DNA from: Desulfofundulus kuznetsovii DSM 6115
GTDB lineage: Bacteria > Bacillota > Desulfotomaculia > Desulfotomaculales > Desulfovirgulaceae
Length of the DNA stretch: 64,000 nucleotides
Direction of reading: 5' to 3'
Assembly (NCBI RefSeq): GCF_000214705.1
Contig: NC_015573.1
Span: forward strand, 2,301,001-2,365,000
Below the pieces are notes generated by a model. The model ran no database searches. It worked only from the letters and a program-made list of their open reading frames with translations, and was not told the origin of the DNA. Shown in pieces: positions 1 to 64,000 of this stretch. The position numbers were made by a program, and so were the translations under genes. How positions within the stretch are numbered: position 1 is the stretch's first letter; each line of letters begins with the position of its first letter.

Positions 1-304
1 TCAGGCACTCCTGGGGGTGGTTGGACATGATCAATTCCAGATTAAGCCGGCGCGCGTGCCGTACCGCCGGTGTATTGGTATGAACCACCATCCCCTCGGC
101 GGCCCGGGTTACACAGGCTGCCACCAGCGCGCGGGCTCCCTCTACCTGCACCAGGCAAAGGCGGCAGGCACCGATGACGTTCAACTCCTCCAGGTAACAG
201 AGCGTGGGGATTTTTACCCCAGCCTGCCTGGCCGCCGCCAGGATGGTGGTACCGGGCGGCACCTGAACCTGCCGCCCATCTATAGTAAGCGTCACCAGGG
301 ACAT
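1..304 (-). CDS. hydA: HydA, catalytic subunit of NAD(P)-linked [FeFe] hydrogenase (N-terminal fragment)
   Basis: Only the first 101 codons lie in the window; the gene continues past base 1. The ATG at 304 follows a GGAGGGAGAG ribosome site. The visible part is a NuoG-type [2Fe-2S] domain: MSLVTLTIDGRQVQVPPGTT, then the Cys pattern C..GACRLC..AACVT, then the start of the His-rich segment (NHPQECL). Proteins starting this way are either NuoG or the large subunit of multimeric [FeFe] hydrogenases. The upstream HydB- and HydC-like genes and the nearby maturation genes favour the hydrogenase. It would carry the H-cluster and exchange electrons with HydB in the cytoplasm. The H-cluster domain itself is not visible. 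Confidence 0.85.
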   Translation of the reverse strand, partial: MSLVTLTIDGRQVQVPPGTTILAAARQAGVKIPTLCYLEELNVIGACRLCLVQVEGARALVAACVTRAAEGMVVHTNTPAVRHARRLNLELIMSNHPQECL

Positions 305-320
305 GTCTCTCCCTCCAGCT

Positions 321-2114
321 TTAAATGGTATAGATAGCACCAAACTTGCACTTTTCCATACACGTGCCGCACCGGAGGCATTTTTCCAGATCTATCCGGT
401 GGGGCTTCTTTTTCTCTCCGGAAACAGCTTTTGCCGGACATACCAGGGCGCAGCGCCCGCAGCCGTTGCATTTTTCTTCGTCTATGGCGTACACCATCAA
501 GGCGCGGCAAACCCCGGCGGGACACTTCTTGTGGTATATATGGGCTTCATACTCGTCGCGGAAATGGCGGATGGTGCTGAGCACGGGATTGGGGGCGGTC
601 TGTCCGAGGCCGCACAGGGCGGAAGACTTGATGCCGTGCCCCAGCTCTTCCAGAAGCTCGATATCCCCATCCCGGCCCTCACCCCGGGTGATCCGCTCCA
701 CAATCTCCAGCATGCGCTTGGTGCCGATGCGGCAGGGAGAACACTTGCCGCAGGACTCGTCCTGGACAAACTCGAGGAAGAACCGGGCCAGGTCCACCAT
801 ACACGTATCCTCATCCATGATAATTAAACCGCCGGAGCCCATGATGGCTCCCAGTTGGGTCAGCGACTCGTAATCCACCGGCACGTCCAGGTAACGGGCC
901 GGGATGCAGCCGCCGGAGGGGCCTCCCGTCTGCGCGGCCTTAAAACGCTTGCCTCCAGGGATGCCGCCGCCAATATCAAAGATAATTTCCCTCAAGGTGG
1001 TACCCATGGGCACCTCAACCAGACCGGTGTTGTTTACTTTACCGGCCAGGGCGAAGACCTTCGTTCCCTTGCTCTTCTCCGTACCGATGGAGGCAAACCA
1101 TTCGGGCCCGTTCAGGATAATGGGCGGGATGTTTGCCCATGTTTCCACGTTGTTGATCACCGTGGGCTTTCCCCAGAGGCCTTCCTGGGCGGGGAAGGGA
1201 GGTCTGGGCCTTGGTTCACCGCGGCGGCCTTCAATGGATGCCAGCAGGGCCGTTTCCTCGCCGCAGACAAAGGCGCCGGCTCCCACCCGGATTTCCACGT
1301 CGAAACTAAAGCCCGTGCCAAAGATGCTTTCTCCCAGCAGGCCGTATTCCCGGGCCTTTTCGATGGCCAGGCTCAATCTTTGCACCGCCAGGGGGTATTC
1401 GGCCCGGACATAAACGTAGCCCTGGTTTGCTCCTATGGCGTAGCCGCAGATGGCCATGGCTTCCAGCACGCTATGGGGGTCCCCTTCGAGAATACTTCTA
1501 TCCATAAAGGCGCCCGGATCGCCCTCGTCGGCGTTGCAGACCACGTACTTGGGCTTCCCCGGCGCTTTGGCTGAAAACTCCCACTTCAAGCCGGTCGGAA
1601 ATCCTGCGCCGCCCCGCCCCCGCAAGCCGGATTTTTTGATGCACTCGATGACTTCTTCCGGGGTCATGCTGGTAAGCACTTTGCCCAAAGCCCGGTACCC
1701 GTCGCGGGCAATGTATTCTTCCACCGATTCAGGGTTGATGATTCCCGTGTTGCGCAGGGCAATGCGGGTCTGCTTTTTAAAGAAATCTATCTGATCGGAG
1801 GTCACCGCCGTCTTGCCGTCTTCGGGCGCCTTGTACAGCAGGCGCTCCACCACCCGCCCCTTTAACAAATGTTCTTCGGCAATTTCCACTGCATCCGCGG
1901 GTTTTAACTGGCGGTAAAACACTCCCTCGGGATAAACCACAATTACCGGGCCCAGGTCGCAGGGACCCATACAGCCGGTTTCAACCACCTTCACTTCGCG
2001 CTTTAAACCCAGCCTGTCTATGCTCTCTTCCAGGGCAGATTTTACTGCCTGGCACCCCGAGGAAATACACCCGGCCCCGGCACAGACCAGAACATGAGCC
2101 CTGTAAAGTTCCAT
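321..2114 (-). CDS. hydB: HydB, NuoF-like flavoprotein subunit of electron-bifurcating [FeFe] hydrogenase
   Basis: This 597-aa protein has the HydB layout. An N-terminal thioredoxin-like [2Fe-2S] domain ([11 protein letters not shown], then CMGPCDLGP) comes first. The FMN/NAD(H)-binding NuoF core follows, with [16 protein letters not shown] near residue 170 and [10 protein letters not shown]. The [4Fe-4S] motif [13 protein letters not shown] lies near 455. A C-terminal two-cluster ferredoxin ends the protein ([12 protein letters not shown] and [11 protein letters not shown]). The extra terminal iron-sulfur domains separate it from plain complex I NuoF. It would take or give electrons between NAD(H), ferredoxin and HydA. 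The gap to hydA is 16 bases, so the two are co-transcribed. Confidence 0.93.
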
Positions 2115-2129
2115 ACCGACCCCCCCTAC

Positions 2130-2486
2130 TTACTTAATAGTCCACTCTTTAATTATCTGGCCGTTGACCAGGTGGGAAACCACAATTTCCCGCGCTTTTT
2201 TCTCATCCACGTGTCCGTAGGTAACCTTATCCCGGCCGGGCCTTTCCACTTCCACCAGCGGCTCGCAGTGACACAGGCCGGCACACCCGGTCTGGGTTAC
2301 CGTTACACCCTTCAGTCCCCTCTTGCTGATTTCCTCCAGGATGGCCGTGAGCACCTCCCGGGCCCCCGAGGCAATCCCGCAGGTGCCCATGGTGACTACA
2401 ACTTTTACGTCCTCCCTGCCCTCCCGCAGGCGCATCTCTTCCTGCAGCTTCTCCCTGAGCTTATCCAGCTCGGCGAGCGACTTCAT
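2130..2486 (-). CDS. Thioredoxin-like [2Fe-2S] ferredoxin of the hydrogenase operon
   Basis: A small 118-aa protein of the thioredoxin-like ferredoxin family found beside multimeric hydrogenases. Its four cluster cysteines are visible as TMGTCGIASGA and QTGCAGLCHCEP. I place the start at the ATG of MKSLAELDKL (2486), because GGAGGTGG sits just upstream. An in-frame start 15 bases earlier lacks such a site. The start overlaps the end of the upstream ATPase gene by 26 bases, which suggests translational coupling. It probably relays electrons within the hydrogenase complex; this is inferred from family and context. Confidence 0.85.
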   Translation of the reverse strand: MKSLAELDKLREKLQEEMRLREGREDVKVVVTMGTCGIASGAREVLTAILEEISKRGLKGVTVTQTGCAGLCHCEPLVEVERPGRDKVTYGHVDEKKAREIVVSHLVNGQIIKEWTIK

Positions 2487-3039
2487 ACCCACCACCTCCA
2501 TTTAGGATGTTTAAATTTTCGGCAAGGTACTGGCGCAGCCAGATAAGTACCTCCGGTGTATCCAGGGATATCCCTTTGAGGCGGGACCTGATTTCCCCGG
2601 CGTCCATCTCAAAGCTCTGACCGTTGAAAATGTGACGGTAGCACAGGTCCAGATGACCGTTGCCCACCAGCAGGCTGACGATGGTCCGGGGCATATCCCC
2701 CAGAGGAGGACGGTCCCAGCAATAATAAGGGAAGGTAGCCACAACCGTTGTACCGCGTCCAACTTCACTCCTTATTTCCAGGTTGCCGCCGCACCGCTCC
2801 ACCGCCGCCTGCAGAAAGGGCAACCCGAGACCCACTTTTTTACCGCTTTTGGTGGTAAAAAACGGGTTGGTCAACTGGCGCTGGACGTTTGGAGGAATTC
2901 CGGAACCGTTGTCAACCACGGAAAAACGCAACAGGTCGCCGGCCGGATCTTCTTCGACGGTAATCTCCACCCGGGTAGCCCCGGCCTCCAGGGAGTTCCT
3001 GGCGACGTCCAGGATGTGGTGAGCCAGTTCTTCCATCAT
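2461..3039 (-). CDS. HATPase_c ATP-binding protein of the hydrogenase operon (HymD-like)
   Basis: A stand-alone GHKL ATPase domain of about 192 aa. The N-box reads HHILDVARNSLEAGATRV, the G1 box DNGSGIP and the G2 box GKKVGLGLPFL. No sensor or phosphoacceptor domain is present, so it is not a complete histidine kinase. Genes of this type recur between the NuoE-like and NuoF-like genes of [FeFe] hydrogenase operons in Clostridia; their role is unsettled, perhaps regulatory phosphorylation. The GGGAGGG ribosome site supports starting at the ATG pair (3039 or 3036) rather than at the TTG at 3057. Confidence 0.85.
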   Translation of the reverse strand: MMEELAHHILDVARNSLEAGATRVEITVEEDPAGDLLRFSVVDNGSGIPPNVQRQLTNPFFTTKSGKKVGLGLPFLQAAVERCGGNLEIRSEVGRGTTVVATFPYYCWDRPPLGDMPRTIVSLLVGNGHLDLCYRHIFNGQSFEMDAGEIRSRLKGISLDTPEVLIWLRQYLAENLNILNGGGGYEVARRAG

Positions 3040-3057
3040 GGGAATCCCTCCCAACAA

Positions 3058-3540
3058 TTACTGCCGGTAAGCCGCCAGGATACCGGACAGGCGCTCCGGT
3101 TGAACCCGGGCGTGAACGTCTTCATCCACAGTGATCACCGGTCCCAGGCCGCAGGCCCCGAGGCAGCGCACCACTTCCAGGGAAAACTGGCCGTCTTCGG
3201 TGGTCTCCCCGGGTTTGAGGCCCAGCTCATCTTTGATACGGTCCAGGAGCTGCCCCGCTCCCCGCACGTAGCAGGCCGTACCCTTACACACGCTGATCTG
3301 GTGCTTGCCCTTGGGATGAATGGTAAAGAAGGAGTAAAAAGATACCACGCCGTAAACCTGGCTCAGGGGTACATTCAGCGCCCCGGCAACCCTTTGCAGC
3401 ACTTTTCTGGGCAGGTAGCCATAGATCCCCTGGGCCTGGTGCAGCACCTGAATTAACGCCGAGGGCTGCCCGCGATACTGCTCAAGCAGCGCATCCATCC
3501 TGCTGTTCAATTCCCCGCTACACTTGCAAGCAACGGACAT
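3058..3540 (-). CDS. hydC: HydC, NuoE-like [2Fe-2S] subunit of bifurcating hydrogenase
   Basis: A 160-aa NuoE family protein. It has the helical N-terminal part (VLHQAQGIYGYLP, VYGVVSFYSFF) and a thioredoxin-like domain with cluster ligands CKGTACYVRGA and CLGACGLGPV. AAGGAGGT eight bases before the ATG at 3540 decides the start over an upstream ATG at 3561. With HydB and HydA it forms the usual HydABC set for coupling NADH and ferredoxin oxidation to hydrogen evolution, or the reverse. It is the first structural gene after the regulatory genes upstream. Confidence 0.92.
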   Translation of the reverse strand: MSVACKCSGELNSRMDALLEQYRGQPSALIQVLHQAQGIYGYLPRKVLQRVAGALNVPLSQVYGVVSFYSFFTIHPKGKHQISVCKGTACYVRGAGQLLDRIKDELGLKPGETTEDGQFSLEVVRCLGACGLGPVITVDEDVHARVQPERLSGILAAYRQ

Positions 3541-3656
3541 CACAACAACCTCCTTGCTCATGGTCTATCTATGCTGGTAGCGGACCCCAAAAGGATACAT
3601 CACCTCCCTTCATGTCCCGGTCTTCAATCTACCGGTGCGGGCGCGGCCGTCCCCGC

Positions 3657-4049
3657 TCATTTTTGTGGTTCAGCGACACTATTTTCCTCCTGGTTGATCA
3701 AACCGGCCCTGGTGAGCAGGCAATAAAACCTGCCGGCGGCATGAAAACTATCAAGGGGTGTGGAGAAGAGAGGCACACCTTCCTTCTCGGCCAGGGCAAC
3801 GGTATCCGGCGGGGGAACCCGGCCTCCGGAAATAACAACCCCGCTCAAACCCACCAGGGAAGCCACGGCCACTACATTCCGGTGGCGCTGGATGGTAATC
3901 CACAGGCTCCCCCGGCGGGCACGGGCCAGCACGTCGCTCATCATATCACCACAGTAGGCCCCGTACACCGGGGGCAGGGGCAGGGCATTGTGGTGATGGG
4001 CTGTCAGCTCCAGTTCCGCAATTATTTCCCGCCAGTCAATCAGCTTCAC
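3657..4049 (-). CDS. DRTGG-domain protein (hydrogenase operon)
   Basis: A protein of about 130 aa starting at GTG (MKLIDWREIIAELELT). The segment from YGAYCGDMMSDVLARA through VVISGGRVPPPDTVALAEKEGVPLF resembles DRTGG domains, which bind small ligands such as nucleotides. The start overlaps the end of the HydS-like gene by 14 bases, so the two are probably translationally coupled. A second DRTGG gene lies at 6186-6521 in the same operon. Such proteins accompany sensory hydrogenases in Clostridia and may signal redox or energy state; that role is inference. Confidence 0.75.
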   Translation of the reverse strand: MKLIDWREIIAELELTAHHHNALPLPPVYGAYCGDMMSDVLARARRGSLWITIQRHRNVVAVASLVGLSGVVISGGRVPPPDTVALAEKEGVPLFSTPLDSFHAAGRFYCLLTRAGLINQEENSVAEPQK

Positions 4050-5373
4050 CACCCCCGTCCCTTGCCTGTTTCCAGTCCCTTCCCATGGCCGGCGGCTGTT
4101 TCTGGGCCAGTTCGACCATCTCTTCCGCCAGCTGCTGCAGGCGCTCCCGCAGTTCAAAGATGCAGTAGCTGCGGCGGGCATACCCCTGCACTATATCTTC
4201 AGCCAGGGCGCGGCAGCTGGGGGAACCGCAGGATCCGCAGTCCAGCCCGGGGAGTTCGGCGCAAATCCGCTCCGCCTCTTCCAGCCGGGCCAGGGCCACC
4301 TGGGGGTCTTTGGCCAGGGTTAAGGCCGGGCGGGCCGGAATTGGTGTTTTCAGGCGATAGTAGTCGAAATCCCGGGGAAAGTCCCATGGTTCCCCGGCAG
4401 GGTACAACTTGACCAGATTACCCATGCGCACCCGGGCCACAAAAGGGTTCTGCGGCACCAGGGGGCCGCCGATACAGCCTCCCGTGCAGGCCTGGGCCTC
4501 CAGGTAATCGATGTCCGTAAGGCCTCCCCTTTCTATTTCCTCCAGAACGCTGATCACGCTGTGGATACCGTCAACGGCCAGCAGCGATCCGGCTTTAATG
4601 GCCTCGTTTTCTCCCCCTGCGCGGCCCCAGCCAATGCCCACTCCCGAAGCCCGGGGGGCCACCGGGTATGGTGCGGGCATTTCCAGACGTTTGAGCAGAG
4701 CACCATAAACCACGGCCATGGAGATGGCCCCATCGACACTGGATCTACCTTCGGACGGTTGTTTTACTTCCGTCACTTTGGCGGGACAGGGGGTAATGAA
4801 AAAGGTTCCAATCTCGCCCGGTTCAAGCCCGGTCTTCCGGCAGGCCTGCTCCCGGGCCATACGCCCGGCTATTTCCATGGGAGACTCTATGGGAATGATG
4901 TGTTCCAGCAGGCTGGGAAAGCGCACCTGGATTAACCTGACTACCGCAGGACAGGCTGATGAGATCAACGGCCGGGGCCTGTCAACACATACTTCCATAT
5001 AATGCCTGATGGCCCACGAAACGGCTTCAGCAGCCAGGGCTACTTCAAAAACATCATGAAAGCCCAGGGCTAGCAGGGCACTTAATACCTGGGAGGGGGT
5101 AACTTCGGGTTTAAACTGACCGTAAAAGGAAGGAGCAGGGAGGGCAACGGTATACTTAAAATCTTTTAGTTTTTCCAGGCAATCGGTGATGGCCAGCTTG
5201 GCCTGGTTGGGGCAGATGCGAATACACTCACCGCAGTCAATACAGCGCTCCTCGATAATGCGGGCTCTACCCTTGCGAACCCGGATGGCTTCGGTAGGGC
5301 AGTGCTTGATGCAGTTGGTGCACCCTTTGCATTTTTCTTCGTCGAGGCGCACTGAATGGAAATATTGCTGCAT
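4036..5373 (-). CDS. hydS: Sensory-type [FeFe] hydrogenase (HydS-like)
   Basis: This 445-aa protein begins with two [4Fe-4S] motifs (CKGCTNCIKHC, CIDCGECIRIC), followed by an H-cluster domain. The three H-cluster loops are altered. SSACPA (138-143) replaces TSCCP, so the proton-relay cysteine is alanine while the cluster-ligand cysteine stays. TPCPAK (194-199) keeps its cysteine. EAQACTGGCIGG (292-303) keeps both cysteines but lacks the usual methionine. A C-terminal Fe-S domain follows (LDCGSCGSPSC). Thermotoga HydS, a proposed hydrogen sensor, shows the same loss of the relay cysteine. It sits upstream of hydC with DRTGG and ATPase partners, which fits sensing rather than bulk catalysis. 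Confidence 0.82.
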   Translation of the reverse strand: MQQYFHSVRLDEEKCKGCTNCIKHCPTEAIRVRKGRARIIEERCIDCGECIRICPNQAKLAITDCLEKLKDFKYTVALPAPSFYGQFKPEVTPSQVLSALLALGFHDVFEVALAAEAVSWAIRHYMEVCVDRPRPLISSACPAVVRLIQVRFPSLLEHIIPIESPMEIAGRMAREQACRKTGLEPGEIGTFFITPCPAKVTEVKQPSEGRSSVDGAISMAVVYGALLKRLEMPAPYPVAPRASGVGIGWGRAGGENEAIKAGSLLAVDGIHSVISVLEEIERGGLTDIDYLEAQACTGGCIGGPLVPQNPFVARVRMGNLVKLYPAGEPWDFPRDFDYYRLKTPIPARPALTLAKDPQVALARLEEAERICAELPGLDCGSCGSPSCRALAEDIVQGYARRSYCIFELRERLQQLAEEMVELAQKQPPAMGRDWKQARDGGGEAD

Positions 5374-5395
5374 TTTTAATCACCACTTCTAGATA

Positions 5396-5735
5396 TTGTC
5401 CCATACCCCGGCAGCGGTCGTCTCCCGTCGTTCCGTTCAGCTCTTAGCTAGCTACTGTCGCATAACTATCGGGGCGCGGTCGTCCCCCCGTCGCTCCGTG
5501 CTGCGGGCCGGACGAAACATCGGCTTGCCTCGGAGCGAACCTGGCAGCGCTGCATATGCGCCGGAAGTCTACTTTCCTCATGAATAGTTATAGCCTAAGC
5601 AGCTCAATCATTATATCGATACTGCTACCAGCGCGATTCGCGCTGCCGGTTCGCTAACCTCGGCTGCGCCGTGTTTCGTATCCGGCCCTCCGCAATGTCG
5701 CTCCTTATGGGACGACCGCCGCCCATCTAGTTTCT
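5396..5735. repeat. Imperfect long inverted-repeat element between hydS and the anti-sigma-like gene
   Basis: This gene-free stretch inside the operon folds on itself. The arm at about 5468-5570 (CGCGGTCGTCC, GGGCCGGA, CGAAACA, GAGCGAACCTGGCAGCG) reappears in reverse complement at about 5635-5730 (GGCGGTCGTCC, GGGCCGGATACGAAACA, TAGCGAACCGGCAGCG). A third, shorter copy of the GCGGTCGTC..CCGTCG..TCCG block is at 5411-5435. The centre (5571-5630) is AT-richer. It could be a MITE-like or REP-like element, or a structured intercistronic RNA. No transposase or clear target duplication is visible. Confidence 0.7.
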
Positions 5736-5754
5736 GGTTTTGTGACAGTATCAA

Positions 5755-6168
5755 CTAATTGTTGAAAACTGCCGCCCACAGTTTGGTGCCTTTATTTACT
5801 TCCGACTGGATATCCAGTTCATCGGCGCTTTTTTTGATGTTGGGCAGGCCCATGCCTGCTCCGAAACCCATCTCCCGGATGTGGGGCGGGGCGGTGGAAT
5901 ATCCTTCCTGCATGGCCAGGGGAATATCGGGAATACCCGGGCCTTCATCTTCGGCGATGATTTCCACCTTATGGGGAGTGATATTGGCTGTCAGGGTGCC
6001 GTGATAGGCATGGATGACGATGTTCATCTCCGCCTCGTAGGCAATGATGATGGTCTTGCGGATGGTCGCGGGATCCATACCGGCCAGCTGTAAGGCTTTT
6101 TTGATCTTTGTTGCGGCCTGGCCTGCCCGGCTGAAATCCATCCCCTTCACCTGAAACTTCAGTTGCAA
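5755..6168 (-). CDS. Anti-sigma-factor-like ATP-binding protein (RsbW/RsbT type)
   Basis: A small 137-aa stand-alone HATPase_c protein. It shows the N-box YEAEMNIVIHAYHG, the G1 box DEGPGIPD and the G2 box GFGAGMGLPNIKKSAD. This matches the serine/threonine kinase anti-sigma regulator family rather than histidine kinases. Translation probably starts at TTG (6168) behind GGGGGTAAGGTG. It lies 17 bases after a DRTGG gene and precedes the HydS-like gene, so it may form a partner-switching or kinase module with the hydrogen sensor. That link is inferred from gene order. Confidence 0.8.
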   Translation of the reverse strand: MQLKFQVKGMDFSRAGQAATKIKKALQLAGMDPATIRKTIIIAYEAEMNIVIHAYHGTLTANITPHKVEIIAEDEGPGIPDIPLAMQEGYSTAPPHIREMGFGAGMGLPNIKKSADELDIQSEVNKGTKLWAAVFNN

Positions 6169-6185
6169 GGCACCTTACCCCCGTT

Positions 6186-6521
6186 TCAGGAACTCCGCAG
6201 TCCCGCCTGGTAGAGGATGCCGCAACTTTCAAACAGGAACAGATCGGTCGCCAGCAAGGGAAGACCCTTTTCCCGCGCCAGCTTGATTACGTCTTCACCG
6301 GGCTTCTTACCCCGCACAAAAACGATGGCCCGTGCCTCCACCATTTCCGCAAGACGGATGATCTGCACATTGGTAAGCCCGGTGAGCAGAAGGCAGCCCG
6401 GCCTGGCAAAACACAAAGAGTCACTGATCAGGTCGCAGCCAAAGCCGGAAGTGACCTCTGTATCAAGCCGGTCGGCACCGCAGAGCACATCGGCATTGAG
6501 CATCTTTTTAATGACATGCAA
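6186..6521 (-). CDS. DRTGG-domain protein, first gene of the hydrogenase operon
   Basis: A 111-aa protein with a DRTGG-like fold: DVLCGADRLDTEVTSGFG at the start, then ARPGCLLLTGLTNVQIIRLAE and AIVFVRGKKPGEDVIKLARE. It resembles the second DRTGG protein at 3657-4049. Both end in a VPLF/LPLLATDLFLFE-like segment. It is the promoter-proximal gene of the nine-gene hydrogenase run seen here. Ligand and role are not known; family members are thought to bind nucleotides. Confidence 0.75.
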   Translation of the reverse strand: MHVIKKMLNADVLCGADRLDTEVTSGFGCDLISDSLCFARPGCLLLTGLTNVQIIRLAEMVEARAIVFVRGKKPGEDVIKLAREKGLPLLATDLFLFESCGILYQAGLRSS

Positions 6522-6764
6522 CTTGATTGTCGTTCACCTGCCATAAAAAGCTTTTTTGATCATTCGGCCTGTACAATAATATTATGTTATCGTTAGCCAT
6601 CAAAATTGTTTATTACAACAGAATAATACTTTTTTTCAAAAAAGCAATACAAGTTTGCTAAATGGTCATTTGAAGGGGGTAAGCGGTCATATAAAACGGC
6701 CTAACGGCAGTAGCGCCGCTTTTTAACAAAAATCTCTTTTTATCACCTCCCAACGCATTCCACA
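6522..6764. other. AT-rich upstream region of the hydrogenase operon
   Basis: No gene is visible between the first operon gene and the hydG terminator. The region is much richer in A and T than its surroundings (for example around 6575-6660) and must hold the operon promoter on the minus strand. Several poor -35/-10 pairs exist but none is convincing, so I do not name one. Confidence 0.4.
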
Positions 6765-6820
6765 AAAAATCCCCCTTTGCTACCAAAGACATTTTCAACG
6801 ATTAGGGTAACAAAGGGGGA
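6765..6820 (-). terminator. Intrinsic terminator of the hyd maturation operon
   Basis: On the minus strand TCCCCCTTTGTTACC pairs with GGTAGCAAAGGGGGA across a loop of about 21 bases. A run of six T follows. It lies about 50 bases after the hydG stop and separates the maturation operon from the structural operon downstream. Confidence 0.88.
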
Positions 6821-6869
6821 CTTGATGAACCGCCGGATGCAAACCCGCATAAGGCATGTTAAGTACAAA

Positions 6870-8282
6870 CTAAAAGTACAGGTCCCGCTGTCCTTTTTCG
6901 ATCATTTCCAAACGGGCTACGGTTTCTTCACGCACGGCGGGATTTTCGATCAACTCCAGGTGTTTCTGGATGGTCTCCTCACCCACCCGCCTGGTTTCCG
7001 GAGAAGCATAGTCCAGGAGAAATTCCTTGAAGGTGAGAATGGCATTGGGCTGGCAGACGTTCTGGATCTGGCCTGTTTTAGCCAGGGACATAAACCGGTC
7101 GCCGGTGCGCCCCTTGCGGTAACAGGCCGTACAGAAGCTGGGTATGTACCCGGACAAGCAAACACTGCGCAGCACTTCGTCGGGGCTCCGGTGATCCTCC
7201 ACCTGGAACTGGGCAGTATCTCCCTCTTCCCGGCGCTCGCCCATCAGAGCCCTGTGGTAGCCTCCCACGCCCGTACACGAACCGGCGCTGATCTGGGAAA
7301 TGCCCACCGAGATCAATTCATCCCGGAACTCCGGCCGTTCCCGGGTGGAGAGAATCATGCCGGTGTAAGGTACGGCCAGGCGCAAAATAGCGATGATTTT
7401 TTTGAAGTCCCGGTCGGAAACCAGGTAAGGGAAGTTCTCCAGATTGATATTCAAGGCCGGACGCAGCCGGGGAACCGAGATGGTGTGGGGACCTACGCCA
7501 AAGCGCTCTTCCAGATGCAAAGCATGGAAAAGCAGGCCCAGCACTTCAAACTTATAGTCATATAAACCAAATAAAACGCCCAGGCCCACGTCATCAATAC
7601 CGCCTTCCATAGCCCGGTCCATGGCCGTGGTATGCCAGTCGTAATCCCGCTTGGGGCCGGAGGGATGCATGGCCCGGTAGGTATCACGGTGGTAAGTTTC
7701 CTGGAACAAGATATAGGTACCAATGCCAGCTTTTTTCAAAAGCCGGTATTCATCCACCGTGGTGGCGGCGATATTCACGTTCACCCGCCGGATGCTGCCG
7801 TTCCTGTCCTTAACGGAGTAGATGGTCTCGATGGCTTCCAGCACGTAATCAATGGGGCAGTTGACGGGGTCCTCACCCGTTTCCAGGGCCAGCCGCTTGT
7901 GTCCCATAGCTTCCAGGGCAATCACTTCATCCCGTATTTCCTCCATGGTCAGGCGGCGCCGCACCAGTTCTTTGTTGTCCCGGCGGTAACCGCAGTACCG
8001 GCAGTTGTTGATGCAGTAGTTGCTGATATAAAGGGGGGCAAAAAGAACCAGCCTTTTGCCGTAGATCCTTTCTTTAACCCGGTAGGCAGTAGCAAACATC
8101 AGGTCCAGGGTATCCTGGTCCTCCACATGCAGCAACACGGCCACTTCAAAGGGAGAGAGCCCCCTGGCCTCTTCCGCCCGGGCGATGATCTCCCGGGCCG
8201 TGGCAGGAGTTGCCCGGCGGCCTTCTTCCAGCAGGCCGTTAATCTGCTCTTCGTTGATAAAGGTAGCCGGTTCACACTTCAC
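6870..8282 (-). CDS. hydG: HydG, radical SAM tyrosine lyase for CO/CN ligands of the H-cluster
   Basis: HydG cleaves tyrosine and delivers Fe-CO-CN units for the H-cluster. The 470-aa protein has the radical SAM cysteines C90, C94 and C97 (ISNYCINNCRYCGYR). It also has the HydG-specific C-terminal motif: FCTACYRKG, then after 22 residues the third cysteine of QNVCQPN, which binds the auxiliary cluster. The start is the GTG at 8282, which overlaps the hydE stop (GTGA) and follows GGAGGG. A longer open frame up to 8891 runs inside hydE and is not real. Last gene of the maturation operon. Confidence 0.96.
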   Translation of the reverse strand: MKCEPATFINEEQINGLLEEGRRATPATAREIIARAEEARGLSPFEVAVLLHVEDQDTLDLMFATAYRVKERIYGKRLVLFAPLYISNYCINNCRYCGYRRDNKELVRRRLTMEEIRDEVIALEAMGHKRLALETGEDPVNCPIDYVLEAIETIYSVKDRNGSIRRVNVNIAATTVDEYRLLKKAGIGTYILFQETYHRDTYRAMHPSGPKRDYDWHTTAMDRAMEGGIDDVGLGVLFGLYDYKFEVLGLLFHALHLEERFGVGPHTISVPRLRPALNINLENFPYLVSDRDFKKIIAILRLAVPYTGMILSTRERPEFRDELISVGISQISAGSCTGVGGYHRALMGERREEGDTAQFQVEDHRSPDEVLRSVCLSGYIPSFCTACYRKGRTGDRFMSLAKTGQIQNVCQPNAILTFKEFLLDYASPETRRVGEETIQKHLELIENPAVREETVARLEMIEKGQRDLYF

Positions 8283-9343
8283 TGTTCCATCCCTCCTTGG
8301 ATTTTCGGGGAATGCCCCGGTCCGCTCCCCACCCGCCGGTTTAAGGAAAAGATCAGGTTCTTCAACGAAACCAGTGTCGTTTCCATTTCCTCGTGCAGTC
8401 CCGCCTTTCCGGGATAGATCTGGTAATAGCAGCGGTAAGGCGGCGGGGTTGTATCGGGCATAATCACATTGGCACCAAAGCAAAGCCCCATACGCCGCCC
8501 CTGGGGATGGATGGTACCCAGGGCCGTGGTGGCGGGCAAATGGGCCCGGGGAAGGAGCAACCTGGCTATGGCCAGCACCTTCAGGGTGAGTTCCAGCTCT
8601 CCGGGAGGCTCTTTGGCCAGGGGTGTTTGCGGATGGGGTATGAAGGGGCCAATGCCCGCCATCTCCACGTCCAGCTCGCGCATGAGCAGGATGTCGGCGG
8701 CCAGGGTTTTCAGAGTCTGGCCCGGCAGGCCGACGATGTTCCCCGACCCCACCTGGTAGCCCAGCTCCCGCAACCACTTCAGGCGCAGCAGCCGATCCTG
8801 CAAGGTGGTACCCGGCCGCAGCCGGGCAAAAAGGGCGGCGTCGGCGGTTTCGTGCTTCAAGAGGTAGCGGTCGGCCCCCGCTTCCCGCCACAGGCGGTAA
8901 TCCTCAAAGGAACGCTCGCCGACGGAAAGGGTTACCGCTCCCACCCCCACCTCTTCCTTTAAACGCCTGATTATATCCGCCAGAACCGGGGCCGTGTAAT
9001 GGGGATCCTCCCCCGATTGCAGAACAATGGTCGGAAGACCCAGCCCGGCGGCCTTGCGGGCAGCGGCCAGGATTTCTCCGGGAGTTAAGCGGTAACGCCG
9101 CAAATTCCGGTTGTCCCGGCGCAGGCCGCAGTAAAGGCAGTTCTGGCGGCAGTAGTTGGAAAACTCAATGATGCCACGTAAGTGCACCTCATCTCCCAGG
9201 GATGCCGCCCTCACCCCGTCGGCCGCCCGGCCAAGGGCATCAACCTCCTCGCCCCTGGCCTGGAGGAGAATAAGAATTTCCCGGTGCTCAAGGCTATGGG
9301 CTTCTCTGGCTTTGGCCAGCGCTTCCATGAACTCGTGCCGCAT
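8279..9343 (-). CDS. hydE: HydE, radical SAM maturase of [FeFe] hydrogenase
   Basis: A 354-aa BioB-like radical SAM enzyme. The cluster-binding motif CRQNCLYCGLRRDN sits at residues 65-78, followed by TIVLQSGEDPHY and VGSGNIVGLPGQT, both typical of HydE. It acts on the HydG product during assembly of the diiron subcluster. It ends at the hydG start with a four-base-type overlap and begins four bases after the hydF stop, so hydF-hydE-hydG is a tight unit. Length is normal for the family. Confidence 0.95.
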   Translation of the reverse strand: MRHEFMEALAKAREAHSLEHREILILLQARGEEVDALGRAADGVRAASLGDEVHLRGIIEFSNYCRQNCLYCGLRRDNRNLRRYRLTPGEILAAARKAAGLGLPTIVLQSGEDPHYTAPVLADIIRRLKEEVGVGAVTLSVGERSFEDYRLWREAGADRYLLKHETADAALFARLRPGTTLQDRLLRLKWLRELGYQVGSGNIVGLPGQTLKTLAADILLMRELDVEMAGIGPFIPHPQTPLAKEPPGELELTLKVLAIARLLLPRAHLPATTALGTIHPQGRRMGLCFGANVIMPDTTPPPYRCYYQIYPGKAGLHEEMETTLVSLKNLIFSLNRRVGSGPGHSPKIQGGMEQ

Positions 9344-9347
9344 AGGA

Positions 9348-10631
9348 TCACCTGTGTTCGCGATACCTGCTCAACAGGGCCAGCTCATCTTCAAATTCCA
9401 CCTGTTCCTCTTCCAGAACGGCTAAAGCCTGGGGGAAGGGGGATAATGCCCGCTTTAAAACCCCGTGAATGTGAGCCATGAGCACGCCGTAATTGACAAT
9501 GGGCACCCCGGCTTCCTGGGCCTGCATGATCCGGTAGAGCATTTCCCGGCGGTTGAGCATACAGGCCCCGCAGTGCACGATCAGCTTGTAATCCCGGAGA
9601 TTTTCAGGCAGGGTGCTCCCGCCGCTGGCCACGTCAAATACCAGTTCCCCTCCCACCGCCTGCCGGAGCCAGCGGGGTATCTTCACCCGGCCGATATCAT
9701 CCTGGATGGGGTGATGGGTACAGGCCTCGGCAATGAGGATTTTGTCCCCGGGCTTTAAATCCTTGACGGCCCTGGCCCCGGCCACCAGGGTGGGCAGGTC
9801 TCCTTTATAGCGGGCAAACAGGATGGAGAAGGAGGTAAAAAGCACATCCGGCGGTGTGTCGGCCACGGCCTTGAGGTAGGCCGAGGCATCGGTAACCACC
9901 AGCTTCGGCTTCACGGCCATGCTGGCCAGGGCGTGCTTCAGCTCCCGCTCCTTGACCATCACTGCCACGGCGTCGTTTTCCAGTACGTCCCGGATTACCT
10001 GCTGCTGCGGGAGGATGAGCCTCCCCCTAGGAGCGGCCTTGTCAATGGGGATGACCAGTACGACCAGGTCCCCCGGTTCAATCAGGTCCCCCACAATGGT
10101 GGGAAGGGCCCAGTCCCTGGGGGCAGCCTTTACGACGGCCATTTTCAGCTCATTGATGCCCCGGCGGGTCAAAGCGCTGACCGCAACAAAGGGCACATCC
10201 AGTTCCTGCTGCCACGGGCGGTTAACCGCTTCGGGGTAGAGGTCGATTTTGTTGATTACTCCCAGTACCGGCACCTTTTGTTCCCGGGCCCGGTTCACCA
10301 CATCCCGTTCATATTCCCCAATTCCCCGCCCGGGATCCACCACCAAAAGGGCCAGGTCGGTTTTGTTGAGCACCTCCAGGGTTTTCTGCACCCGCAGGGC
10401 GCCCAGTTCCCCGGTATCGTCCAGCCCCGCCGTGTCGATAAGCATCACCGGCCCCAGGGGGAGGAGCTCCATGGCCTTGGCCACGGGATCGGTGGTTGTG
10501 CCGGGGATGCCGGAAACGATGGCCACTTCCTGGTTAGTTATGGCGTTAATTAAGCTGGATTTGCCTGCATTGCGCCGGCCGAAAAGGGCAATGTGCAGCC
10601 GCTGCCCCCGGGGGGTAGCATTCAGGCTCAT
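9348..10631 (-). CDS. hydF: HydF, GTPase scaffold for H-cluster assembly
   Basis: HydF binds GTP and a [4Fe-4S] cluster and carries the diiron precursor to apo-hydrogenase. The 427-aa protein has an N-terminal GTPase domain (P-loop GRRNAGKSS at about 18-26, SGIPGTTTDP, DTAGLDD, NKID). The C-terminal cluster-binding motif shows as EACTHHP and HCGACMLN. It overlaps the end of aspA by four bases (ATGA), a sign of coupling. Length and domain order are normal. Confidence 0.95.
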   Translation of the reverse strand: MSLNATPRGQRLHIALFGRRNAGKSSLINAITNQEVAIVSGIPGTTTDPVAKAMELLPLGPVMLIDTAGLDDTGELGALRVQKTLEVLNKTDLALLVVDPGRGIGEYERDVVNRAREQKVPVLGVINKIDLYPEAVNRPWQQELDVPFVAVSALTRRGINELKMAVVKAAPRDWALPTIVGDLIEPGDLVVLVIPIDKAAPRGRLILPQQQVIRDVLENDAVAVMVKERELKHALASMAVKPKLVVTDASAYLKAVADTPPDVLFTSFSILFARYKGDLPTLVAGARAVKDLKPGDKILIAEACTHHPIQDDIGRVKIPRWLRQAVGGELVFDVASGGSTLPENLRDYKLIVHCGACMLNRREMLYRIMQAQEAGVPIVNYGVLMAHIHGVLKRALSPFPQALAVLEEEQVEFEDELALLSRYREHR

Positions 10632-12067
10632 GGCTTATCACCTTCCCTGGTTAAAAAGCGCTTTAAATGTCGCACGCCGGCCACACCCGGTGTGGTCAGC
10701 TCTTCCGGTTTAAGGATTGCTTCGATTTCCTCCCTGGTGAACAACCCCTCCTCCACCAGCAGTTCCGTTACCGGCCGACCGCTCCGGGCTGCCCGCAGAA
10801 CCATGGCGGTAGCCTTCTCGTAGCCCAGGTAAGGGGCAAAGGCGGTGATCACCCCCTGGCTGGCTTCCAGCAACTGCCGGCAGCGGGCCTCATCAGCTTG
10901 AATGCCCCGGACGCATTTTTCCGCCAGCAACCTGGCCGCCCCGGTCATCATTTCCAGGGAGTGGAGCAAATTGTGGGCAATCAGGGGAAGGAAGGCATTT
11001 AACTCCAGCTGCCCGGAAGCCGCGGCCATGTTAATGGCCACATCGCCGGCCATCACCTGGTAGGCCACCTGGGTGACCATTTCAGGTATCACGGGGTTGA
11101 CCTTGCCGGGCATGATCGATGAACCGGCCTGCACCTTAGGCAGCACGATTTCCCCCAGCCCCGCCCGGGGGCCGGAAGATAACAGGCGCAGATCCCCGGC
11201 TATCTTGGCCAGGTTGACAGCGGCGGTCTTTACAAAGCCGGAGACCTCCGCGAAAATGTCGGCATTTTGCGTGGCTTCCACGGTGTTTTCCGCCCGGGCC
11301 AGGCCAAAACCGGTCAGCTCCCGTAGGATCTCCACCACCCGGAAGATATAACGCCGGCTGGCGTTGAGTCCCGTCCCCACGGCTGTCCCACCCAGGTTAA
11401 CCTGCCGCAGGCGTTCCTCTGCCTTGTACAAACGCCACCAGTCCCGGGCTACCGCCTCAGCGTAGGCGCCGAACTCCTGGCCCAGGGTAACGGGCACCGC
11501 ATCCTGCAACTGGGTGCGGCCGATCTTGAGTATGGAGGCAAACTCCTTCTCCTTAGCCTGCAGGGCCCCCTGCAGAACGGCCATGGCCTGGCTCAACTCC
11601 CGCACCAGCTTGATGGCCGCCACCCGCAGGGCCGTAGGGTAAACGTCATTGGTGGACTGGCCCAGGTTAACGTGATCCAGCGGATGGACCAGTGAGTAAT
11701 CTCCCTTCGTCCCCCCCAGGATTTCAATGGCCCGGTTGGCAATGACCTCGTTGACATTCATGTTGGTGGAAGTGCCCGCCCCGCCCTGAAAGGCGTCGAC
11801 GACAATTTGATCATGCCACTGGCCCCGGGCCAGCTCTTCTGCCGCCTGCACTATGGCCCCGGCAATGCGGGGTTCCAGCAAGCCAATCTCCATATTGGCC
11901 AGGGCCGCGGCTTTTTTGACCAGGGCCAGGGCCCAGATGAGCTCACGATGAACGGGAATCCCGGATACGGCAAAATTTTCTTTGGCCCTTAAAGTATGGA
12001 TGCCGTAGTAGGCCTCCCGGGGGATTTCCCTTTCACCCAGCAGATCTTTTTCTACCCGGTAGGACAC
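10628..12067 (-). CDS. aspA: Aspartate ammonia-lyase in the hydrogenase maturation operon
   Basis: A 479-aa fumarase/aspartase superfamily enzyme. Visible signatures are GAGTSTNMNVNEVIANRA, HPLDHVNLGQSTNDVYPTA and the catalytic loop motif GSSIMPGKVNPVIPEM. Aspartase forms fumarate and ammonia from aspartate. It is packed between the TM1266-like gene and hydF. aspA-like genes recur beside hydE and hydF in several anaerobes, which suggests a link to maturation, perhaps ammonia for the bridging amine of the H-cluster; this is a hypothesis. Start is GTG at 12067 with a weak ribosome site. Confidence 0.9.
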   Translation of the reverse strand: MSYRVEKDLLGEREIPREAYYGIHTLRAKENFAVSGIPVHRELIWALALVKKAAALANMEIGLLEPRIAGAIVQAAEELARGQWHDQIVVDAFQGGAGTSTNMNVNEVIANRAIEILGGTKGDYSLVHPLDHVNLGQSTNDVYPTALRVAAIKLVRELSQAMAVLQGALQAKEKEFASILKIGRTQLQDAVPVTLGQEFGAYAEAVARDWWRLYKAEERLRQVNLGGTAVGTGLNASRRYIFRVVEILRELTGFGLARAENTVEATQNADIFAEVSGFVKTAAVNLAKIAGDLRLLSSGPRAGLGEIVLPKVQAGSSIMPGKVNPVIPEMVTQVAYQVMAGDVAINMAAASGQLELNAFLPLIAHNLLHSLEMMTGAARLLAEKCVRGIQADEARCRQLLEASQGVITAFAPYLGYEKATAMVLRAARSGRPVTELLVEEGLFTREEIEAILKPEELTTPGVAGVRHLKRFLTREGDKP

Positions 12068-12095
12068 CTCAATCCAACACCCTTTTTAAAATGTG

Positions 12096-12347
12096 TTACT
12101 TGCGGGACACCAGGGCGCTTTTTACCTGCACACCCCTGATACTGCCCAGTTTTCCCGTCATAGCCCCAATTTCGTCGGTGGTGCCGTCAACAATCAGGGC
12201 GATGACCGAAAGGTTCTTCTCCCGGTAAGGTATGCCCATGCGCCCCACAATAATCTCCGCATATTCCCCCAGGATGCTGTTGATCTTTCCCGCGGCATAC
12301 TGGCGGTCTTCGACCAGGATGCCGACCACCCCAATGCGCCTTTCCAC
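12096..12347 (-). CDS. TM1266-family iron-only hydrogenase system regulator (ACT-like)
   Basis: An 83-aa ACT/CopG-like protein of the TM1266 family: RRIGVVGILVEDRQYAAGKINSIL, then a segment with GRMGIPYREKNLSVIALIVDG, then GKLGSIRGVQVKSALV. The family is named for its linkage to [FeFe] hydrogenase maturation genes; the ligand is not settled. The start is GTG at 12347, five bases after GGAGG. The TTG at 12362 lies upstream of that ribosome site. It is the first gene of the maturation operon, behind a structured leader. Confidence 0.88.
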   Translation of the reverse strand: MERRIGVVGILVEDRQYAAGKINSILGEYAEIIVGRMGIPYREKNLSVIALIVDGTTDEIGAMTGKLGSIRGVQVKSALVSRK

Positions 12348-12603
12348 ACTTTCACCTCCCAACGCCGCAGCTTAAACGCACCCCGCAATTCGTCCACAAA
12401 TGAGCGTACCCATGCCCTTTTTAGAAGATGCTATTAATGTAAACAAAAAAGCCTGCCTTTCTCCCACGAAAAGCAGGCTGCTGCCCGGTTTCTCCGCTGC
12501 CCCCTTGAGTACAGGAAAAACCCTTTTCGCAGGGAAGGCTGCTATGCCGTTGTCATACCCCTCCGGCTCAGGGCCACCTGGCCCCCATCCGTCAGGACAC
12601 TTT
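12348..12603 (-). ncRNA. Structured 5' leader of the hyd maturation operon (candidate riboswitch/attenuator)
   Basis: About 255 bases separate the predicted transcription start from the first gene. The proximal half (12600-12490 on the minus strand) is GC-rich with many complementary blocks, such as GGGGGCC/GGCCC, GCCGG and GCAGCCTTCCCTGCG. It ends in a rho-independent terminator well before the coding sequence. The GCAGCCT of the early part repeats the 5' arm of the terminator, so it could compete for the 3' arm. That is the layout of a transcription attenuator. I do not recognise a known riboswitch class. Confidence 0.6.
12443..12479 (-). terminator. Attenuator-like terminator inside the hyd maturation leader
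   Basis: On the minus strand AGCCTGC and GCAGGCT form a stem, extended by TTTTC/GAGAA, followed by TTTTTTG. It lies about 95 bases upstream of the first gene and downstream of the promoter, so read-through must be controlled or partial. Confidence 0.85.
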
Positions 12604-12609
12604 TGAAAA

Positions 12610-12638
12610 ATTATACTGTAAAATCAGTAATTTGACAA
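12610..12638 (-). promoter_or_regulatory. Sigma-A-type promoter of the hyd maturation operon
   Basis: On the minus strand TTGTCA (12638-12633), a 17-base spacer and a perfect TATAAT (12615-12610). Transcription would start near 12603 and read into the structured leader. Confidence 0.8.
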
Positions 12639-12707
12639 TAGTTTTTGGTGACTCGCGGGTACGCTGCTGGCGCAGATGAAAGCAGGCCAGACAGGACAAC
12701 CAGTGTT

Positions 12708-12953
12708 AGTCTAACTTCATACGTGTTCGGTTTACCAAATAGTTCATTTAAAACCATTTAACACCTGGGAATTAGCTTATAACCAGGTAAAGTATAACTT
12801 TTCCTTGGAGCCAGCAACTGCATGAAGTTAAGTCACCGGTAGGACAATGGTCATATAACCACAAATAGGGATTTTAATTACCAGGGATAAAGTACCACCT
12901 TTGGATATCAATGGTATATTGCGGGCTTAACCGAACACGTATGAGTCTAACTT
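12708..12953. mobile_element. 226-bp MITE with terminal inverted repeats and 10-bp target duplication
   Basis: CATACGTGTTCGGTT at 12718-12732 is repeated as its exact reverse complement at 12929-12943. Outside these 15-bp ends lies the same 10-mer AGTCTAACTT at 12708-12717 and 12944-12953. The 226-bp element has no coding capacity, so it fits a non-autonomous miniature transposable element mobilised in trans. It sits just upstream of the hyd maturation promoter. The related full-length transposon is not in the window. Confidence 0.9.
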
Positions 12954-13159
12954 AGTTAGGGGCCCCATGCGAAGCTACACTATATAATGGTAACCGGCTC
13001 ATAATTCGACTCCAACACTGGAGATAAATCCCCAAAATTATCATGACAGCGGATTGGGACTTCTGGTCCCATTGAATGCTAATATTTTCTAAACATTAAC
13101 ATTATACCATTACCTCGAATCTTTCTATTCAGATTGTCATGCTCCAATCGCTTAGGAAT

Positions 13160-13957
13160 TTAGCCACAGTCCTTTTCGAGTTTTTCTGTTAAGTCCGGCC
13201 TCTTCCACATCTTTTCAAAATATTCGCTAAAGTATGCATATCCATCGTTACTACTGCCAGTATTCTCAAACTCGAAGGAAATTGTCTGTTGGCTATCTTT
13301 TCCGTAGAGATAAGGGCCTACGAACAGATGGTTGTCTACCCGAAAATGAAAGTATAACGGTAAGCCGTCATACAATTTCAAAGCTACACAATCTTCATTA
13401 GGTCTTAGTTCTTTCAGCTTTTCTACCCATTGCCGTAGGTCTTCAATGGTTCTTTTTATACTCCCTTCTGACACCTCCTCTTCTATTTCCCGTCGCTTAA
13501 GATATTGAGAATCGGGATGTATGGTTAAAATCCTAACTTTCAAGCCCTTTCTGACTTTCTCTTCAATAATCTTCGCTACAGGTGAATGTCTCAAAGAACG
13601 AAGCCCAAATGCTATGATATCTAGTTCTTTACGCAATTTACTTTCAATATAATTATCGCAAACCGAATTCATCTCCTGGCGTGTCCTATAGATCCTCTTA
13701 AGGCCCCAGCTTTTTACCAGTTCAGCCAGTATAAACTCCTCTCTTTCTTCCTCGTACAGGAATATAAGATTCGCAAGAGAAACAAAACCACTAACGATTA
13801 ATGAACCTGCAATCCCCGCCAAAAAACTCTGTAGGAAAATATTTTCCCTATATATGTAGCATATCAAAGCAGAAGCAATACCTGAGATGATATAGACCAT
13901 GCAAAGAAGCATTCTGTGCCGCGCCAAAAATTTCAATATAAAGACATCTCTCCACAT
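13160..13957 (-). CDS. Membrane protein with PLD-like C-terminal domain, function unknown
   Basis: A 265-aa protein with two hydrophobic N-terminal segments (about residues 15-35 and 42-68). The cytoplasmic domain includes LDIIAFGLRSLRHS, KGLKVRILTIHPDS, LKLYDGLPLYFHFRVDNHLFVGPYLYG and a YFSEYFEKMW ending. The pattern recalls phospholipase-D-like folds, but no HKD catalytic motif is visible. Base composition is more AT-rich than the neighbouring metabolic genes. It lies downstream of a defence cluster on the same strand, so a role as membrane-linked effector is possible but unproven. Start: ATG behind GGGGGT. Confidence 0.65.
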   Translation of the reverse strand: MWRDVFILKFLARHRMLLCMVYIISGIASALICYIYRENIFLQSFLAGIAGSLIVSGFVSLANLIFLYEEEREEFILAELVKSWGLKRIYRTRQEMNSVCDNYIESKLRKELDIIAFGLRSLRHSPVAKIIEEKVRKGLKVRILTIHPDSQYLKRREIEEEVSEGSIKRTIEDLRQWVEKLKELRPNEDCVALKLYDGLPLYFHFRVDNHLFVGPYLYGKDSQQTISFEFENTGSSNDGYAYFSEYFEKMWKRPDLTEKLEKDCG

Positions 13958-14343
13958 ATCTGTCGTACCCCCAAACAGTGTTAGTAGACTCTTTTAATCT
14001 TAGGGTAGGGATTTTAGTGCATTGCTGTCATCGCCATCCACTTACTCTTGTGCAGTTCGTCTTTAGGTGGCTTTTCATTCTCATGAAACCTCTCTTCAAT
14101 GTGGCTGCTAGCCAAACAAGGTCCCCAGACAAAGCCGCCTACCTCCAAAAAAACTCTGGGGAAGAAACAAAGGGGGCTGTTCAGCCTCTTTAATAGTCCG
14201 GTGTAGCTTCTCTATTCTCTATATAAAGATACACACGTCTTCTTCCCAGGAGTCGGTACGACTTTTCGAGGGGCCGGGCCAAGCTACGGTTCCCGCGGGA
14301 AAAAGGAGGCCTGACTGTTGACCCTCATAATGCCCAAGTCACC
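13958..14343. other. Intergenic stretch, nothing recognised
   Basis: 386 bases between two minus-strand genes. A 71-codon plus-strand frame (13978-14193) has no ribosome site and no recognisable content. I see no RNA gene, terminator or clear promoter. Confidence 0.5.
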
Positions 14344-15370
14344 CTACTTAGAGGGACGCAGCCCCAGCGTGGCCTCATGGAGTCTTGCCACAAAGCGGTC
14401 GAAGCAGGTGATGGCCTTTTCCACCAGCCTCAGATTGGAGAACTCGGGCTCCCCCGAGGGTGTTGGAAGTTGGCCTGTCCACGGGCTGAAATGCACCACC
14501 CTGTGGCGGTGGTGGATGAGGCGCTGGAGCAGTGCCAGCTCACTAGAGGAGACTCCTATCTCGCCAAACCTTATCCCGTAGGCCTTGCGGTACGCCTTCT
14601 TGACCTGGCCGTAGTTCTGAAAGTTGATCCACTCAGCCATCTTCTGCAGTACCGTGCGGTTCTCGGACGCCGCCTCCCTCTTCAGGTCCTCTAAGGTCAA
14701 GCGGGAGCAAAAAGCGGCCATCATGGCCTCCAGGTCGGGAGTTACTCCCTCTGACTCCAGTTCCAAAAACCTTGTTCTGCAGTAGGTCTCAAAGCCGGTC
14801 ACCAGCGCAACGATTATGAAATTGCTCAGAATCACTTCAAATGCGTAACCATCTTCCGACTTTGCTTTCTTAAGCACCTCCAACGCCTGTATCGTGTTCC
14901 GCCAAGCCTCTATGGCCGTGGGCTGCAACACCAAACGCCCGCCCAGGTGCATTGAGTAGTGTCCCACTTCCACGCCAGCATCACCGATCCTATAAATGTG
15001 TCCATCCTGGCCAACCCTGAGCCGCACCGGAGAGGGCACTCCCTCAACTCGCACCAGTTTTCCCCCGGCAATTCTCGGGCCCACGTATAACATTGTTTCC
15101 GAAGGCGACCACACAAGCGCGATGTACACCCGGGAACAGGGGGTAATAGAATTTAGGTCCACTGTAGCCACGCGGGTACCCGTACCAGGCGAGGAATGGT
15201 AGAATACAAGCTCCAGCCGCTCGTTGCGTAGCAGTTGGAAAATGTGGGCTCCGGCAGACAGTTCAAAAATGACCTCCTGAGGCACAGCCGGATCAAAAAG
15301 CGTTTCGGAAACGTAATCGAACTCGAGCGTCCCCTCCGGGCGACACATCTCCTCCTGAATCCTTTTCAAC
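14344..15370 (-). pseudogene. HEPN-like protein, 3' part of a gene split by IS66
   Basis: The open frame continues to 15399, but everything beyond 15370 is IS66 sequence. If the element and one target copy are removed, the frame joins at LK|R to a 5' piece at 17870-17900 and gives a protein of about 349 aa. The C-terminal part is helical and holds LLQRLIHHRHRVVHFS, which matches the RxxxxH pattern of HEPN RNases. The N-terminal half is beta-rich and unrecognised. An internal ATG at 15348 behind AGGAGGAG might still allow a nearly full product. HEPN toxins are common in defence islands, as here. Confidence 0.75.
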
Positions 15371-15378
15371 GTAAGCGT

Positions 15379-15409
15379 AAAATAAACCCCACCTTGCAAT
15401 CAGGTGGGG
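15379..15409 (-). terminator. Terminator at the IS66 end
   Basis: On the minus strand CCCCACCT and AGGTGGGG pair around a loop of seven bases, followed by TTTATTTT. The 3' arm is part of the terminal inverted repeat, so the element stops its own transcript before the flanking gene. Confidence 0.8.
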
Positions 15410-15421
15410 ACATAATCTGGC

Positions 15422-17020
15422 TTATTTATTAGCCCTGCAGACATGGGGCAGCGAATTGGACCAGGGGAGCAACTGATCCAGGGCGTTACTGTCTTTAGGG
15501 TCCAGGTTGGGAAGTTTTTCAAAAAGATAACTGAGGTACTGGAAAGGATTCAACCCATTCTCCTTTGCCGTTTCTATGATGCTGTAAGTAATAGCGCTGG
15601 CCCGGGCACCCCGCGGAGTATTGGCAAACAACCAGTTCTTGCGGCCAATGACAAAGGGTTTGATCGACCGCTCACTCCGGTTGTTATCCAGTTCCAGGCG
15701 TCCATCCTGCAAAAAGGCAATGAGTTTATCCCACTGGCTCAGGCAATAGTTAACTGCCTGACCAAAGGAACTTTTGGGCAGTACCTGTGTTTTCTGGGTT
15801 TTAAGCCATGCCCGAAAAGCATCCAGCACGGGGCGGCTGCGCACCTGGCGGGCCTGATAACGCTCCTGGGGCGTTGCATCTTTCAAGTCGCGCTCAATGG
15901 CAAAAAGTTGGTTACAAAATTCCAGCCCCACCTGGGCGGCCACTGCTTTATTGCGTTTATCTTCCGGCAGGGCCTTTAACGCTTCATCAAACTTGCGCCG
16001 GGCATGGGCCCAGCAGCCCACCAGGGTGACATCCGGCAGTTCGTTGTAGCCGGCGTAACCGTCAACGTGCAAGTAGCCTTTAAAACCTGCCAGGAACCGG
16101 CGGGGGTGCTTGCTGGCCCGGGTGGTCTGGTAGTCGTAGAGAATAATGGGAGGACCGTCCCGCCCGGTGCGGTAGAGCCAGAGGTACGATTGGGTTTCAG
16201 CAGCCCGGCCCGGCTCGCGGAGGACCTGCAGGGTTGTCTCATCGGCATGCAGGATATCCCGCTCAAGCAGGTGTTCATGCAGGCGATCGTAGATCAGGGC
16301 CAACCAGTTGTTCGCCCCGTACAGCACCCAGTTGGCAAGCGTCTGCCGGGACAGCTCCACCCCCAGGTGGGCAAACTGCTGCTCCTGGCGGTACAGCGGC
16401 AGACCTTCCCCGTATTTCTGGTTCATGATGTAAGCCATAAGCGAGGGGGAAACCATACTTCCGGGAAATACAGGAGCCGGCATGGGAGCGGTAACAATGG
16501 GGGTGGTTAGCTCGTTGCGCTCGCAATGGCGGCAGGAATAAACGTAACGCACATGCTTGACCACTTTTACCTGGGCCGGGATGATCTGCAGTTCCTGTCG
16601 TACTTCGGTGCTCATTTCATGTAAAGGACCACCGCAGCACGAACAGACCCGCTCTTCTTCCGGCAGGCGGTACTCAACCGTTTCCACCGGCAGGTTATCG
16701 AGCACCATCTCCCGGCGGCCACGCTGTTTGCGGCGCTGGTAGGTGATGGTTTCGACAGCCGGTTCGGGTGAAGCCGGCTGGGCTTCCACTTCCGCCTCAT
16801 TAAAAAGCGAAAGCTGCTGGTAGCCAGAAGCGGTCCGTTCGCTGGAAACACCGAATTGCCGGTGTTTGCTCAAGCGAAGCTGCTCCATAAACCAATTCAG
16901 TTTAGCGGTCAGCTCGGCATTCTGTTGTTCCAACCATCTGCACTGCTCTTCCAGCTGTAGACAGCGGCTTTGCAGCTCTTCTATATTCATGGCAGCGATA
17001 GATTGCGAAGTAGTGTTCAT
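15422..17020 (-). CDS. tnpC: IS66 transposase TnpC
   Basis: The IS66 DDE transposase of about 532 aa. It has an N-terminal leucine-rich coiled coil ([20 protein letters not shown]), a zinc-finger segment (RVCSCCGG) and the catalytic region with [21 protein letters not shown] and [21 protein letters not shown] short IS66 C-terminal domain ends it. I choose the ATG at 17020 ([12 protein letters not shown]). A GTG at 17068 would add 16 residues, but neither start has a good ribosome site. A strong hairpin lies just upstream of the ATG. The protein looks intact. Confidence 0.93.
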
Positions 17021-17032
17021 GAATAAAAGATT

Positions 17033-17055
17033 CGACGAAACCCGTCGAATCCCTC
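17033..17055 (-). promoter_or_regulatory. Hairpin in front of IS66 tnpC
   Basis: GATTCGACG and CGTCGAATC form a perfect nine-base-pair stem with a five-base loop. On the minus strand it is followed directly by TTTTATTC and the ATG. It may attenuate transcription into tnpC or restrict its translation. Confidence 0.6.
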
Positions 17056-17099
17056 TAGAATCAACCACAAAGTGAAAATATTTCTTTCTGCTGCTTTAT

Positions 17100-17456
17100 T
17101 TATATTACAGTGCGTGCTTTTACCTCGGGATGAGCTTTAGGCTGTTCTATCGATAGGCCGTCGAGCAGCCAGCGCAGTTCCCGGCGGCTAATGGCAATAG
17201 TTGAAGAAGTGCTTCTTTCCGGCCAGGGGAATTTACCTTTCTCCAGCCGGCGGTAATAGAGCCAAAACCCATTGTGGTCCCAGTGGAGAATTTTAATTTT
17301 GTCCCGCTGCCGGTTACAGAAGACGAAAAGGCAGGAAGAGAAGGGGTCCAGCTCAAACCCTTCCTTGACCAGCACGGCCAGGCCGTCAATGGACTTGCGC
17401 AAATCGGTGGCACCGCAGGCGAGGTAAACCCGGTTGATACTAAATTCATTTAGCAT
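17100..17456 (-). CDS. tnpB: IS66 accessory protein TnpB
   Basis: The IS66 Orf2 protein, 118 aa, with the family signature from VYLACGATDLRKSIDGLAVLV through CNRQRDKIKILHWDHNGFWL to RRLEKGKFPWP. It is needed for transposition of IS66 elements; its biochemical role is unclear. It overlaps the end of tnpA by seven bases. It looks complete. Confidence 0.95.
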   Translation of the reverse strand: MLNEFSINRVYLACGATDLRKSIDGLAVLVKEGFELDPFSSCLFVFCNRQRDKIKILHWDHNGFWLYYRRLEKGKFPWPERSTSSTIAISRRELRWLLDGLSIEQPKAHPEVKARTVI

Positions 17457-17776
17457 AACGCTACCAGCACCTTAACTACCTGAGAAAGCAAGGCTGGATC
17501 AAAGCCGGGTTTTACCTCGATGTTGGCCGGTCCTATTTTGACCAGTAAAGTATGGTCCTCTTCTATAAATGACTGGTTGCTTATTTCCACCGGCAGCCAC
17601 CGGTTTGATTTTCCTGGGGTAACTACGTTCCGGTCTTTAAACTTTCGCAGCCAGTACCATAACTGCCTGGGGCTGATGCCTTCATGGGCGGCGCACCATT
17701 CTCTGACGCTTTGCCCACTCATCTTGTATTCGGCTATTCGGGTTTCCCATAGCGCTTCCCGTTCGGCTTTGGTCAT
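17450..17776 (-). CDS. tnpA: IS66 accessory protein TnpA
   Basis: The IS66 Orf1 protein, 108 aa, with a helix-turn-helix-like N-terminus (WETRIAEYKMSGQSVREWCAAHEG, then QLWYWLRKFK). It is the first gene of the element, starting at ATG 17776 behind GAGGAGG. It probably binds the element ends. It looks complete. Confidence 0.93.
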   Translation of the reverse strand: MTKAEREALWETRIAEYKMSGQSVREWCAAHEGISPRQLWYWLRKFKDRNVVTPGKSNRWLPVEISNQSFIEEDHTLLVKIGPANIEVKPGFDPALLSQVVKVLVALC

Positions 17777-17869
17777 AAGAAAAAATCCTCCTCATCGAGC
17801 TTATTTTCTGAGGAAGATTATCCCTTAAACTTGGGTATTGTGCCAAGGTGGGTTGTGTTTGACGCTTAC

Positions 17870-17900
17870 TTTTCAACACATCTGACGGGAGGTTTCGCAC
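17870..17900 (-). pseudogene. 5' fragment of the IS66-split HEPN-like gene
   Basis: GTG at 17900 starts MRNLPSDVLK, with AAAGAGGTGA as ribosome site. The frame runs into the IS66 target duplication and, with the element removed, continues in frame into the 3' part at 15363. It starts four bases after the stop of the next upstream gene, so the two were one transcript. Confidence 0.75.
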
Positions 17901-17904
17901 TGTC

Positions 17905-18312
17905 TCACCTCTTTCTTGGTAATGCTCCGGATGGCAGACAACAGCCCGGCCGCTGTGGGATCAACCCCAAGGTTGCCTGCTCCCCAACAAGCATGGTCGT
18001 GGCTTCACCAGCTCTGACAAACACCATAGTAGTAAGCAGGCCCACCATGTAATTCACGGGAAACACCCGGACGTCAAGGCGGCCTTCAATTTCGTAACTC
18101 AGCCTTGCCAGCTCCGCCAGATGCTCTTCGTGTATCGCAGGCGGGATACACCACAACGATCAGCTTACAGCGGACGAATCTTCGCCGCAACATCCAGGTC
18201 AACCAACCGATGACCTGGGCTTCGACGTCGTATGTAACGGCGGCCAGGGCATCGGCAACCACCCCGTAGTAGGAGAGAAACTCGGTGCCACTCGCCTGCG
18301 CGCCCGTACTAG
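17905..18312 (-). pseudogene. PLD-like gene, 3' part, split by an IS1182-like element and frameshifted
   Basis: Two overlapping minus-strand frames together make one protein. Frame one reads SGTEFLSYYGVVADALAAVT and CKLIVVVYPACDT. Frame two takes over near 18130 (EEHLAELARL, GRLDVRVFPVNYMVGLL, TMVFVRAGEATTMLVGEQ). A one-base shift separates them. Removing the insertion joins this to a GTG start at 20268 and gives about 147 aa. The RVFPV..MVFVRAGE..MLVG pattern recalls half of a phospholipase-D-like fold, but this is weak. The gene belongs to the defence cluster and is inactive as it stands. Confidence 0.7.
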
Positions 18313-20227
18313 GAGCCTGTTGCAAAACTCCTTACCACCCACAAAAATCTAACGGAAAAACCATAAGATTTTCCATTTAGAAGGAATTGACCAGCAATTC
18401 GTCGAATATCTAAGGTATCATTAGATAGAGGGTGGTAATTTGAAATGCTGGGCCGCCAAAAACAACAATTGAAATTTACGAACATCGACGTCCTGCAGGC
18501 CTGGGAGCAAAAGCCCCTCGTTCCCGAAGACAGCTTTTACTATGGCCTCTCTCAGGCTGACGATATCTTCCGGGACGAACTATTTGCCGACTGCTATGCC
18601 TCCTGCGGACGTCCGTCCATCCCACCCAGCCGCCTGGTCAAGGTGCTCCTGCTGCAGTTTCACGACCGGGTATCAGACCGGGAAGCGGAACAACGTGCTT
18701 TATACGACCTGCGCTGGAAAGTAGCACTGAACCTTTCCCTGGGGGAAGCAGGATTTGACCATACCGACCTGTGCCGGTTTCGGGCCAGGTTATTGTTGAA
18801 CAAGAAAGAACGCGCCGCTTTTGAAGAAATCCTAAAGGCGGCGGAAGCTAAAGGGTTGCTTCCCGCTAAATGTGTTCAACAGATCATGGACTCCACCTAC
18901 GTCCTGGGTGCCGGAGCGGTCCAGGACACCTACACTTTAATCCGGCTGGCCATAAGAAAACTTTTGAGCGCCCTGAAAAAACGCCCTGATTTCCCGGAAT
19001 TGAGGCTGAATCTTAATTATCAGGGCAAGGGCAAACCCAAAATCAACTGGGAAGACCCCGCCGAACGGGAAAGGCTGTTAAACCAGCTTTACCAGGATGC
19101 CTTAACGATTATTAGCGCAACGGAGGGGATGGAATTATCCTGTAAAGAAAGGGAATTAAAAGACCTCCTATTGACGGTAGCCACCCAGGATATAGAACAA
19201 AAGGAAGACGGCTCGGTAACCATAAAACGGGGGGTGGCCAAGGACCGGGTCATTTCCACCACCGATCCCGAAATGCGCCACGGAAGAAAGTCTCACTCCC
19301 GGCTCTTTGACGGCTACAAGAGCCATACCGCCATGGATAAAGAAAGTGAATTTATCATCGCCGTTACCGTAACCCCCGGGAACACCCACGATTCAGAGGC
19401 AACTTTTGCGCTTGTCGACCAGCAACCCGAAGAGCGCCGGCCAGAGGAAGCGATCTTTGACACTGCTTATGGCACGGGCAGGGTCAGGGAAGAAATGGCC
19501 ACCCTCCAGATTAAAGTGATCAGCCCTGTCCCCGAAGGAATCGGGAAAGATGGCTGTTTCCCCAAATCGGCTTTTGAAATTGACCTGGACAGACAGATCT
19601 GCCGCTGCCCAGCCGGTCAAATCGCACCTGAAAAAATCTATGACAAAAAAACGGGCCGGCTCAAAGTATTTCTCTTTTCCCCGGAACAGTGCCAAAACTG
19701 TCCTTTATTAAACCAGTGTACCAGAAACAAAAAGGGTAGACGGACAGTCACGGTAAATGCCTACGAACGCTACCTCCAGGAGGGTCGGGCCTTTCAAAAA
19801 ACCGAGGAGTTTGCCGGTAAATATCCCGAACGCTGCAAGATCGAGAGAAAGCAGGCGGAAATGGTGATGCATGGCCTGCGAAAAGCTCGTTATCTTGGTC
19901 TGGCCAAAGTAACCCTGCAGGCGCTTTTAATTGCCACTGTGGTTAACTTTAAACGTTACTGGAAGCTGCTTAACCAAAAAGAAAATTCTGTGGTTCCCCA
20001 TACCGGTATGGTAATAAATTGCACCACACTAGTCCTGGCAAGTGGATAGGGGGGGGTAGTTTACCCAAATGCAGGTAAAATAAGGAAAATAAACGTAAAA
20101 CAAATGGTTATTAGCTGATTTAAGCATGTTTTAAGCCTGTTTCTATGACAGATTACCATTAATTGTAATCCAAAATTTTTGCAAGTGGCTTTTCAGCAGA
20201 AAAAAGAGACTATTTTGCAACAGGCTC
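18313..20227 (+). mobile_element. Complete IS1182-like insertion sequence
   Basis: A 1915-bp element with perfect 15-bp ends, GAGCCTGTTGCAAAA at 18313-18327 and its reverse complement at 20213-20227. The 4-bp duplication CTAG flanks it (18309-18312 and 20228-20231). One transposase gene fills it. Orientation is opposite to the genes it interrupts. Confidence 0.93.
18445..20049 (+). CDS. IS1182-family DDE transposase
   Basis: A 534-aa transposase with an N-terminal DUF772-type domain (RPSIPPSRLVKVLLLQFHDRVSDREAEQRALYDLRWK). A DDE nuclease domain follows, with the acidic residues in MDSTYVLGAGA, FDTAYGTGRVREE and ERKQAEMVMHGLRKARYLGL. A cysteine cluster lies between (CRCPAGQ, CQNCPLLNQC). The frame is full length. 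The start is ATG behind a GGTGG site. Confidence 0.93.
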   Translation: MLGRQKQQLKFTNIDVLQAWEQKPLVPEDSFYYGLSQADDIFRDELFADCYASCGRPSIPPSRLVKVLLLQFHDRVSDREAEQRALYDLRWKVALNLSLGEAGFDHTDLCRFRARLLLNKKERAAFEEILKAAEAKGLLPAKCVQQIMDSTYVLGAGAVQDTYTLIRLAIRKLLSALKKRPDFPELRLNLNYQGKGKPKINWEDPAERERLLNQLYQDALTIISATEGMELSCKERELKDLLLTVATQDIEQKEDGSVTIKRGVAKDRVISTTDPEMRHGRKSHSRLFDGYKSHTAMDKESEFIIAVTVTPGNTHDSEATFALVDQQPEERRPEEAIFDTAYGTGRVREEMATLQIKVISPVPEGIGKDGCFPKSAFEIDLDRQICRCPAGQIAPEKIYDKKTGRLKVFLFSPEQCQNCPLLNQCTRNKKGRRTVTVNAYERYLQEGRAFQKTEEFAGKYPERCKIERKQAEMVMHGLRKARYLGLAKVTLQALLIATVVNFKRYWKLLNQKENSVVPHTGMVINCTTLVLASG

Positions 20228-20268
20228 CTAGGAGGCAGAGGACTAAACCATACTCCAGGCAGCTTCAC
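20228..20268 (-). pseudogene. 5' fragment of the IS-split PLD-like gene
   Basis: GTG at 20268 begins MKLPGVWFSPLPPS, preceded by AAGGGGG. The frame enters the CTAG target duplication and continues in frame on the other side of the insertion (TGAQASGTEFL). It lies about 30 bases after the Mrr-like gene. Confidence 0.65.
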
Positions 20269-20300
20269 TCAAGACCCCCTTCCGATGGACGAATTTCGGC

Positions 20301-21077
20301 TCATTCCATAACCCCAAACAATTCACGGAAAGCCTGGACACCTTTTCGTACGTGGGACAGAAGAATAGTAAGAAAATCTCGGAGCGCTGTAGCCTCGACA
20401 AGATCGGCAGGAAGGCATTCTACTAGCGGTGACCGGAGGCTATTCTTTAGCGGTAATATAGAGCATTTATTCTGGTCAATAAGATCGAAAGAGTCCACCC
20501 TAGATTTTATAAATAGGGCAAGAAAAGTAAGATCCCTATACTCTTCGCGAAGGGCTAAAAACTTTCTTCTTCCCTCATCCGTGAGTGATTCGGCCCTGCG
20601 GAAGACACTAGAGTTAATTGGCTCGGTATAGCTAATCAGCGGTTCCGCTTCTCTATCTATTCGAGGAATCAGGTAGTGTCGATACCATCTTTCTACGAAC
20701 AACTCTTGAAATCCTTGCCAGTCCAGCAACAGGATGTTGGTATTCCGGGCGGCCGCGTAAGCACCTGCCTGGAATCCGGCGGATGAGATGATGAGCCCCC
20801 AATTTGCTCCGTAGTCGCTAACTATAGTCCTGAAGGAGTGGACAACCGTCTTTGGCACCGATGATTTCCAGTGTTTGCACTCACATAGATAGGTTATGGG
20901 CGGCATCTGAGAGTGATCCACAGCGAATACATCGATGTTCGCTGTTCCTCTTACGGTGTCTATCGTCTTTTCGCTCTCTACACTGAGACCACTCTCAGCT
21001 AGGATTTGTGCAACCGCCTTTTGAAGATCCCGCCAATCGCCAGGGGGCATGGGTTCAATCATTACCGGAACCCCCAT
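20301..21077 (-). CDS. Mrr-like restriction endonuclease
   Basis: A 258-aa protein with a PDDEXK-type nuclease core: ANIDVFAVDHSQMPPITYLC, then ECKHWKSSVPKTVVHSFRTI, then GANWGLIISSAGFQAGA and ARNTNILLLDWQGFQELF. The D..ECK pair plus the SSAGF segment matches the Mrr_cat family, which cuts modified or foreign DNA. The C-terminal 130 residues are helical and not recognised. It follows the methyltransferase and membrane genes on the same strand, so it probably belongs to the defence cluster. The start could be ATG 21077 or ATG 21062. Confidence 0.78.
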   Translation of the reverse strand: MGVPVMIEPMPPGDWRDLQKAVAQILAESGLSVESEKTIDTVRGTANIDVFAVDHSQMPPITYLCECKHWKSSVPKTVVHSFRTIVSDYGANWGLIISSAGFQAGAYAAARNTNILLLDWQGFQELFVERWYRHYLIPRIDREAEPLISYTEPINSSVFRRAESLTDEGRRKFLALREEYRDLTFLALFIKSRVDSFDLIDQNKCSILPLKNSLRSPLVECLPADLVEATALRDFLTILLSHVRKGVQAFRELFGVME

Positions 21078-21244
21078 TCATAATTCTGAATGTCAATTTC
21101 AGGGACCACGCCCATTTCGCAAGTATCGCCTTGAACGATGGTATTGTGGCTGTGGTTTACTCACGTGTACCTATCAGCATAGCACCAGGTAGGTGCAACA
21201 TTGGTGGTAGTGGGCTTTTATTAAGGCTCTTTTCGTTAACCAAG

Positions 21245-22243
21245 TCAGCCCGTGGTTTCCGGTAGGTTCCACTCTGGCCGTTGGAGTTCCTGATAAACAC
21301 TGTCTTCTGCTATCCCATCACGTAGGTGAGCGCCTAGATAAGTAGCGCCAAGACTTCTTAAGACTTCAAGATCCTCCATAGCAAAAATAGCCTGAACAAT
21401 AGCTTTAGATCCATCAGGACTCAGACGGTAATGCACAAGTTCGTGCGGCCTAGCAGAAGAAGTTCTGGGTGGGCCTAGCCTCTCCAACCTTGCCAACACA
21501 GTATACTTTTCTCTTTCATCCCGCGGAAGTCTCAACAAATAGTAACGGTTGAGCCGCAGCTCCTTCATAGGAAGAGCCGCTTTACCGAGGTGTGTAACAG
21601 GAACTAGTATCCATGCTATCCTTTCAGGCCAATTTAGCTCGATCACAACCTCTCCCCGGATCCGGAAAGTAGTGGTCCGCTCTTCCCCAAAGGACGCCGT
21701 GACCTCTAACCTTAATACATGACGGGGGCCACTATCTTTAAGAACCAGCAAGCGGATTGGCGCTGAGCTACCCCGCTCCCCGCTAAGCTCCACAACGAGA
21801 TCCTCGCCGGGCCGAACTACTCCCGGGTAAAACCAATACAATTGGCGGGGGGTCAACTGCAGGTTACGTGAATCGAAAACAGGGTCAAACCGTAGACCTC
21901 TCTGTTCTCTTGTCGATACACTCACGGTGCAATTCGCGATGGGGACAGAAGCCATATTCACAAGACGGGGTGAAAAGTAGATGTAGTACCATTTGCCCTG
22001 GTCTTCCTCTGGGTAAGAGTGAGCCTTCAAATTGTCCGCATACTGGGCATACTTGATGCGCTTAATACCTCGCCGGACTGTTCTATAACCGCATGGGCGA
22101 ACGTCGTCTTGTCCACAAAAAACAAGGAGAACCTTAAAAGCTCTAATCTGCCTCTTCTTAAGCAGCCAAGCGGCTACCATCCATACAGAAGTTACCAAGG
22201 TTGCTAGGCTGGCTAACAATCCAATAACCGTGATAACGTCCAT
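21245..22243 (-). CDS. Membrane-anchored protein of unknown function in the defence cluster
   Basis: A 332-aa protein with one N-terminal membrane segment (VIGLLASLATLVTSVWMVAAWLL) and a basic stretch after it. The rest is beta-rich (ANCTVSVSTREQRGLRFDPV, VVRPGEDLVVELSGE, FRIRGEVVIELNWPERIAWIL) and ends in a helical region. No family is recognised. It starts 24 bases after the methyltransferase stop with a GGGGGG ribosome site, so it is probably in the same operon. It could be a membrane sensor or anchor of the system. Confidence 0.7.
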   Translation of the reverse strand: MDVITVIGLLASLATLVTSVWMVAAWLLKKRQIRAFKVLLVFCGQDDVRPCGYRTVRRGIKRIKYAQYADNLKAHSYPEEDQGKWYYIYFSPRLVNMASVPIANCTVSVSTREQRGLRFDPVFDSRNLQLTPRQLYWFYPGVVRPGEDLVVELSGERGSSAPIRLLVLKDSGPRHVLRLEVTASFGEERTTTFRIRGEVVIELNWPERIAWILVPVTHLGKAALPMKELRLNRYYLLRLPRDEREKYTVLARLERLGPPRTSSARPHELVHYRLSPDGSKAIVQAIFAMEDLEVLRSLGATYLGAHLRDGIAEDSVYQELQRPEWNLPETTG

Positions 22244-22267
22244 AAACGACCAAGACCCCCCCGCAGG

Positions 22268-25200
22268 CTACAGATGATCCCCATCGCTCCAATTCCGTGA
22301 TTCATTCTCCAGCCGGTCCCAGGCTTCGAGGACCAAGCGGCGGGTGCGGTATTCGCCGAACTGGCGTTCTTCTTTTTCTTTGAGTACGCGGAAGGTCTCG
22401 CCGGGGAAGTCGGGGCCAAAGACGTCCTTGGGGTCGAGGATGTAGCGCAGCTCATCGCGGGTCAACCCGTAGAGCTTAGCGTAGTAGGCGTCGAGCTCGG
22501 CGCGGATGATGGCTCGGCGATCGGGATCCCAGCGGAAGGGCGGGATCATTTCGGCGTCCGGATGGACCTTTGGTGAGCGGCCGCAGCATTCTTGCCAGCG
22601 GCGGGCAATTTCTTGGCGCAACTCCCGCGGGCAATCCTGCCAGACCTCCCGCGCAAACGATTCCAGGTCCCAGGCGGTGTAGACCAGCTCCAGCACCCGG
22701 GGGACGATGAAGAAGAGGTCGGCCTCGGTATAGGCATCGGGCGGGAGGACGGGGAGTTGTTTAAGATAGTTATACGTTAAGTGGATCCCACCAATTTTTT
22801 GCCGTGCCGAAAAATCAAAGATTATCGTATTAACGTTAGCAATTAGGCATGCAACCCTTTTACTTTCGGCCAGTATGAGCGGCATTGTATGCCCCACCCC
22901 CACCCGCGGCAGGATGGTGAAGATGGCGGTGCGTTCGTTGGTAGCGTTGGTCACGTCCCTAAACCCCAACAGCCACCCCCGATTCCACTCCCACAGGAGC
23001 TGCGTGCCCTCGCGGTTCCACTGCTTAAGGCACGCCTCTACCTCCTCCTCCCTCACCCAGTACCGCGGCAGGACAAAGTAATCCGGGTTGGCGTACTCCT
23101 CCTCCCGCGGTGTGGGGAGGTGTGTGCTAGAAGTGTTAAGCGGCACACCCCTGTAGGTGCCGAAGCGATGGTCGAATTGCCAAATCATTTTGGCCTCGTA
23201 GAGAGGCAACCAGATCTCTTTACCGTTGGTAAAGCAGAGTCCGTCGGGGCGGCCGAGGTCGCGGCCCCGAACCAAAGAAAAGCCCTGCCGCTCCAGCTCC
23301 TGCGTCGTGCGGAAGAGGTGGCTGTCGTTGGACATATCAAACATCCTCATAAACCGTACGCCCCAGGGGTTTTCCCCCGTATGCTCATTGATCAGCACCG
23401 GCACGCACCGGTAGATCTTCTTCGTTAACTCCGCGTCCGCCCTGGTGCGGAAGACGGGACAGGTGCGGGTGTTGGGATTAAAGAGGGCCAATTCTTCCGG
23501 GCTCAGCTCAAAGACGCGATGGCTGTCGCGCAATTGATCGGTGTTGATAAGGAAGAAAGCAAAACGCATCGTAGCTTTTTCTTCCTTTTCCTTTTGACCC
23601 CGCATGGTAAGGAGGGAGAATTTGTAGCTCTTATGTACACCGGGGAAAATACCCTCCCGGTTTTCAAAGTCATAAAGGCTCACCAGCCGCCCGGTCTCCA
23701 CCAGGTGGGCAAAAAATTGCTTGTTGGTGTCGTCGGTGGCAATGCCCGTGGGCAGCACCACGCCGGCGCAGCCGCTCGGGCGGAGAAGCTGGGAGAAAAG
23801 CTCGGTAAAGACGCTGTAGGTGTTTATGTCGCCGCGGGCGGTGAGGGGAAAGCGGCCGCTGCCGCGCAGAAACTTGCTTGTGGCCTCAGCAGTGTGCTTG
23901 GCATCCTGGTACTCCTGCCAGAGCAGGGGGTTCTCTTCAGGTAGCCTGTTGATCAGGCGCTGCCGTGCCGCCTTGTTTAAGGCGCTGGCAATTTTTTGAT
24001 CCCGCGTGGCAAAAAATTCTTCTTCCTGCAGCTTGATCCGCTCCCACGGAGGGTTGCAGAGCACCACATCAAACCCGCCCTGCGCAAATACTTCAGGAAA
24101 CTCCAGGGGCCAGTGGAAAAAGCGGTGCTTTTGGGCCAGCCCCCATGCTGCTCCCACCGCTCGCGGGTCGGGAGCACGGTTTTCCAGTTGGCGGAAAAGG
24201 GTATCGCTGGTGGGTACCTTATTCCCCTGGCCTGCCTCCCTGGTAAGTGAAGCAAAAAAGGCGGCCGTCCAGAGGTTACAGGCGGTGTGCCTATGCCACC
24301 AGGCGCTACCGTGCTGCTGGAGCTCGCGGTAATACTCCGCTTTTTGGCGCACCTGATCGGGGGTGTCGTCGGGCAAGGCGATCAAAAGCCGGTACTTATC
24401 CACTAACTGGTCAAGCTCTTTTGCCGGGCTAAAAGAAATGGTGAGCTGGCTTTTCTCCTCCCGGTTTCGCTTTTTTAGGGCACGCGCTGTTGCCTTTTCA
24501 TCCCCCGCCACCGCTTCAAAAGCCTCATCGGGGATGCCCTTATTAAGCACGGTAAGGTCCAGCACCCCCACCAGGGAGTCGCCGCACTTGATACGGTGGT
24601 CGAGAAAGGTAAGTGGTTTACCCGGAGCGTGCCCCTCAATCCAGAGGGCCACCTTACATAAGTCCACCGCCAGGGGATTTTTGTCTACCCCGTAGATAGA
24701 GCGGCCAATGACCTCGCGGGTGGCCAGGCGCACCTGATCCGGCGCAGGCTCATCTCCACCGGCACGTATCCTGGCTAGCTCACGGCCCAGCCGGCGGGCG
24801 GCAGCCAGGAGAAAGTGGCCGGAACCACAGGCCGGGTCACAAACCTTTAGGGACAAAAGGGTCTCTTCCTTTTGCGCCGTAGTTTTGGCTTTTTCCACCC
24901 GTTCCCGGATTACGGGAACAAGGGCGCTTTCCACCAGCTCACTTACCAGCTCCCGGGGGGTGTAATAAGAACCGGTGGTCTTGCGCTCCGTGCCGCTTTC
25001 CAGCCTGAACTCCGGATACTCCCCCGGCCAGAGCACAAGGGGGTGAAAATCAAGCAGGCTTTCATATACGCTTCCCAGTTCCTCCACGTCAAGCGCTGCG
25101 TAGTTGATACGCCGCCAAGGAGCGTGAGCGTTCTCCTGGTACATGGAAAGATACCAGAAGCCTCTTAAAAGGTCACGGTTGGTAAGGTGCACATCGTTTA

Positions 25201-26311
25201 AGTCAGGAGTCAAGGTAGGGTTAAAAAGGTCACCGTTTAAGGGCGGAAGCCCCAGTTCAGCCCCCAGGCGCTCGTCTCGCAGGAGGTGAAAGATGGTCTT
25301 AAGTCCCAGCCACAGATCAGTATGTTCCGTATAGGCTGAGCGAACTTGGCATAAGCGGCGCAACCGCTCCATGCTGTAATATTTGCGGTAAACAGTATTA
25401 TCGGTTAAAAGGCCGCGTTCCTCAGCCACCATTAAGAAAAGAAAGCGGTAAATAAGGCGGAGAAGCTGCTGGTAAAATTCCAGGGAAGTGAGCGCCTCTG
25501 CGCGCACTTTATCCCGCAGTCCCCCATTTTGGGGGTGGCCCAAAATGGCGTTGCCAAGTATTTTAAGGGCTTCTTCTACGTTGTCCCGGAGGTGATCCCG
25601 GATACGCCCCCCTTGCACCACGGTGATATTGTAGTAGCTCTCAAGCCAGCAGTCGCTGGCGGCTATATCCTGCGGCAGGCGCGTGCGGTGCGCCAGGCGG
25701 TAAAACAACACAAAATCGGCATAGTTTTCTTCTGCCATCATTCGCTGCAGATCAAACTCAATATAGGCCTGGCGGGCTATGCGCTGGGAATCTCTTAAAA
25801 GCCGCAGGGTAAAGCCGTTGGTTACGATACCCCAAAGGTGCTCGGTGCGGTTGAGGTATTCTTGCACCAGAGAATGGGGTGCCAGGCGGGACCGGCCCGC
25901 TGCAGGGCGGCGGTCCAGAGACTGCCGGGAACCAACAATATGCACGGGCGGTGCACTTTCATTGGAACCGGCACGGTGAGAGATAAAAAAGGTGCGGCCA
26001 TCAACCTCGGCTGCCCGGGGCACATAGGTAAGATCATAGCCAAGTAGGCTTAAAAGCGGGATGACCCACTGATCGCGGGTAACGGTGGTGGCGGGATCCG
26101 ACTCCGGCAGGCGCTCCAACCGGTGCAGAAAGGCATGCCAGTGATTGCGGGCCCCCATCCACACGGCCGCTATTTCATCGGCAAGCCGCGACCTTGCGGC
26201 AAGGCCAAAGTCGGCAGGCTGCTGGCCGGGTGCTGATCCCTCGGCAATTTGATCGAGTAGATCCGGCGCTAACAAGCCACCTTCAACTTTTAGGCACGGA
26301 AAGCGCATCAT
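22268..26311 (-). CDS. Large class I N6-adenine DNA methyltransferase (DrmMI/Eco57I-like)
   Basis: A 1347-aa protein. The N-terminal 400 residues are helical and resemble the restriction-type extension of Eco57I-like enzymes. GSYYTPRELV at 447-456 and the SAM-binding DPACGSGHFLLAAARR from 492 are followed by IYGVDKNPLAVDLCKVALWI. The catalytic NPPW lies at 753-756 (VLCNPPWERIK). The C-terminal 450 residues include a TRD-like region and LYGLTRDELRYILDPKDVFG. DISARM class 1 DrmMI has this size and build. The start overlaps the SNF2 gene's stop by four bases. It would modify host DNA to mark self. Confidence 0.9.
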   Translation of the reverse strand: MMRFPCLKVEGGLLAPDLLDQIAEGSAPGQQPADFGLAARSRLADEIAAVWMGARNHWHAFLHRLERLPESDPATTVTRDQWVIPLLSLLGYDLTYVPRAAEVDGRTFFISHRAGSNESAPPVHIVGSRQSLDRRPAAGRSRLAPHSLVQEYLNRTEHLWGIVTNGFTLRLLRDSQRIARQAYIEFDLQRMMAEENYADFVLFYRLAHRTRLPQDIAASDCWLESYYNITVVQGGRIRDHLRDNVEEALKILGNAILGHPQNGGLRDKVRAEALTSLEFYQQLLRLIYRFLFLMVAEERGLLTDNTVYRKYYSMERLRRLCQVRSAYTEHTDLWLGLKTIFHLLRDERLGAELGLPPLNGDLFNPTLTPDLNDVHLTNRDLLRGFWYLSMYQENAHAPWRRINYAALDVEELGSVYESLLDFHPLVLWPGEYPEFRLESGTERKTTGSYYTPRELVSELVESALVPVIRERVEKAKTTAQKEETLLSLKVCDPACGSGHFLLAAARRLGRELARIRAGGDEPAPDQVRLATREVIGRSIYGVDKNPLAVDLCKVALWIEGHAPGKPLTFLDHRIKCGDSLVGVLDLTVLNKGIPDEAFEAVAGDEKATARALKKRNREEKSQLTISFSPAKELDQLVDKYRLLIALPDDTPDQVRQKAEYYRELQQHGSAWWHRHTACNLWTAAFFASLTREAGQGNKVPTSDTLFRQLENRAPDPRAVGAAWGLAQKHRFFHWPLEFPEVFAQGGFDVVLCNPPWERIKLQEEEFFATRDQKIASALNKAARQRLINRLPEENPLLWQEYQDAKHTAEATSKFLRGSGRFPLTARGDINTYSVFTELFSQLLRPSGCAGVVLPTGIATDDTNKQFFAHLVETGRLVSLYDFENREGIFPGVHKSYKFSLLTMRGQKEKEEKATMRFAFFLINTDQLRDSHRVFELSPEELALFNPNTRTCPVFRTRADAELTKKIYRCVPVLINEHTGENPWGVRFMRMFDMSNDSHLFRTTQELERQGFSLVRGRDLGRPDGLCFTNGKEIWLPLYEAKMIWQFDHRFGTYRGVPLNTSSTHLPTPREEEYANPDYFVLPRYWVREEEVEACLKQWNREGTQLLWEWNRGWLLGFRDVTNATNERTAIFTILPRVGVGHTMPLILAESKRVACLIANVNTIIFDFSARQKIGGIHLTYNYLKQLPVLPPDAYTEADLFFIVPRVLELVYTAWDLESFAREVWQDCPRELRQEIARRWQECCGRSPKVHPDAEMIPPFRWDPDRRAIIRAELDAYYAKLYGLTRDELRYILDPKDVFGPDFPGETFRVLKEKEERQFGEYRTRRLVLEAWDRLENESRNWSDGDHL

Positions 26312-29172
26312 CTCCTCACCCCTTTGGGAACGGGTTGCAGCACTAAAAGGCCCAGAAGATCCGGGGGCAACTGGGGACGCACGCTCAAGCCCCTGCGCGC
26401 CAAGCGCGCGGCTGCCCGCACCCGCCGGTGGGCATCCTCCAGCTTTTTAGCCCGCCGCCGGGCAAATACTTCAAGGCCGGGCAAAAGGTCGCGCCACCAG
26501 CCAAGCACTTCTTCCAAAACCTCGCGGCGTTCCCGTGGTGTAATGGCGGCATCGGCGCGGGCATCCTGGAGAAGAGTAAGCGTCTCCTTTTCGTTTAGCC
26601 ATTCCAAACGATCGGGAGGGAACCCATAAAAAGCAGTAACTACAACCTCTTCGGCCAGAAGAGGCCTTTTGTCCGGCTGCTCCAATAAGAAGCGCAGCCG
26701 CAAGAGGAGCAACACCGTTCTCCTAGGCACGACCATCGTCTTTATGACACCGCACCGGCTAGCCGGCGCAGCAGCTCCTTGAGAAAGAGCGGCCTCCAAA
26801 AGGTAGCGAGCCAGGGCCACCACAAAGGGGTGATTACGCCCCAGGTAATCCACTCCTTCTTGCGGTGGTGGTGTCTTAAAAGTAATGCACCAGTCCGCAC
26901 GGGGGAGCATACTCTGGAGGAAATCGGGAAGGGCGTTTCCCGGCGGCGGTGTTATGGTAAATACTTCGTTTGGCCCGGGCTTTATCCCAAACCCCAGTCG
27001 CTGGCAGGCATTTAGAACAAACCTTTCCACTGCCTTTTGATCGCCCAATACGGCATCCATTTCTAACAGCTCGCGCTGCACTTCTTCTTCTAGCCTGAGA
27101 GACCGCTGGGCAAAACGGGTCCGGCTTTCCTTTTCGCGTTCCGCAGCCCGATCCCACCGGCGGTGAAACTCCTCCACCTCCATATCCTCAAAGAGCCTTA
27201 ACTGCACCACCTGCTCTTTGAACCTCGAAGCCCGCGAAAAAAGCGCCCTGTAGATAGCCTCAAGGACGGCTTCGCTATCCATAGGCACGGGCACAGAGAT
27301 ACCCAGGGTTTTGTGAATGGCGTGCGCTTTGCGCAAGAGTACATCCAGCACAGCCCCGTCCACCGGATTATCCTGGCCGTAAAAGAGAATGGCTTTTACG
27401 ACCTTGGCACGTTGCCCAAAACGATCCACCCTTCCCTCACGCTGCTCAAGCCGGTTGGGGTTCCACGGCAAATCGTAATGGATAACGGCGGTAAAATGAT
27501 CCTGCAGGTTTATCCCTTCGCTGAGGCAATCGGTGGCCACAAGCACGCGGTAAGGATAATTTGCCAGTTCGGCCACCCGCTCCCGCCGGTCTTCTTCGGG
27601 GAGGGACCCGGTGACGGAAAAAACCTTCAAGCCCGGGAAGAGCGGCTCAAGGCGCTTTTCCAGCTCGGCGGTTACGTAATCACTGGTGGCAATGTAACGG
27701 CACCAGACAATGGGGTGATATCCCTCGCGCAAAAGTTCGGCAATTAATGCTGTGCATCTAGTAAGTTTAATATCATCCTCCGTGCCTTTAATACTTTCGG
27801 CCAGCTGGGCAAATTTGCGCAACTGGCGCCGCTCACTTTGGGTGAGGTCCGCTTCGCTTTCCTCGATGATGTGGGCGGGCTGGGTATCAAGCGTCTCTGC
27901 ATCGGTTGGCTCGTAAATATAAGGGAGGTAAAGCTCGTCGGACACCCCTTCTTCCTCCACGGAGCTGCCCTTTCTTGACCGTTCGTACAGCGCTGCTGCC
28001 GCAGCAGCAGGGCTGGACATCACGCAACGCAAAAGAGATAACGCAGCCCAAAAGCGAATGCGCCTGCGCCATCCCTGGAGGCGTTTGCCAGTACTAACCA
28101 GATCCTGGGTAAACTGGTATACCCGGTCAAAAAGCTCACGATAACGGGAAGAGAGCAGGTAAGTTTTCTCAAGGTATTCCCGCTGAGGAAACGGCGTCTC
28201 TTCGTTTAGCCAATGGACAATGTCCGCGCGCTTCCGCTGGATGAAATGCCGCGCCAGCTCATCGAGCTTTTTCCCCTCGAGACGCGAAAGGTCCAATCGG
28301 GAAAACTCCGGCTTAAGAAGCCCTAAAAGTGACAAAAATGATTCCTCGATGCCGCTGTGTGGCGTGGCCGTTAAAAGGATAAGGTGGCGGTCCGGTTTTG
28401 CGGCCAGTCGGCACAATAATTCGTGGCGCTGCTGCTGGGCCCGCGCGCTAGATCCCGGCTTGGCTGCACCATGTGCCTCATCTACAATGACAAATTCGGG
28501 GCAGTGGAGGATAAAGTTATCCCGGTGCCGTTCGGACTTCACGTAGTCGATACTGACCACTAGGTGCTCATAGTAGCTGAAAATACTGTATTCACCCTGC
28601 GGCAAATGGCGCTCCAGTTGGCTTATAGTTCCAGAACGCACCACCACCGCCTCAAGATGAAACTTTTCCTTTAGCTCCTTTTGCCACTGTTCGCAGAGGT
28701 AAGGAGGGCAGAGAACGCACAAGCGCTTTATTTCTCCCCGATCCAGCAGCTCGCGGGCAATGAGAAGGGCTTCGACAGTCTTTCCCACGCCCACATCGTC
28801 GGCTATAAGCATGCGTACCGGATCAAGTCGCAGGGCCATCAAAAGGGGCACGAACTGGTAGGCTCTGGGACGAATTGATACGCGCCCTAAGGAGCGAAAA
28901 GGTCCAGCCCCATCTCTTAAAATTAGGCGGGCAGCGTCAAAGAGCAATTCTATACCTACAGCGTCACCAACTTCCTCGGCTTTGGGAAGTGGAAAAACAG
29001 CCTGCTCAATCCGCTCCAGCCCCAGCCTCACCAAAGGGAGATAAATACCGCATTCTTCTCCCTCCCCTCCAGTTAAAGGACGGAGGAGCAAAACTTGCGG
29101 GTCCTCAGAAGGCACCACCACCCATTCCCGCCCCCGGGACTGCACAACGGAACCTACACTAAAAAGAGACAT
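26308..29172 (-). CDS. SNF2/HepA-like helicase (DrmD-like)
   Basis: A 954-aa superfamily 2 DNA translocase. Walker A is DDVGVGKT (125-132), the DEAH box is VIVDEAHGAAKPG (from 229), motif III is LLTATPHSG, and the C-terminal helicase domain ends with PWNPNRLEQREGRVDRFGQ. DISARM class 1 DrmD proteins have the same size and start with a similar beta-barrel segment (SVVQSRGREWVVVPSEDPQ). The gap to the upstream helicase gene is five bases, and it overlaps the methyltransferase start. It probably moves on DNA as part of the restriction complex. Confidence 0.9.
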   Translation of the reverse strand: MSLFSVGSVVQSRGREWVVVPSEDPQVLLLRPLTGGEGEECGIYLPLVRLGLERIEQAVFPLPKAEEVGDAVGIELLFDAARLILRDGAGPFRSLGRVSIRPRAYQFVPLLMALRLDPVRMLIADDVGVGKTVEALLIARELLDRGEIKRLCVLCPPYLCEQWQKELKEKFHLEAVVVRSGTISQLERHLPQGEYSIFSYYEHLVVSIDYVKSERHRDNFILHCPEFVIVDEAHGAAKPGSSARAQQQRHELLCRLAAKPDRHLILLTATPHSGIEESFLSLLGLLKPEFSRLDLSRLEGKKLDELARHFIQRKRADIVHWLNEETPFPQREYLEKTYLLSSRYRELFDRVYQFTQDLVSTGKRLQGWRRRIRFWAALSLLRCVMSSPAAAAAALYERSRKGSSVEEEGVSDELYLPYIYEPTDAETLDTQPAHIIEESEADLTQSERRQLRKFAQLAESIKGTEDDIKLTRCTALIAELLREGYHPIVWCRYIATSDYVTAELEKRLEPLFPGLKVFSVTGSLPEEDRRERVAELANYPYRVLVATDCLSEGINLQDHFTAVIHYDLPWNPNRLEQREGRVDRFGQRAKVVKAILFYGQDNPVDGAVLDVLLRKAHAIHKTLGISVPVPMDSEAVLEAIYRALFSRASRFKEQVVQLRLFEDMEVEEFHRRWDRAAEREKESRTRFAQRSLRLEEEVQRELLEMDAVLGDQKAVERFVLNACQRLGFGIKPGPNEVFTITPPPGNALPDFLQSMLPRADWCITFKTPPPQEGVDYLGRNHPFVVALARYLLEAALSQGAAAPASRCGVIKTMVVPRRTVLLLLRLRFLLEQPDKRPLLAEEVVVTAFYGFPPDRLEWLNEKETLTLLQDARADAAITPRERREVLEEVLGWWRDLLPGLEVFARRRAKKLEDAHRRVRAAARLARRGLSVRPQLPPDLLGLLVLQPVPKGVRR

Positions 29173-29177
29173 CGTGG

Positions 29178-32100
29178 CTACTTCCTCCCCTCGCCAAACA
29201 CGTCAGGGTATTCCCGCACCTGCTCTTCCAGATCCCGATCATAGCGGACGACAACAACCCGATAACCGAGTTCTTTAAGTTCTTGCCGCGCAACGCGGTC
29301 CTTTTCTTTTTGCTGTGGCTCGTCGTGCACACTACCGTCACAATAGATGCAGACATTTGGCTCGTAGAAGAAATCAGGAATAGCAGGGTAATCTTTAAGC
29401 ATTTTTTGCGCATCATCAGGCAGGCGCCGTTTGGTCTGATAAAGGTGATCCACAAGCCGCCGCTCAAGTTCAGAGCGGGAATCGGTTAAGGAGCGGAGCC
29501 AGCGATATTGTTCCTCATAAGAACGTTGCCCTGTGCGGAGATGGGTAACGCTTTTGGCCAACTGCTTTAGCGCATCTCGCACCAGATGGCGGTCAAGCCT
29601 GGAGTGGTCGCTTTGGTTGGTGTAGGAGAGAAGGCATTCGTAACAGGCTCTCACACACGTATCTTTTTCACCTTCGCCAAAGTGGCAGCGCTCCAGGGCC
29701 GCCTGTGCTACCAACGCCAGGGCGCGATGATCATCCACCAGTTGCCGCAAAATACCCACTCCACCTTCCGCTGCCTCCCAGAAAAGGATGGCCCGGAACT
29801 CCCCTGCACCAATGCGCTCAGAAACAATTTCTTCTTCCTCCACCTGGAAAACCTTTTCCATGCCCCGTTGCAAAGCATACTGTAGCGTAGCCATAAAGTT
29901 CTCATTGCCGCGCCAGTCGGGATTAAGGAAGTAGATGAGCAGGACGTTTTTCGTATCCCGCACCACCAAGCGCAAGGCTTCACGTCTTGCTGGCAAGGCG
30001 GTCTGTCCTTCTTCCTCCCCCGGTATCGCCCCGCGCCAGAGCTCGCCCGTATCCAAATTGATCAGAAAATGCTCTGAGGGTGGACGATTTTGCCAGCCGT
30101 GATTAAGACGGTAAAGCCATGCTGAGGGTGCGTAGACCATGCGCAGCACCGGCATGTTTGCATCATCACGTACTTCAGCAGAGAACATGCGGTATTCACT
30201 CCCGGAACCCGGGGCAAAAGAAAAGTACGTTTGTATCCGATATCCCCGCCGGGCCCGCTCTTCTTCTTCACAGGTAATGCGCTCGCGACGGCGCGTTTTA
30301 ACGCTGGGCATGTCCAGGGCAACCACAACCTCGCTATTTGAAGCATCCAGCCGGGTAACGCAGTTGGTACAAAGGTCCACGGTGGGCTCTTCGTGGTAAA
30401 AACCGCAAATGTGGCAAACTTTGGCTTTCTTTCGCCGTGCCTCAAGTCCACCCGGAGGAAGAATGAAGGATACCACCTCGTACTTGGCCCCGTCGTGATA
30501 AATAATGTTACGAGGTCCAAACTCGCTGATAGCCAGAAAACGGGGCCGCGCGATAAACTCGCCATCCCCCCGGGGAATGTATGCCCGCAGCGGCAGGCGA
30601 GGGAAGTTATAGCCAGGCAGAAAACCTTCGCTAGCAAGATAGCGGTAAGGATAAAAGTCGGATTCTTCGCGGCCAGCCTCATTAAGGAGAAGATTGCGCT
30701 GGCGGTTGGCTTCTTCCATCTTTTGCCGTGCCTCTTCCTGCTGATCGCGGCGGCGCGCATGGTAGTAAGTATGTTGAGCCTCTTGTAACTGGTTCATGGC
30801 TGCACGGTAAAGCTCGCGCCAGCGTTCAAAGGCGTTATCAAAGGCCTTTGCCGCGCTGTGAATGGTAGCCTCAAGCCATTCATCGCTGTACCAACCGCTT
30901 GCCGCTAAATCCGGTTCGCAGGTCGCCAACACCGCGCGAGCTTCCCTTATGCACTCTTTAAGGCGCTCTTCGGATAAGTTTATTTGATCTTTGACCTCTT
31001 CTTTAAGCGGATGTCCCTCAAATCCTGTCTCTAAAAGGTCGGCAATTGACGATTGTAAAGGAAGTCCCGTTTTAGCTAACCAAATAGCGTGCACATGAGC
31101 CCTGATAAGGTCCTCGTTACCGAGATCAATGCGGGGGCTTTGCACAGCACCAGCCACCATCGCTTCCCGGTGCCGGAAGAAATACTGATCGTGCCCGCTG
31201 CGGGCAGCACAGTAGGTCAGCACCAGGGCTGGATCGCCGCGGCGTCCCGCCCGCCCACTTCGTTGAGCGTAGTTGGCCGGCGTCGGCGGCACATTCCGCA
31301 GGTGTACCACTTGTAGGTCGGAAATGTCAATGCCAAGCTCCATTGTAGGGGAGCAAAAGAGACACTTTAAAATACCTTTCCGGAAATAATCCTCACGTTT
31401 CTGCCGCTCTTCGTAAGATATCTGGGCAGTATGCTCTTTCCCGTTCATGCGCTGCAGCCGCCGCGCCGCCAGGCGATAAAAGTCCCGGAAGAAGACATTG
31501 ATCTTGCGCTGTGCCTCAAGGTAAGCCGGGCTTGCCACACGGCGTGAATATATGGGGTCCGGTAGCGGGGGCGTTCCATCGCCGAGGCGCCACACAAGCG
31601 CAGCAGCCTCAAGCTGCACGTACTCTGTTTCTTTTTCCCGGTACCTCACCAGCAATCCTTGCGCACAGAGAATGTCCACCAAACGGGTAACACACTCCCA
31701 GTACGTGGCTGGCGAAAGGCTCAACTCGCGGCGTAAATATCGCCCAATTAAGCTTCTCTCCCCGAGGCTCCTGGCATTGGCCTGCGGGTCAATGAGGCCG
31801 GTTAGGATAAACCGCTTCCCGCGCCAAAAAAGTTCATCTTCCCCATACCATTGGTCGTTAATTTCCTGGCTGACCCGCTTCCGTAACTGTTGCTGGACAG
31901 TCTCCTGAAGGCAAGGAGTATTAATGGCGAGGTGTTTGCGGAAGTAGTCGAGGAACGCTTTCGCCACCCGGTAGCGCTCCTGAGGAGAAAACGCCGCCAA
32001 CGGCGGGCAGCCTTCCCACTTGGCTTCATCCGCACAAAGTTCGGCCAGCCCAAGATAGTCTATTTGCAAGAGACCGCATTGCTCCAGGTTTGGCTGTATG

Positions 32101-34256
32101 ACCCGCCAGCCCCTCTGCAAATCCTCATACAGGCGGTATTCCACCAGGTCACGAAAAGTTTTCCATACTCTTTTGCCCTGAACACTCCCCGCATCTAACT
32201 CGGGATTGGAGGCTACGTCCCGCAATTCCAGCCCTAAGCACGCAAGTACTTTATCGGCAATGTTATCGTAGTAAAGCTCCTGGTAGGTTTCAAGCGCTTG
32301 GTAGAGAGCTGCCCGCAGGAGCGAAAAACGCACGAAATCGTTGAAATGCCCGGCCTGCAAAGAAGCATCCTGCCGGTTATCAGTAAAACTCAGCACCTTG
32401 CGCTGGATATCTTCGGCGATACCTTCCCGCTCTGCGTGAAGCAATGCTGCCAAGACCATGACGGTGGTCGCGCTGCTGCGTCCTTCGCTGGAGAGCCGGG
32501 CCAGCTTGCGAAACTCGTACTTGTCGCGCCCCGTATAAAACTCTCCGCAGGCAACACAAAGCATAAATGGTTTGGGTTGAAACAATGCCTTTATTGCTCC
32601 CGGTGCAGGCTCTTCCGTAAAGGTGCCGTCAGGACGCACCCATACTTCCTGCGGCACAACTTTACGATATTGGCTCTTAATACGCCCCCGGTCGTCCAAC
32701 CACTCTGGTGGCAAATGCTCGGCATCTGGTGTCCAGTCTGCAACTTCCTCTCCAAGCACCAGGTAGCCGGCAATAAGCTCATTAGAAGTATCTAAAAATT
32801 CGTTTTCTGGTTCCCGTGGCAGAAAACGTTTTTCTCCACCGTTTTTCCACACGTCATAGTATGCCTGGCCACAAACGCGGCAAAATTCCACGGGATAAAG
32901 CAGGCGCTCTCCCCCGGAGCTGGTATCGGGAGCATAATAGCGGCCCTCCAGCGTTATGTACCGGCTGGCGGGAGGCTCTAAGGTGGCGTATACCGAACTT
33001 CCCTGGCTCACAAATTGATGCAGTTTGAGGGCAAACACCGGACTGTTATCTGGATTTCTTAGGCGGCTTCCCCGGATCAACATTTCCCGCAAGCGCTCAA
33101 GGCAGGCCGTCTCTTCCAGCCCCGTAGCTAGAGCCAACCGTTGCGCCCCTTCGGTAAGCGTGATGGGCTTACAACGCCACAGAGACCCATCCGGCTGCCG
33201 GCTTACCCCAAAGTTTTGCTCAATCCACCACGTAAGGGGATGCTTCAATATTTCCTCCACCGTTTCCGGCAAAGGAGCATCAAAGCAGGCACGGAGAACT
33301 CCGGGGGTGACCTCGCAGTCTGGATGCGCGAGAAGACGGAAACGCTCTTCAATTATGTTTTCAGGACTTACCGGGACGCCGAATATTTTACTGGCAAAAG
33401 ATGCCACTACCTGGCGCCGCTCGACTATGCTTACCTCTTTACCGCTTACCATTGTGGCACTGGTCCCAATACAAATAACCTCCGGGTTACCGCAACGCTC
33501 ACGCAGGCGCCTAATGAGAAGGGCCACATCTGCACCCTGCCGTCCGCGGTAAGTATGCAGTTCGTCAAAAACAAGAAATTCTATACCGGCCACCGTTTTA
33601 TCCACAAAGGGGCGCTCGTGAGGGCGCACCAGCATTAATTCGAGCATTACATAGTTGGTGAGCAAAATATGAGGCGGTGCCTTCAGAATGCGCTCTCTTT
33701 CCTCGCGCTCTTCCTGGCCAGTATACTTTGCAAAACGAACCGGTAGGGTTTGGCCGGTCCGCTGACGATAATTTTTTGCGAGTCTTTCTAATGCTTCGTA
33801 CTGTGAATTTACTAAAGCATTCATGGGATAAACAATAATTGCCCGCACTTTGGCTTGTCCGGGATCGTCCCGCAGGACAGCATTGAAAATGGGAATGAGG
33901 TAGGTCAGGGTTTTGCCTGAACCGGTGCCGCTAGTCACAACGAAATGCTCGCCGCGCAAAGCGCACTCAATAGCCGCCTGTTGATGGTGATAAAGGGTTA
34001 AAGACCGGCCATCATCATGGCAAAAAATCTCCCCGCACATAGGATGCAGGCGACCTTGTGTACAAAGCTCCTTCACCGTAGCTGCCGTCTCATACCCCGG
34101 GTTAAGCTGAATCAGTGCCTCCGGCCATAATAAATCCTTTTCAAAGAGCTCTTCTTCCACTCGCTCCCGGATACGCTCATCGGCAATATTAAAAAAGCTG
34201 CACACATAGTTTTTGTAATCATCAATGATGGTAGCAGCATACTGGAATACACTCAT
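29178..34256 (-). CDS. DEAD/DEAH helicase-DUF1998-nuclease fusion (DrmA/DrmB-like)
   Basis: A 1692-aa protein. Helicase motifs are SGTGSGKT (109-116), DELHTYRGRQ (from 231), IGTSATM, and the motif V/VI region CSPTMELGIDIS and YAQRSGRAGRRG. Cysteine pairs occur at CRVCGQAYYD, CVACGEFYTG and CHICGFY..CTNC. The DUF1998-type end shows EAAEGGVGILRQLV and CVRACYECLLSYTNQSDH. The last 60 residues look like a DUF559/Vsr-type nuclease (PDFFYEPNVCIYCDGSVHD, then ELKELGYRVVVVRYD). In DISARM, DrmA and DrmB are separate and no such nuclease is standard. Start: ATG behind GGGAGGG. Confidence 0.88.
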   Translation of the reverse strand: MSVFQYAATIIDDYKNYVCSFFNIADERIRERVEEELFEKDLLWPEALIQLNPGYETAATVKELCTQGRLHPMCGEIFCHDDGRSLTLYHHQQAAIECALRGEHFVVTSGTGSGKTLTYLIPIFNAVLRDDPGQAKVRAIIVYPMNALVNSQYEALERLAKNYRQRTGQTLPVRFAKYTGQEEREERERILKAPPHILLTNYVMLELMLVRPHERPFVDKTVAGIEFLVFDELHTYRGRQGADVALLIRRLRERCGNPEVICIGTSATMVSGKEVSIVERRQVVASFASKIFGVPVSPENIIEERFRLLAHPDCEVTPGVLRACFDAPLPETVEEILKHPLTWWIEQNFGVSRQPDGSLWRCKPITLTEGAQRLALATGLEETACLERLREMLIRGSRLRNPDNSPVFALKLHQFVSQGSSVYATLEPPASRYITLEGRYYAPDTSSGGERLLYPVEFCRVCGQAYYDVWKNGGEKRFLPREPENEFLDTSNELIAGYLVLGEEVADWTPDAEHLPPEWLDDRGRIKSQYRKVVPQEVWVRPDGTFTEEPAPGAIKALFQPKPFMLCVACGEFYTGRDKYEFRKLARLSSEGRSSATTVMVLAALLHAEREGIAEDIQRKVLSFTDNRQDASLQAGHFNDFVRFSLLRAALYQALETYQELYYDNIADKVLACLGLELRDVASNPELDAGSVQGKRVWKTFRDLVEYRLYEDLQRGWRVIQPNLEQCGLLQIDYLGLAELCADEAKWEGCPPLAAFSPQERYRVAKAFLDYFRKHLAINTPCLQETVQQQLRKRVSQEINDQWYGEDELFWRGKRFILTGLIDPQANARSLGERSLIGRYLRRELSLSPATYWECVTRLVDILCAQGLLVRYREKETEYVQLEAAALVWRLGDGTPPLPDPIYSRRVASPAYLEAQRKINVFFRDFYRLAARRLQRMNGKEHTAQISYEERQKREDYFRKGILKCLFCSPTMELGIDISDLQVVHLRNVPPTPANYAQRSGRAGRRGDPALVLTYCAARSGHDQYFFRHREAMVAGAVQSPRIDLGNEDLIRAHVHAIWLAKTGLPLQSSIADLLETGFEGHPLKEEVKDQINLSEERLKECIREARAVLATCEPDLAASGWYSDEWLEATIHSAAKAFDNAFERWRELYRAAMNQLQEAQHTYYHARRRDQQEEARQKMEEANRQRNLLLNEAGREESDFYPYRYLASEGFLPGYNFPRLPLRAYIPRGDGEFIARPRFLAISEFGPRNIIYHDGAKYEVVSFILPPGGLEARRKKAKVCHICGFYHEEPTVDLCTNCVTRLDASNSEVVVALDMPSVKTRRRERITCEEEERARRGYRIQTYFSFAPGSGSEYRMFSAEVRDDANMPVLRMVYAPSAWLYRLNHGWQNRPPSEHFLINLDTGELWRGAIPGEEEGQTALPARREALRLVVRDTKNVLLIYFLNPDWRGNENFMATLQYALQRGMEKVFQVEEEEIVSERIGAGEFRAILFWEAAEGGVGILRQLVDDHRALALVAQAALERCHFGEGEKDTCVRACYECLLSYTNQSDHSRLDRHLVRDALKQLAKSVTHLRTGQRSYEEQYRWLRSLTDSRSELERRLVDHLYQTKRRLPDDAQKMLKDYPAIPDFFYEPNVCIYCDGSVHDEPQQKEKDRVARQELKELGYRVVVVRYDRDLEEQVREYPDVFGEGRK

Positions 34257-34325
34257 CGCTTAAGCCCTCCCAAGCTTTTTCCCATTATCGGCTTTTGTTC
34301 AATGCGAGAAAGCCGGTCGTGAAAA

Positions 34326-34799
34326 CTACTCCTTTTGTTTTTGTTTTAAGATTGCAAACTCCTCCGGTATAGGGACCGGCGACGAGGTATCTACTAACCG
34401 AAGAGGGAAGACCCACACTCGGCGCGGGTTACCATCAGCATCGGGTTGTATTTCCTGATAAGGTTGCCCAGCTAATTCTACCCTCCCCATATAGGTATAT
34501 TTCCCAGGGACAAAAACTTCAAATAGGTGGACTTCCACACCGTTTTGGTTTGATTCGGCCAGCGTTTTGTTTTGCATAAATTCAAGGCTTTGATCTCCCC
34601 GCTGCCCCATACCCGTGTAATGGAATGTATCACCAACCCATCGGTCTTGATAAATCGAACGAGTATGATCTGAGATAATGACTAAAGTATTAGTTCGGTG
34701 AGATCTACGCATGCCGCCCTGGGGGCTGCAGCGAAAGATTTCCACCAACCGTTGATTATCAATAATATCTCCGGGCTGTAGTCCAGGTCGAAAACTCAT
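34326..34799 (-). CDS. SRA/YDG-like modified-base reader protein
   Basis: A 157-aa protein. The segments RPGLQPGDIIDNQRLVEIF, TNTLVIISDHTRSIYQDRW, FHYTGMGQRGDQSLEFMQN and GVEVHLFEVFVPGKYTYMG resemble the SRA-like domain found at the front of McrA-type HNH endonucleases. Such domains read modified bases. Here it stands alone, with no nuclease domain, so it may guide another protein. It overlaps the Nudix gene by four bases and is 69 bases from the helicase gene. The family call is by pattern memory only. Confidence 0.6.
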   Translation of the reverse strand: MSFRPGLQPGDIIDNQRLVEIFRCSPQGGMRRSHRTNTLVIISDHTRSIYQDRWVGDTFHYTGMGQRGDQSLEFMQNKTLAESNQNGVEVHLFEVFVPGKYTYMGRVELAGQPYQEIQPDADGNPRRVWVFPLRLVDTSSPVPIPEEFAILKQKQKE

Positions 34800-35188
34800 T
34801 CTATCACCCTACTGCTTTGTATTTTTTCTACGAACGGTTTATCAGCAGGTGCAAAATCATATTTGTCCAGTTCGTCTGCACTTACCCAGCGATATTCAGC
34901 GTGGCTTGTTGGTTTAAGATCCCCTTTTTCCAAATGGGCCAGGTAAGCAAGCAGGTGAACGGTAGTATGATCATAACGGTATATGCTCTCACCAAAGAAC
35001 TCCTTCACTGTTATCTCAACCTGGAATTCTTCTCGCATTTCCCGACGCAAACATTCTTCGGGACTTTCTCCGGTCTCAATTTTGCCACCGGGGAATTCCC
35101 ATTTATTAGCCAGCTTATCATTTGCCCTGCGTTTAGCAATCAGAACCCGCCCATCTTTAATTAATATGGCTGCGGTAACTTTGATCAT
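34796..35188 (-). CDS. MutT-type Nudix hydrolase
   Basis: A 130-aa Nudix protein with the complete signature GGKIETGESPEECLRREMREEF, here seen as GGKIETGESPEE followed by REMREEFQVEI. The start MIKVTAAILIKDGRVLIAKR and the ending match MutT-like nucleoside triphosphate pyrophosphatases (8-oxo-dGTP or modified dNTPs). AAAGGAG decides the ATG at 35188. It is packed between a GmrSD-like gene and an SRA-like gene. A role in clearing modified nucleotides, or a signal nucleotide, in defence is a hypothesis. Confidence 0.88.
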   Translation of the reverse strand: MIKVTAAILIKDGRVLIAKRRANDKLANKWEFPGGKIETGESPEECLRREMREEFQVEITVKEFFGESIYRYDHTTVHLLAYLAHLEKGDLKPTSHAEYRWVSADELDKYDFAPADKPFVEKIQSSRVIE

Positions 35189-35220
35189 GGCTTGAGCTCC
35201 TTTGCGAATTTCATCGGTAA

Positions 35221-36915
35221 TTATAGCCACAACTTTTTAGCTCTTCTTAGCATTTCCATTTGCCTATCTTGAATGCTCTGTATATCCCACTTGTTATATT
35301 TATCAATTTCTTTAGTCAACTCGAAATCAGTCATACTTCCCCCAAAGTAACTTTTCTTTTTTTCAAGAAAAGGCCGATTGTTGGCTGAAGAGTTTTTTCT
35401 ACGGCTTAATAAGACCAAATTTCCTATTTTGTTAGTCCATTCTGAGCGTGCTTGCTTATCAAATAAATCTAACCATTCATTATGACTTGGATTTCTAGGT
35501 AATATATGTTCAATTGTAATAGTTCCCTTATATGCTTTTGTTATATTCTGGTTATCCGAAAGATCGAGATCTATTCTAAGCAAGACATATTTTGAATAGT
35601 TTTTGTCATAGAAGTCGACTGAATCAATAGCAGATAGAAATTCTTTTTCCCTTGCGCTTGTGTCAAATAGTGAATTATTAATAACTTCATCTTCACATGT
35701 AGATTCATTAATAAGCCTTATAATGTTATAAATAATAGTTAAGCGTTGAGTTGGCGTAAAGCCTAACACCCAATCAACAATATATCGCTTTTCTATTTTT
35801 TGAAGGAATTCCATTATTTTATTTTCATTATTAAACTTTTCACAGAACCTAAGAAAAGCTGACATCCAGTCTTTAGATGGAATAAAATCCCTCATTAACG
35901 ACATCAAGTTGTAATACCTTACGTAAACATTAGAAGTCGAGCTTATCTGTGCGTTTTGAACTCGTTCTCTATAAATGTCCGCCATATTTTTTAAATATTT
36001 AATAAAAGCTTCACCTTTAGAAATAACACCGCTGGCGAAAACCCTCTCCTCAAACTCCTCGAACATGGTTCTTTTAGCTTTTTCTCTAATAAAAATATCA
36101 CGAAGGAAGCTTATTAACCGTTCTAACTCTTCTTTGCCTAACTCGTCTTCTATGTTCTCCCATATTTGAGCATATTTTTTACGATTATCATCGGGAACAG
36201 CTGCCAGGTTATAACTTTTTAATAAATCAGATGCAGTCAAAGGAAGACCCCGAGTGTTCAAAACGGTAAAAAGCCTGAAGGCCAAAGTAAGCTCTCCTGT
36301 TTTTACGTACGCAAATAAGCAATTATTTAGAACATAATAGCTCATTTTAAATAATAGGTCTTTATTAATTTCCCCCTTATCATTAATAAATTTCTGCTTA
36401 AATATTGTAATAGCTAGAACCATTTTATATTTTGCATCTTTTAAGGTTTTAAGGTTAAAGTCATGAAGAGTTTTGCCTTCCTGAAGGATATTCTCTTTAA
36501 AGAAATCCTGTTCCCGCTCCCAGACTAAGAGACGAAATGATTCTTTTTTCCCAAGTAGTGGGGCTGCTTTTTGGTACAATAAACTTTGAATTTGTTCGGC
36601 ATAATTACGGTCAAAATTATTTAAGAGGTCTCTCATAACAGCTAAAAGAATAATTAAAGAAGTAATTCTCTGCTGACCATCCACAAGATCATATAACCCG
36701 CTACCATCAGCCTCTTTCTCAACAGTTCGCAAAATAATGCTTCCTAGAAAGTAATTTTGTTCGCCATTTTCCATACTTTGTCTTATATCTTCGAACAAGT
36801 TATCAAAATCATCTTTATCCCAGCTAAACGGCCTCTGATACACCGGTATTTGAAACAGAAACTTATCACTAAATAAATCCTTAACAAATATTTCTCTTGA
36901 TTCAATTTTGCTCAT
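35221..36915 (-). CDS. DUF262/DUF1524 protein (GmrSD-type modification-dependent nuclease)
   Basis: A 564-aa protein. The N-terminal DUF262 ParB-like domain shows FQIPVYQRPFSWDKDDFDNL and DLVDGQQRITSL, the nucleotide-binding DGQQR motif. The C-terminal DUF1524 HNH domain shows GTITIEHILPRNPSHNEW and NKIGNLVLLSRRKNSSANNR. This fused layout is that of GmrSD type IV restriction enzymes, which cut glucosylated or otherwise modified phage DNA. The gene is clearly AT-richer than the genes around it, a sign of separate transfer. It is the first gene of the cluster, with GGAGG eight bases before the ATG. Confidence 0.88.
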   Translation of the reverse strand: MSKIESREIFVKDLFSDKFLFQIPVYQRPFSWDKDDFDNLFEDIRQSMENGEQNYFLGSIILRTVEKEADGSGLYDLVDGQQRITSLIILLAVMRDLLNNFDRNYAEQIQSLLYQKAAPLLGKKESFRLLVWEREQDFFKENILQEGKTLHDFNLKTLKDAKYKMVLAITIFKQKFINDKGEINKDLLFKMSYYVLNNCLFAYVKTGELTLAFRLFTVLNTRGLPLTASDLLKSYNLAAVPDDNRKKYAQIWENIEDELGKEELERLISFLRDIFIREKAKRTMFEEFEERVFASGVISKGEAFIKYLKNMADIYRERVQNAQISSTSNVYVRYYNLMSLMRDFIPSKDWMSAFLRFCEKFNNENKIMEFLQKIEKRYIVDWVLGFTPTQRLTIIYNIIRLINESTCEDEVINNSLFDTSAREKEFLSAIDSVDFYDKNYSKYVLLRIDLDLSDNQNITKAYKGTITIEHILPRNPSHNEWLDLFDKQARSEWTNKIGNLVLLSRRKNSSANNRPFLEKKKSYFGGSMTDFELTKEIDKYNKWDIQSIQDRQMEMLRRAKKLWL

Positions 36916-37110
36916 TAGGGAATCCTCCTCTCATGATAAACAGTTTCAAGGTCTACATACTTTACACGGCTCATACCCTTCGCTCATTGCTGCTGCTCGC
37001 GTTCTGAACTCCGCCCTGTTCTCCGGCGCTATTTTGGCTGCCCATTCACAATCCGGCCGGTGGAATTTCTTTGACCGGGCGTTGCCGATGTAGTTTGCTT
37101 CGGTGTTAGG

Positions 37111-37350
37111 CTACGACTCTACCTCTTTAGCTGCCGCCGTCGAACTTACCGCCCCGCCCGCGGCAGCCGCCGCCCCCCACAAACCCTTTTGCTCTTCCCG
37201 AGCCTCCCGCTGGAGCTTCGCGAAAAAATCTGCATACTTCACCTTGGGCGGGACGGTCATCACCTGGGCGCAACCTTGAAGGAGCAGTTCAGCGTTGAAC
37301 ATCCTGGCCCGTACTTCGGCCTCGCCGTCGTCCTTACCTATTCAACTTTA
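37111..37350 (-). pseudogene. C-terminal remnant of a thermonuclease (SNase)
   Basis: The minus frame reads GEAEVRARMFNAELLLQG and AQVMTVPPKVKYADFFAKLQ followed by REAREEQKGLWG, which is the conserved end of staphylococcal-nuclease-like proteins. Upstream the frame meets a stop near 37348, so the catalytic part is gone. It lies in the quiet gap between the defence cluster and the WYL regulator. Confidence 0.65.
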
Positions 37351-37672
37351 GCACCCCTTTTCCTTCCCGTTTTCCTTTTCACTGGAAACCTTGATTTTAT
37401 ATTACGCTATCCTCACTGACAGCAGGCCGTCACAAAGTCAAAAAACTTTCAGGTTCTCGCATACACCGCACTTCAGGAAAAAGGGTTTTAAAGGCGGTAC
37501 AGGCGTGTTTGGGTAACCGACCGGCTCGTCGCACCGTGAAAACTGCAAACCTACCTCCGCCAAAACCACCCATCAAGGAGGGAATTAAGAACGGGCCGGT
37601 GTTAATGCCGACCCAAAATAGAAGCCGCAGCTAGTGCTACAGCTCACCTCACAAGTTAACTAAACATTGCCG
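37351..37672. other. Intergenic stretch, nothing recognised
   Basis: 322 bases with no convincing open frame, RNA gene or repeat. GGAGGG at about 37577 is not followed by a usable coding frame. Confidence 0.4.
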
Positions 37673-38683
37673 TTACGTATTGTTTTGATAAACCCGGGCG
37701 ACCCTCTCTGCCAGCGCGCGCATCTCCTCCCGCAACCACCGGGGCTCCAGCACCTCCACCATATCTCCCCACTGGAAGAGCCAGCCCACCATCTCGGCGA
37801 TGCCGCAGACCTCGAAGGAAACAAGGGCGGAACCATCGGGCAATTCTTCTTCGATTTTCTGGGAAGGGTGATAGAGTACGTTTTTCACCCGGTGAGCCAC
37901 CCGTTTGTTAAATTTAAGCAAAACCCGGCAAACTTTTCCGTCGTTGATCACGCCCCAGCTCGAGGCCATGTAGCCGGAGAGGGAGAAATCCGCGGGGTAT
38001 TCAAAGCGTTCGGTGGTATAGGGAAAAATGTCTTTGATCTGGTCAATCCTAAAGACCCGGATGTCGTTTCTTTTCAGGCAGCGGCCGACCAGGTACCAGT
38101 TCTGGTGCTTGCAGATCAGGCCGTAGGGCTCCACCACCCGTTCGGTCTCTTCCCCGCTGTGGGTGGTGTAGTACCAGATTTTGACCCGGTGGGAGTCCTT
38201 GATGGCCTGCACGAGCGCGTTAAAGAGGCCGCCCACCTTCTCCGGTTCGGCCAGGGCCTCTTCCACGATGTGGATGCGTTTCTGGAGCTTTTCTACCGCC
38301 AGTTCTTTGGGGTCGTAGTGGTACTTGAAGAGGGTGGAAACGAGGGCGTCTTTGATTTCGTTGAGGTGGCCGGAGAGGGCGGAGCCTTTTTGCTGGAGCA
38401 GGCTCAAAAAAATGACCGTCGCGGTCTGGGGGCTTAAACCGGGCAGGTAGCCGGCCTTTATGCCCACGCGCACGGTTTTGCCGGTCTCCTGGCGGACCAG
38501 GGGAACGCGCAGGTAGTTTTCGATGGCGCTTAAGTCCCGGTAAATTTGGCGCTCGCTCACTTCAAACCTTTCGGCCAGTTCTTTGACGGTAACGCCGCCG
38601 TAAGGGGTCTTTTTGTTGAGCCAGTCGATGATCATGTTCAGCCGCAGGCCCCGCGTGGCGTCTTTTTTTGCTCTACCCGGCAC
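37673..38683 (-). CDS. WYL-domain transcriptional regulator
   Basis: A 336-aa DeoR-like regulator. The N-terminal helix-turn-helix reads VTVKELAERFEVSERQIYRDLSAIENYL. A WYL ligand-binding domain follows (VKIWYYTTHSGEETERVVEPYGL, then HQNWYLVGRCLKRNDIRVFRIDQI) and a WCX C-terminal part (VCGIAEMVGWLFQWGDMVEVLEP). WYL proteins sense nucleotides or nucleic acid and often regulate defence or repair genes. GGGAG eight bases before GTG 38683 favours that start; the frame is open to 38737. The target is unknown. Confidence 0.88.
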   Translation of the reverse strand: MPGRAKKDATRGLRLNMIIDWLNKKTPYGGVTVKELAERFEVSERQIYRDLSAIENYLRVPLVRQETGKTVRVGIKAGYLPGLSPQTATVIFLSLLQQKGSALSGHLNEIKDALVSTLFKYHYDPKELAVEKLQKRIHIVEEALAEPEKVGGLFNALVQAIKDSHRVKIWYYTTHSGEETERVVEPYGLICKHQNWYLVGRCLKRNDIRVFRIDQIKDIFPYTTERFEYPADFSLSGYMASSWGVINDGKVCRVLLKFNKRVAHRVKNVLYHPSQKIEEELPDGSALVSFEVCGIAEMVGWLFQWGDMVEVLEPRWLREEMRALAERVARVYQNNT

Positions 38684-38863
38684 GACGGACACTCCCGGCG
38701 GATATTTTTTCAACTGCTGCAAAAATCCCGTAAGCAAAAGAAGGTTGGCTGGTTCATTTCTTTACGTAATTTCGTTGGAATGCTACAATTTTCCTGCCGG
38801 GAGGAATTACTATTTTGCTAATGTTCCAAATTAAGATCGGCCCGGTAAGGCGGCAAAAAAGAG

Positions 38864-39820
38864 TTAATGAAGGCTGTTTCTGGTTAGCAGGGAGGCGAAC
38901 TTTTCTTCCAGGGCCAGGATTTCTTCAAACCGCGCCAGCATTTCCAGCCATCTCCTGGGTATTGCGCCGTAGCCGTAGCAGACGCCCGCCAGGCCGCCGG
39001 CCACGGCGCCGGTGGTGTCAGAGTCGCCGCCGAGATTTACGGCTGCAAGAACGGTGTCGGAAAAAGTGGCGTTGTTCAACAGGCACCAGACGGACGCCTC
39101 CAGTGTGCTGACCACATAGCCGTCGGAACGGATTTCCCTTTCGGGAAGGCCGGGCAGAGAGCCGTTTAAAATGCGCTCAAAATGGGGCAGTTCCCCGGCC
39201 AGGGCAGTTTTGGCGCACAGTTCAGGAGCCCTTTCCCTCATTTTTTCGTAGGCCGCCCCCGGCGCGTTTCCGGCGAACAACTCCTTCACCAGCAGGGCGT
39301 AAAGGAAGCAGGCCAGCTGGCTGCGCGGATGCCTGTGGGTGAGGCAGGAGATTTTGCAGACGGCCTCGCGCATCGCCTCCTCTTCGCTTCCGGCAAAGTA
39401 CAGCGCCGCCGGCAAAATGCGCATGAGCGACCCGTTGCCGTTGCTCATCTCGTCGTCCGGTCCGGCCAGGGTGGGATCGACTCCGCCCTCCAGCCGCAGG
39501 ATCGCCCGCCGGGTGGCGCCGCCGATGTCGAATGCCTTCCCATAAGGCGTCCAGCAGCCTTCGCGGTACCACCGGATAAACCTCTTCCCGGCGTCCGCCA
39601 GATCGTATCCGGCCTCGACCAGGCTCTCCGCCAGGCACAGCGTCAAAGATGTATCGTCCGACCAGGTTCCCGGGGGCTGGTAGTGGGTACCGTAGCCGGT
39701 CATCTCTCGAACCGGTCTTTTGCGCAGCTCCTCCCGGGAAACAAATTCCACCGGCACTCCCAGGGCGTCCCCCACGGCCACGCCGAACAGTCCGCCCAGG
39801 ATTCTCTCTCTTTTGTCCAC
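38864..39820 (-). CDS. ADP-ribosylglycohydrolase (DraG-like)
   Basis: A protein of about 318 aa. It shows GGLFGVAVGDALGVPVEF, the metal-binding GTWSDDTSLTLCLAESL, and GGDSDTTGAVAGGLAGVCYG near the C-terminus, all hallmarks of the DraG/ARH family. It removes ADP-ribose from proteins, nucleic acids or small molecules. GGAGG lies nine bases before GTG 39820 and only three before ATG 39826, so I prefer the GTG. The ARPP-1 gene at 40906 belongs to a family named for its association with such glycohydrolases. Confidence 0.9.
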   Translation of the reverse strand: MDKRERILGGLFGVAVGDALGVPVEFVSREELRKRPVREMTGYGTHYQPPGTWSDDTSLTLCLAESLVEAGYDLADAGKRFIRWYREGCWTPYGKAFDIGGATRRAILRLEGGVDPTLAGPDDEMSNGNGSLMRILPAALYFAGSEEEAMREAVCKISCLTHRHPRSQLACFLYALLVKELFAGNAPGAAYEKMRERAPELCAKTALAGELPHFERILNGSLPGLPEREIRSDGYVVSTLEASVWCLLNNATFSDTVLAAVNLGGDSDTTGAVAGGLAGVCYGYGAIPRRWLEMLARFEEILALEEKFASLLTRNSLH

Positions 39821-39951
39821 TCCCATTCACCTCCGGTGATTCGATGATGGTTTCCCGGCTTCACGGCGGTCCTCATCCCTGCCGGGCCTCTATGCTTCCC
39901 CGCTTTATCTTATCTGCCTCACCTACTCAAAAGTACCTGTTTAACCCTGCC

Positions 39952-40893
39952 TCACCGGCAGTAAACGCACCGGTCCAGCCCCTTCACCCAGCCCGTCCAG
40001 GGGGCGTCCTTATCCTCCCTGCCGGCGGCGGCGCGGGAAAACATGTCCGCTTGAGCATCCAGCAGGTCGAGCTGGTGCAACAGGGCCGCCTCCAAAAACT
40101 TGGGCCGTTTTGGCGACTGCCACTCGTAGCGCCCGTGGTGGCTGATGACCATATGCAATAGCTTCAGGCGCAGGTCTTCCGGAAAATCCGGCACCCTGGC
40201 TATATAACGGTCCAGGAGCAGTGCTCCGGAAACGATGTGCCCTAAAAGCCGCCCTTCGTCGGTCTGCTCTATGGCACCGCGGCAGCGGTATTCATACACC
40301 TTGCCGATATCGTGCAGGAGCGCCCCGGCCACCAAAAGGTCCCGGTCGGCCTGGGGGTAATCTCTGGCGATACTGTCCGCGGCGGCAGCCACGCCGACGC
40401 TGTGGACCAATAGCCCGCCCAGCAGGGCGTGGTGGTACTGAGCTGCGGCAGGGGCCAGGCAGAAGGCTTGATAAAAATCCGGATTAGAAAAAAGAAGGGA
40501 GAGCAGTGCTTTTAAGTATGTATTGGTTAATGAATCAATCAACTGTTGGAGCTTTACTCTGGCTTCCTCCAACCCTTCAGCGGAAGGGATGAACCTTGCC
40601 GGATCAATTTGACCATTCTCTTTAACGATGGAATCGATGCGCAGCTGCACCGCCCCGTTGTACGCCACGGCCTGGGCCTCCACGGCAACGATATCCCCCA
40701 CTTTCAGCCGGGCTCCGGCCTCCTCGGCCCCTTCCCAAAGCCGCCCCTCCACTTCGCCGGTTCGGTCGACAAGCGTCACCGCCAAAAAATGCCCCGGGAC
40801 CTCCCGGTAGGGAAGGAGCCTTTTTGACTTCAGTGCGAAGACCCCGCGCACGTTCAGCCCGGGGCGAATCTGTTCAACCAGCAGTTCAGCCAT
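39952..40893 (-). CDS. YhaM-like HD-domain 3'-5' exoribonuclease with OB fold
   Basis: A 313-aa protein. An N-terminal OB-fold (HFLAVTLVDRTGEVEGRLW, VEAQAVAYNGAVQLRID) is followed by an HD phosphohydrolase domain with GGLLVHSVGVAAAADS, the HD pair in GALLHDIGKVYEY, and HMVISHHGRYEW. This is the YhaM build, a 3'-5' exonuclease for RNA and DNA. It ends shortly after LDLLDAQADMFSRA. It starts 12 bases after the ARPP-1 gene, so the pair is co-transcribed. Confidence 0.9.
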   Translation of the reverse strand: MAELLVEQIRPGLNVRGVFALKSKRLLPYREVPGHFLAVTLVDRTGEVEGRLWEGAEEAGARLKVGDIVAVEAQAVAYNGAVQLRIDSIVKENGQIDPARFIPSAEGLEEARVKLQQLIDSLTNTYLKALLSLLFSNPDFYQAFCLAPAAAQYHHALLGGLLVHSVGVAAAADSIARDYPQADRDLLVAGALLHDIGKVYEYRCRGAIEQTDEGRLLGHIVSGALLLDRYIARVPDFPEDLRLKLLHMVISHHGRYEWQSPKRPKFLEAALLHQLDLLDAQADMFSRAAAGREDKDAPWTGWVKGLDRCVYCR

Positions 40894-40905
40894 TTTGAAC
40901 CCCCT

Positions 40906-41892
40906 CTACAGTCGAGCCCTGCGTCTCCAGCCCGGCCTGCTCAGCGAGCCGCTTCTTCTCTCCACCTCCCGGTCCGCTCCGGCGAAGAGAGCCAGGTGGA
41001 TCACCCTGCCGTCCAGGGCCAGGCAGGAGCCGACCAGTCCTTTAGCTTTAATGCGCAGGTCTTCGCCCAAACCCACGGAAGGATAACGCGCCACCCGGGC
41101 GGCAGCTATTTTTTCCAGCAGCCTCTCGGTCGTTTTCTTTTCAGACTCCTTTTTGTCCTGGCCGGCCTGCTCCAGGGCATCCAGAGCGTAGCTTTCGATC
41201 ATTTTTGTGTACAGCTTGTGCAGAGTAACCGGGCTGTCAAAGGCGTCGAGGCAGACGAAGCGTCCGTTGATGAAAACGGCTGCGCCCACCTGCCCCTCCA
41301 GGGGCGAAAAGGCCGCGCAGTATTTTTTCAGTTTTTCCTCATGGCTTTCGTATACACTGTTAACCGCCCCGGTGGAGGACGCCGCTCCCATTTCCCTCTG
41401 TTTGCGCTCAACCTCATCCCAGATGGCGCCCTGATCCGCGCTAAAGGCCCCGAAAGCCTGGAGACTCTCGGCAACCTGCGCAGATTTCTGGGCACGCAGG
41501 CGCGCATAGGAGAAGCGCCGGCTTTCCGTGAACTTCTCGGAAACGTACCGCCAGCGGCCCTGCTCCACGCAGCTGACCGGGATTTTCAGGGCTACATGGG
41601 CAGCCACCAGGATGCTGGCGTTTACCACCCGGTTTTGCTTCGCCCCGGTAAGGATCTCTCCGTCCATGAGGAGGACGGGGAGATCGCCTTTGTTGATCAC
41701 CAGGACTTCATTCACGCTCCCGGCCTCGCTTACCTCCCGCACCTCGAGCAGGCCATACGCCAGGGCTTCGTCCAGCAAAAGGTAGCCCGGCTCTTGAAAC
41801 TGCGTCCCCATCAGCGGGAAGACGGTCAGGTTCTCGAATGCCTGCGGTTCACCAACCCGCAAAGTTTGCAGGAAATCTACCAGAACTGTCAC
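40906..41892 (-). CDS. ARPP-1 (DUF6569-like) domain protein
   Basis: A protein of about 328 aa. The segments TLRVGEPQAFENLTVFPL, LLDEALAYGLLEVREVSEAG, VLVINKGDLPVLLMDGEIL and GAKQNRVVNASILVAA match the ARPP-1 family, named for association with ADP-ribosylglycohydrolases. Later parts (CVEQGRWRY, AAVFINGRFVCLDAFDSP) also fit. The biochemical function is unknown; NAD or ADP-ribose processing has been proposed. AAGGAG sits nine bases before GTG 41892. The ADP-ribosylglycohydrolase two genes downstream supports the link. Confidence 0.78.
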   Translation of the reverse strand: MTVLVDFLQTLRVGEPQAFENLTVFPLMGTQFQEPGYLLLDEALAYGLLEVREVSEAGSVNEVLVINKGDLPVLLMDGEILTGAKQNRVVNASILVAAHVALKIPVSCVEQGRWRYVSEKFTESRRFSYARLRAQKSAQVAESLQAFGAFSADQGAIWDEVERKQREMGAASSTGAVNSVYESHEEKLKKYCAAFSPLEGQVGAAVFINGRFVCLDAFDSPVTLHKLYTKMIESYALDALEQAGQDKKESEKKTTERLLEKIAAARVARYPSVGLGEDLRIKAKGLVGSCLALDGRVIHLALFAGADREVERRSGSLSRPGWRRRARL

Positions 41893-41952
41893 GCCCACCA
41901 GCTCCTTAAAATTTACTTAACCCAATTGTACCGGGTGGTCGTGACATATCTC

Positions 41953-41969
41953 TGTCAATCAAATTGACA
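41953..41969. promoter_or_regulatory. Operator-like palindrome between divergent genes
   Basis: TGTCAAT and ATTGACA form a perfect 7-bp dyad around CAA. It lies in the 130-base gap between the divergent ARPP-1 gene and the small gene at 42024, where a regulator could control both sides. The regulator is not identified. Confidence 0.4.
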
Positions 41970-42023
41970 TCTGCACCATACATAGTCAAGGCCACAATGG
42001 AAAAGCTAACATGGGAGGTATAA

Positions 42024-42269
42024 ATGGAGATGGCGGATATCACCATTCATCTGGAACCGGTTATTAACGAACGGGGAATGGCACGGCTGCAGTCCGCTTT
42101 AAACGGCCTGGGCGAAGATGATGAGCTCAACATCGTTATGGAAGCTGCCGACGCCCACCAGGCCGACCAGGTTACGGAAATCCTGGAGGCAGCCGGTTTT
42201 GACTACCAGCCCCGGGGCAGCCATGACGGCAGGCTCTATCATATCACTGCCCGTCGGAAGGTAAAGTAG
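42024..42269 (+). CDS. Small conserved-looking protein, function unknown
   Basis: An 81-aa acidic protein (MEMADITIHLEPVINERGM, then LNGLGEDDELNIVMEAADAH, then VTEILEAAGFDYQPRGSHDG) with a basic tail. Alternating strands and helices suggest a small alpha/beta, ferredoxin-like or ACT-like fold. GGGAGGTATAA gives a good ribosome site. It is divergent from the ARPP-1 gene and its end overlaps the convergent membrane-protein gene by 26 bases. No family is recognised. Confidence 0.65.
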   Translation: MEMADITIHLEPVINERGMARLQSALNGLGEDDELNIVMEAADAHQADQVTEILEAAGFDYQPRGSHDGRLYHITARRKVK

Positions 42270-43410
42270 CTGGAGAATTCAATTCTTTCCACCTTTGCAG
42301 CTCCTGCGTGGTTTCCCGGGGCCGGCCCTGCCAGAGGACAAAGGACAGCAGAACCAGGAGGATACCACAAACCAGCGGAAAAGATTTTACCGGGCCGGCC
42401 AGAAAACCCCGGCCGGCAGCCATAGCCGCACCGTAGAAACCTAGCCCGGGGATCATCACCCCGTAGTTGCCGGTGCCCAGTTCCATCAGCATGCCGGCAA
42501 GGGCTAAAAACCCGGCCAGCCATGCAAGCCACGGTAACAAATCCAGCAGCGGGACCACAATTTCCCCGGCTGCCCCCAGGAAAATGAAGTATCGCCCGTA
42601 ATGAGCCAGCCGCACAAACCATGCATACTTTTCCATGTTCAGAGCATAGAAATCACCCAGGAGAAAAAATACTTCCCGCCAGGCCTTTAATTTCTGCCGC
42701 CAGTTAAGCGTCGGAGTGATTACCGGCAGGGAATCCAGGGGGTGTTTTCGCTCGGGGTAAAGGTAGCCCAAAAGTTCAGGCACCAGGGCCAGACCCAGAG
42801 CGGCAACTCCCACCGGCCATTGCCCGGCCACAAGGTGGATATCACCGCCCAGTAACACTGGCAGGTACACCGCGGTCAAATAGATTACGGCAAAGAGCAG
42901 GCTGTGCAGCAGGCGCCAGGAGGACGCCCAGAGGGGCAACAGGCAAAGCCAGAGCATGGGAGTGATCATTACCCCCACATCACCAACCCCGGCACCCCGC
43001 ACAAAAAGACCGGTAACAAGGGCCCAGCCCAAAGTAGTAACCCAGGCACGGGGCGAATGGTAATAAGTGGCAAAAAAGTGTGCCCCGGAAAAAAGGCGGT
43101 ATGCCGCAAAAACGGCAACGACCAGCATTATAACTGCCAGTGCTTTCGCAGGCAAGACTTTACCGCTTACCCCGAAGATTGCCGTAGCAGTGGCCACGGC
43201 CCCCAGGCAAAAGCCTGAAAAAAAGTAAGCCTGCCGGACGCGTCCCACCCGCCAGGAGGTATAGAACCCCAGGAGCAGGAATACCAACGGGTGATAAAAA
43301 CTCTGCCCGGTCAACACCGCCGGGACGGCTGCGGCCGCCCCTTCCAGAAGAGCCGCGGCAGGCAAACCGGCCCCACCGGGCCGGCGGGAAACTTCTTTTC
43401 GGGTAGACAC
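42244..43410 (-). CDS. Polytopic membrane protein, function unknown
   Basis: A protein of about 388 aa with roughly ten hydrophobic segments, for example GKVLPAKALAVIMLVVAVFA, LLFAVIYLTAVYLPVLLGG and WLAWLAGFLALAGMLMELG. A soluble loop in the middle reads LYPERKHPLDSLPVITPTLN. No transporter signature is recognised. GGAGGT six bases before GTG 43410 sets the start; the frame is open to 43431. It stands alone on the minus strand. Confidence 0.75.
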   Translation of the reverse strand: MSTRKEVSRRPGGAGLPAAALLEGAAAAVPAVLTGQSFYHPLVFLLLGFYTSWRVGRVRQAYFFSGFCLGAVATATAIFGVSGKVLPAKALAVIMLVVAVFAAYRLFSGAHFFATYYHSPRAWVTTLGWALVTGLFVRGAGVGDVGVMITPMLWLCLLPLWASSWRLLHSLLFAVIYLTAVYLPVLLGGDIHLVAGQWPVGVAALGLALVPELLGYLYPERKHPLDSLPVITPTLNWRQKLKAWREVFFLLGDFYALNMEKYAWFVRLAHYGRYFIFLGAAGEIVVPLLDLLPWLAWLAGFLALAGMLMELGTGNYGVMIPGLGFYGAAMAAGRGFLAGPVKSFPLVCGILLVLLSFVLWQGRPRETTQELQRWKELNSPATLPSDGQ

Positions 43411-43583
43411 ACACCCACCTCCATTAGTCATATGCTATTCGACAGGTGGGTTTCAATTCCTGCTCTGGCAGGGGAGGGGGCCATCACTGCCAACACCGGG
43501 ACGGAACTTTTAAGCCTGCCAGCAGGAACCGGACCAGAGACGGCGAAAGATTTAAGTAAATGTTCAGTAAAAGGAGTTTTCTC

Positions 43584-43922
43584 ATGCGCTGGCTTGCGAC
43601 CATCTGCCTTAACGGGCTGGCTCTACTGTTGATTGATTTAATCGTACCGGGGTTTCGGATCGTGGGCATCGGCCCGGCGGTACTGGCAGCCTTTGTCCTG
43701 GGCCTGGTAAATACGTTTGTGCGGCCGGTGTTATTATTCCTTACCCTGCCGTTAACGGTCATTACCCTGGGCTTGTTTATCTTTGTCATCAATGCCGTAA
43801 CCTTCACCATAACTGCCTGGCTGGTACCCGGTTTTCACGTCTATAGCTTTGGCGGTGCCTTCTGGGGGGCTCTCCTGACCAGTGTTGCGGGCTGGGTAAT
43901 CAATATTTTATTTAAAAATTGA
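43584..43922 (+). CDS. Phage-holin-family (PF04020-type) membrane protein
   Basis: A 112-aa protein with four hydrophobic segments: WLATICLNGLALLLIDLIV, GIGPAVLAAFVLGLVNTFVR, TLPLTVITLGLFIFVINAVT and FWGALLTSVAGWVINILF. The VRPVL..LTLPLTVITLGLF..VINA pattern is typical of this widespread bacterial family; despite the name it is usually not phage-borne. AAAAGGAG seven bases before ATG 43584 sets the start. It precedes the bifunctional nuclease gene. Confidence 0.88.
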   Translation: MRWLATICLNGLALLLIDLIVPGFRIVGIGPAVLAAFVLGLVNTFVRPVLLFLTLPLTVITLGLFIFVINAVTFTITAWLVPGFHVYSFGGAFWGALLTSVAGWVINILFKN

Positions 43923-44002
43923 TAATTTATGATAAAATAGCAATAGGAACGGGCAGGTCACGGGCAGGTTTAGCCCGGGCAAGTTTTACGGAGGTGGGAG
44001 CG

Positions 44003-44476
44003 GTGATCCGTGTCAATGTGAAGGGAATTGCCTATGACATGTCGGGCAATCCAATCATACTGCTAACCGATCAGGAAGAAGAAAGGGTGTTACCCATCTG
44101 GGTGGGATTGCTGGAAGCCCACTCCATTGCCGTAGCCTTAGGGCAGGTACCTCCACCCCGCCCCCTGACCCACGACCTGTTTAAAAACGCCTGTGAAGCT
44201 ATGGGTGCCCGGATTTCCCAGGTGGTAATCACCGATCTCAAAGACAGCACCTTTTATGCGGAGGTTCACCTGGCACTACCCGAACAGGGTCTGGTGTTGG
44301 ACGCCCGCCCCAGCGACGCCGTGGCCCTGGCTTTGCGGGCGGCGGCACCGGTATATGTAACCGACAAACTCACGGAGCATATGCTTTTTATCAAGGACCT
44401 TTTTGATGAGGAAACCCGGGCCGAACTGGAAAAGATCTTCGAGCTTACTAAAGAATATAAAAAATCACTGCATTGA
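44003..44476 (+). CDS. Bifunctional nuclease family protein (DUF151)
   Basis: A 157-aa BFN-domain protein. It shows VKGIAYDMSGNPIILLTDQ, LPIWVGLLEAHSIAVALGQV, PRPLTHDLFKNACEAMGA, YAEVHLAL and DARPSDAVALALRA, the conserved core of the family. The role is uncertain; some members have nuclease activity. Start is GTG 44003 behind GGAGGTGGGAG. The frame is open further upstream but without a ribosome site. It is followed by a terminator. Confidence 0.93.
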   Translation: MIRVNVKGIAYDMSGNPIILLTDQEEERVLPIWVGLLEAHSIAVALGQVPPPRPLTHDLFKNACEAMGARISQVVITDLKDSTFYAEVHLALPEQGLVLDARPSDAVALALRAAAPVYVTDKLTEHMLFIKDLFDEETRAELEKIFELTKEYKKSLH

Positions 44477-44550
44477 GGCAGGTAGTATGGAAGCAGGCAG
44501 TATTTATTGTCAGGCAGTATTTAATATTGAGTTATATTGACAATACAGAA

Positions 44551-44584
44551 AACCTTCCGTACCATGGGGGGTTTACTTTTTTTA
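44551..44584 (+). terminator. Intrinsic terminator after the bifunctional nuclease gene
   Basis: AACCTTCC pairs with GGGGGGTT (two G-U pairs) around a seven-base loop, followed by TTACTTTTTTT. It closes the plus-strand unit 43584-44476. Confidence 0.65.
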
Positions 44585-44670
44585 CCCGTGCTGCAGGAGA
44601 CTAGTGATTGGAGGGCGGGGCAAAATAACACTAAATGAAGCAGTCAAGTCAAATAAGAAGGAGGTGCCCC

Positions 44671-44865
44671 ATGACCGGCAACGGTTACAAAAGACCCGAA
44701 ACCATTGCGGACCTCCACCGCCCGCCGGGAATCCCTCAACCAAGGGAGATTAAATCCCAAAAGGCACAGCTGGAAAGCGCCCACCGCCACGGAACCAACA
44801 AGGCGGTAAAATGGCAGATGTCCTATAAAACAGGGCGGAGGGAAAGGAACCCGGAAGTCAAGTAG
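44671..44865 (+). CDS. Small hydrophilic protein, function unknown
   Basis: A 64-aa basic protein (MTGNGYKRPETIADLHRPPG, then QLESAHRHGTNKAVKWQMSY) starting at ATG 44671 behind a near-perfect AAGGAGGTG. No family is recognised. The strong ribosome site is the main evidence that it is real. It converges on the pheA-like gene. Confidence 0.5.
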   Translation: MTGNGYKRPETIADLHRPPGIPQPREIKSQKAQLESAHRHGTNKAVKWQMSYKTGRRERNPEVK

Positions 44866-44905
44866 CACTATCTTCACTTTTTCAAGCGGCAGGGGGAACC
44901 CGGCC

Positions 44906-46171
44906 TTAAAAGTCACCGGCAGGCGGGGTGCAGGCGGCCCGGGCGCCTCCTTGCTGTTCCTTTTGCAGGCGTACGGCATGCTGGATGATCAAACGATATA
45001 CTTTTTCCACCATCGCCGGATCCACCCCTTTTAGTTGGGCCAGGCGGCGCACCCGGGCCAGCACCCGGGATTCCCGGTGGGGATCGCGCACCGGGCAAAC
45101 GCCTGCCTTTAATTTCCCTATCCGGGCCACCAGGGCGTTACGCCGGGCCAGCATTTCCACCACTTGTTCATCCACCTCATCGATGGCTTCTCGCAACCTT
45201 TCAATTTCCTCCCATTGTACCGGGGATGGGGATACCGCCTGCCCGGTGAACCCGGCCTCCACTGTTGAGCTGCCGGGGTTGTCGTCAGTAGACCGCTTTA
45301 CTTTATCGACCGGGTCGGCAGTATGCTCAGGCCCGCTCAAGTCCGCGGGATAGGAACCGAGCACCCTCAGCTCTGCCCGGGAAGCCACTGCTTCTAAAGC
45401 TTCCTGTACCTGTTTATCATGCCGGTGGCCCACCAGATCGATGAAAAACAGGTACTCCCCCAAACGGCGCCTGGAGGGACGGGACTCTATACGCGTCAGG
45501 TTGATCCCCCTTGCGGCAAACTCTCCCAGCACCTCGTACAGGGCTCCCGGGCGGTGGGCCACGGAAACAATAAGGGTTGTTTTGCAGTCCGGCGCCCACC
45601 CGCCGTCCTCACGGCCGACCACGATAAACCGGGTGGCGTTGCCGGAGCAATCATTGATTTTTTCCACCAGCACTTCCAGCCCGTACTCCCGGGCAGCCGT
45701 TACGGGGCCAATGGCTGCCCAGGGAGCACCGGTGGAAGCCACCAGGTGCACGGCAGCGGCCGTGCTGGCGGTTTCCACCACCTGAGCTCCGGGCAGGTGT
45801 CTGGAGATGAACTCCCGGCACTGGGCCAGGGCATGGGGATGGGAAAGCACCCTTTCAATTGTCTTCAGCGGTACTCCCGGCGGAGCCATAAGGCAGTGGA
45901 CCACCGGCAGGATGATCTCCCCTTTAATGCGCAAGTCCGGGAAAGTATGGGCCAGCAGGTCCTGAGTCTGATTAACCGCCCCTTCACTGGAGTTCTCCAG
46001 CGGCACCACCGCTTCGGTCACTTCTCCCTGCACCACCGCCGCAAGCACCTCGTATATGGACGGCAGGGCTACCATTTGGACATCCCCTGCCGGCTGCCGG
46101 GCCAGGTACTGCCGTACCGCCAGTTCCGAGAAGGTACCACATGGGCCAAGGTAACCAATTTTTTTGTCCAT
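44906..46171 (-). CDS. pheA: Prephenate dehydratase with ACT domain and C-terminal chorismate mutase
   Basis: A 421-aa bifunctional enzyme for phenylalanine synthesis. Residues 1-185 are prephenate dehydratase (IGYLGPCGTFSELAVRQYLA, PLENSSEGAVNQTQDLL, SHPHALAQCREF, GNATRFIVVGRE). An ACT domain follows (HRPGALYEVLGEFAARGINL, RIESRPSR.LGEYLFFIDL). After a linker of low complexity, residues 320-405 are an AroQ-type chorismate mutase (IERLREAIDEVDEQVVEMLA, RNALVARIGKLK, then LIIQHAVRLQKEQ). The E. coli P-protein has the mutase first, so the domain order here is reversed. It lies 18 bases after the DAHP synthase and shares its T-box leader. Confidence 0.92.
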   Translation of the reverse strand: MDKKIGYLGPCGTFSELAVRQYLARQPAGDVQMVALPSIYEVLAAVVQGEVTEAVVPLENSSEGAVNQTQDLLAHTFPDLRIKGEIILPVVHCLMAPPGVPLKTIERVLSHPHALAQCREFISRHLPGAQVVETASTAAAVHLVASTGAPWAAIGPVTAAREYGLEVLVEKINDCSGNATRFIVVGREDGGWAPDCKTTLIVSVAHRPGALYEVLGEFAARGINLTRIESRPSRRRLGEYLFFIDLVGHRHDKQVQEALEAVASRAELRVLGSYPADLSGPEHTADPVDKVKRSTDDNPGSSTVEAGFTGQAVSPSPVQWEEIERLREAIDEVDEQVVEMLARRNALVARIGKLKAGVCPVRDPHRESRVLARVRRLAQLKGVDPAMVEKVYRLIIQHAVRLQKEQQGGARAACTPPAGDF

Positions 46172-46189
46172 GGCTCCTGCTCCTTTCTT

Positions 46190-47203
46190 TCAAGCCGCCC
46201 GCCCCACGGCAGCAGCCACCGCCCGCAATTCCTCCATCAGGGAAACAAACTGCGCCGGAGTCAGGGACTGGGGACCGTCACAAAGGGCCTGCGTGGGCTC
46301 GGGGTGCACTTCAATCAGCAAACCATCGGCACCGGCAGCCACCGCCGCCCTGGCCATGGGGCCCACCAGCCGGCGGTCCCCCGTGGCATGGCTGGGATCC
46401 ACAATCACCGGCAGGTGGCTTAAAGACTTCACCAGCGGTACAGCACTCAAGTCCAGGGTGTTGCGGGTGGAATGCTCAAAGGTACGAATACCCCGCTCGC
46501 AAAGGACTATCTGCCCGTTACCTTCGGACATGATGTACTCCGCCGCCATCAGCCACTCTTCCACTGTAGCCGACAGGCCGCGTTTGAGCAGTACCGGCTT
46601 ACCCGAGCGGCCGACCATCTGCAGGAGGCGGAAATTCTGCATGTTCCTGGCCCCCACCTGGAGCATATCAACGTACTCAACGGCCAGTTCCAGACTGTGC
46701 TCATCCACCACCTCGGTAACTGTGGCCAGGCCGGTCTGGCGGGCCGCTTCCGCCAGCAGTTTTAAGCCCTCTTCCCCTAGCCCCTGGAAGCTGTAGGGGG
46801 AAGTACGGGGTTTGAAAGCGCCGCCGCGTAAAATAGCCGCACCGGCCTGCTGCACCATGTAGGCTGCTGCAAGCAACTGCTCCCGGCTTTCCACGGCACA
46901 GGGTCCGGCAATGACCGCCAGCTGGCTGCCGCCAATGGCCACGTGACCTACCCGGACCACGGTATTTTCCTCCCTGGCTTCCCGGCTGACCAGCTTGTAA
47001 GGCTTCATGATCGGCACGACTCTCTCCACCCCCGGCATGGTTTCAAGTCCCAGGGAATTAAGTACGCGCCGGTCGCCTACGGCGCCAATGACAATCCGTC
47101 TGACCCCATAAATGGGGTGGGCAGAAAAACCGCATTCCTCCAGACGCATAATTACCGCCTCGACCTGCTCGGCGGAAGCCCGCCCGTCCATAACTACTAC
47201 CAT
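46190..47203 (-). CDS. aroF: 3-deoxy-7-phosphoheptulonate (DAHP) synthase
   Basis: A 337-aa type I-beta DAHP synthase, first enzyme of the shikimate pathway. The N-terminal ferredoxin-like regulatory domain (VVVMDGRASAEQVEAVIMRL) is followed by the barrel with IAGPCAVESREQLLAAA, GAAILRGGAFKPRTSPYSFQ, VGARNMQNFRLLQ, KPVLLKRG and PVIVDPSHATGDR. GGAGGG precedes the ATG. It is the first gene behind the T-box leader and is co-transcribed with the dehydratase. Confidence 0.95.
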   Translation of the reverse strand: MVVVMDGRASAEQVEAVIMRLEECGFSAHPIYGVRRIVIGAVGDRRVLNSLGLETMPGVERVVPIMKPYKLVSREAREENTVVRVGHVAIGGSQLAVIAGPCAVESREQLLAAAYMVQQAGAAILRGGAFKPRTSPYSFQGLGEEGLKLLAEAARQTGLATVTEVVDEHSLELAVEYVDMLQVGARNMQNFRLLQMVGRSGKPVLLKRGLSATVEEWLMAAEYIMSEGNGQIVLCERGIRTFEHSTRNTLDLSAVPLVKSLSHLPVIVDPSHATGDRRLVGPMARAAVAAGADGLLIEVHPEPTQALCDGPQSLTPAQFVSLMEELRAVAAAVGRAA

Positions 47204-47236
47204 TTATTAATCCCTCCATTCAAGATTAAAAATAAA

Positions 47237-47276
47237 AGTCCGCCGCTTTCATCCCTGGGGACGAAAGCAGCGGACT
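47237..47276 (-). terminator. Second T-box terminator (promoter-distal)
   Basis: AAGTCCGCTGCTTTCGT pairs with the matching ATGAAAGCGGCGGACTT block and is followed by TTATTTTT, 35 bases before the aroF ATG. Confidence 0.88.
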
Positions 47277-47356
47277 TCCGCGGTACCACCCCAATTGGCC
47301 GGAAAAACCCGGCCCCCTCGATCAGGGTACGGGAAAAACACCCCCTGCAGCAACGG

Positions 47357-47395
47357 GAAAAATAAAAGCTCCTCGCACCTTTAGGGACGAGAAGC
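47357..47395 (-). terminator. First T-box terminator (promoter-proximal)
   Basis: GCTTCTCG and CGAGGAGC form the stem with one G-U pair, followed by TTTTATTTTT. It lies between the two T-box sequences. Confidence 0.8.
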
Positions 47396-47674
47396 ATACT
47401 GCTTTCCGCGTTACCACCCTACTTGACCGCAAAAACGGCCCACCTCAACACAGGGTACGGGAATGTGTCTTTCCGATACCCCCTTCCCGGTAACGTAGGA
47501 AGACTACGGCACGGCCTACTTGCCCGCGGTAACGGGTTTCAGCCTGCATCTCCGGGGAGAACTTCAACCGGTCATGTTCTGGAGGCGCTTCCAGTCGCCG
47601 GCGCCTCCTCCCTGGAGAACTGTTTCCGGCCTACTTTTCCCCTTCATCGACTTTAGGGATATAATTTATGCCTT

Positions 47675-47703
47675 ATTATAAAAGAAAAACTCTGGCAGCG
47701 CAA
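47675..47703 (-). promoter_or_regulatory. Promoter of the aroF-pheA operon
   Basis: On the minus strand TTGCGC (47703-47698), 17 bases, then TATAAT (47680-47675). It sits just upstream of the T-box Stem I region. Confidence 0.65.
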
Positions 47704-47727
47704 GGGGGTTGGTTGTCTTTTTTGACT

Positions 47728-48954
47728 TTAAATAAAAGCCGGCTTAACGGCATCCAGCACCTTTTGCACCTTTCCTGGTGCATCGGGGCTTCCCCGGTTG
47801 ACGGCGTCCCACGCCGCCTCCACACCGGCAGTCAGGTCCCGGTTCAAATGGCCGGCAATGAACAGGTAAGAGGAGAGGCGGCGTTCCAGCTGGATCTTGA
47901 GCCTTTCATGAAGGGGTTTTTGCAGGTAATCATAAATGGTTTGTAAAATGGCCGGTTTATCGCCGGGCAACTGTCCTTCTACTTCCCATAAGAGGTTGCA
48001 CATCTGGTCGCTGGCCAGGTAGGCATGGCAGTCCAGGTGCTCCACGAACAGGGCAATTTCTTCCACCACTTCATCTTCCGTGAGCGGTTCAAATTCCCCG
48101 GCCTGTATCTTGTCGTACAAGGGGGTGCCCAGGCGGGGAACGAGGGTTCTTAAGCGGATGAAATCCGGGTCAATTTCATTTAAAACCCGGGCCGATTCAA
48201 GGGCATGTTTTTTTGACCACTTCTTTCCACCCAGGCCGGGCATGTAATATTCGCTTAACTCGATGCCGGCTTCCTTTGTTTTTTTGCCGGCCAGAATATG
48301 TTCGTCCGCCGTGGTTCCCTTTTGGATACAGGCCAGCACCTCGTCGCACCCGGATTCAAGACCGATATGCAACCGGGAAAGACCGGCCTCACACAACCGT
48401 TTCAGGTCTTCCAGCGGCTTTCGGGCAATGGTCTTTGACCTGGCGTAAGAGGTTATGCGCTCAATGGTGGGAAAATTTACCTTTAAGTAGTGCAAGATTT
48501 CCACCAGGTCGGCCGTCCTGATTTGCGGTGCGTTGGCGTCCTGGAGAAAGACAGTCCTGGCCCCGGAGGAAAGCCAGTGGACAACATTGGCCAGGCTTTC
48601 CAACCGCCGTTCCACAGTTTCGGGATCGTTGTAAGCCCTGCTGTAAAGGGCGGGGTTTTCGTTGATGAAGGTGGTTACCACTTCCTGCCTGATGTCGCCC
48701 CGGAAACCCAGCCGCCAGGAAGTAGCCTTGATTTCCCCGGCCAGCGCTTTAACCGTATCGATGTCGGCTTTAATCTCTTCAACACTCCGCAGGCTATAGG
48801 TTTTGTTCTTGTAGGTGCGGCAAAACTCGCAGCGGTTCCAGGGACAGTTTCTGGTGACCCGAAGGAGCAGCGAACGGTCTTTGCCCTCGCTGGGGGGCCT
48901 TATGGGCCCCATTTCGTGGTATCCTTTACCGTGCTGCAGGATTGCAGGTAACAT
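47728..48954 (-). CDS. Radical SAM protein, substrate unknown
   Basis: A 408-aa radical SAM protein. The cluster motif is TRNCPWNRCEFCRTYKN, a CX4CX2C spacing instead of the usual CX3CX2C. HemN/MiaB-like barrel motifs follow (RTVFLQDANAPQIRTADLVE, RLHIGLESGCDEVL, GGKKWSKKHALESARVL, DPDFIRLRTLVPRLGTPLYD). The CPWN family occurs widely in anaerobes, but its reaction is not known to me. It stands alone on the minus strand with GGTGG before the ATG. Confidence 0.88.
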   Translation of the reverse strand: MLPAILQHGKGYHEMGPIRPPSEGKDRSLLLRVTRNCPWNRCEFCRTYKNKTYSLRSVEEIKADIDTVKALAGEIKATSWRLGFRGDIRQEVVTTFINENPALYSRAYNDPETVERRLESLANVVHWLSSGARTVFLQDANAPQIRTADLVEILHYLKVNFPTIERITSYARSKTIARKPLEDLKRLCEAGLSRLHIGLESGCDEVLACIQKGTTADEHILAGKKTKEAGIELSEYYMPGLGGKKWSKKHALESARVLNEIDPDFIRLRTLVPRLGTPLYDKIQAGEFEPLTEDEVVEEIALFVEHLDCHAYLASDQMCNLLWEVEGQLPGDKPAILQTIYDYLQKPLHERLKIQLERRLSSYLFIAGHLNRDLTAGVEAAWDAVNRGSPDAPGKVQKVLDAVKPAFI

Positions 48955-49017
48955 AGTTTTCCACCACCTTTAGGCAATGATCCTTTTTAATCCTAATCCT
49001 GAACATAACACTTGCCT

Positions 49018-49178
49018 GCCGTTTGCACGCGCCCTCCGGTGAGCCTCGCAGGCCAAACTACCCAGCACTCACCGGATCCAGGTAACTGCGTAGGGATTGA
49101 AGCTGCACATAGTTGGCAATCATCCACACCAAATAACTCTGGTTGCAGGGAGTGCTGGGTCGCTTCGTGCAAAACGGC
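49018..49178. repeat. Inverted-repeat element of about 160 bp
   Basis: GCCGTTTGCACG (49018-49029) faces CGTGCAAAACGGC (49166-49178), and ACCCAGCACTC (49060-49070) faces its exact complement at 49150-49160. The inner sequence does not code. It fits a MITE-like relic or a folded intergenic RNA between two genes on the same strand. Confidence 0.6.
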
Positions 49179-49227
49179 GGCCATTTTTCATATCCTCTGT
49201 TGGTGGCGCTGAATGTGTCACAGGTAC

Positions 49228-50394
49228 CTACCCCGCCACCCCTGCAGACTTCAAGGCTTCAATGTCCTGCTCCCGGTAGCCCAGGCGGCGCAGGATCTCC
49301 GCCGTATGCTCCCCCGCCCCCGGGGCAGGGAAATCGGCTTTTACCTCCACGCCCCGCAACTTGAGGGGCTGGGCAACCGTGGTTATGCTCCCTTCCCTGG
49401 TGGGAAGCTCCATAAATAAATTCCTGGCCTTAATCTGGGGATGCTCCGGCACCTCGCTAACATCCAGAACGGGCTCGATACAGGTGTCAACTGTACCAAA
49501 TAGTTCCATGATTTCAGCGCGGGTTTTACTGCTAAAAAACTCCTGCACCGCCTGCCGTGCCTCGTCGTCCTCCCTGTGCTGCAGGGGCAGCAGGTCCGGC
49601 CGCCCGGCAACGCTACAAAAAGTCTCCCAGAACTTGGCCTCGAGATTGCCCACACTGACATAGCAACCGTCCCTGGTAGCGTAGATGTTGTAACAGGTCC
49701 GGCCCCCGTTCAGTTCTTCCGTGCCGCGGTGGGGCTCACCGGCCCCCGCGAGGTATTGGGTGAGGTACAGGGTCATCCACGATACCACTGTATCAGTTAA
49801 AGCCACATCTACGTAAGCGCCACGGCCGGTCATAAGGCTTTTTACGTAGGCCGCCAGGATGCCCGCCACCGCCATCAACCCGCCGCTCAGGTCGGCCACC
49901 TGCACGCCGGGCAGGACGGGTGGGCCCGCCCGGTGGCCGGTTAAACCGAGGGCACCGGCAACGGCCATATAGTTGATGTCGTGGCCCGGGCGCCGGCTGT
50001 AAGGGCCATCCTGGCCGTAACCGCTTAAGGCACAGTAAACCAGGCGGGGGTTCTCGGAAGATAAAATTTCGTAACCCAAGCCCAGGCGCTCCATCACTCC
50101 CGGCCTGAAACTCTCGATCACCACGTTAAATTCCCGTACCAAACGCAGAAATACTTCCCGCCCCTGTGGTGCTTTAAGGTTCAAGCGCATGGACTTCTTG
50201 TTGCGGTTGACGGCGTGAAACCATACGCTCTCCCGCCCCAACCGCGGTCCCATTTCCCGCATGTAGTCTCCCGCCCCCGGATCCTCGATCTTGAGCACCT
50301 CCGCACCCAGATCCGCCAGGATCATGGTGGCATAGGGGCCGGGCAACAGCCGCGTTAAATCCAGAACCTTCATGTTTTCCAAAACCTGGTACAA
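49228..50394 (-). CDS. CoA-transferase family III (CaiB/BaiF)
   Basis: A 388-aa class III CoA-transferase. It shows KVLDLTRLLPGPYATMILAD, GAEVLKIEDPGAGDYMREMG, the catalytic Asp region RPGHDINYMAVAGALGLTG and GVQVADLSGGLMAVAGILAA. It moves CoA between organic acids. TTG 50394 is the start behind AGGAGGG. It is divergent from the ADP-forming acyl-CoA synthetase, and the two probably act on the same substrate pathway. The acid is unknown. Confidence 0.93.
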   Translation of the reverse strand: MYQVLENMKVLDLTRLLPGPYATMILADLGAEVLKIEDPGAGDYMREMGPRLGRESVWFHAVNRNKKSMRLNLKAPQGREVFLRLVREFNVVIESFRPGVMERLGLGYEILSSENPRLVYCALSGYGQDGPYSRRPGHDINYMAVAGALGLTGHRAGPPVLPGVQVADLSGGLMAVAGILAAYVKSLMTGRGAYVDVALTDTVVSWMTLYLTQYLAGAGEPHRGTEELNGGRTCYNIYATRDGCYVSVGNLEAKFWETFCSVAGRPDLLPLQHREDDEARQAVQEFFSSKTRAEIMELFGTVDTCIEPVLDVSEVPEHPQIKARNLFMELPTREGSITTVAQPLKLRGVEVKADFPAPGAGEHTAEILRRLGYREQDIEALKSAGVAG

Positions 50395-50509
50395 CAGTGC
50401 TCCCTCCTGGCATATTTTACAGAAATTATACCAGGATAGTGATTGTTGTGATAAGATTTAGATTAGTTGAAATAGCCGCAGCCCGCACAAAGGAGGAATT
50501 TTATAAATT

Positions 50510-52615
50510 ATGGAAAGCCTTTTTCCCTTCTTTCACCCCCGATCCGTAGCACTCATTGGTGTTTCTACCAAAACGGGCCTGCAAGCCTTTAACATACTGG
50601 AGCAGGTGCTCGCCGGCGGCTACCGGGGGCGCATTTACCCCGTCAACCCTAAAGGAGGAACCCTGTTAGGCCTGCCGGTTTACCGCACGGTCAGTGAAAT
50701 CCCCGAGATACCCGACCTGGCCGTAATCTCCACCCCCCGCACGGCCGTACCGGATGTGGTACGGGAATGCACGGCCAGAGGCATTAAAGCCATAATTATA
50801 ATTTCCCAGGGTTTTGCCGATGCCGATGCCTGGGGAAAAGAAATGCAAAAGCAATTGCTGGAGACCATCCGGGATACCGGAACCCGCATTGTGGGACCAA
50901 ACACTATCGGTGTCGTTAACCTTTATGAAAACCTGAATACTTCTTTCATTGGCTTCCTGCGGCAAAAGGCCGGTACGGCCATGATCTGCCAGTCGGGCAT
51001 CTTTTTGCTGGGTGCGGCTGACTTTACCGGCGGCATTGGTCTGGGAGTGGACATCGGCAACGCGGCCGATGTGGGTTTTACCGAAAGCCTGGCCTACCTG
51101 GGACAACAACCCCAGGTGAAGGTGATCAACCTGCACATGGAAGGGATTCAGGACGGACGGCAGTTCATGAAAGTGGCCCGCCGGGTAAGCAGGGTAAAAC
51201 CGGTGCTTTGTCTGAAAACCGGCTGCAGTGAAGCGGGGGCTCGGGCCGCCAGCTCCCACAGCGGTTCCCTGGCCGGCGAGGATCACGTCTTTAGCGCAGC
51301 TTTTAAACAATGCGGGATTATCAGAGTGCGGGACGTAGAGGAAATGCGCTACTTGAACAAAACCTTCCTCACTTACTCCTCCATGCCCGGGCGGCGGGTA
51401 GCCGTGGTGACCATCAGCGGCGGGGCGGGCATCATGGCCGTGGATGCCTGCAGTGCCTGCGGCCTGGAAGTAGCCCGCTTCAGCGAAAAGACCCGGCAAA
51501 AACTGGCCGCCGTTTTCCCCGGCTGGATGGAGGTAAATAACCCGGCGGACATCTGGCCGGCGGGTATGGCCAGGGGATACCTGGACATCCTGGAACTGGC
51601 CCTGGATACAATACTGGACGATCCGGGCGTGGATGCGGTTCTGGTGATTAGTCCGGCTTATCTGGATCCCGAAGAAGACCCGCGCCTGGACATTTCCCCC
51701 ACGATTAACCGGATGGCTTCCCGGTACCCGGAAAAACCCCTGGCCCTGTGGATTTTTGGCGGTTACCGCCCGGAACTGGCAGCCAGGATGGAAAAAGAAA
51801 ACCGGGTGGTGGTCTATCCATCCCCGGAACGGGCCATGGCCTCTTTAGCGGCTTTATACCGTTACCTGCACGAAATTAAAAACCGCACCCCTTTATCCCC
51901 ACCGGTCTTTTCCGGCATCCAGGAGGAGCGCATCGAGGCCATCCTTGAAACAGCCAGGCGGGAAGGGCTTAAAACCATAAATGAAACCGCCCTGGAAATT
52001 CTCCAGGCCGGCGGCATTCCGGTGCTTCCCTCCCGGGTGGCGCAAAACGCCGGGGATGCCGTGAAAATAGCGGAATCCCTGGGCTACCCGGTGGTAATGA
52101 AAATTGCCAGCCCGCAGATCTCCCATAAATCGGACGTGGGCGGAGTGAGGGTTAATTTGAACGATGCCCGGGCGGTGGAAAAAGCCTATAACGAAATGGT
52201 GGAAACAGTTTCCGCCCGGGCACCCCATGCGACCATCAAAGGAGTGCTCATCCAGCCCTACAGACCCGGTGGAGTGGAGGTGCTCCTGGGCTGCAAGCGT
52301 GATCCCTCCTTTGGACCGGTTCTGGTCTTTGGGCTGGGGGGAATTTATACCGAGCTGTTCCGGGACGTTTCCTTTGCCGTCGCGCCAATAAACCGGGAAG
52401 AGGCCCTGGACATGATCAGGGAAACCAGATCCTACCGCCTGCTCCAGGGGTACCGGGGACAGCCCCCGGCAGATATCGAAGCCCTGGTGGAATGCCTCCT
52501 GCGCCTCAGCCAGCTGGTCACCCGGCGGCCTGAAATTATGGAAATGGACATCAACCCCCTTTTAGTTGGCCCGCAGGGCGCGGTGGCCGTAGACGCCCGC
52601 ATAACCATAGGATGA
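50510..52615 (+). CDS. ADP-forming acyl-CoA synthetase, fused alpha-beta
   Basis: A 701-aa NDP-forming acetyl-CoA synthetase-like enzyme. The CoA-binding part opens with PRSVALIGVSTKTGLQAFNI, and the succinyl-CoA ligase-like part has the phospho-histidine H250 in AASSHSGSLAGEDHVF. The ATP-grasp part (from about residue 480) has YPVVMKIASPQISHKSDVGG and VEVLLGCKRDPSFGPVLVFG. It makes ATP from acyl-CoA, ADP and phosphate, or the reverse. AAAGGAGG precedes the ATG. It starts a plus-strand operon running to HyuB. Confidence 0.93.
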   Translation: MESLFPFFHPRSVALIGVSTKTGLQAFNILEQVLAGGYRGRIYPVNPKGGTLLGLPVYRTVSEIPEIPDLAVISTPRTAVPDVVRECTARGIKAIIIISQGFADADAWGKEMQKQLLETIRDTGTRIVGPNTIGVVNLYENLNTSFIGFLRQKAGTAMICQSGIFLLGAADFTGGIGLGVDIGNAADVGFTESLAYLGQQPQVKVINLHMEGIQDGRQFMKVARRVSRVKPVLCLKTGCSEAGARAASSHSGSLAGEDHVFSAAFKQCGIIRVRDVEEMRYLNKTFLTYSSMPGRRVAVVTISGGAGIMAVDACSACGLEVARFSEKTRQKLAAVFPGWMEVNNPADIWPAGMARGYLDILELALDTILDDPGVDAVLVISPAYLDPEEDPRLDISPTINRMASRYPEKPLALWIFGGYRPELAARMEKENRVVVYPSPERAMASLAALYRYLHEIKNRTPLSPPVFSGIQEERIEAILETARREGLKTINETALEILQAGGIPVLPSRVAQNAGDAVKIAESLGYPVVMKIASPQISHKSDVGGVRVNLNDARAVEKAYNEMVETVSARAPHATIKGVLIQPYRPGGVEVLLGCKRDPSFGPVLVFGLGGIYTELFRDVSFAVAPINREEALDMIRETRSYRLLQGYRGQPPADIEALVECLLRLSQLVTRRPEIMEMDINPLLVGPQGAVAVDARITIG

Positions 52616-52638
52616 GTAGAAAGGAGTAAAAGGAACAG

Positions 52639-53424
52639 GTGATCATGACCGATAATAACAACTGGAAAAAGGTTGCTTTTCGGAACTCCCGTGGTTTAAC
52701 CCTGGCCGGGCTGCTGTACGGCACGCCGGAGGAAACAGGTGATATTGTCATTCACTGCCACGGCTTCACGGGCAGCAAGGAAGGAGGTGGACGGGCCCTG
52801 GAACTGGGTGCCGAACTGGGCCGGCGCGGCTGGTCCACCCTGGTCTTTGATTTTGCGGGCAATGGTGAAAGCGAGGGAGACTTCGCGAACATTACCCTCT
52901 CAGGACAGATCGACGACCTTACCTGCGCCGTAGACTGGGTGCTCAAACAGGGGTACAAGCGGGTGGTCACCGTGGGGCGCAGTTTCGGCGGTTCCACGGT
53001 CATCTGCCAGGGAACCCGGGATCCCCGGGTAGCCGGGGTGTGCACCTGGGCTGCACCGGCCAGATTACTGGATCTTTTTGCCTCATTTACCGACGAGCCC
53101 ATTGACGGCCCGGAAGAAATGGTAGCCATGGCGGGAGAAGGCGGCATCATTTACTTGAAAAAGGCTTTTTTCCAGGACCTGAAGCTCTATGATGTTCCAG
53201 GAGATGCGGCGCGCCTGGCCCCCCGACCCCTTTTAATCATCCACGGCACCAGAGACGGCGTCGTTCCGCCGGAGGATGCCCGCCTCATCTTTGAAGCAGC
53301 CGGCGAACCCCGGGAACTGGTCTGGATTGAGGAAGGGGATCACCAGTTCGCCAAACATTATGATCAGGTCTGGGAAACCCTGTTTGACTGGCTGGACAGG
53401 CACTTTAAAAGGTCAGCCTCCTAA
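52639..53424 (+). CDS. Alpha/beta hydrolase
   Basis: A 261-aa serine hydrolase. The oxyanion/HG region is IVIHCHGFTGSKEG, the nucleophile Ser lies in VTVGRSFGGSTV (near residue 115), the Asp in LIIHGTRDGVVPPEDA and the His in IEEGDHQFAKHYD. This pattern is typical of prolyl oligopeptidase-like esterases. It starts at GTG 52639 or ATG 52645 and lies 23 bases after the synthetase. It may cleave an ester or thioester in the same pathway. Confidence 0.9.
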   Translation: MIMTDNNNWKKVAFRNSRGLTLAGLLYGTPEETGDIVIHCHGFTGSKEGGGRALELGAELGRRGWSTLVFDFAGNGESEGDFANITLSGQIDDLTCAVDWVLKQGYKRVVTVGRSFGGSTVICQGTRDPRVAGVCTWAAPARLLDLFASFTDEPIDGPEEMVAMAGEGGIIYLKKAFFQDLKLYDVPGDAARLAPRPLLIIHGTRDGVVPPEDARLIFEAAGEPRELVWIEEGDHQFAKHYDQVWETLFDWLDRHFKRSAS

Positions 53425-53441
53425 AGCGAGGAGTGTAAAAA

Positions 53442-55589
53442 TTGTTGGGAAAGAAAGTGCTTAAAGGAAAGAAAAACCCTCCCCCGGCCCGGGACAGCAG
53501 GGATGCAAGCCCCGCCTACCGGGCCGCCGTGGATACGGGGGGCACATTTACCGATATCTGCCTGTTGCGGGAGGACACCGGAGAAATATTTATCTCCAAG
53601 GTACCTTCAACCCCCTCTGATCCGGCCCGGGCCGTACTGGACGGCCTGGCCAGGGCAACAGCCGCAGCCGGTTTGGAACCTGCCGGATTGAGAATGCTCC
53701 TGCACGGCACCACCGTGGCCACCAACGCCCTCCTGGAAGGTAAGGGCGCACCGGTTGCCCTCCTGGTTACCCGGGGCTTTAAGGACATCTTGCTCATCGG
53801 GAGGCAAAACCGGCCGGCCCTTTACGATTTCTGGACAGTAAAACCCCGCCCCCTTGTTCCCCGCCGCCTCACCTTCGAGGTAACGGAACGGATCATGGCG
53901 GACGGCCAGGTATACATTCCCCTGGATGAAGGGGAAGTGCAGGCTATAGTGGAAGAAATCCGCCGGGCCGGGGTAACTTCCATTGCCGTGAGCTTTCTGC
54001 ACTCCTACGCCAACCCCCGGCACGAACAGAAGGCACGGGATATCATCGCCCGGCTTTACCCCGGCGCCCGGGTGACCCTTTCTTCCGATATCCTGCCCGA
54101 ATTCCGGGAATACGAACGCACCAGTACCACCGTCATCAACGCCCTGGTTCAGCCCCGGATAGCCGCTTATATAGCCCGCCTGAAGGAAGGTTTAAAGGGC
54201 CTCACCAGCCCGGGGGTGCAAAGCAAACGGCCACCCGGTTTGTTCATCATGCAGTCCAGCGGGGGCATGCTGACGGCGGAGCAGGCCATGCGGGAAAGCG
54301 CCCGCACCGTTCTTTCCGGACCCGCCGGCGGGGTTTTAGCCGGGTTGTTCCTGGCCCGCCAGACCGGCCGCCCCAATGTAATTACCGCCGATATGGGCGG
54401 CACCAGCATGGATATCTGCCTGATTAAGGGAGAGCAGCTGCGCCATACCACGGAGGGTGCCATTGGCGGTTACCCGCTGAGCCTCCCCATGCTGGATATC
54501 CACACCATCGGGGCGGGTGGAGGCAGCATTGGCTGGGTGGACGGAGGCGGAGCCCTGCGGGTGGGGCCCGCCAGCGCCGGGGCCGCTCCCGGCCCGGCCT
54601 GCTACGGCCTGGGGGGAACCGAGCCTACGGTTACTGACGCCAACCTGGTGCTGGGACGTATCAGCCCCACCCGGAGTTTAAATCCCGCCTTTACTTTACA
54701 ACCCCGGCTGGCCCGGCAATACCTGGAGGAAAAGATTGCCCGCCCCTTGAAACTTACTGTTGAAGAAGCCGCGGCAGGTATGATCCGGGTAGTAAATGCC
54801 GCCATGGCCCGGGCCATGCGGGTTGTTTCCGTCCAGCGGGGCCATGACCCCCGGGATTTCACCCTGGTGGCCTTCGGCGGGGCCGGGCCTCTGCACGCCG
54901 TGGAACTGGCCCGGGAGCTGAACATTCCCTATGTGCTCATCCCCCGCTACCCCGGAGTCACCTCCGCCCTGGGTATGCTCCATGCCGACGTGCGCCGCGA
55001 TTACGTACGCACGGCGCTGTTGCCTTTAAACGACACGGAGCCGGACCAACTGGCGGACCTTTACACACCTCTCGAAGAAAAAGGCCGGCGTGAGCTGGAA
55101 GAGGAGGGATTTTCCCCCGCGGAGATCATTATCACCCGCCAGGCCGATTTGCGCTACAGGGGCCAGTCCTATACCCTGACCCTGCCGGTGCCGGCCGGTC
55201 AACTGGCTGCGGAGGATCTGGCCATTTTACGGCGCAGCTTTCACCTGCTTCACCGGCAGGAATACGGGTTCTGCCGCGAGGAAGCCCCTTTAGAAGTGGT
55301 CAACCTGCGGCTGGTAGCCCTGGGCAGCCTGCCCCGCCCTCACATATCCACCCCCGGAAAAAAGAAGGGTTCAAGGGCGGCGCCTGAACCGCTGGAAGAG
55401 CGGCCGGTGTATTTTGGCGACCGTTTCTTACCCACACTGGTTTATCACCGCAACGACCTGGAACCGGACATGAGCCTGAAGGGACCGGCGGTAATTGAGC
55501 AATCCGACACCACCACCCTGGTATGGCCCGGAACATCCGTACGGGTAGACCAGTGGGGCAATCTCATCATCCATGTGGGGGGAAGATAG
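53442..55589 (+). CDS. hyuA: Hydantoinase/oxoprolinase HyuA-type subunit
   Basis: A 715-aa protein of the HyuA/N-methylhydantoinase A family. The N-terminal ATPase fold shows AAVDTGGTFTDICLLRED and LLHGTTVATNALLEGKGAPV. The second half has VITADMGGTSMDICLIKGE, IGAGGGSIGWVDGGGALRVG and AFGGAGPLHAVELARELNI. It hydrolyses cyclic amides using ATP together with HyuB. It starts at TTG 53442, 17 bases after the hydrolase gene. The exact substrate (hydantoin, 5-oxoproline or a relative such as a ketone carboxylase substrate) cannot be told from sequence. Confidence 0.92.
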   Translation: MLGKKVLKGKKNPPPARDSRDASPAYRAAVDTGGTFTDICLLREDTGEIFISKVPSTPSDPARAVLDGLARATAAAGLEPAGLRMLLHGTTVATNALLEGKGAPVALLVTRGFKDILLIGRQNRPALYDFWTVKPRPLVPRRLTFEVTERIMADGQVYIPLDEGEVQAIVEEIRRAGVTSIAVSFLHSYANPRHEQKARDIIARLYPGARVTLSSDILPEFREYERTSTTVINALVQPRIAAYIARLKEGLKGLTSPGVQSKRPPGLFIMQSSGGMLTAEQAMRESARTVLSGPAGGVLAGLFLARQTGRPNVITADMGGTSMDICLIKGEQLRHTTEGAIGGYPLSLPMLDIHTIGAGGGSIGWVDGGGALRVGPASAGAAPGPACYGLGGTEPTVTDANLVLGRISPTRSLNPAFTLQPRLARQYLEEKIARPLKLTVEEAAAGMIRVVNAAMARAMRVVSVQRGHDPRDFTLVAFGGAGPLHAVELARELNIPYVLIPRYPGVTSALGMLHADVRRDYVRTALLPLNDTEPDQLADLYTPLEEKGRRELEEEGFSPAEIIITRQADLRYRGQSYTLTLPVPAGQLAAEDLAILRRSFHLLHRQEYGFCREEAPLEVVNLRLVALGSLPRPHISTPGKKKGSRAAPEPLEERPVYFGDRFLPTLVYHRNDLEPDMSLKGPAVIEQSDTTTLVWPGTSVRVDQWGNLIIHVGGR

Positions 55590-57401
55590 ATGTCCCAATT
55601 AGATATTGACCCCATACAACTGGAAGTAACCCGCCACGCCCTGCAATCGGTAGCCGAGGAAATGGGCGCCACCCTTACCAGGACGGCCCTGTCCCCCAAT
55701 ATCAAAGACCGCCGCGACTGCTCCACCGCCATCTATACCGCCGACGGCCGGCTGGTGGCCCAGGCGGAACACATTCCCCTGCACCTGGGCCTCATGCCCG
55801 CAGTGGTGCAGGCGGTATTGCGGGAATACCCCCTGGCAAAACTTGAGGAGGGCGATGCAGTTATCATCAACGATCCTTACATCAGCGGCTCCCACCTGCC
55901 AGACATCTGCGTGATCAGTCCGGTCTTTTACCGGAACAGGCCCCTGGCCCTGGTGGCCAATCTCGCCCACCATGTGGATGTAGGAGGTGCAGTTCCGGGC
56001 AGCATGTCCACTACAGCCACGGAAATTTTCCAGGAGGGTATCCGTATCCCACCGGTTAAAATCCGCAGGCGGGGCAAGGTCAACCAGGAGCTTTTAAAAC
56101 TGGTTTCCCACAACCTGCGGACCGCCAGGGAGTTTCATGGCGATATCCAGGCCCAGCTCACGGCCAACGACCGGGGGATAAAAAGGCTTATGGAACTGGC
56201 GGAGCGCTACGGAGCAAATGCCTTGAAGGAGCATATGGAACAAATCATCAGCTACACCCACCGGCGGCTGCTCGCTGCCTTAGAAATAATACCTCCGGGT
56301 ACCTACGAGTTTGAAGACTTCCTGGAAGGTGACGGTCTGGAACAAAATCCCATCAATGTCCGGGTAGCCATTACCCGGCACAACAAGGGGCTTACGGTAG
56401 ACTTCAGCGGCACCCACCCCCAGGTAAGGGGACCGGTCAATGCCACCAGAGGGGTAACCCTAGCCTGTGTGTACTATGTAATAAAAGCAGTGGTGGACCC
56501 CGATTTGCCTTCCAGTGACGGCCTCAACCGGGCTGTGGAGGTAGTTACACCCGAAGGCAGTCTGGTAAATCCCGTCTTCCCCGCCCCGGTAGCCCACGCC
56601 AACATTAATACTGCCCAGCGCATTGCCGACGTGCTCCTGGGTGCCCTGGCCCGGGCGGTGCCGGAGCGGGTAACGGCAGCGGGAACGGGAAGCATGAGCA
56701 ATTTCACCGTGGGCGGCGTCGACCCCGCCACCGGCACCTACTATTCCTACGTGGAAACATACGGCGGCGGCCAGGGAGCAAAACACAACCAGGACGGGAT
56801 GGACGGAGTACACGTGCATATGACCAACACCCGCAACACACCGGTGGAAGTAATCGAGCAGTCCTACCCGCTCAGGGTGGAGCGTTACGCCCTGGTTCCC
56901 GATTCGGGCGGGGCCGGAAAGCACCGGGGCGGTCTGGGCATGATGCGGGAAATCACGGTCTTAAGGGGAGAAGCCACAGTAGCGGTAAGCACTGAACGGG
57001 CCGAATTGCCGCCCTGGGGCCTGGCGGGTGGTTTGCCGGGACAGCAGGCTATGGTCAGGGTGGCTTGGCCGGCAAATACAACCTTTGCAAATTCAGGTTT
57101 CAACGGGGGCCCTACCGGACGGCTGCCAGCGGCAGCAACAGTGGAAACAGAAATGAACGGAGGAAAATTAACCTGCCGGGTACCGGCGGGAACCACCATC
57201 AGGCTGCAAACCGCCGGCGGGGGTGGTTACGGTAACCCCCTGGAACGGGATCCGGAGCTGGTACGGCAGGATGTGCTGGAGGGTCTGGTCAGCCGGCGGG
57301 CGGCAAAAGAAGTGTATGGAGTAATATTCACCGCGGAGCTGGAGATAGACCATGAGGCCACCGCCCGGCAGCGGGAAGAATTGCGCCGCAAGGGGCAATG
57401 A
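55590..57401 (+). CDS. hyuB: Hydantoinase/oxoprolinase HyuB-type subunit
   Basis: A 603-aa HyuB family protein. It starts MSQLDIDPIQLEVTRHALQS and shows SPNIKDRRDCSTAIYTADGR, GDAVIINDPYISGSHLPDIC, VNATRGVTLACVYYV and DSGGAGKHRGGLGMMREITV. It is the partner of HyuA; the ATG follows the HyuA stop with no gap. The C-terminal TAGGGGYGNPLERDPELVRQ is also typical. Last gene of the catabolic operon. Confidence 0.93.
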   Translation: MSQLDIDPIQLEVTRHALQSVAEEMGATLTRTALSPNIKDRRDCSTAIYTADGRLVAQAEHIPLHLGLMPAVVQAVLREYPLAKLEEGDAVIINDPYISGSHLPDICVISPVFYRNRPLALVANLAHHVDVGGAVPGSMSTTATEIFQEGIRIPPVKIRRRGKVNQELLKLVSHNLRTAREFHGDIQAQLTANDRGIKRLMELAERYGANALKEHMEQIISYTHRRLLAALEIIPPGTYEFEDFLEGDGLEQNPINVRVAITRHNKGLTVDFSGTHPQVRGPVNATRGVTLACVYYVIKAVVDPDLPSSDGLNRAVEVVTPEGSLVNPVFPAPVAHANINTAQRIADVLLGALARAVPERVTAAGTGSMSNFTVGGVDPATGTYYSYVETYGGGQGAKHNQDGMDGVHVHMTNTRNTPVEVIEQSYPLRVERYALVPDSGGAGKHRGGLGMMREITVLRGEATVAVSTERAELPPWGLAGGLPGQQAMVRVAWPANTTFANSGFNGGPTGRLPAAATVETEMNGGKLTCRVPAGTTIRLQTAGGGGYGNPLERDPELVRQDVLEGLVSRRAAKEVYGVIFTAELEIDHEATARQREELRRKGQ

Positions 57402-57451
57402 AAACGTGAAAGTTTGCATGATTTGCCGGGCTATTTTGGACTGCCCCCCTA

Positions 57452-57480
57452 TGGACAGCAAAGACCCGTTATGATATAAT
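57452..57480 (+). promoter_or_regulatory. Promoter of the zinc-ribbon gene
   Basis: TGGACA at 57452-57457, a 17-base spacer and TATAAT at 57475-57480. Transcription would start near 57487 and include the SD-sequestering hairpin. Confidence 0.75.
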
Positions 57481-57512
57481 CTTACAAAATCAAACTGGTT
57501 GGTGGTTACCGG

Positions 57513-57598
57513 CAAATACTCTTCTCCTGGATTAGGGAGCGGGTAGTTTGTGTTTGGGCCCCTGAACCAGTAAGTCCCTGAAAGGAGAGGAGTATTTG
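57513..57598 (+). promoter_or_regulatory. Long hairpin that buries the ribosome site of the zinc-ribbon gene
   Basis: CAAATACTCTTCTCCT (57513-57528) pairs along 16 positions with AGGAGAGGAGTATTTG (57583-57598), with one G-U pair. A further helix inside (TTAGGGA with TCCCTGAA) extends the stem. The helix covers the whole ribosome site and the first base of the GTG start. This predicts regulated translation, for example by an RNA switch, a thermometer or processing. Confidence 0.7.
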
Positions 57599-57900
57599 TG
57601 TCTTACGAGGACAAAGTGCTTACCTGCCGCGACTGCGGCGCCGATTTCATCTTCACCGCCGGAGAACAGGCCTTTTACGCCGAGAAAGGCCTGATGAACG
57701 AACCCACCCGCTGCCGGGACTGCCGCCGCCGGCGCAAACAGCGCAACAGCGGTAACGCCGGGGGAATGGAACGGCAGATGTACGATACCTTCTGCTCTAC
57801 CTGCGGTGCACCCACCCAGGTGCCCTTTAAACCTACCGGCCGCAAGCCGGTTTACTGCCGGGAGTGCATGGCGGCAAACCGGCGGGCAAGCTTCCGCTAG
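57598..57900 (+). CDS. Zinc-ribbon protein
   Basis: A 100-aa protein with two zinc-binding parts. The first has LTCRDCGADFIFTAGEQAFY and TRCRDCRRRRKQR, the zf-trcl type of ribbon. The second has DTFCSTCGAPTQVPFKPTGR and VYCRECMAANR. It is rich in Arg and probably binds nucleic acid or ribosomes; the precise function is unknown. It starts with GTG behind GGAGAGG. It has its own promoter, a structured leader and a terminator, so it is a single-gene unit. Confidence 0.9.
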   Translation: MSYEDKVLTCRDCGADFIFTAGEQAFYAEKGLMNEPTRCRDCRRRRKQRNSGNAGGMERQMYDTFCSTCGAPTQVPFKPTGRKPVYCRECMAANRRASFR

Positions 57901-57918
57901 TTTTCCACCGCAGTCATT

Positions 57919-57950
57919 ACCCTACCTTATACAGGTAGGGTTTATTTTTT
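57919..57950 (+). terminator. Intrinsic terminator after the zinc-ribbon gene
   Basis: ACCCTACCT and AGGTAGGGT form a perfect nine-base-pair stem with a five-base loop, followed by TTATTTTTT. Confidence 0.93.
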
Positions 57951-58081
57951 GGGGTGCCCGGTTGCCGGCTGCTAACCAGCGGACCAACCGGAGCGGAACA
58001 AACCAGTCCGTGAATGGAAGCGCGGCACTGGTGCTTCAGGGAAACTAAGGGTATAATGATGGGAGAAGGAAGGTGATTTCA

Positions 58082-58885
58082 GTGATTGATCCCGTAGCCA
58101 TCCATATCGGCCCGTTGCAGATACGCTGGTACGGCATCATTATGGCCACGGCATTTTTAACCGGCATTTTTTTAGCCTTGCGCCGGGCGGAGCAAAACCG
58201 GATGGACTCCAATCACATCTTGAATATGGTAACATTGATTATCCCGGCGGCCATCATTGGTGCCCGTATATATTACGTTATTTTTGAATGGTCCAGCTAC
58301 CAGCACAACCCCTGGGAAGCCCTGGCCATCTGGCACGGCGGGCTCGCCATTCACGGCGGTCTGCTCGGGGGCACCCTGGCGGGGGTGTGGTATGCCCGCC
58401 GGCATAAACTGTCCGTCCCACTGCTGGCCGACATTTTGGCCCCCAGCGTCATCCTGGGCCAGGCCATCGGCCGCTGGGGCAACTTCATCAACCAGGAAGC
58501 CCACGGCGGTCCCGTATCCCCGGAGTTTATGGCCTACTTCCCGGACTTTATTCGCCGGCAAATGTTTATCGAAGGCCAGTATTACCACCCCACCTTTTTG
58601 TATGAATCGCTATGGAATCTGGCGGTATTTGCCTTCCTGATGTGGTACTGGCCCAGGAAACGCTTCACCGGAGAGGTAGCCCTTTTATACTTAGGCCTGT
58701 ACTCGGTAGGACGCTTCTTTATCGAAGGTTTGCGTACCGACAGCCTGATGCTGGGACCCATCCGGGTAGCCCAGCTGGTCAGCCTCCTCCTGATCGGGCT
58801 GGCTGTGACGGGAATATGGTACGGGCGGGCGAAAACTAAGACCAATATACCCCGAAGCTCCAAACAAGACACCCGTTCTAAGTAA
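58082..58885 (+). CDS. lgt: Prolipoprotein diacylglyceryl transferase
   Basis: A 267-aa integral membrane enzyme that attaches diacylglycerol to lipobox cysteines. It shows IRWYGIIMATAFLTGIFLAL, HGGLAIHGGLLGG, the signature ILGQAIGRWGNFINQEAHGG, YYHPTFLYESLWNL and GRFFIEGLRTDSLMLGPIRV. GGAAGG sits eight bases before GTG 58082; an in-frame GTG at 58073 overlaps that site. A TATAAT-like block lies at 58052. The GerMN lipoprotein at 62207 is a likely client. Confidence 0.95.
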   Translation: MIDPVAIHIGPLQIRWYGIIMATAFLTGIFLALRRAEQNRMDSNHILNMVTLIIPAAIIGARIYYVIFEWSSYQHNPWEALAIWHGGLAIHGGLLGGTLAGVWYARRHKLSVPLLADILAPSVILGQAIGRWGNFINQEAHGGPVSPEFMAYFPDFIRRQMFIEGQYYHPTFLYESLWNLAVFAFLMWYWPRKRFTGEVALLYLGLYSVGRFFIEGLRTDSLMLGPIRVAQLVSLLLIGLAVTGIWYGRAKTKTNIPRSSKQDTRSK

Positions 58886-59006
58886 GGAAATAAAGGCGGG
58901 CGCCACCTTTTAAAAGATTTTTAACAAAAAATTAACCCGTTCCACATTTCACCTTTAACAATGGCGCTATATACTGGCCGTAAGACTACATCCGGAGGGT
59001 GAATTT

Positions 59007-59294
59007 ATGACGCAAGATATCACCATTGAGGAGGCTGCCAAAACTTTGCGAAATACCGGTTTGAAGGTTTCCCGCATCAGCGGCACAGGCCAGTTGCGCA
59101 CGGAATTCCCCAGAGGTTATTACGTATCCATAGGCGAACATGTAGCCCGGGAACTGGCAGCACACATTAAAAGGAACCCCCAGATTGATCCCGACCGCAT
59201 CAGCGAATATTTCCGGGCACGTATTTTTTACGGACCAGCTGTGGCTAACTCCCTGCTGCAGTCTGGCAGCACAAAAGTTTGCCAACCGGCCTAA
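59007..59294 (+). CDS. Small protein of unknown function
   Basis: A 95-aa soluble protein (MTQDITIEEAAKTLRNTGLK, then LRTEFPRGYYVSIGEHVARE, then NPQIDPDRISEYFRARIFYG). GGAGGG nine bases before the ATG and a terminator after it support a real single gene. The start could form a short helix-turn-helix-like unit. No family is recognised. Confidence 0.7.
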   Translation: MTQDITIEEAAKTLRNTGLKVSRISGTGQLRTEFPRGYYVSIGEHVARELAAHIKRNPQIDPDRISEYFRARIFYGPAVANSLLQSGSTKVCQPA

Positions 59295-59324
59295 TCTTTA
59301 ATTTAACAACGAATTTTTTTTTAG

Positions 59325-59366
59325 ACGCAGCCCAGCCTGCCAGGCATTGCTGCGTTTTATTATTTT
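59325..59366 (+). terminator. Intrinsic terminator after the small gene at 59007
   Basis: ACGCAGC and GCTGCGT pair around a loop that itself holds CCTG/CAGG, followed by TTTATTATTTT. Confidence 0.8.
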
Positions 59367-59494
59367 AAGGCCCCTGGCCCTGCTTACCAAGGCAAACTTG
59401 CCTCTTTGTCCACTTTATGGTAAGCTCAAAATATGATGAGAATGGGCACCTTTTGTCACGCCCCGCTCGTTAAAACTTGCAAGGAGGGGAACTT

Positions 59495-61765
59495 GTGGCC
59501 AAACCCTGGTTGGAGGAGCTTAAATTTGAGCTTTACGGACTGGCCATCATAACCCTGGCACTCTTAGGCATGGCCAGCTTGTTTACCCCGGCGGCAGGAA
59601 CGGTAGGGCACTTTCTTGCCCGGGGTTTGACGATCACTGCCGGAAGCGGCCGTTACCTGCTGCCCGTAGTTCTGTTTTGTTTCGGGATAAAAGTTATGCG
59701 CGAACGAAAGGTTAACGGGATAACCTCCCGCGCCTGGGGCCTGCTAATATTGCTGATCAGCACCCTCACCTTTTTGCACTTGTTTATTCCGCCGGACCAG
59801 TTCTTTCGCGCCGCCTGGCAAGGACAAGGCGGCGGGTTGGTGGGAGCCGCTTTCAGCTATTTACTGCATCTGTGCTTTGGCGCTGCCGGAAGCTATATCC
59901 TGCTGGCCTTTCTCAGTACAACTGGCCTTGTCTTGCTCACCGGCCATTCCCTGACCAGGCTTATGGGCATTATAGTTCAGGCCGTACGCAGCACGTTGCA
60001 GCGCCTGGGGAAGCGTTTGTCCGACTTTTTCTTTGAAGAGGTGGAAGAGGCGGACACCTGCAAACAAACCAGCTCCCCTGCCCTTCCCGAAAAAAAGGAC
60101 AACCTTCCCCTGCCGCAGCCAAATGCCCTGACCGGGGAGACGGAAACACAGGAACAAGGCACCAAAAACCGCCGGCAGCAAAAGGAACGGCGCAAGCAAA
60201 ACGCCCGGGAGCAGGACGGAGCGGAATTAATGGAGACGGAGGTAGCCCCTTGCGCCCTGGCCGACGGCCGCCCCTACCGCCTGCCTTCCACCGGTCTCCT
60301 GGCTAAACCCAAGCCCCGGGATAATTCCATTTTAGAGCGGGAGATTGCCGAGAAAAAACAAATTCTTGAAGAAACCCTGGCCAGTTTTAACATTCAAGCC
60401 CGGGTGACCCAGGTATCCGTAGGGCCGGCCATCACCCGGTATGAAATCCAGCCTCCGGCGGGCATTAAAGTCAGCCGCATTATGGGCCTGGCCGACGACA
60501 TAGCCCTGGCCATGGCAGCTCCCGGGGTACGCATTGAAGCGCCCATCCCGGGCAAGGCAGCGGTGGGCATCGAGGTGCCCAACCGGGAAATAGCCACCGT
60601 GCAACTGCGGGAATTGCTTGAAAGCAGGGAGTTCACGGAAAGCCCTTCCCGCCTTACCGTAGTTCTGGGCCGCGATATTGCTGGGGCACCCGTCATCGCA
60701 GACCTGGGTAAAATGCCCCACCTGCTGGTAGCCGGCGCGACGGGCTCGGGGAAAAGTGTGTGCATTAATACCTTAATTGCCAGCATTCTATTCAAGGCTA
60801 CTCCCGATGAGGTTAAATTTTTAATGATCGATCCCAAAATGGTGGAATTAACTACTTACAACGGTATTCCCCATCTGGTGTCTCCGGTGGTTACCGACGC
60901 CAAAAAAGCGGCCGGGGTCTTACGCTGGGCGGTAAAGGAGATGGAGCGGCGTTATGAGCTTTTTGCCCGCACGGGGGTAAGGGATATCAAACGTTACAAT
61001 GAGCTGTTCCGGACGGCCGGGAAAAACCCGGCAACAGATGCCGCCTCAACCCCGGACGAAGCTGCAGCGGCCACAACGGCACAGGCGGAAGGCCCCCTGC
61101 CCTTTGTGGTGATCATCATTGATGAACTGGCCGACCTGATGATGGTCGCCCCGGCCGACGTGGAGGATTCCATCTGCCGTCTGGCCCAAATGGCCCGTGC
61201 GGCGGGGCTCCACCTGGTCGTAGCCACCCAGCGCCCCTCGGTGGATGTGATCACCGGCTTAATCAAGGCCAATATTCCCTCCCGCATCTCCTTTGCCGTC
61301 TCCTCCCAGATGGATTCCCGGACCATCCTGGACATGGGGGGGGCAGAAAAACTGCTGGGCAAAGGAGACATGCTCTTCTTCCCGGTGGGGGCTCCAAAAC
61401 CCATGCGCGTGCAGGGAGCCTACCTGTCGGATCAGGAGGTGGAAAACCTCACTTCCTTCCTGAGGGAACAGGCTCAACCGGTATATGACCAGCGGGTAAT
61501 GGAAGAACCGCCGGTGGAGGAGGAAGAGGCCAGGATGGAGGATGAAGATGAACTGCTTCCCCAGGCAGTAAAAATACTTATTGAAAACGGCAATGCATCC
61601 ATTTCCATGCTGCAAAGAAGGCTGCATATTGGTTATGCCCGGGCCGCCCGGTTGATCGATATTATGGAGCAACGGGGCATCGTGGGCAAATTCGAGGGGA
61701 GCAAGCCCCGGGCCATTTTAATGACCATGGAACAATATCAACAAATGTTCGGACGCACTGGTTGA
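59495..61765 (+). CDS. ftsK: DNA translocase FtsK/SpoIIIE
   Basis: A 756-aa DNA translocase that moves chromosomes through the division or sporulation septum. Four N-terminal membrane segments lie in the first 165 residues. A charged linker follows (about 190-250, rich in Gln, Lys and Glu). The FtsK core has [20 protein letters not shown] (Walker A near 414), [40 protein letters not shown] and [22 protein letters not shown]-terminal gamma winged helix ends it ([20 protein letters not shown]). AAGGAGGGG sets GTG 59495 as the start. Confidence 0.95.
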
Positions 61766-61860
61766 CTTCTCATCCTGCCGGTGATACATTTTTAGTAACG
61801 GTGAAAACCGGGCACGGCAGAGGAAAAGGCGGGCGAAAAAAACATAGGGGGTAGGAAATT

Positions 61861-61998
61861 ATGGTTGATTGGACGGCATTTTATGCAGGTATGGCCATAG
61901 TTCTTGGTGTGGGCGTTTTGGCGGCTATATTTGCCGGGCCAATCAGTCGAGTAATGGAAAAGGTCGAAGAAAAAGCCAGTGGCCACCAAAGTCATTAA
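61861..61998 (+). CDS. Small single-pass membrane protein
   Basis: A 45-aa protein (MVDWTAFYAGMAIVLGVGVL, one membrane helix, then an acidic/basic tail RVMEKVEEKASGHQSH). GGGGGTAGG eight bases before the ATG supports it. It lies between ftsK and a germination lipoprotein. No family is recognised. Confidence 0.6.
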   Translation: MVDWTAFYAGMAIVLGVGVLAAIFAGPISRVMEKVEEKASGHQSH

Positions 61999-62206
61999 AC
62001 AGGGCAATTTTCTATAAAAGCATCAGGAAACGGCCGGTGGACCCCGTGGATGTTGGCGAGGGGGACTCCGGCTGTTTTATCATTTTTGATAGCCGGGCTA
62101 TAACTCTCCCGGTATGCGCAGCCAGGGAGGATTGCGGGTGACAAAGTATACGTTTCAATGGTATACTTAGATAAAGGCAGCAATGACAGGAAGTGGGGTA
62201 TGACAA

Positions 62207-63076
62207 GTGCACGCGAGCAGGAAATCCAAGCGGAAAGTGCCGGTTCTGCTTTTGAGCCTTTTCATCTTGTTGCTCCTGGCATCCAGCTGTACCTGGTCCA
62301 GGCAGCAAGCACCGGCAAATCAATCGCCGGACCCCACCACTCCCCAACCCCTCTTCCTGGCTGTGTATTATGTAAAATCTACAAGCCAGGAAAGCTATTT
62401 GGTGCGGGAAGTCCACCAGATACCCCCGGCGAAGGACCCGGCTCTGAAAGCGGTACAGGAATTAATTTCAGGTGAGCCATCTACTCCAGGAGCCATACGT
62501 ATTTTACCCCCCAACACCAAGGTCCTGGGTGTAACGGTAAAGGACGGTCTGGCTACAGTCAATTTCTCCAGGGAGGTACTGGAACACCCCAGTGCAGGTG
62601 CCGAAGGGGAAGCCCTGGCCATCCAAAGCGTGGTCAACACTTTAACTGAGTTCCCGGAAATCCGCCAGGTATCGTTCCAGGTGGAAGGCAAGGTGGATGA
62701 GCGCGCCCGGGACTGGTGGGGCCACGTAGGTTTATATGATCAACCTTTCCGCAGGGATTTGTCCAGGGTTTATGAACCGGCCATTTGGGTCACCCACCCC
62801 ACACCGGATCAGGTAGTTGGTGTGCCGCTACTGGTCAAGGGTAGCGCCAGAGTTTACGAAGGAACGGTCAACGCCAGACTGCTGGACAGCCAGGGCAAGG
62901 TTTTGGTCAGCGCATATACCACCGCCACCAGGGCTGCCCCCGAGCGGGGAGACTTTGAAATGCGGCTCAACTTCAAACCCCCGCAGGACGGAAAGGGTAT
63001 CCTGGAAGTTTACTCGATCAGCGCCAAGGACGGCAGTATTGAAAACAAGGTAACCATACCTGTGCGCTGGCCTTAA
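62207..63076 (+). CDS. GerMN-domain lipoprotein with Gmad2 domain
   Basis: A 289-aa lipoprotein. A signal peptide with lipobox LLLASSC gives the lipid-modified Cys near residue 28. A GerMN domain follows (LKAVQELISGEPSTPGAIRI, VLGVTVKDGLATVNFSREVL, GEALAIQSVVNTLTEFPEIR). A Gmad2 immunoglobulin-like domain ends it (IWVTHPTPDQVVGVPLLVKG through GSIENKVTIPV). GerM proteins help peptidoglycan remodelling and germination in spore formers. Start is GTG 62207. Confidence 0.93.
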   Translation: MHASRKSKRKVPVLLLSLFILLLLASSCTWSRQQAPANQSPDPTTPQPLFLAVYYVKSTSQESYLVREVHQIPPAKDPALKAVQELISGEPSTPGAIRILPPNTKVLGVTVKDGLATVNFSREVLEHPSAGAEGEALAIQSVVNTLTEFPEIRQVSFQVEGKVDERARDWWGHVGLYDQPFRRDLSRVYEPAIWVTHPTPDQVVGVPLLVKGSARVYEGTVNARLLDSQGKVLVSAYTTATRAAPERGDFEMRLNFKPPQDGKGILEVYSISAKDGSIENKVTIPVRWP

Positions 63077-63148
63077 AGTATCCTTGCGGGTAAATGGTGC
63101 CTTGAGGATAGATAAAGGGCCAAACAAGAAAGAAAGCGAGGTAGCAAG

Positions 63149-63310
63149 ATGACCAAAGAAAAAAACAAGCCCGGTACCGTTGAAACAGCCCAGGGGGAAT
63201 CCATAGAACATCTCATGAAACGGGTAAAAAAAGAACTGCTCTGGGTTTTAGCCAGCAGCGTCGTTGCCTTCGGGCTGGGCCTTATAGCCGGAAATTTAAT
63301 CAAGTTCTAG
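63149..63310 (+). CDS. Small single-pass membrane protein
   Basis: A 53-aa protein: hydrophilic N-terminus (MTKEKNKPGTVETAQGESIE), then a C-terminal membrane helix (LLWVLASSVVAFGLGLIAG). GAGGT precedes the ATG. Its stop overlaps the end of the convergent gene by 11 bases. Function unknown. Confidence 0.6.
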   Translation: MTKEKNKPGTVETAQGESIEHLMKRVKKELLWVLASSVVAFGLGLIAGNLIKF

Positions 63311-63560
63311 TGTTGATCAGCCAGAGGAGCACGGCAAAAGCAATAAACAGCAGACGCAGGACACTTACCGCCCTGCCGGCCACCATTCCTTTCATCCTTA
63401 ACCATTCCGCCAAAGCGCAGGGTAGAACCAGGACTCCAAAAATAAACCGGGCTACCGGCGTAAAAGCGGGATAACCGAGGGTTAAAACCCATAGAATCAG
63501 CGCCCAGGCGATAATGGCCAGAGCAAGCTTTGCAGGGCCGGGTAAATTACGGAAAGACAT
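63300..63560 (-). CDS. Small membrane protein, function unknown
   Basis: An 86-aa protein with two or three hydrophobic segments (LALAIIAWALILWVLTLGY, FIFGVLVLPCALAEWLRM, VLRLLFIAFAVLLWLI). AGAGGTG precedes the ATG at 63560. It stands alone on the minus strand among plus-strand genes. No family is recognised. Confidence 0.6.
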   Translation of the reverse strand: MSFRNLPGPAKLALAIIAWALILWVLTLGYPAFTPVARFIFGVLVLPCALAEWLRMKGMVAGRAVSVLRLLFIAFAVLLWLINTRT

Positions 63561-63673
63561 TGACTACACCTCTTTTTCTATACTATTACCTAAATTCCCC
63601 TTTTTTAAGGAATTTCCTTCTCCTTTTCCCCGCCCCCGCATATTCTAAAGAAAAGAGAGGGCGGGAATTAGAG

Positions 63674-64000
63674 GTGTCATTAGGAATAGTTCGCGTCCAA
63701 AACAGGGCGCAGTTTTTTTCGTTCCTGGGGTTGGCGGAATTAATTTACGGCCGGGATAGCCGGGCAGCCCTTGCCAACCGGCGGGAAACGGCTCTTTTGT
63801 TTGACCCCGGAGCCAACCCGGCACTACGGCACGTTCGCCCGGCCCTTTTTTTAGCCCTGCAAAACGACAAACCCGTGGGGCGGATAGCCTGCGCAGTGGA
63901 TGAATTCTGCCGGGAAGAGAATACGGGTTTTTTTGGTGCTTTTGAAGCGGTCCGGGATGAACAAATAGCCCGGGCTCTCATGGAAGAAGCGGGGAAATGG
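63674..64000 (+). CDS. GNAT-family acetyltransferase-like protein (N-terminal fragment)
   Basis: The first 109 codons of a gene that runs off the window, starting at GTG 63674. FLALQNDKPVGRIACAVDEF followed by TGFFGAFEAVRDEQIARALM and EEAGKW matches a family of GNAT-like proteins with the G(R/F)I.A..D......GFFG.FE signature. The acetyl-CoA loop would lie in the part not seen. Substrate unknown. Confidence 0.75.
   Translation, partial: MSLGIVRVQNRAQFFSFLGLAELIYGRDSRAALANRRETALLFDPGANPALRHVRPALFLALQNDKPVGRIACAVDEFCREENTGFFGAFEAVRDEQIARALMEEAGKW

Follow-up and report, generated by a model that had tools for sequence, protein, structure and literature searches.

The DNA in front of the hyd genes of Desulfofundulus kuznetsovii DSM 6115 bears on the way in which anaerobes adjust the costly HydE/F/G pathway and on the role of TM1266. 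Neither Rfam 15 nor the literature searched contains an RNA regulator of H-cluster biosynthesis. The original prediction for this locus, made from the sequence of a 64-kb window (the whole 64,000-nucleotide stretch analyzed here), placed a new regulatory RNA before the H-cluster maturation operon and described a promoter, a structured leader, a terminator and a TM1266-like gene. Scans, profile matches and comparison find all of these parts on the minus strand. The structured stretch proved real; its tandem duplication and wide phyletic range had been missed. The proposal of a new regulatory RNA is supported, because no Rfam 15 family matches and the structure is conserved. The element is rated here as a new candidate class of cis-regulatory RNA, itself a known kind of regulator.

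The leader and its operon

The leader lies on the minus strand and comprises, in order, a promoter, a folded RNA of about 110 nt, an intrinsic terminator and a TM1266-family gene. The promoter (12610–12638, minus strand) has a −35 box TTGTCA at 12638–12633, a 17-nt spacer and a −10 box TATAAT at 12615–12610, amounting to 11 of 12 matches in a pattern scan; transcription would start near 12603. The terminator (12445–12479, minus strand) consists of a 12-bp stem and a 6-nt loop followed by a U-run, and its hairpin part (12479–12450) has a calculated energy of −19.7 kcal/mol. About 95 nt past it, the TM1266-family gene (PF21699/TIGR03959; 12096–12347, minus strand) begins with a GTG at 12347, preceded by the ribosome site GGGAGG at 12360–12355. 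Its product matches TIGR03959 at 118 bits and has one 83-aa domain only, although it is named a putative regulator; a homologous structure, 2nzc, has been solved.

The genes that follow are also on the minus strand: aspA, encoding aspartate ammonia-lyase (10628–12067), hydF (9348–10631; HydF, 573 bits), hydE (8279–9343; HydE, 342 bits) and hydG (6870–8270; HydG, 679 bits). The start of hydG is approximate, with the frame open from 8891 and homology from residue 209. Downstream of hydG lie genes for a DRTGG protein, a HATPase and a sensory-type Fe-hydrogenase-domain protein (4036–6521, minus strand), then a NuoF-like subunit (321–2114, minus strand) and the start of hydA (1–343, minus strand).

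Pattern scans and folding energies alone are unconvincing. The promoter scan is by itself weak evidence (one match seen, 2.0 expected in shuffles), as is the terminator scan (two seen, 1.8 expected in shuffles). The folding energy of the whole leader is modestly low, with a z of −2.55 that 3 of 200 shuffles equal; without the terminator, z is −1.01. It is the comparative evidence that convinces: five congeners (G061–G065) have the identical promoter, and conservation of the RNA core, together with covariation, extends across phyla.

Mobile elements are found nearby. An insertion of about 228 bp at 12717–12944 has perfect 16-bp terminal inverted repeats (TCATACGTGTTCGGTT), is flanked by duplicated AGTTAGAC and is missing from the same site in a relative (L007); it resembles a MITE that has inserted some 80 bases upstream of the promoter. 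Two transposon-like gene sets near the hyd operon, judged by eye from translations, are an IS66-type trio (15422–17776, minus strand) and a single transposase-like gene (18445–20049, plus strand).

A conserved RNA element in tandem copies

Comparative analysis defines an element of about 46 nt with the form CC-UG(A/C)-P1b-A(A)-GG...CC-UGA-P1b'-AA-GG. The TM1266 upstream regions of relatives share one common core, CCUG(A/C)G..AGG..CCUGA...CAAGGGG, usually with a terminator next. The hairpin is built from an outer helix P1 (C-C-U/G-G-G), an internal loop UG(A/C)/AA and a short helix P1b of variable sequence; beyond P1b, a second internal loop carries UGA on the opposite strand, and an inner helix P2 (A/G-G-G/C-C-U) follows. 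One loop motif is thus present twice in inverted orientation, and the element can be read as two UGA/AA internal loops placed head to head across P1b.

This nested hairpin (P1, loop, P1b, loop, P2) was fitted to sets of 20, 57 and 34 sequences. All three show high pairing and many compensatory changes, and the structure expected by the original prediction is in this way seen in relatives. Among the 57 diverse sequences, 84.4% of cells are paired and covariation scores 0.368, compared with 0.204 for shuffles (reached by 0 of 500) and at most 0.155 for slid-partner controls. Pair 16-44 of this set occurs as AU, GC, CG, UA, GU and UG, with 25 two-sided changes, and pair U12-G48 is invariant. The wider 34-sequence set, which includes AT-rich clostridial forms, scores 0.407 against 0.206; GC, CG, AU, UA, GU and UG all occur at its P1b positions, and U12-G48 becomes UG in 30 sequences, UA in 2 and CG in 2. 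As in riboswitches, a conserved and covarying RNA domain occupies the 5′ leader.

Such covariation bears on the possibility that the leader is an ordinary attenuator or a set of chance hairpins, with a strong terminator beside a functionless fold, or with attenuation by a leader peptide. The unexceptional energy of the leader without its terminator would suit this explanation. It is already disfavored by the covariation, however, and the internal-loop sequence is conserved across phyla; a leader peptide is further opposed by the lack of any reading frame conserved across leaders, the frames in the window's leader being tiny. We regard it as very improbable.

The window holds two copies of the element. 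Copy 1 (12553–12604, minus strand; CCUGA-CGG..GCCG-GAGGGG) is a full element with an extended inner hairpin. Copy 2 (12496–12541, minus strand; CCCUGCGAAAAGGGUUUUUCCUGUACUCAAGGGG) is the copy predicted to couple to the terminator. The widest covariance model, R3, scores them at 22.4 bits (E 2.7e-4) and 29.0 bits (E 2.9e-6), respectively, with E values for the 64-kb window, where it gives no further match below E 0.7. Copy 2 scores 43.5 bits with model R1 and is its sole match in the 3,601,386-base chromosome. The tandem arrangement recurs in L032, L033 and L034 and, more distantly, in L157; it is not universal, and many members carry one copy.

A rearranged version (CGUUCUGAAAUACAUGAGGGUUCGUCCCAAAUGACAAGGCG) precedes TM1266 in Clostridium leaders of the beijerinckii type (L086, L087, L090, L091, L093, L101, L106). 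Its second UGA/AA loop is reversed in orientation and Rfam gives no match; these leaders are probably a sister variant class.

Predicted exclusive folds and a proposed switch

Calculation suggests that copy 2 and the terminator belong to alternative folds. When the leader is folded without constraints, the minimum-energy structure uses the 5′ strand of copy 2 (12523–12539, minus strand; GCCUUCCCUGCGAAAAG) as the 5′ arm of a predicted antiterminator. The 3′ arm (12455–12473, minus strand; CUUUUCGUGGGAGAAAGGC) lies inside the terminator stem and is indicated by the same fold and by a test of own versus swapped duplexes. Pairing of 12539–12523 with 12473–12455 is calculated to exclude terminator and aptamer alike. 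In a 110-nt transcript ending at 12494, both copies form in the minimum-energy fold. Constrained folding of the full leader gives −71.6 kcal/mol with the antiterminator, −69.6 for the best fold with the terminator and −66.7 for aptamer plus terminator. The gap between these calculated folds, 2–5 kcal/mol, does not exceed the error of the folding model and is small enough for a ligand contributing a few kcal/mol to tip the balance.

The swap test covered 63 leaders and, being confounded by related sequences, deserves modest weight only: the 5′ strand prefers its own downstream region (−19.5 versus −17.4; 11 of 63 in the top 5%, P 3e-4), and the result for the 3′ strand is less clear (7 of 63). 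The mechanism may not be uniform, given that a clear terminator is lacking in several members.

On balance, we slightly favor the leader being a tandem transcription-termination OFF riboswitch whose small-molecule ligand is tied to H-cluster assembly and also imported. With ligand present, copy 2 would be held together, the terminator would form and TM1266-aspA-hydFEG would be off. With ligand absent, the 5′ strand of copy 2 would pair with the 5′ arm of the terminator as an antiterminator, allowing readthrough. This OFF polarity, in which ligand leads to aptamer and aptamer to terminator, is modeled from the calculated folds. We infer that the ligand would be bound free of protein; its class, and any cooperation of the two copies, are proposed on the same footing.

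Distribution, target genes and the likely ligand

Covariance searches find the element in Bacillota, Clostridia and Syntrophales, plus single genomes of other phyla. It lies nearly always before TM1266, aspA, hydE, hydF or hydG; NMT1-type ABC importers or an ECF S-component recur as further targets. Across 113 genomes of the order, R1 finds the element 52 times at E ≤ 1e-3, and in 47 of these cases TM1266 follows directly. The other five lie after hydA (G107), before hydF (G108), before NMT1-type ABC importers (G083, G021) and before a NuoE-like gene (G105). Across the phylum, the element also precedes aspA (L162), hydE (L173, L176, L189, L202) and hydG (L167, L181, L190), besides TM1266. In L227 it stands before a NuoE/NuoF-type operon. 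The element is also carried by Syntrophus, by one Bacteroidota genome (L081) and by MAGs of Lentisphaerae (L057), Auribacterota (L061) and Fusobacteria (L084). One metabolic theme unites the target genes of unrelated organisms, as is expected of a riboswitch.

As a check outside the training sequences, R3 was used to search 41 genomes of Clostridia and 41 of Syntrophales. The four best non-training matches in Clostridia (L259, L268, L260, L269; E ≤ 0.007) are all before TM1266 or hydG, and the weaker L264 and L265 are before TM1266. Outside the training genome, Syntrophales yield nine matches at E ≤ 0.02, seven of which (L271–L276, L279) precede TM1266-hydG; L277 and L278 were attributed to chance. 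No convincing match was found in 59 further Bacteroidota genomes; only the already known one is real among 60, which shows the chance level.

Several matches were set aside. L146, a NuoE-like match without the inner helix, was kept out of the convincing set. Weak matches in or beside coding genes were judged to be chance, examples being L149–L153, L155, L156, L158–L161, L183, L185, L191, L194, L198, L201, L206, L217–L219, L223–L226, L261–L263, L266, L267, L270, L277, L278 and L280–L286. At L200 (about 1516–1562), a good core match (E 0.003) with a terminator-like hairpin next to it lies before two crcB/FluC fluoride-channel genes; it may be real or chance and was left out of the counts. In some genomes (G074–G077, L084, L068), the element lies between TM1266 and the next gene, besides or instead of the leader site, with second matches just downstream of TM1266 in G074–G077; this placement resembles an internal operon switch.

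Importers recur among the targets outside the hyd genes. ABC importer operons stand behind the element in L143, L144, L147, L148 and L168, and TM1266 plus an ABC importer in L056 and L265. An ECF S-component is directly behind it in L207, and TM1266 with an ECF S-component in L204, L220, L221, L222 and L258; Pfam classes these importer targets as NMT1 and ECF_trnsprt. AspA is the ammonia source for the bridging ligand (PMC11736057), and the regulated set is therefore the H-cluster pathway plus the uptake of something. The ligand would probably be a small molecule that H-cluster assembly makes or uses up and that cells can also import, given that NMT1-type ABC importers and an ECF S-component stand behind the same RNA. 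The original prediction had named iron, redox, SAM or hydrogen; the importer targets point instead to an imported small organic compound. None of the ligand candidates considered (lipoate, tyrosine or p-cresol, purines, cobamide lower ligands, iron) has decisive support. Across the ECF S-component family (PF12822; L228–L257), TM1266 adjoins 13 of 30 loci and cobT is near in three (L241, L246, L249); the substrate of this family may be the key to the ligand.

The same targets weigh on sensing of metal or redox state (Fe2+, Fe-S or Fe-CO-CN species) in place of an organic compound. The target pathway consumes iron, and metals can bind to small internal loops that contain G.A and wobble pairs. 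However, the recurrent non-hydrogenase targets, NMT1-type ABC importers and the ECF_trnsprt S-component, are not known iron importers, and the Rfam metal riboswitch models give no match, making this an improbable explanation.

The position of the RNA raises a further alternative, in which the element is bound by protein, most obviously TM1266, itself small, single-domain and devoid of a DNA-binding domain. By stabilizing the element, TM1266 would autoregulate its operon and control the importers in trans. The RNA is immediately before TM1266 in 47 of 52 matches, and a loop motif repeated in inverted orientation would be a suitable site for a symmetric protein. Of the 39 phylum-set genomes with any match, 36 have TM1266 (two of the matches in the three genomes without it sit in coding genes), among them every genome whose match was judged convincing, which leaves room for TM1266 as the binding partner. 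Occurrence of the RNA only with TM1266 is nevertheless weak support, because TM1266 is common in these clades. What may speak against binding by TM1266 is that its conserved basic residues (R4, R36, R42, K44, K66, K76) and net charge are unchanged in 27 loci without detected RNA, and that TM1266 occurs without detected RNA in Thermotogota and Caldanaerobacter-type loci. We consider this explanation rather unlikely.

Returning to a small-molecule switch, a possible but tentative extension is that the element is a new riboswitch class for an unrecognized compound needed for or made in H-cluster assembly, which some anaerobes import via NMT1-type ABC or ECF transporters. If true, the RNA would reveal a nutritional input to [FeFe]-hydrogenase maturation so far unrecognized; the importer targets suggest that a compound not listed by anyone so far is taken up for the H-cluster pathway. 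The element is small, widespread and suited to standard in-line probing, making its ligand or partner directly testable.

Comparison with known RNA classes

Scanned against Rfam 15 at gathering and permissive thresholds, the leader gives no match, the only match up to E 10 being a chance one at E 7.4; none of the families, including NiCo, Moco, glycine, fluoride, THF, SAM and T-box, matches it. No Rfam 15 family matches the leaders of 25 related loci either, in agreement with the novelty proposed in the original prediction. A T-box identity was rejected for the leader: the window's only T-box, at 47380–47656 on the minus strand (98.7 bits), is also its sole Rfam match. ANTAR targets have two hairpins with six-base loops in which A1 and G4 are fixed; the apical loops of the element vary in length and sequence, and it was not assigned to this type. 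The literature search found no paper describing the element; some key candidate-RNA lists lay outside the search, so an earlier unnamed prediction is possible, and a 2021 list of human-microbiome RNAs (PMC8040213) might contain unannotated gut members.

Protein-bound leaders, such as ribosomal-protein leaders and ANTAR targets, have possible autoregulation by the first gene, here TM1266, in common with the element, whereas its conserved bases are in internal loops and not in a hexaloop. The NMT1-motif xanthine riboswitch (PMC7373994) can likewise precede NMT1-type ABC importers, but the element mainly targets hydrogenase assembly genes, and its loci have no Rfam match. Tandem members of the Wco riboswitch have been reported before a ferredoxin hydrogenase gene (PMC9481103). 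Moco and Wco riboswitches likewise serve complex-cofactor enzymes of anaerobes; in contrast, the element is much smaller, has another core and is without an Rfam match. With tandem riboswitches such as glycine and NAD+-I (reviewed in PMC9481103), the leader shares a pair of successive copies of which the second alone adjoins the terminator, although here tandem copies are not universal and the glycine riboswitch model gives no match. Transcription-terminating OFF riboswitches (such as TPP, FMN and SAM-I) resemble the leader in layout, with a promoter, a conserved aptamer-like domain and an antiterminator and terminator that exclude each other, for the leader by prediction, followed by the biosynthesis or importer genes of one pathway; in sequence and structure, the element is unlike any Rfam 15 family.
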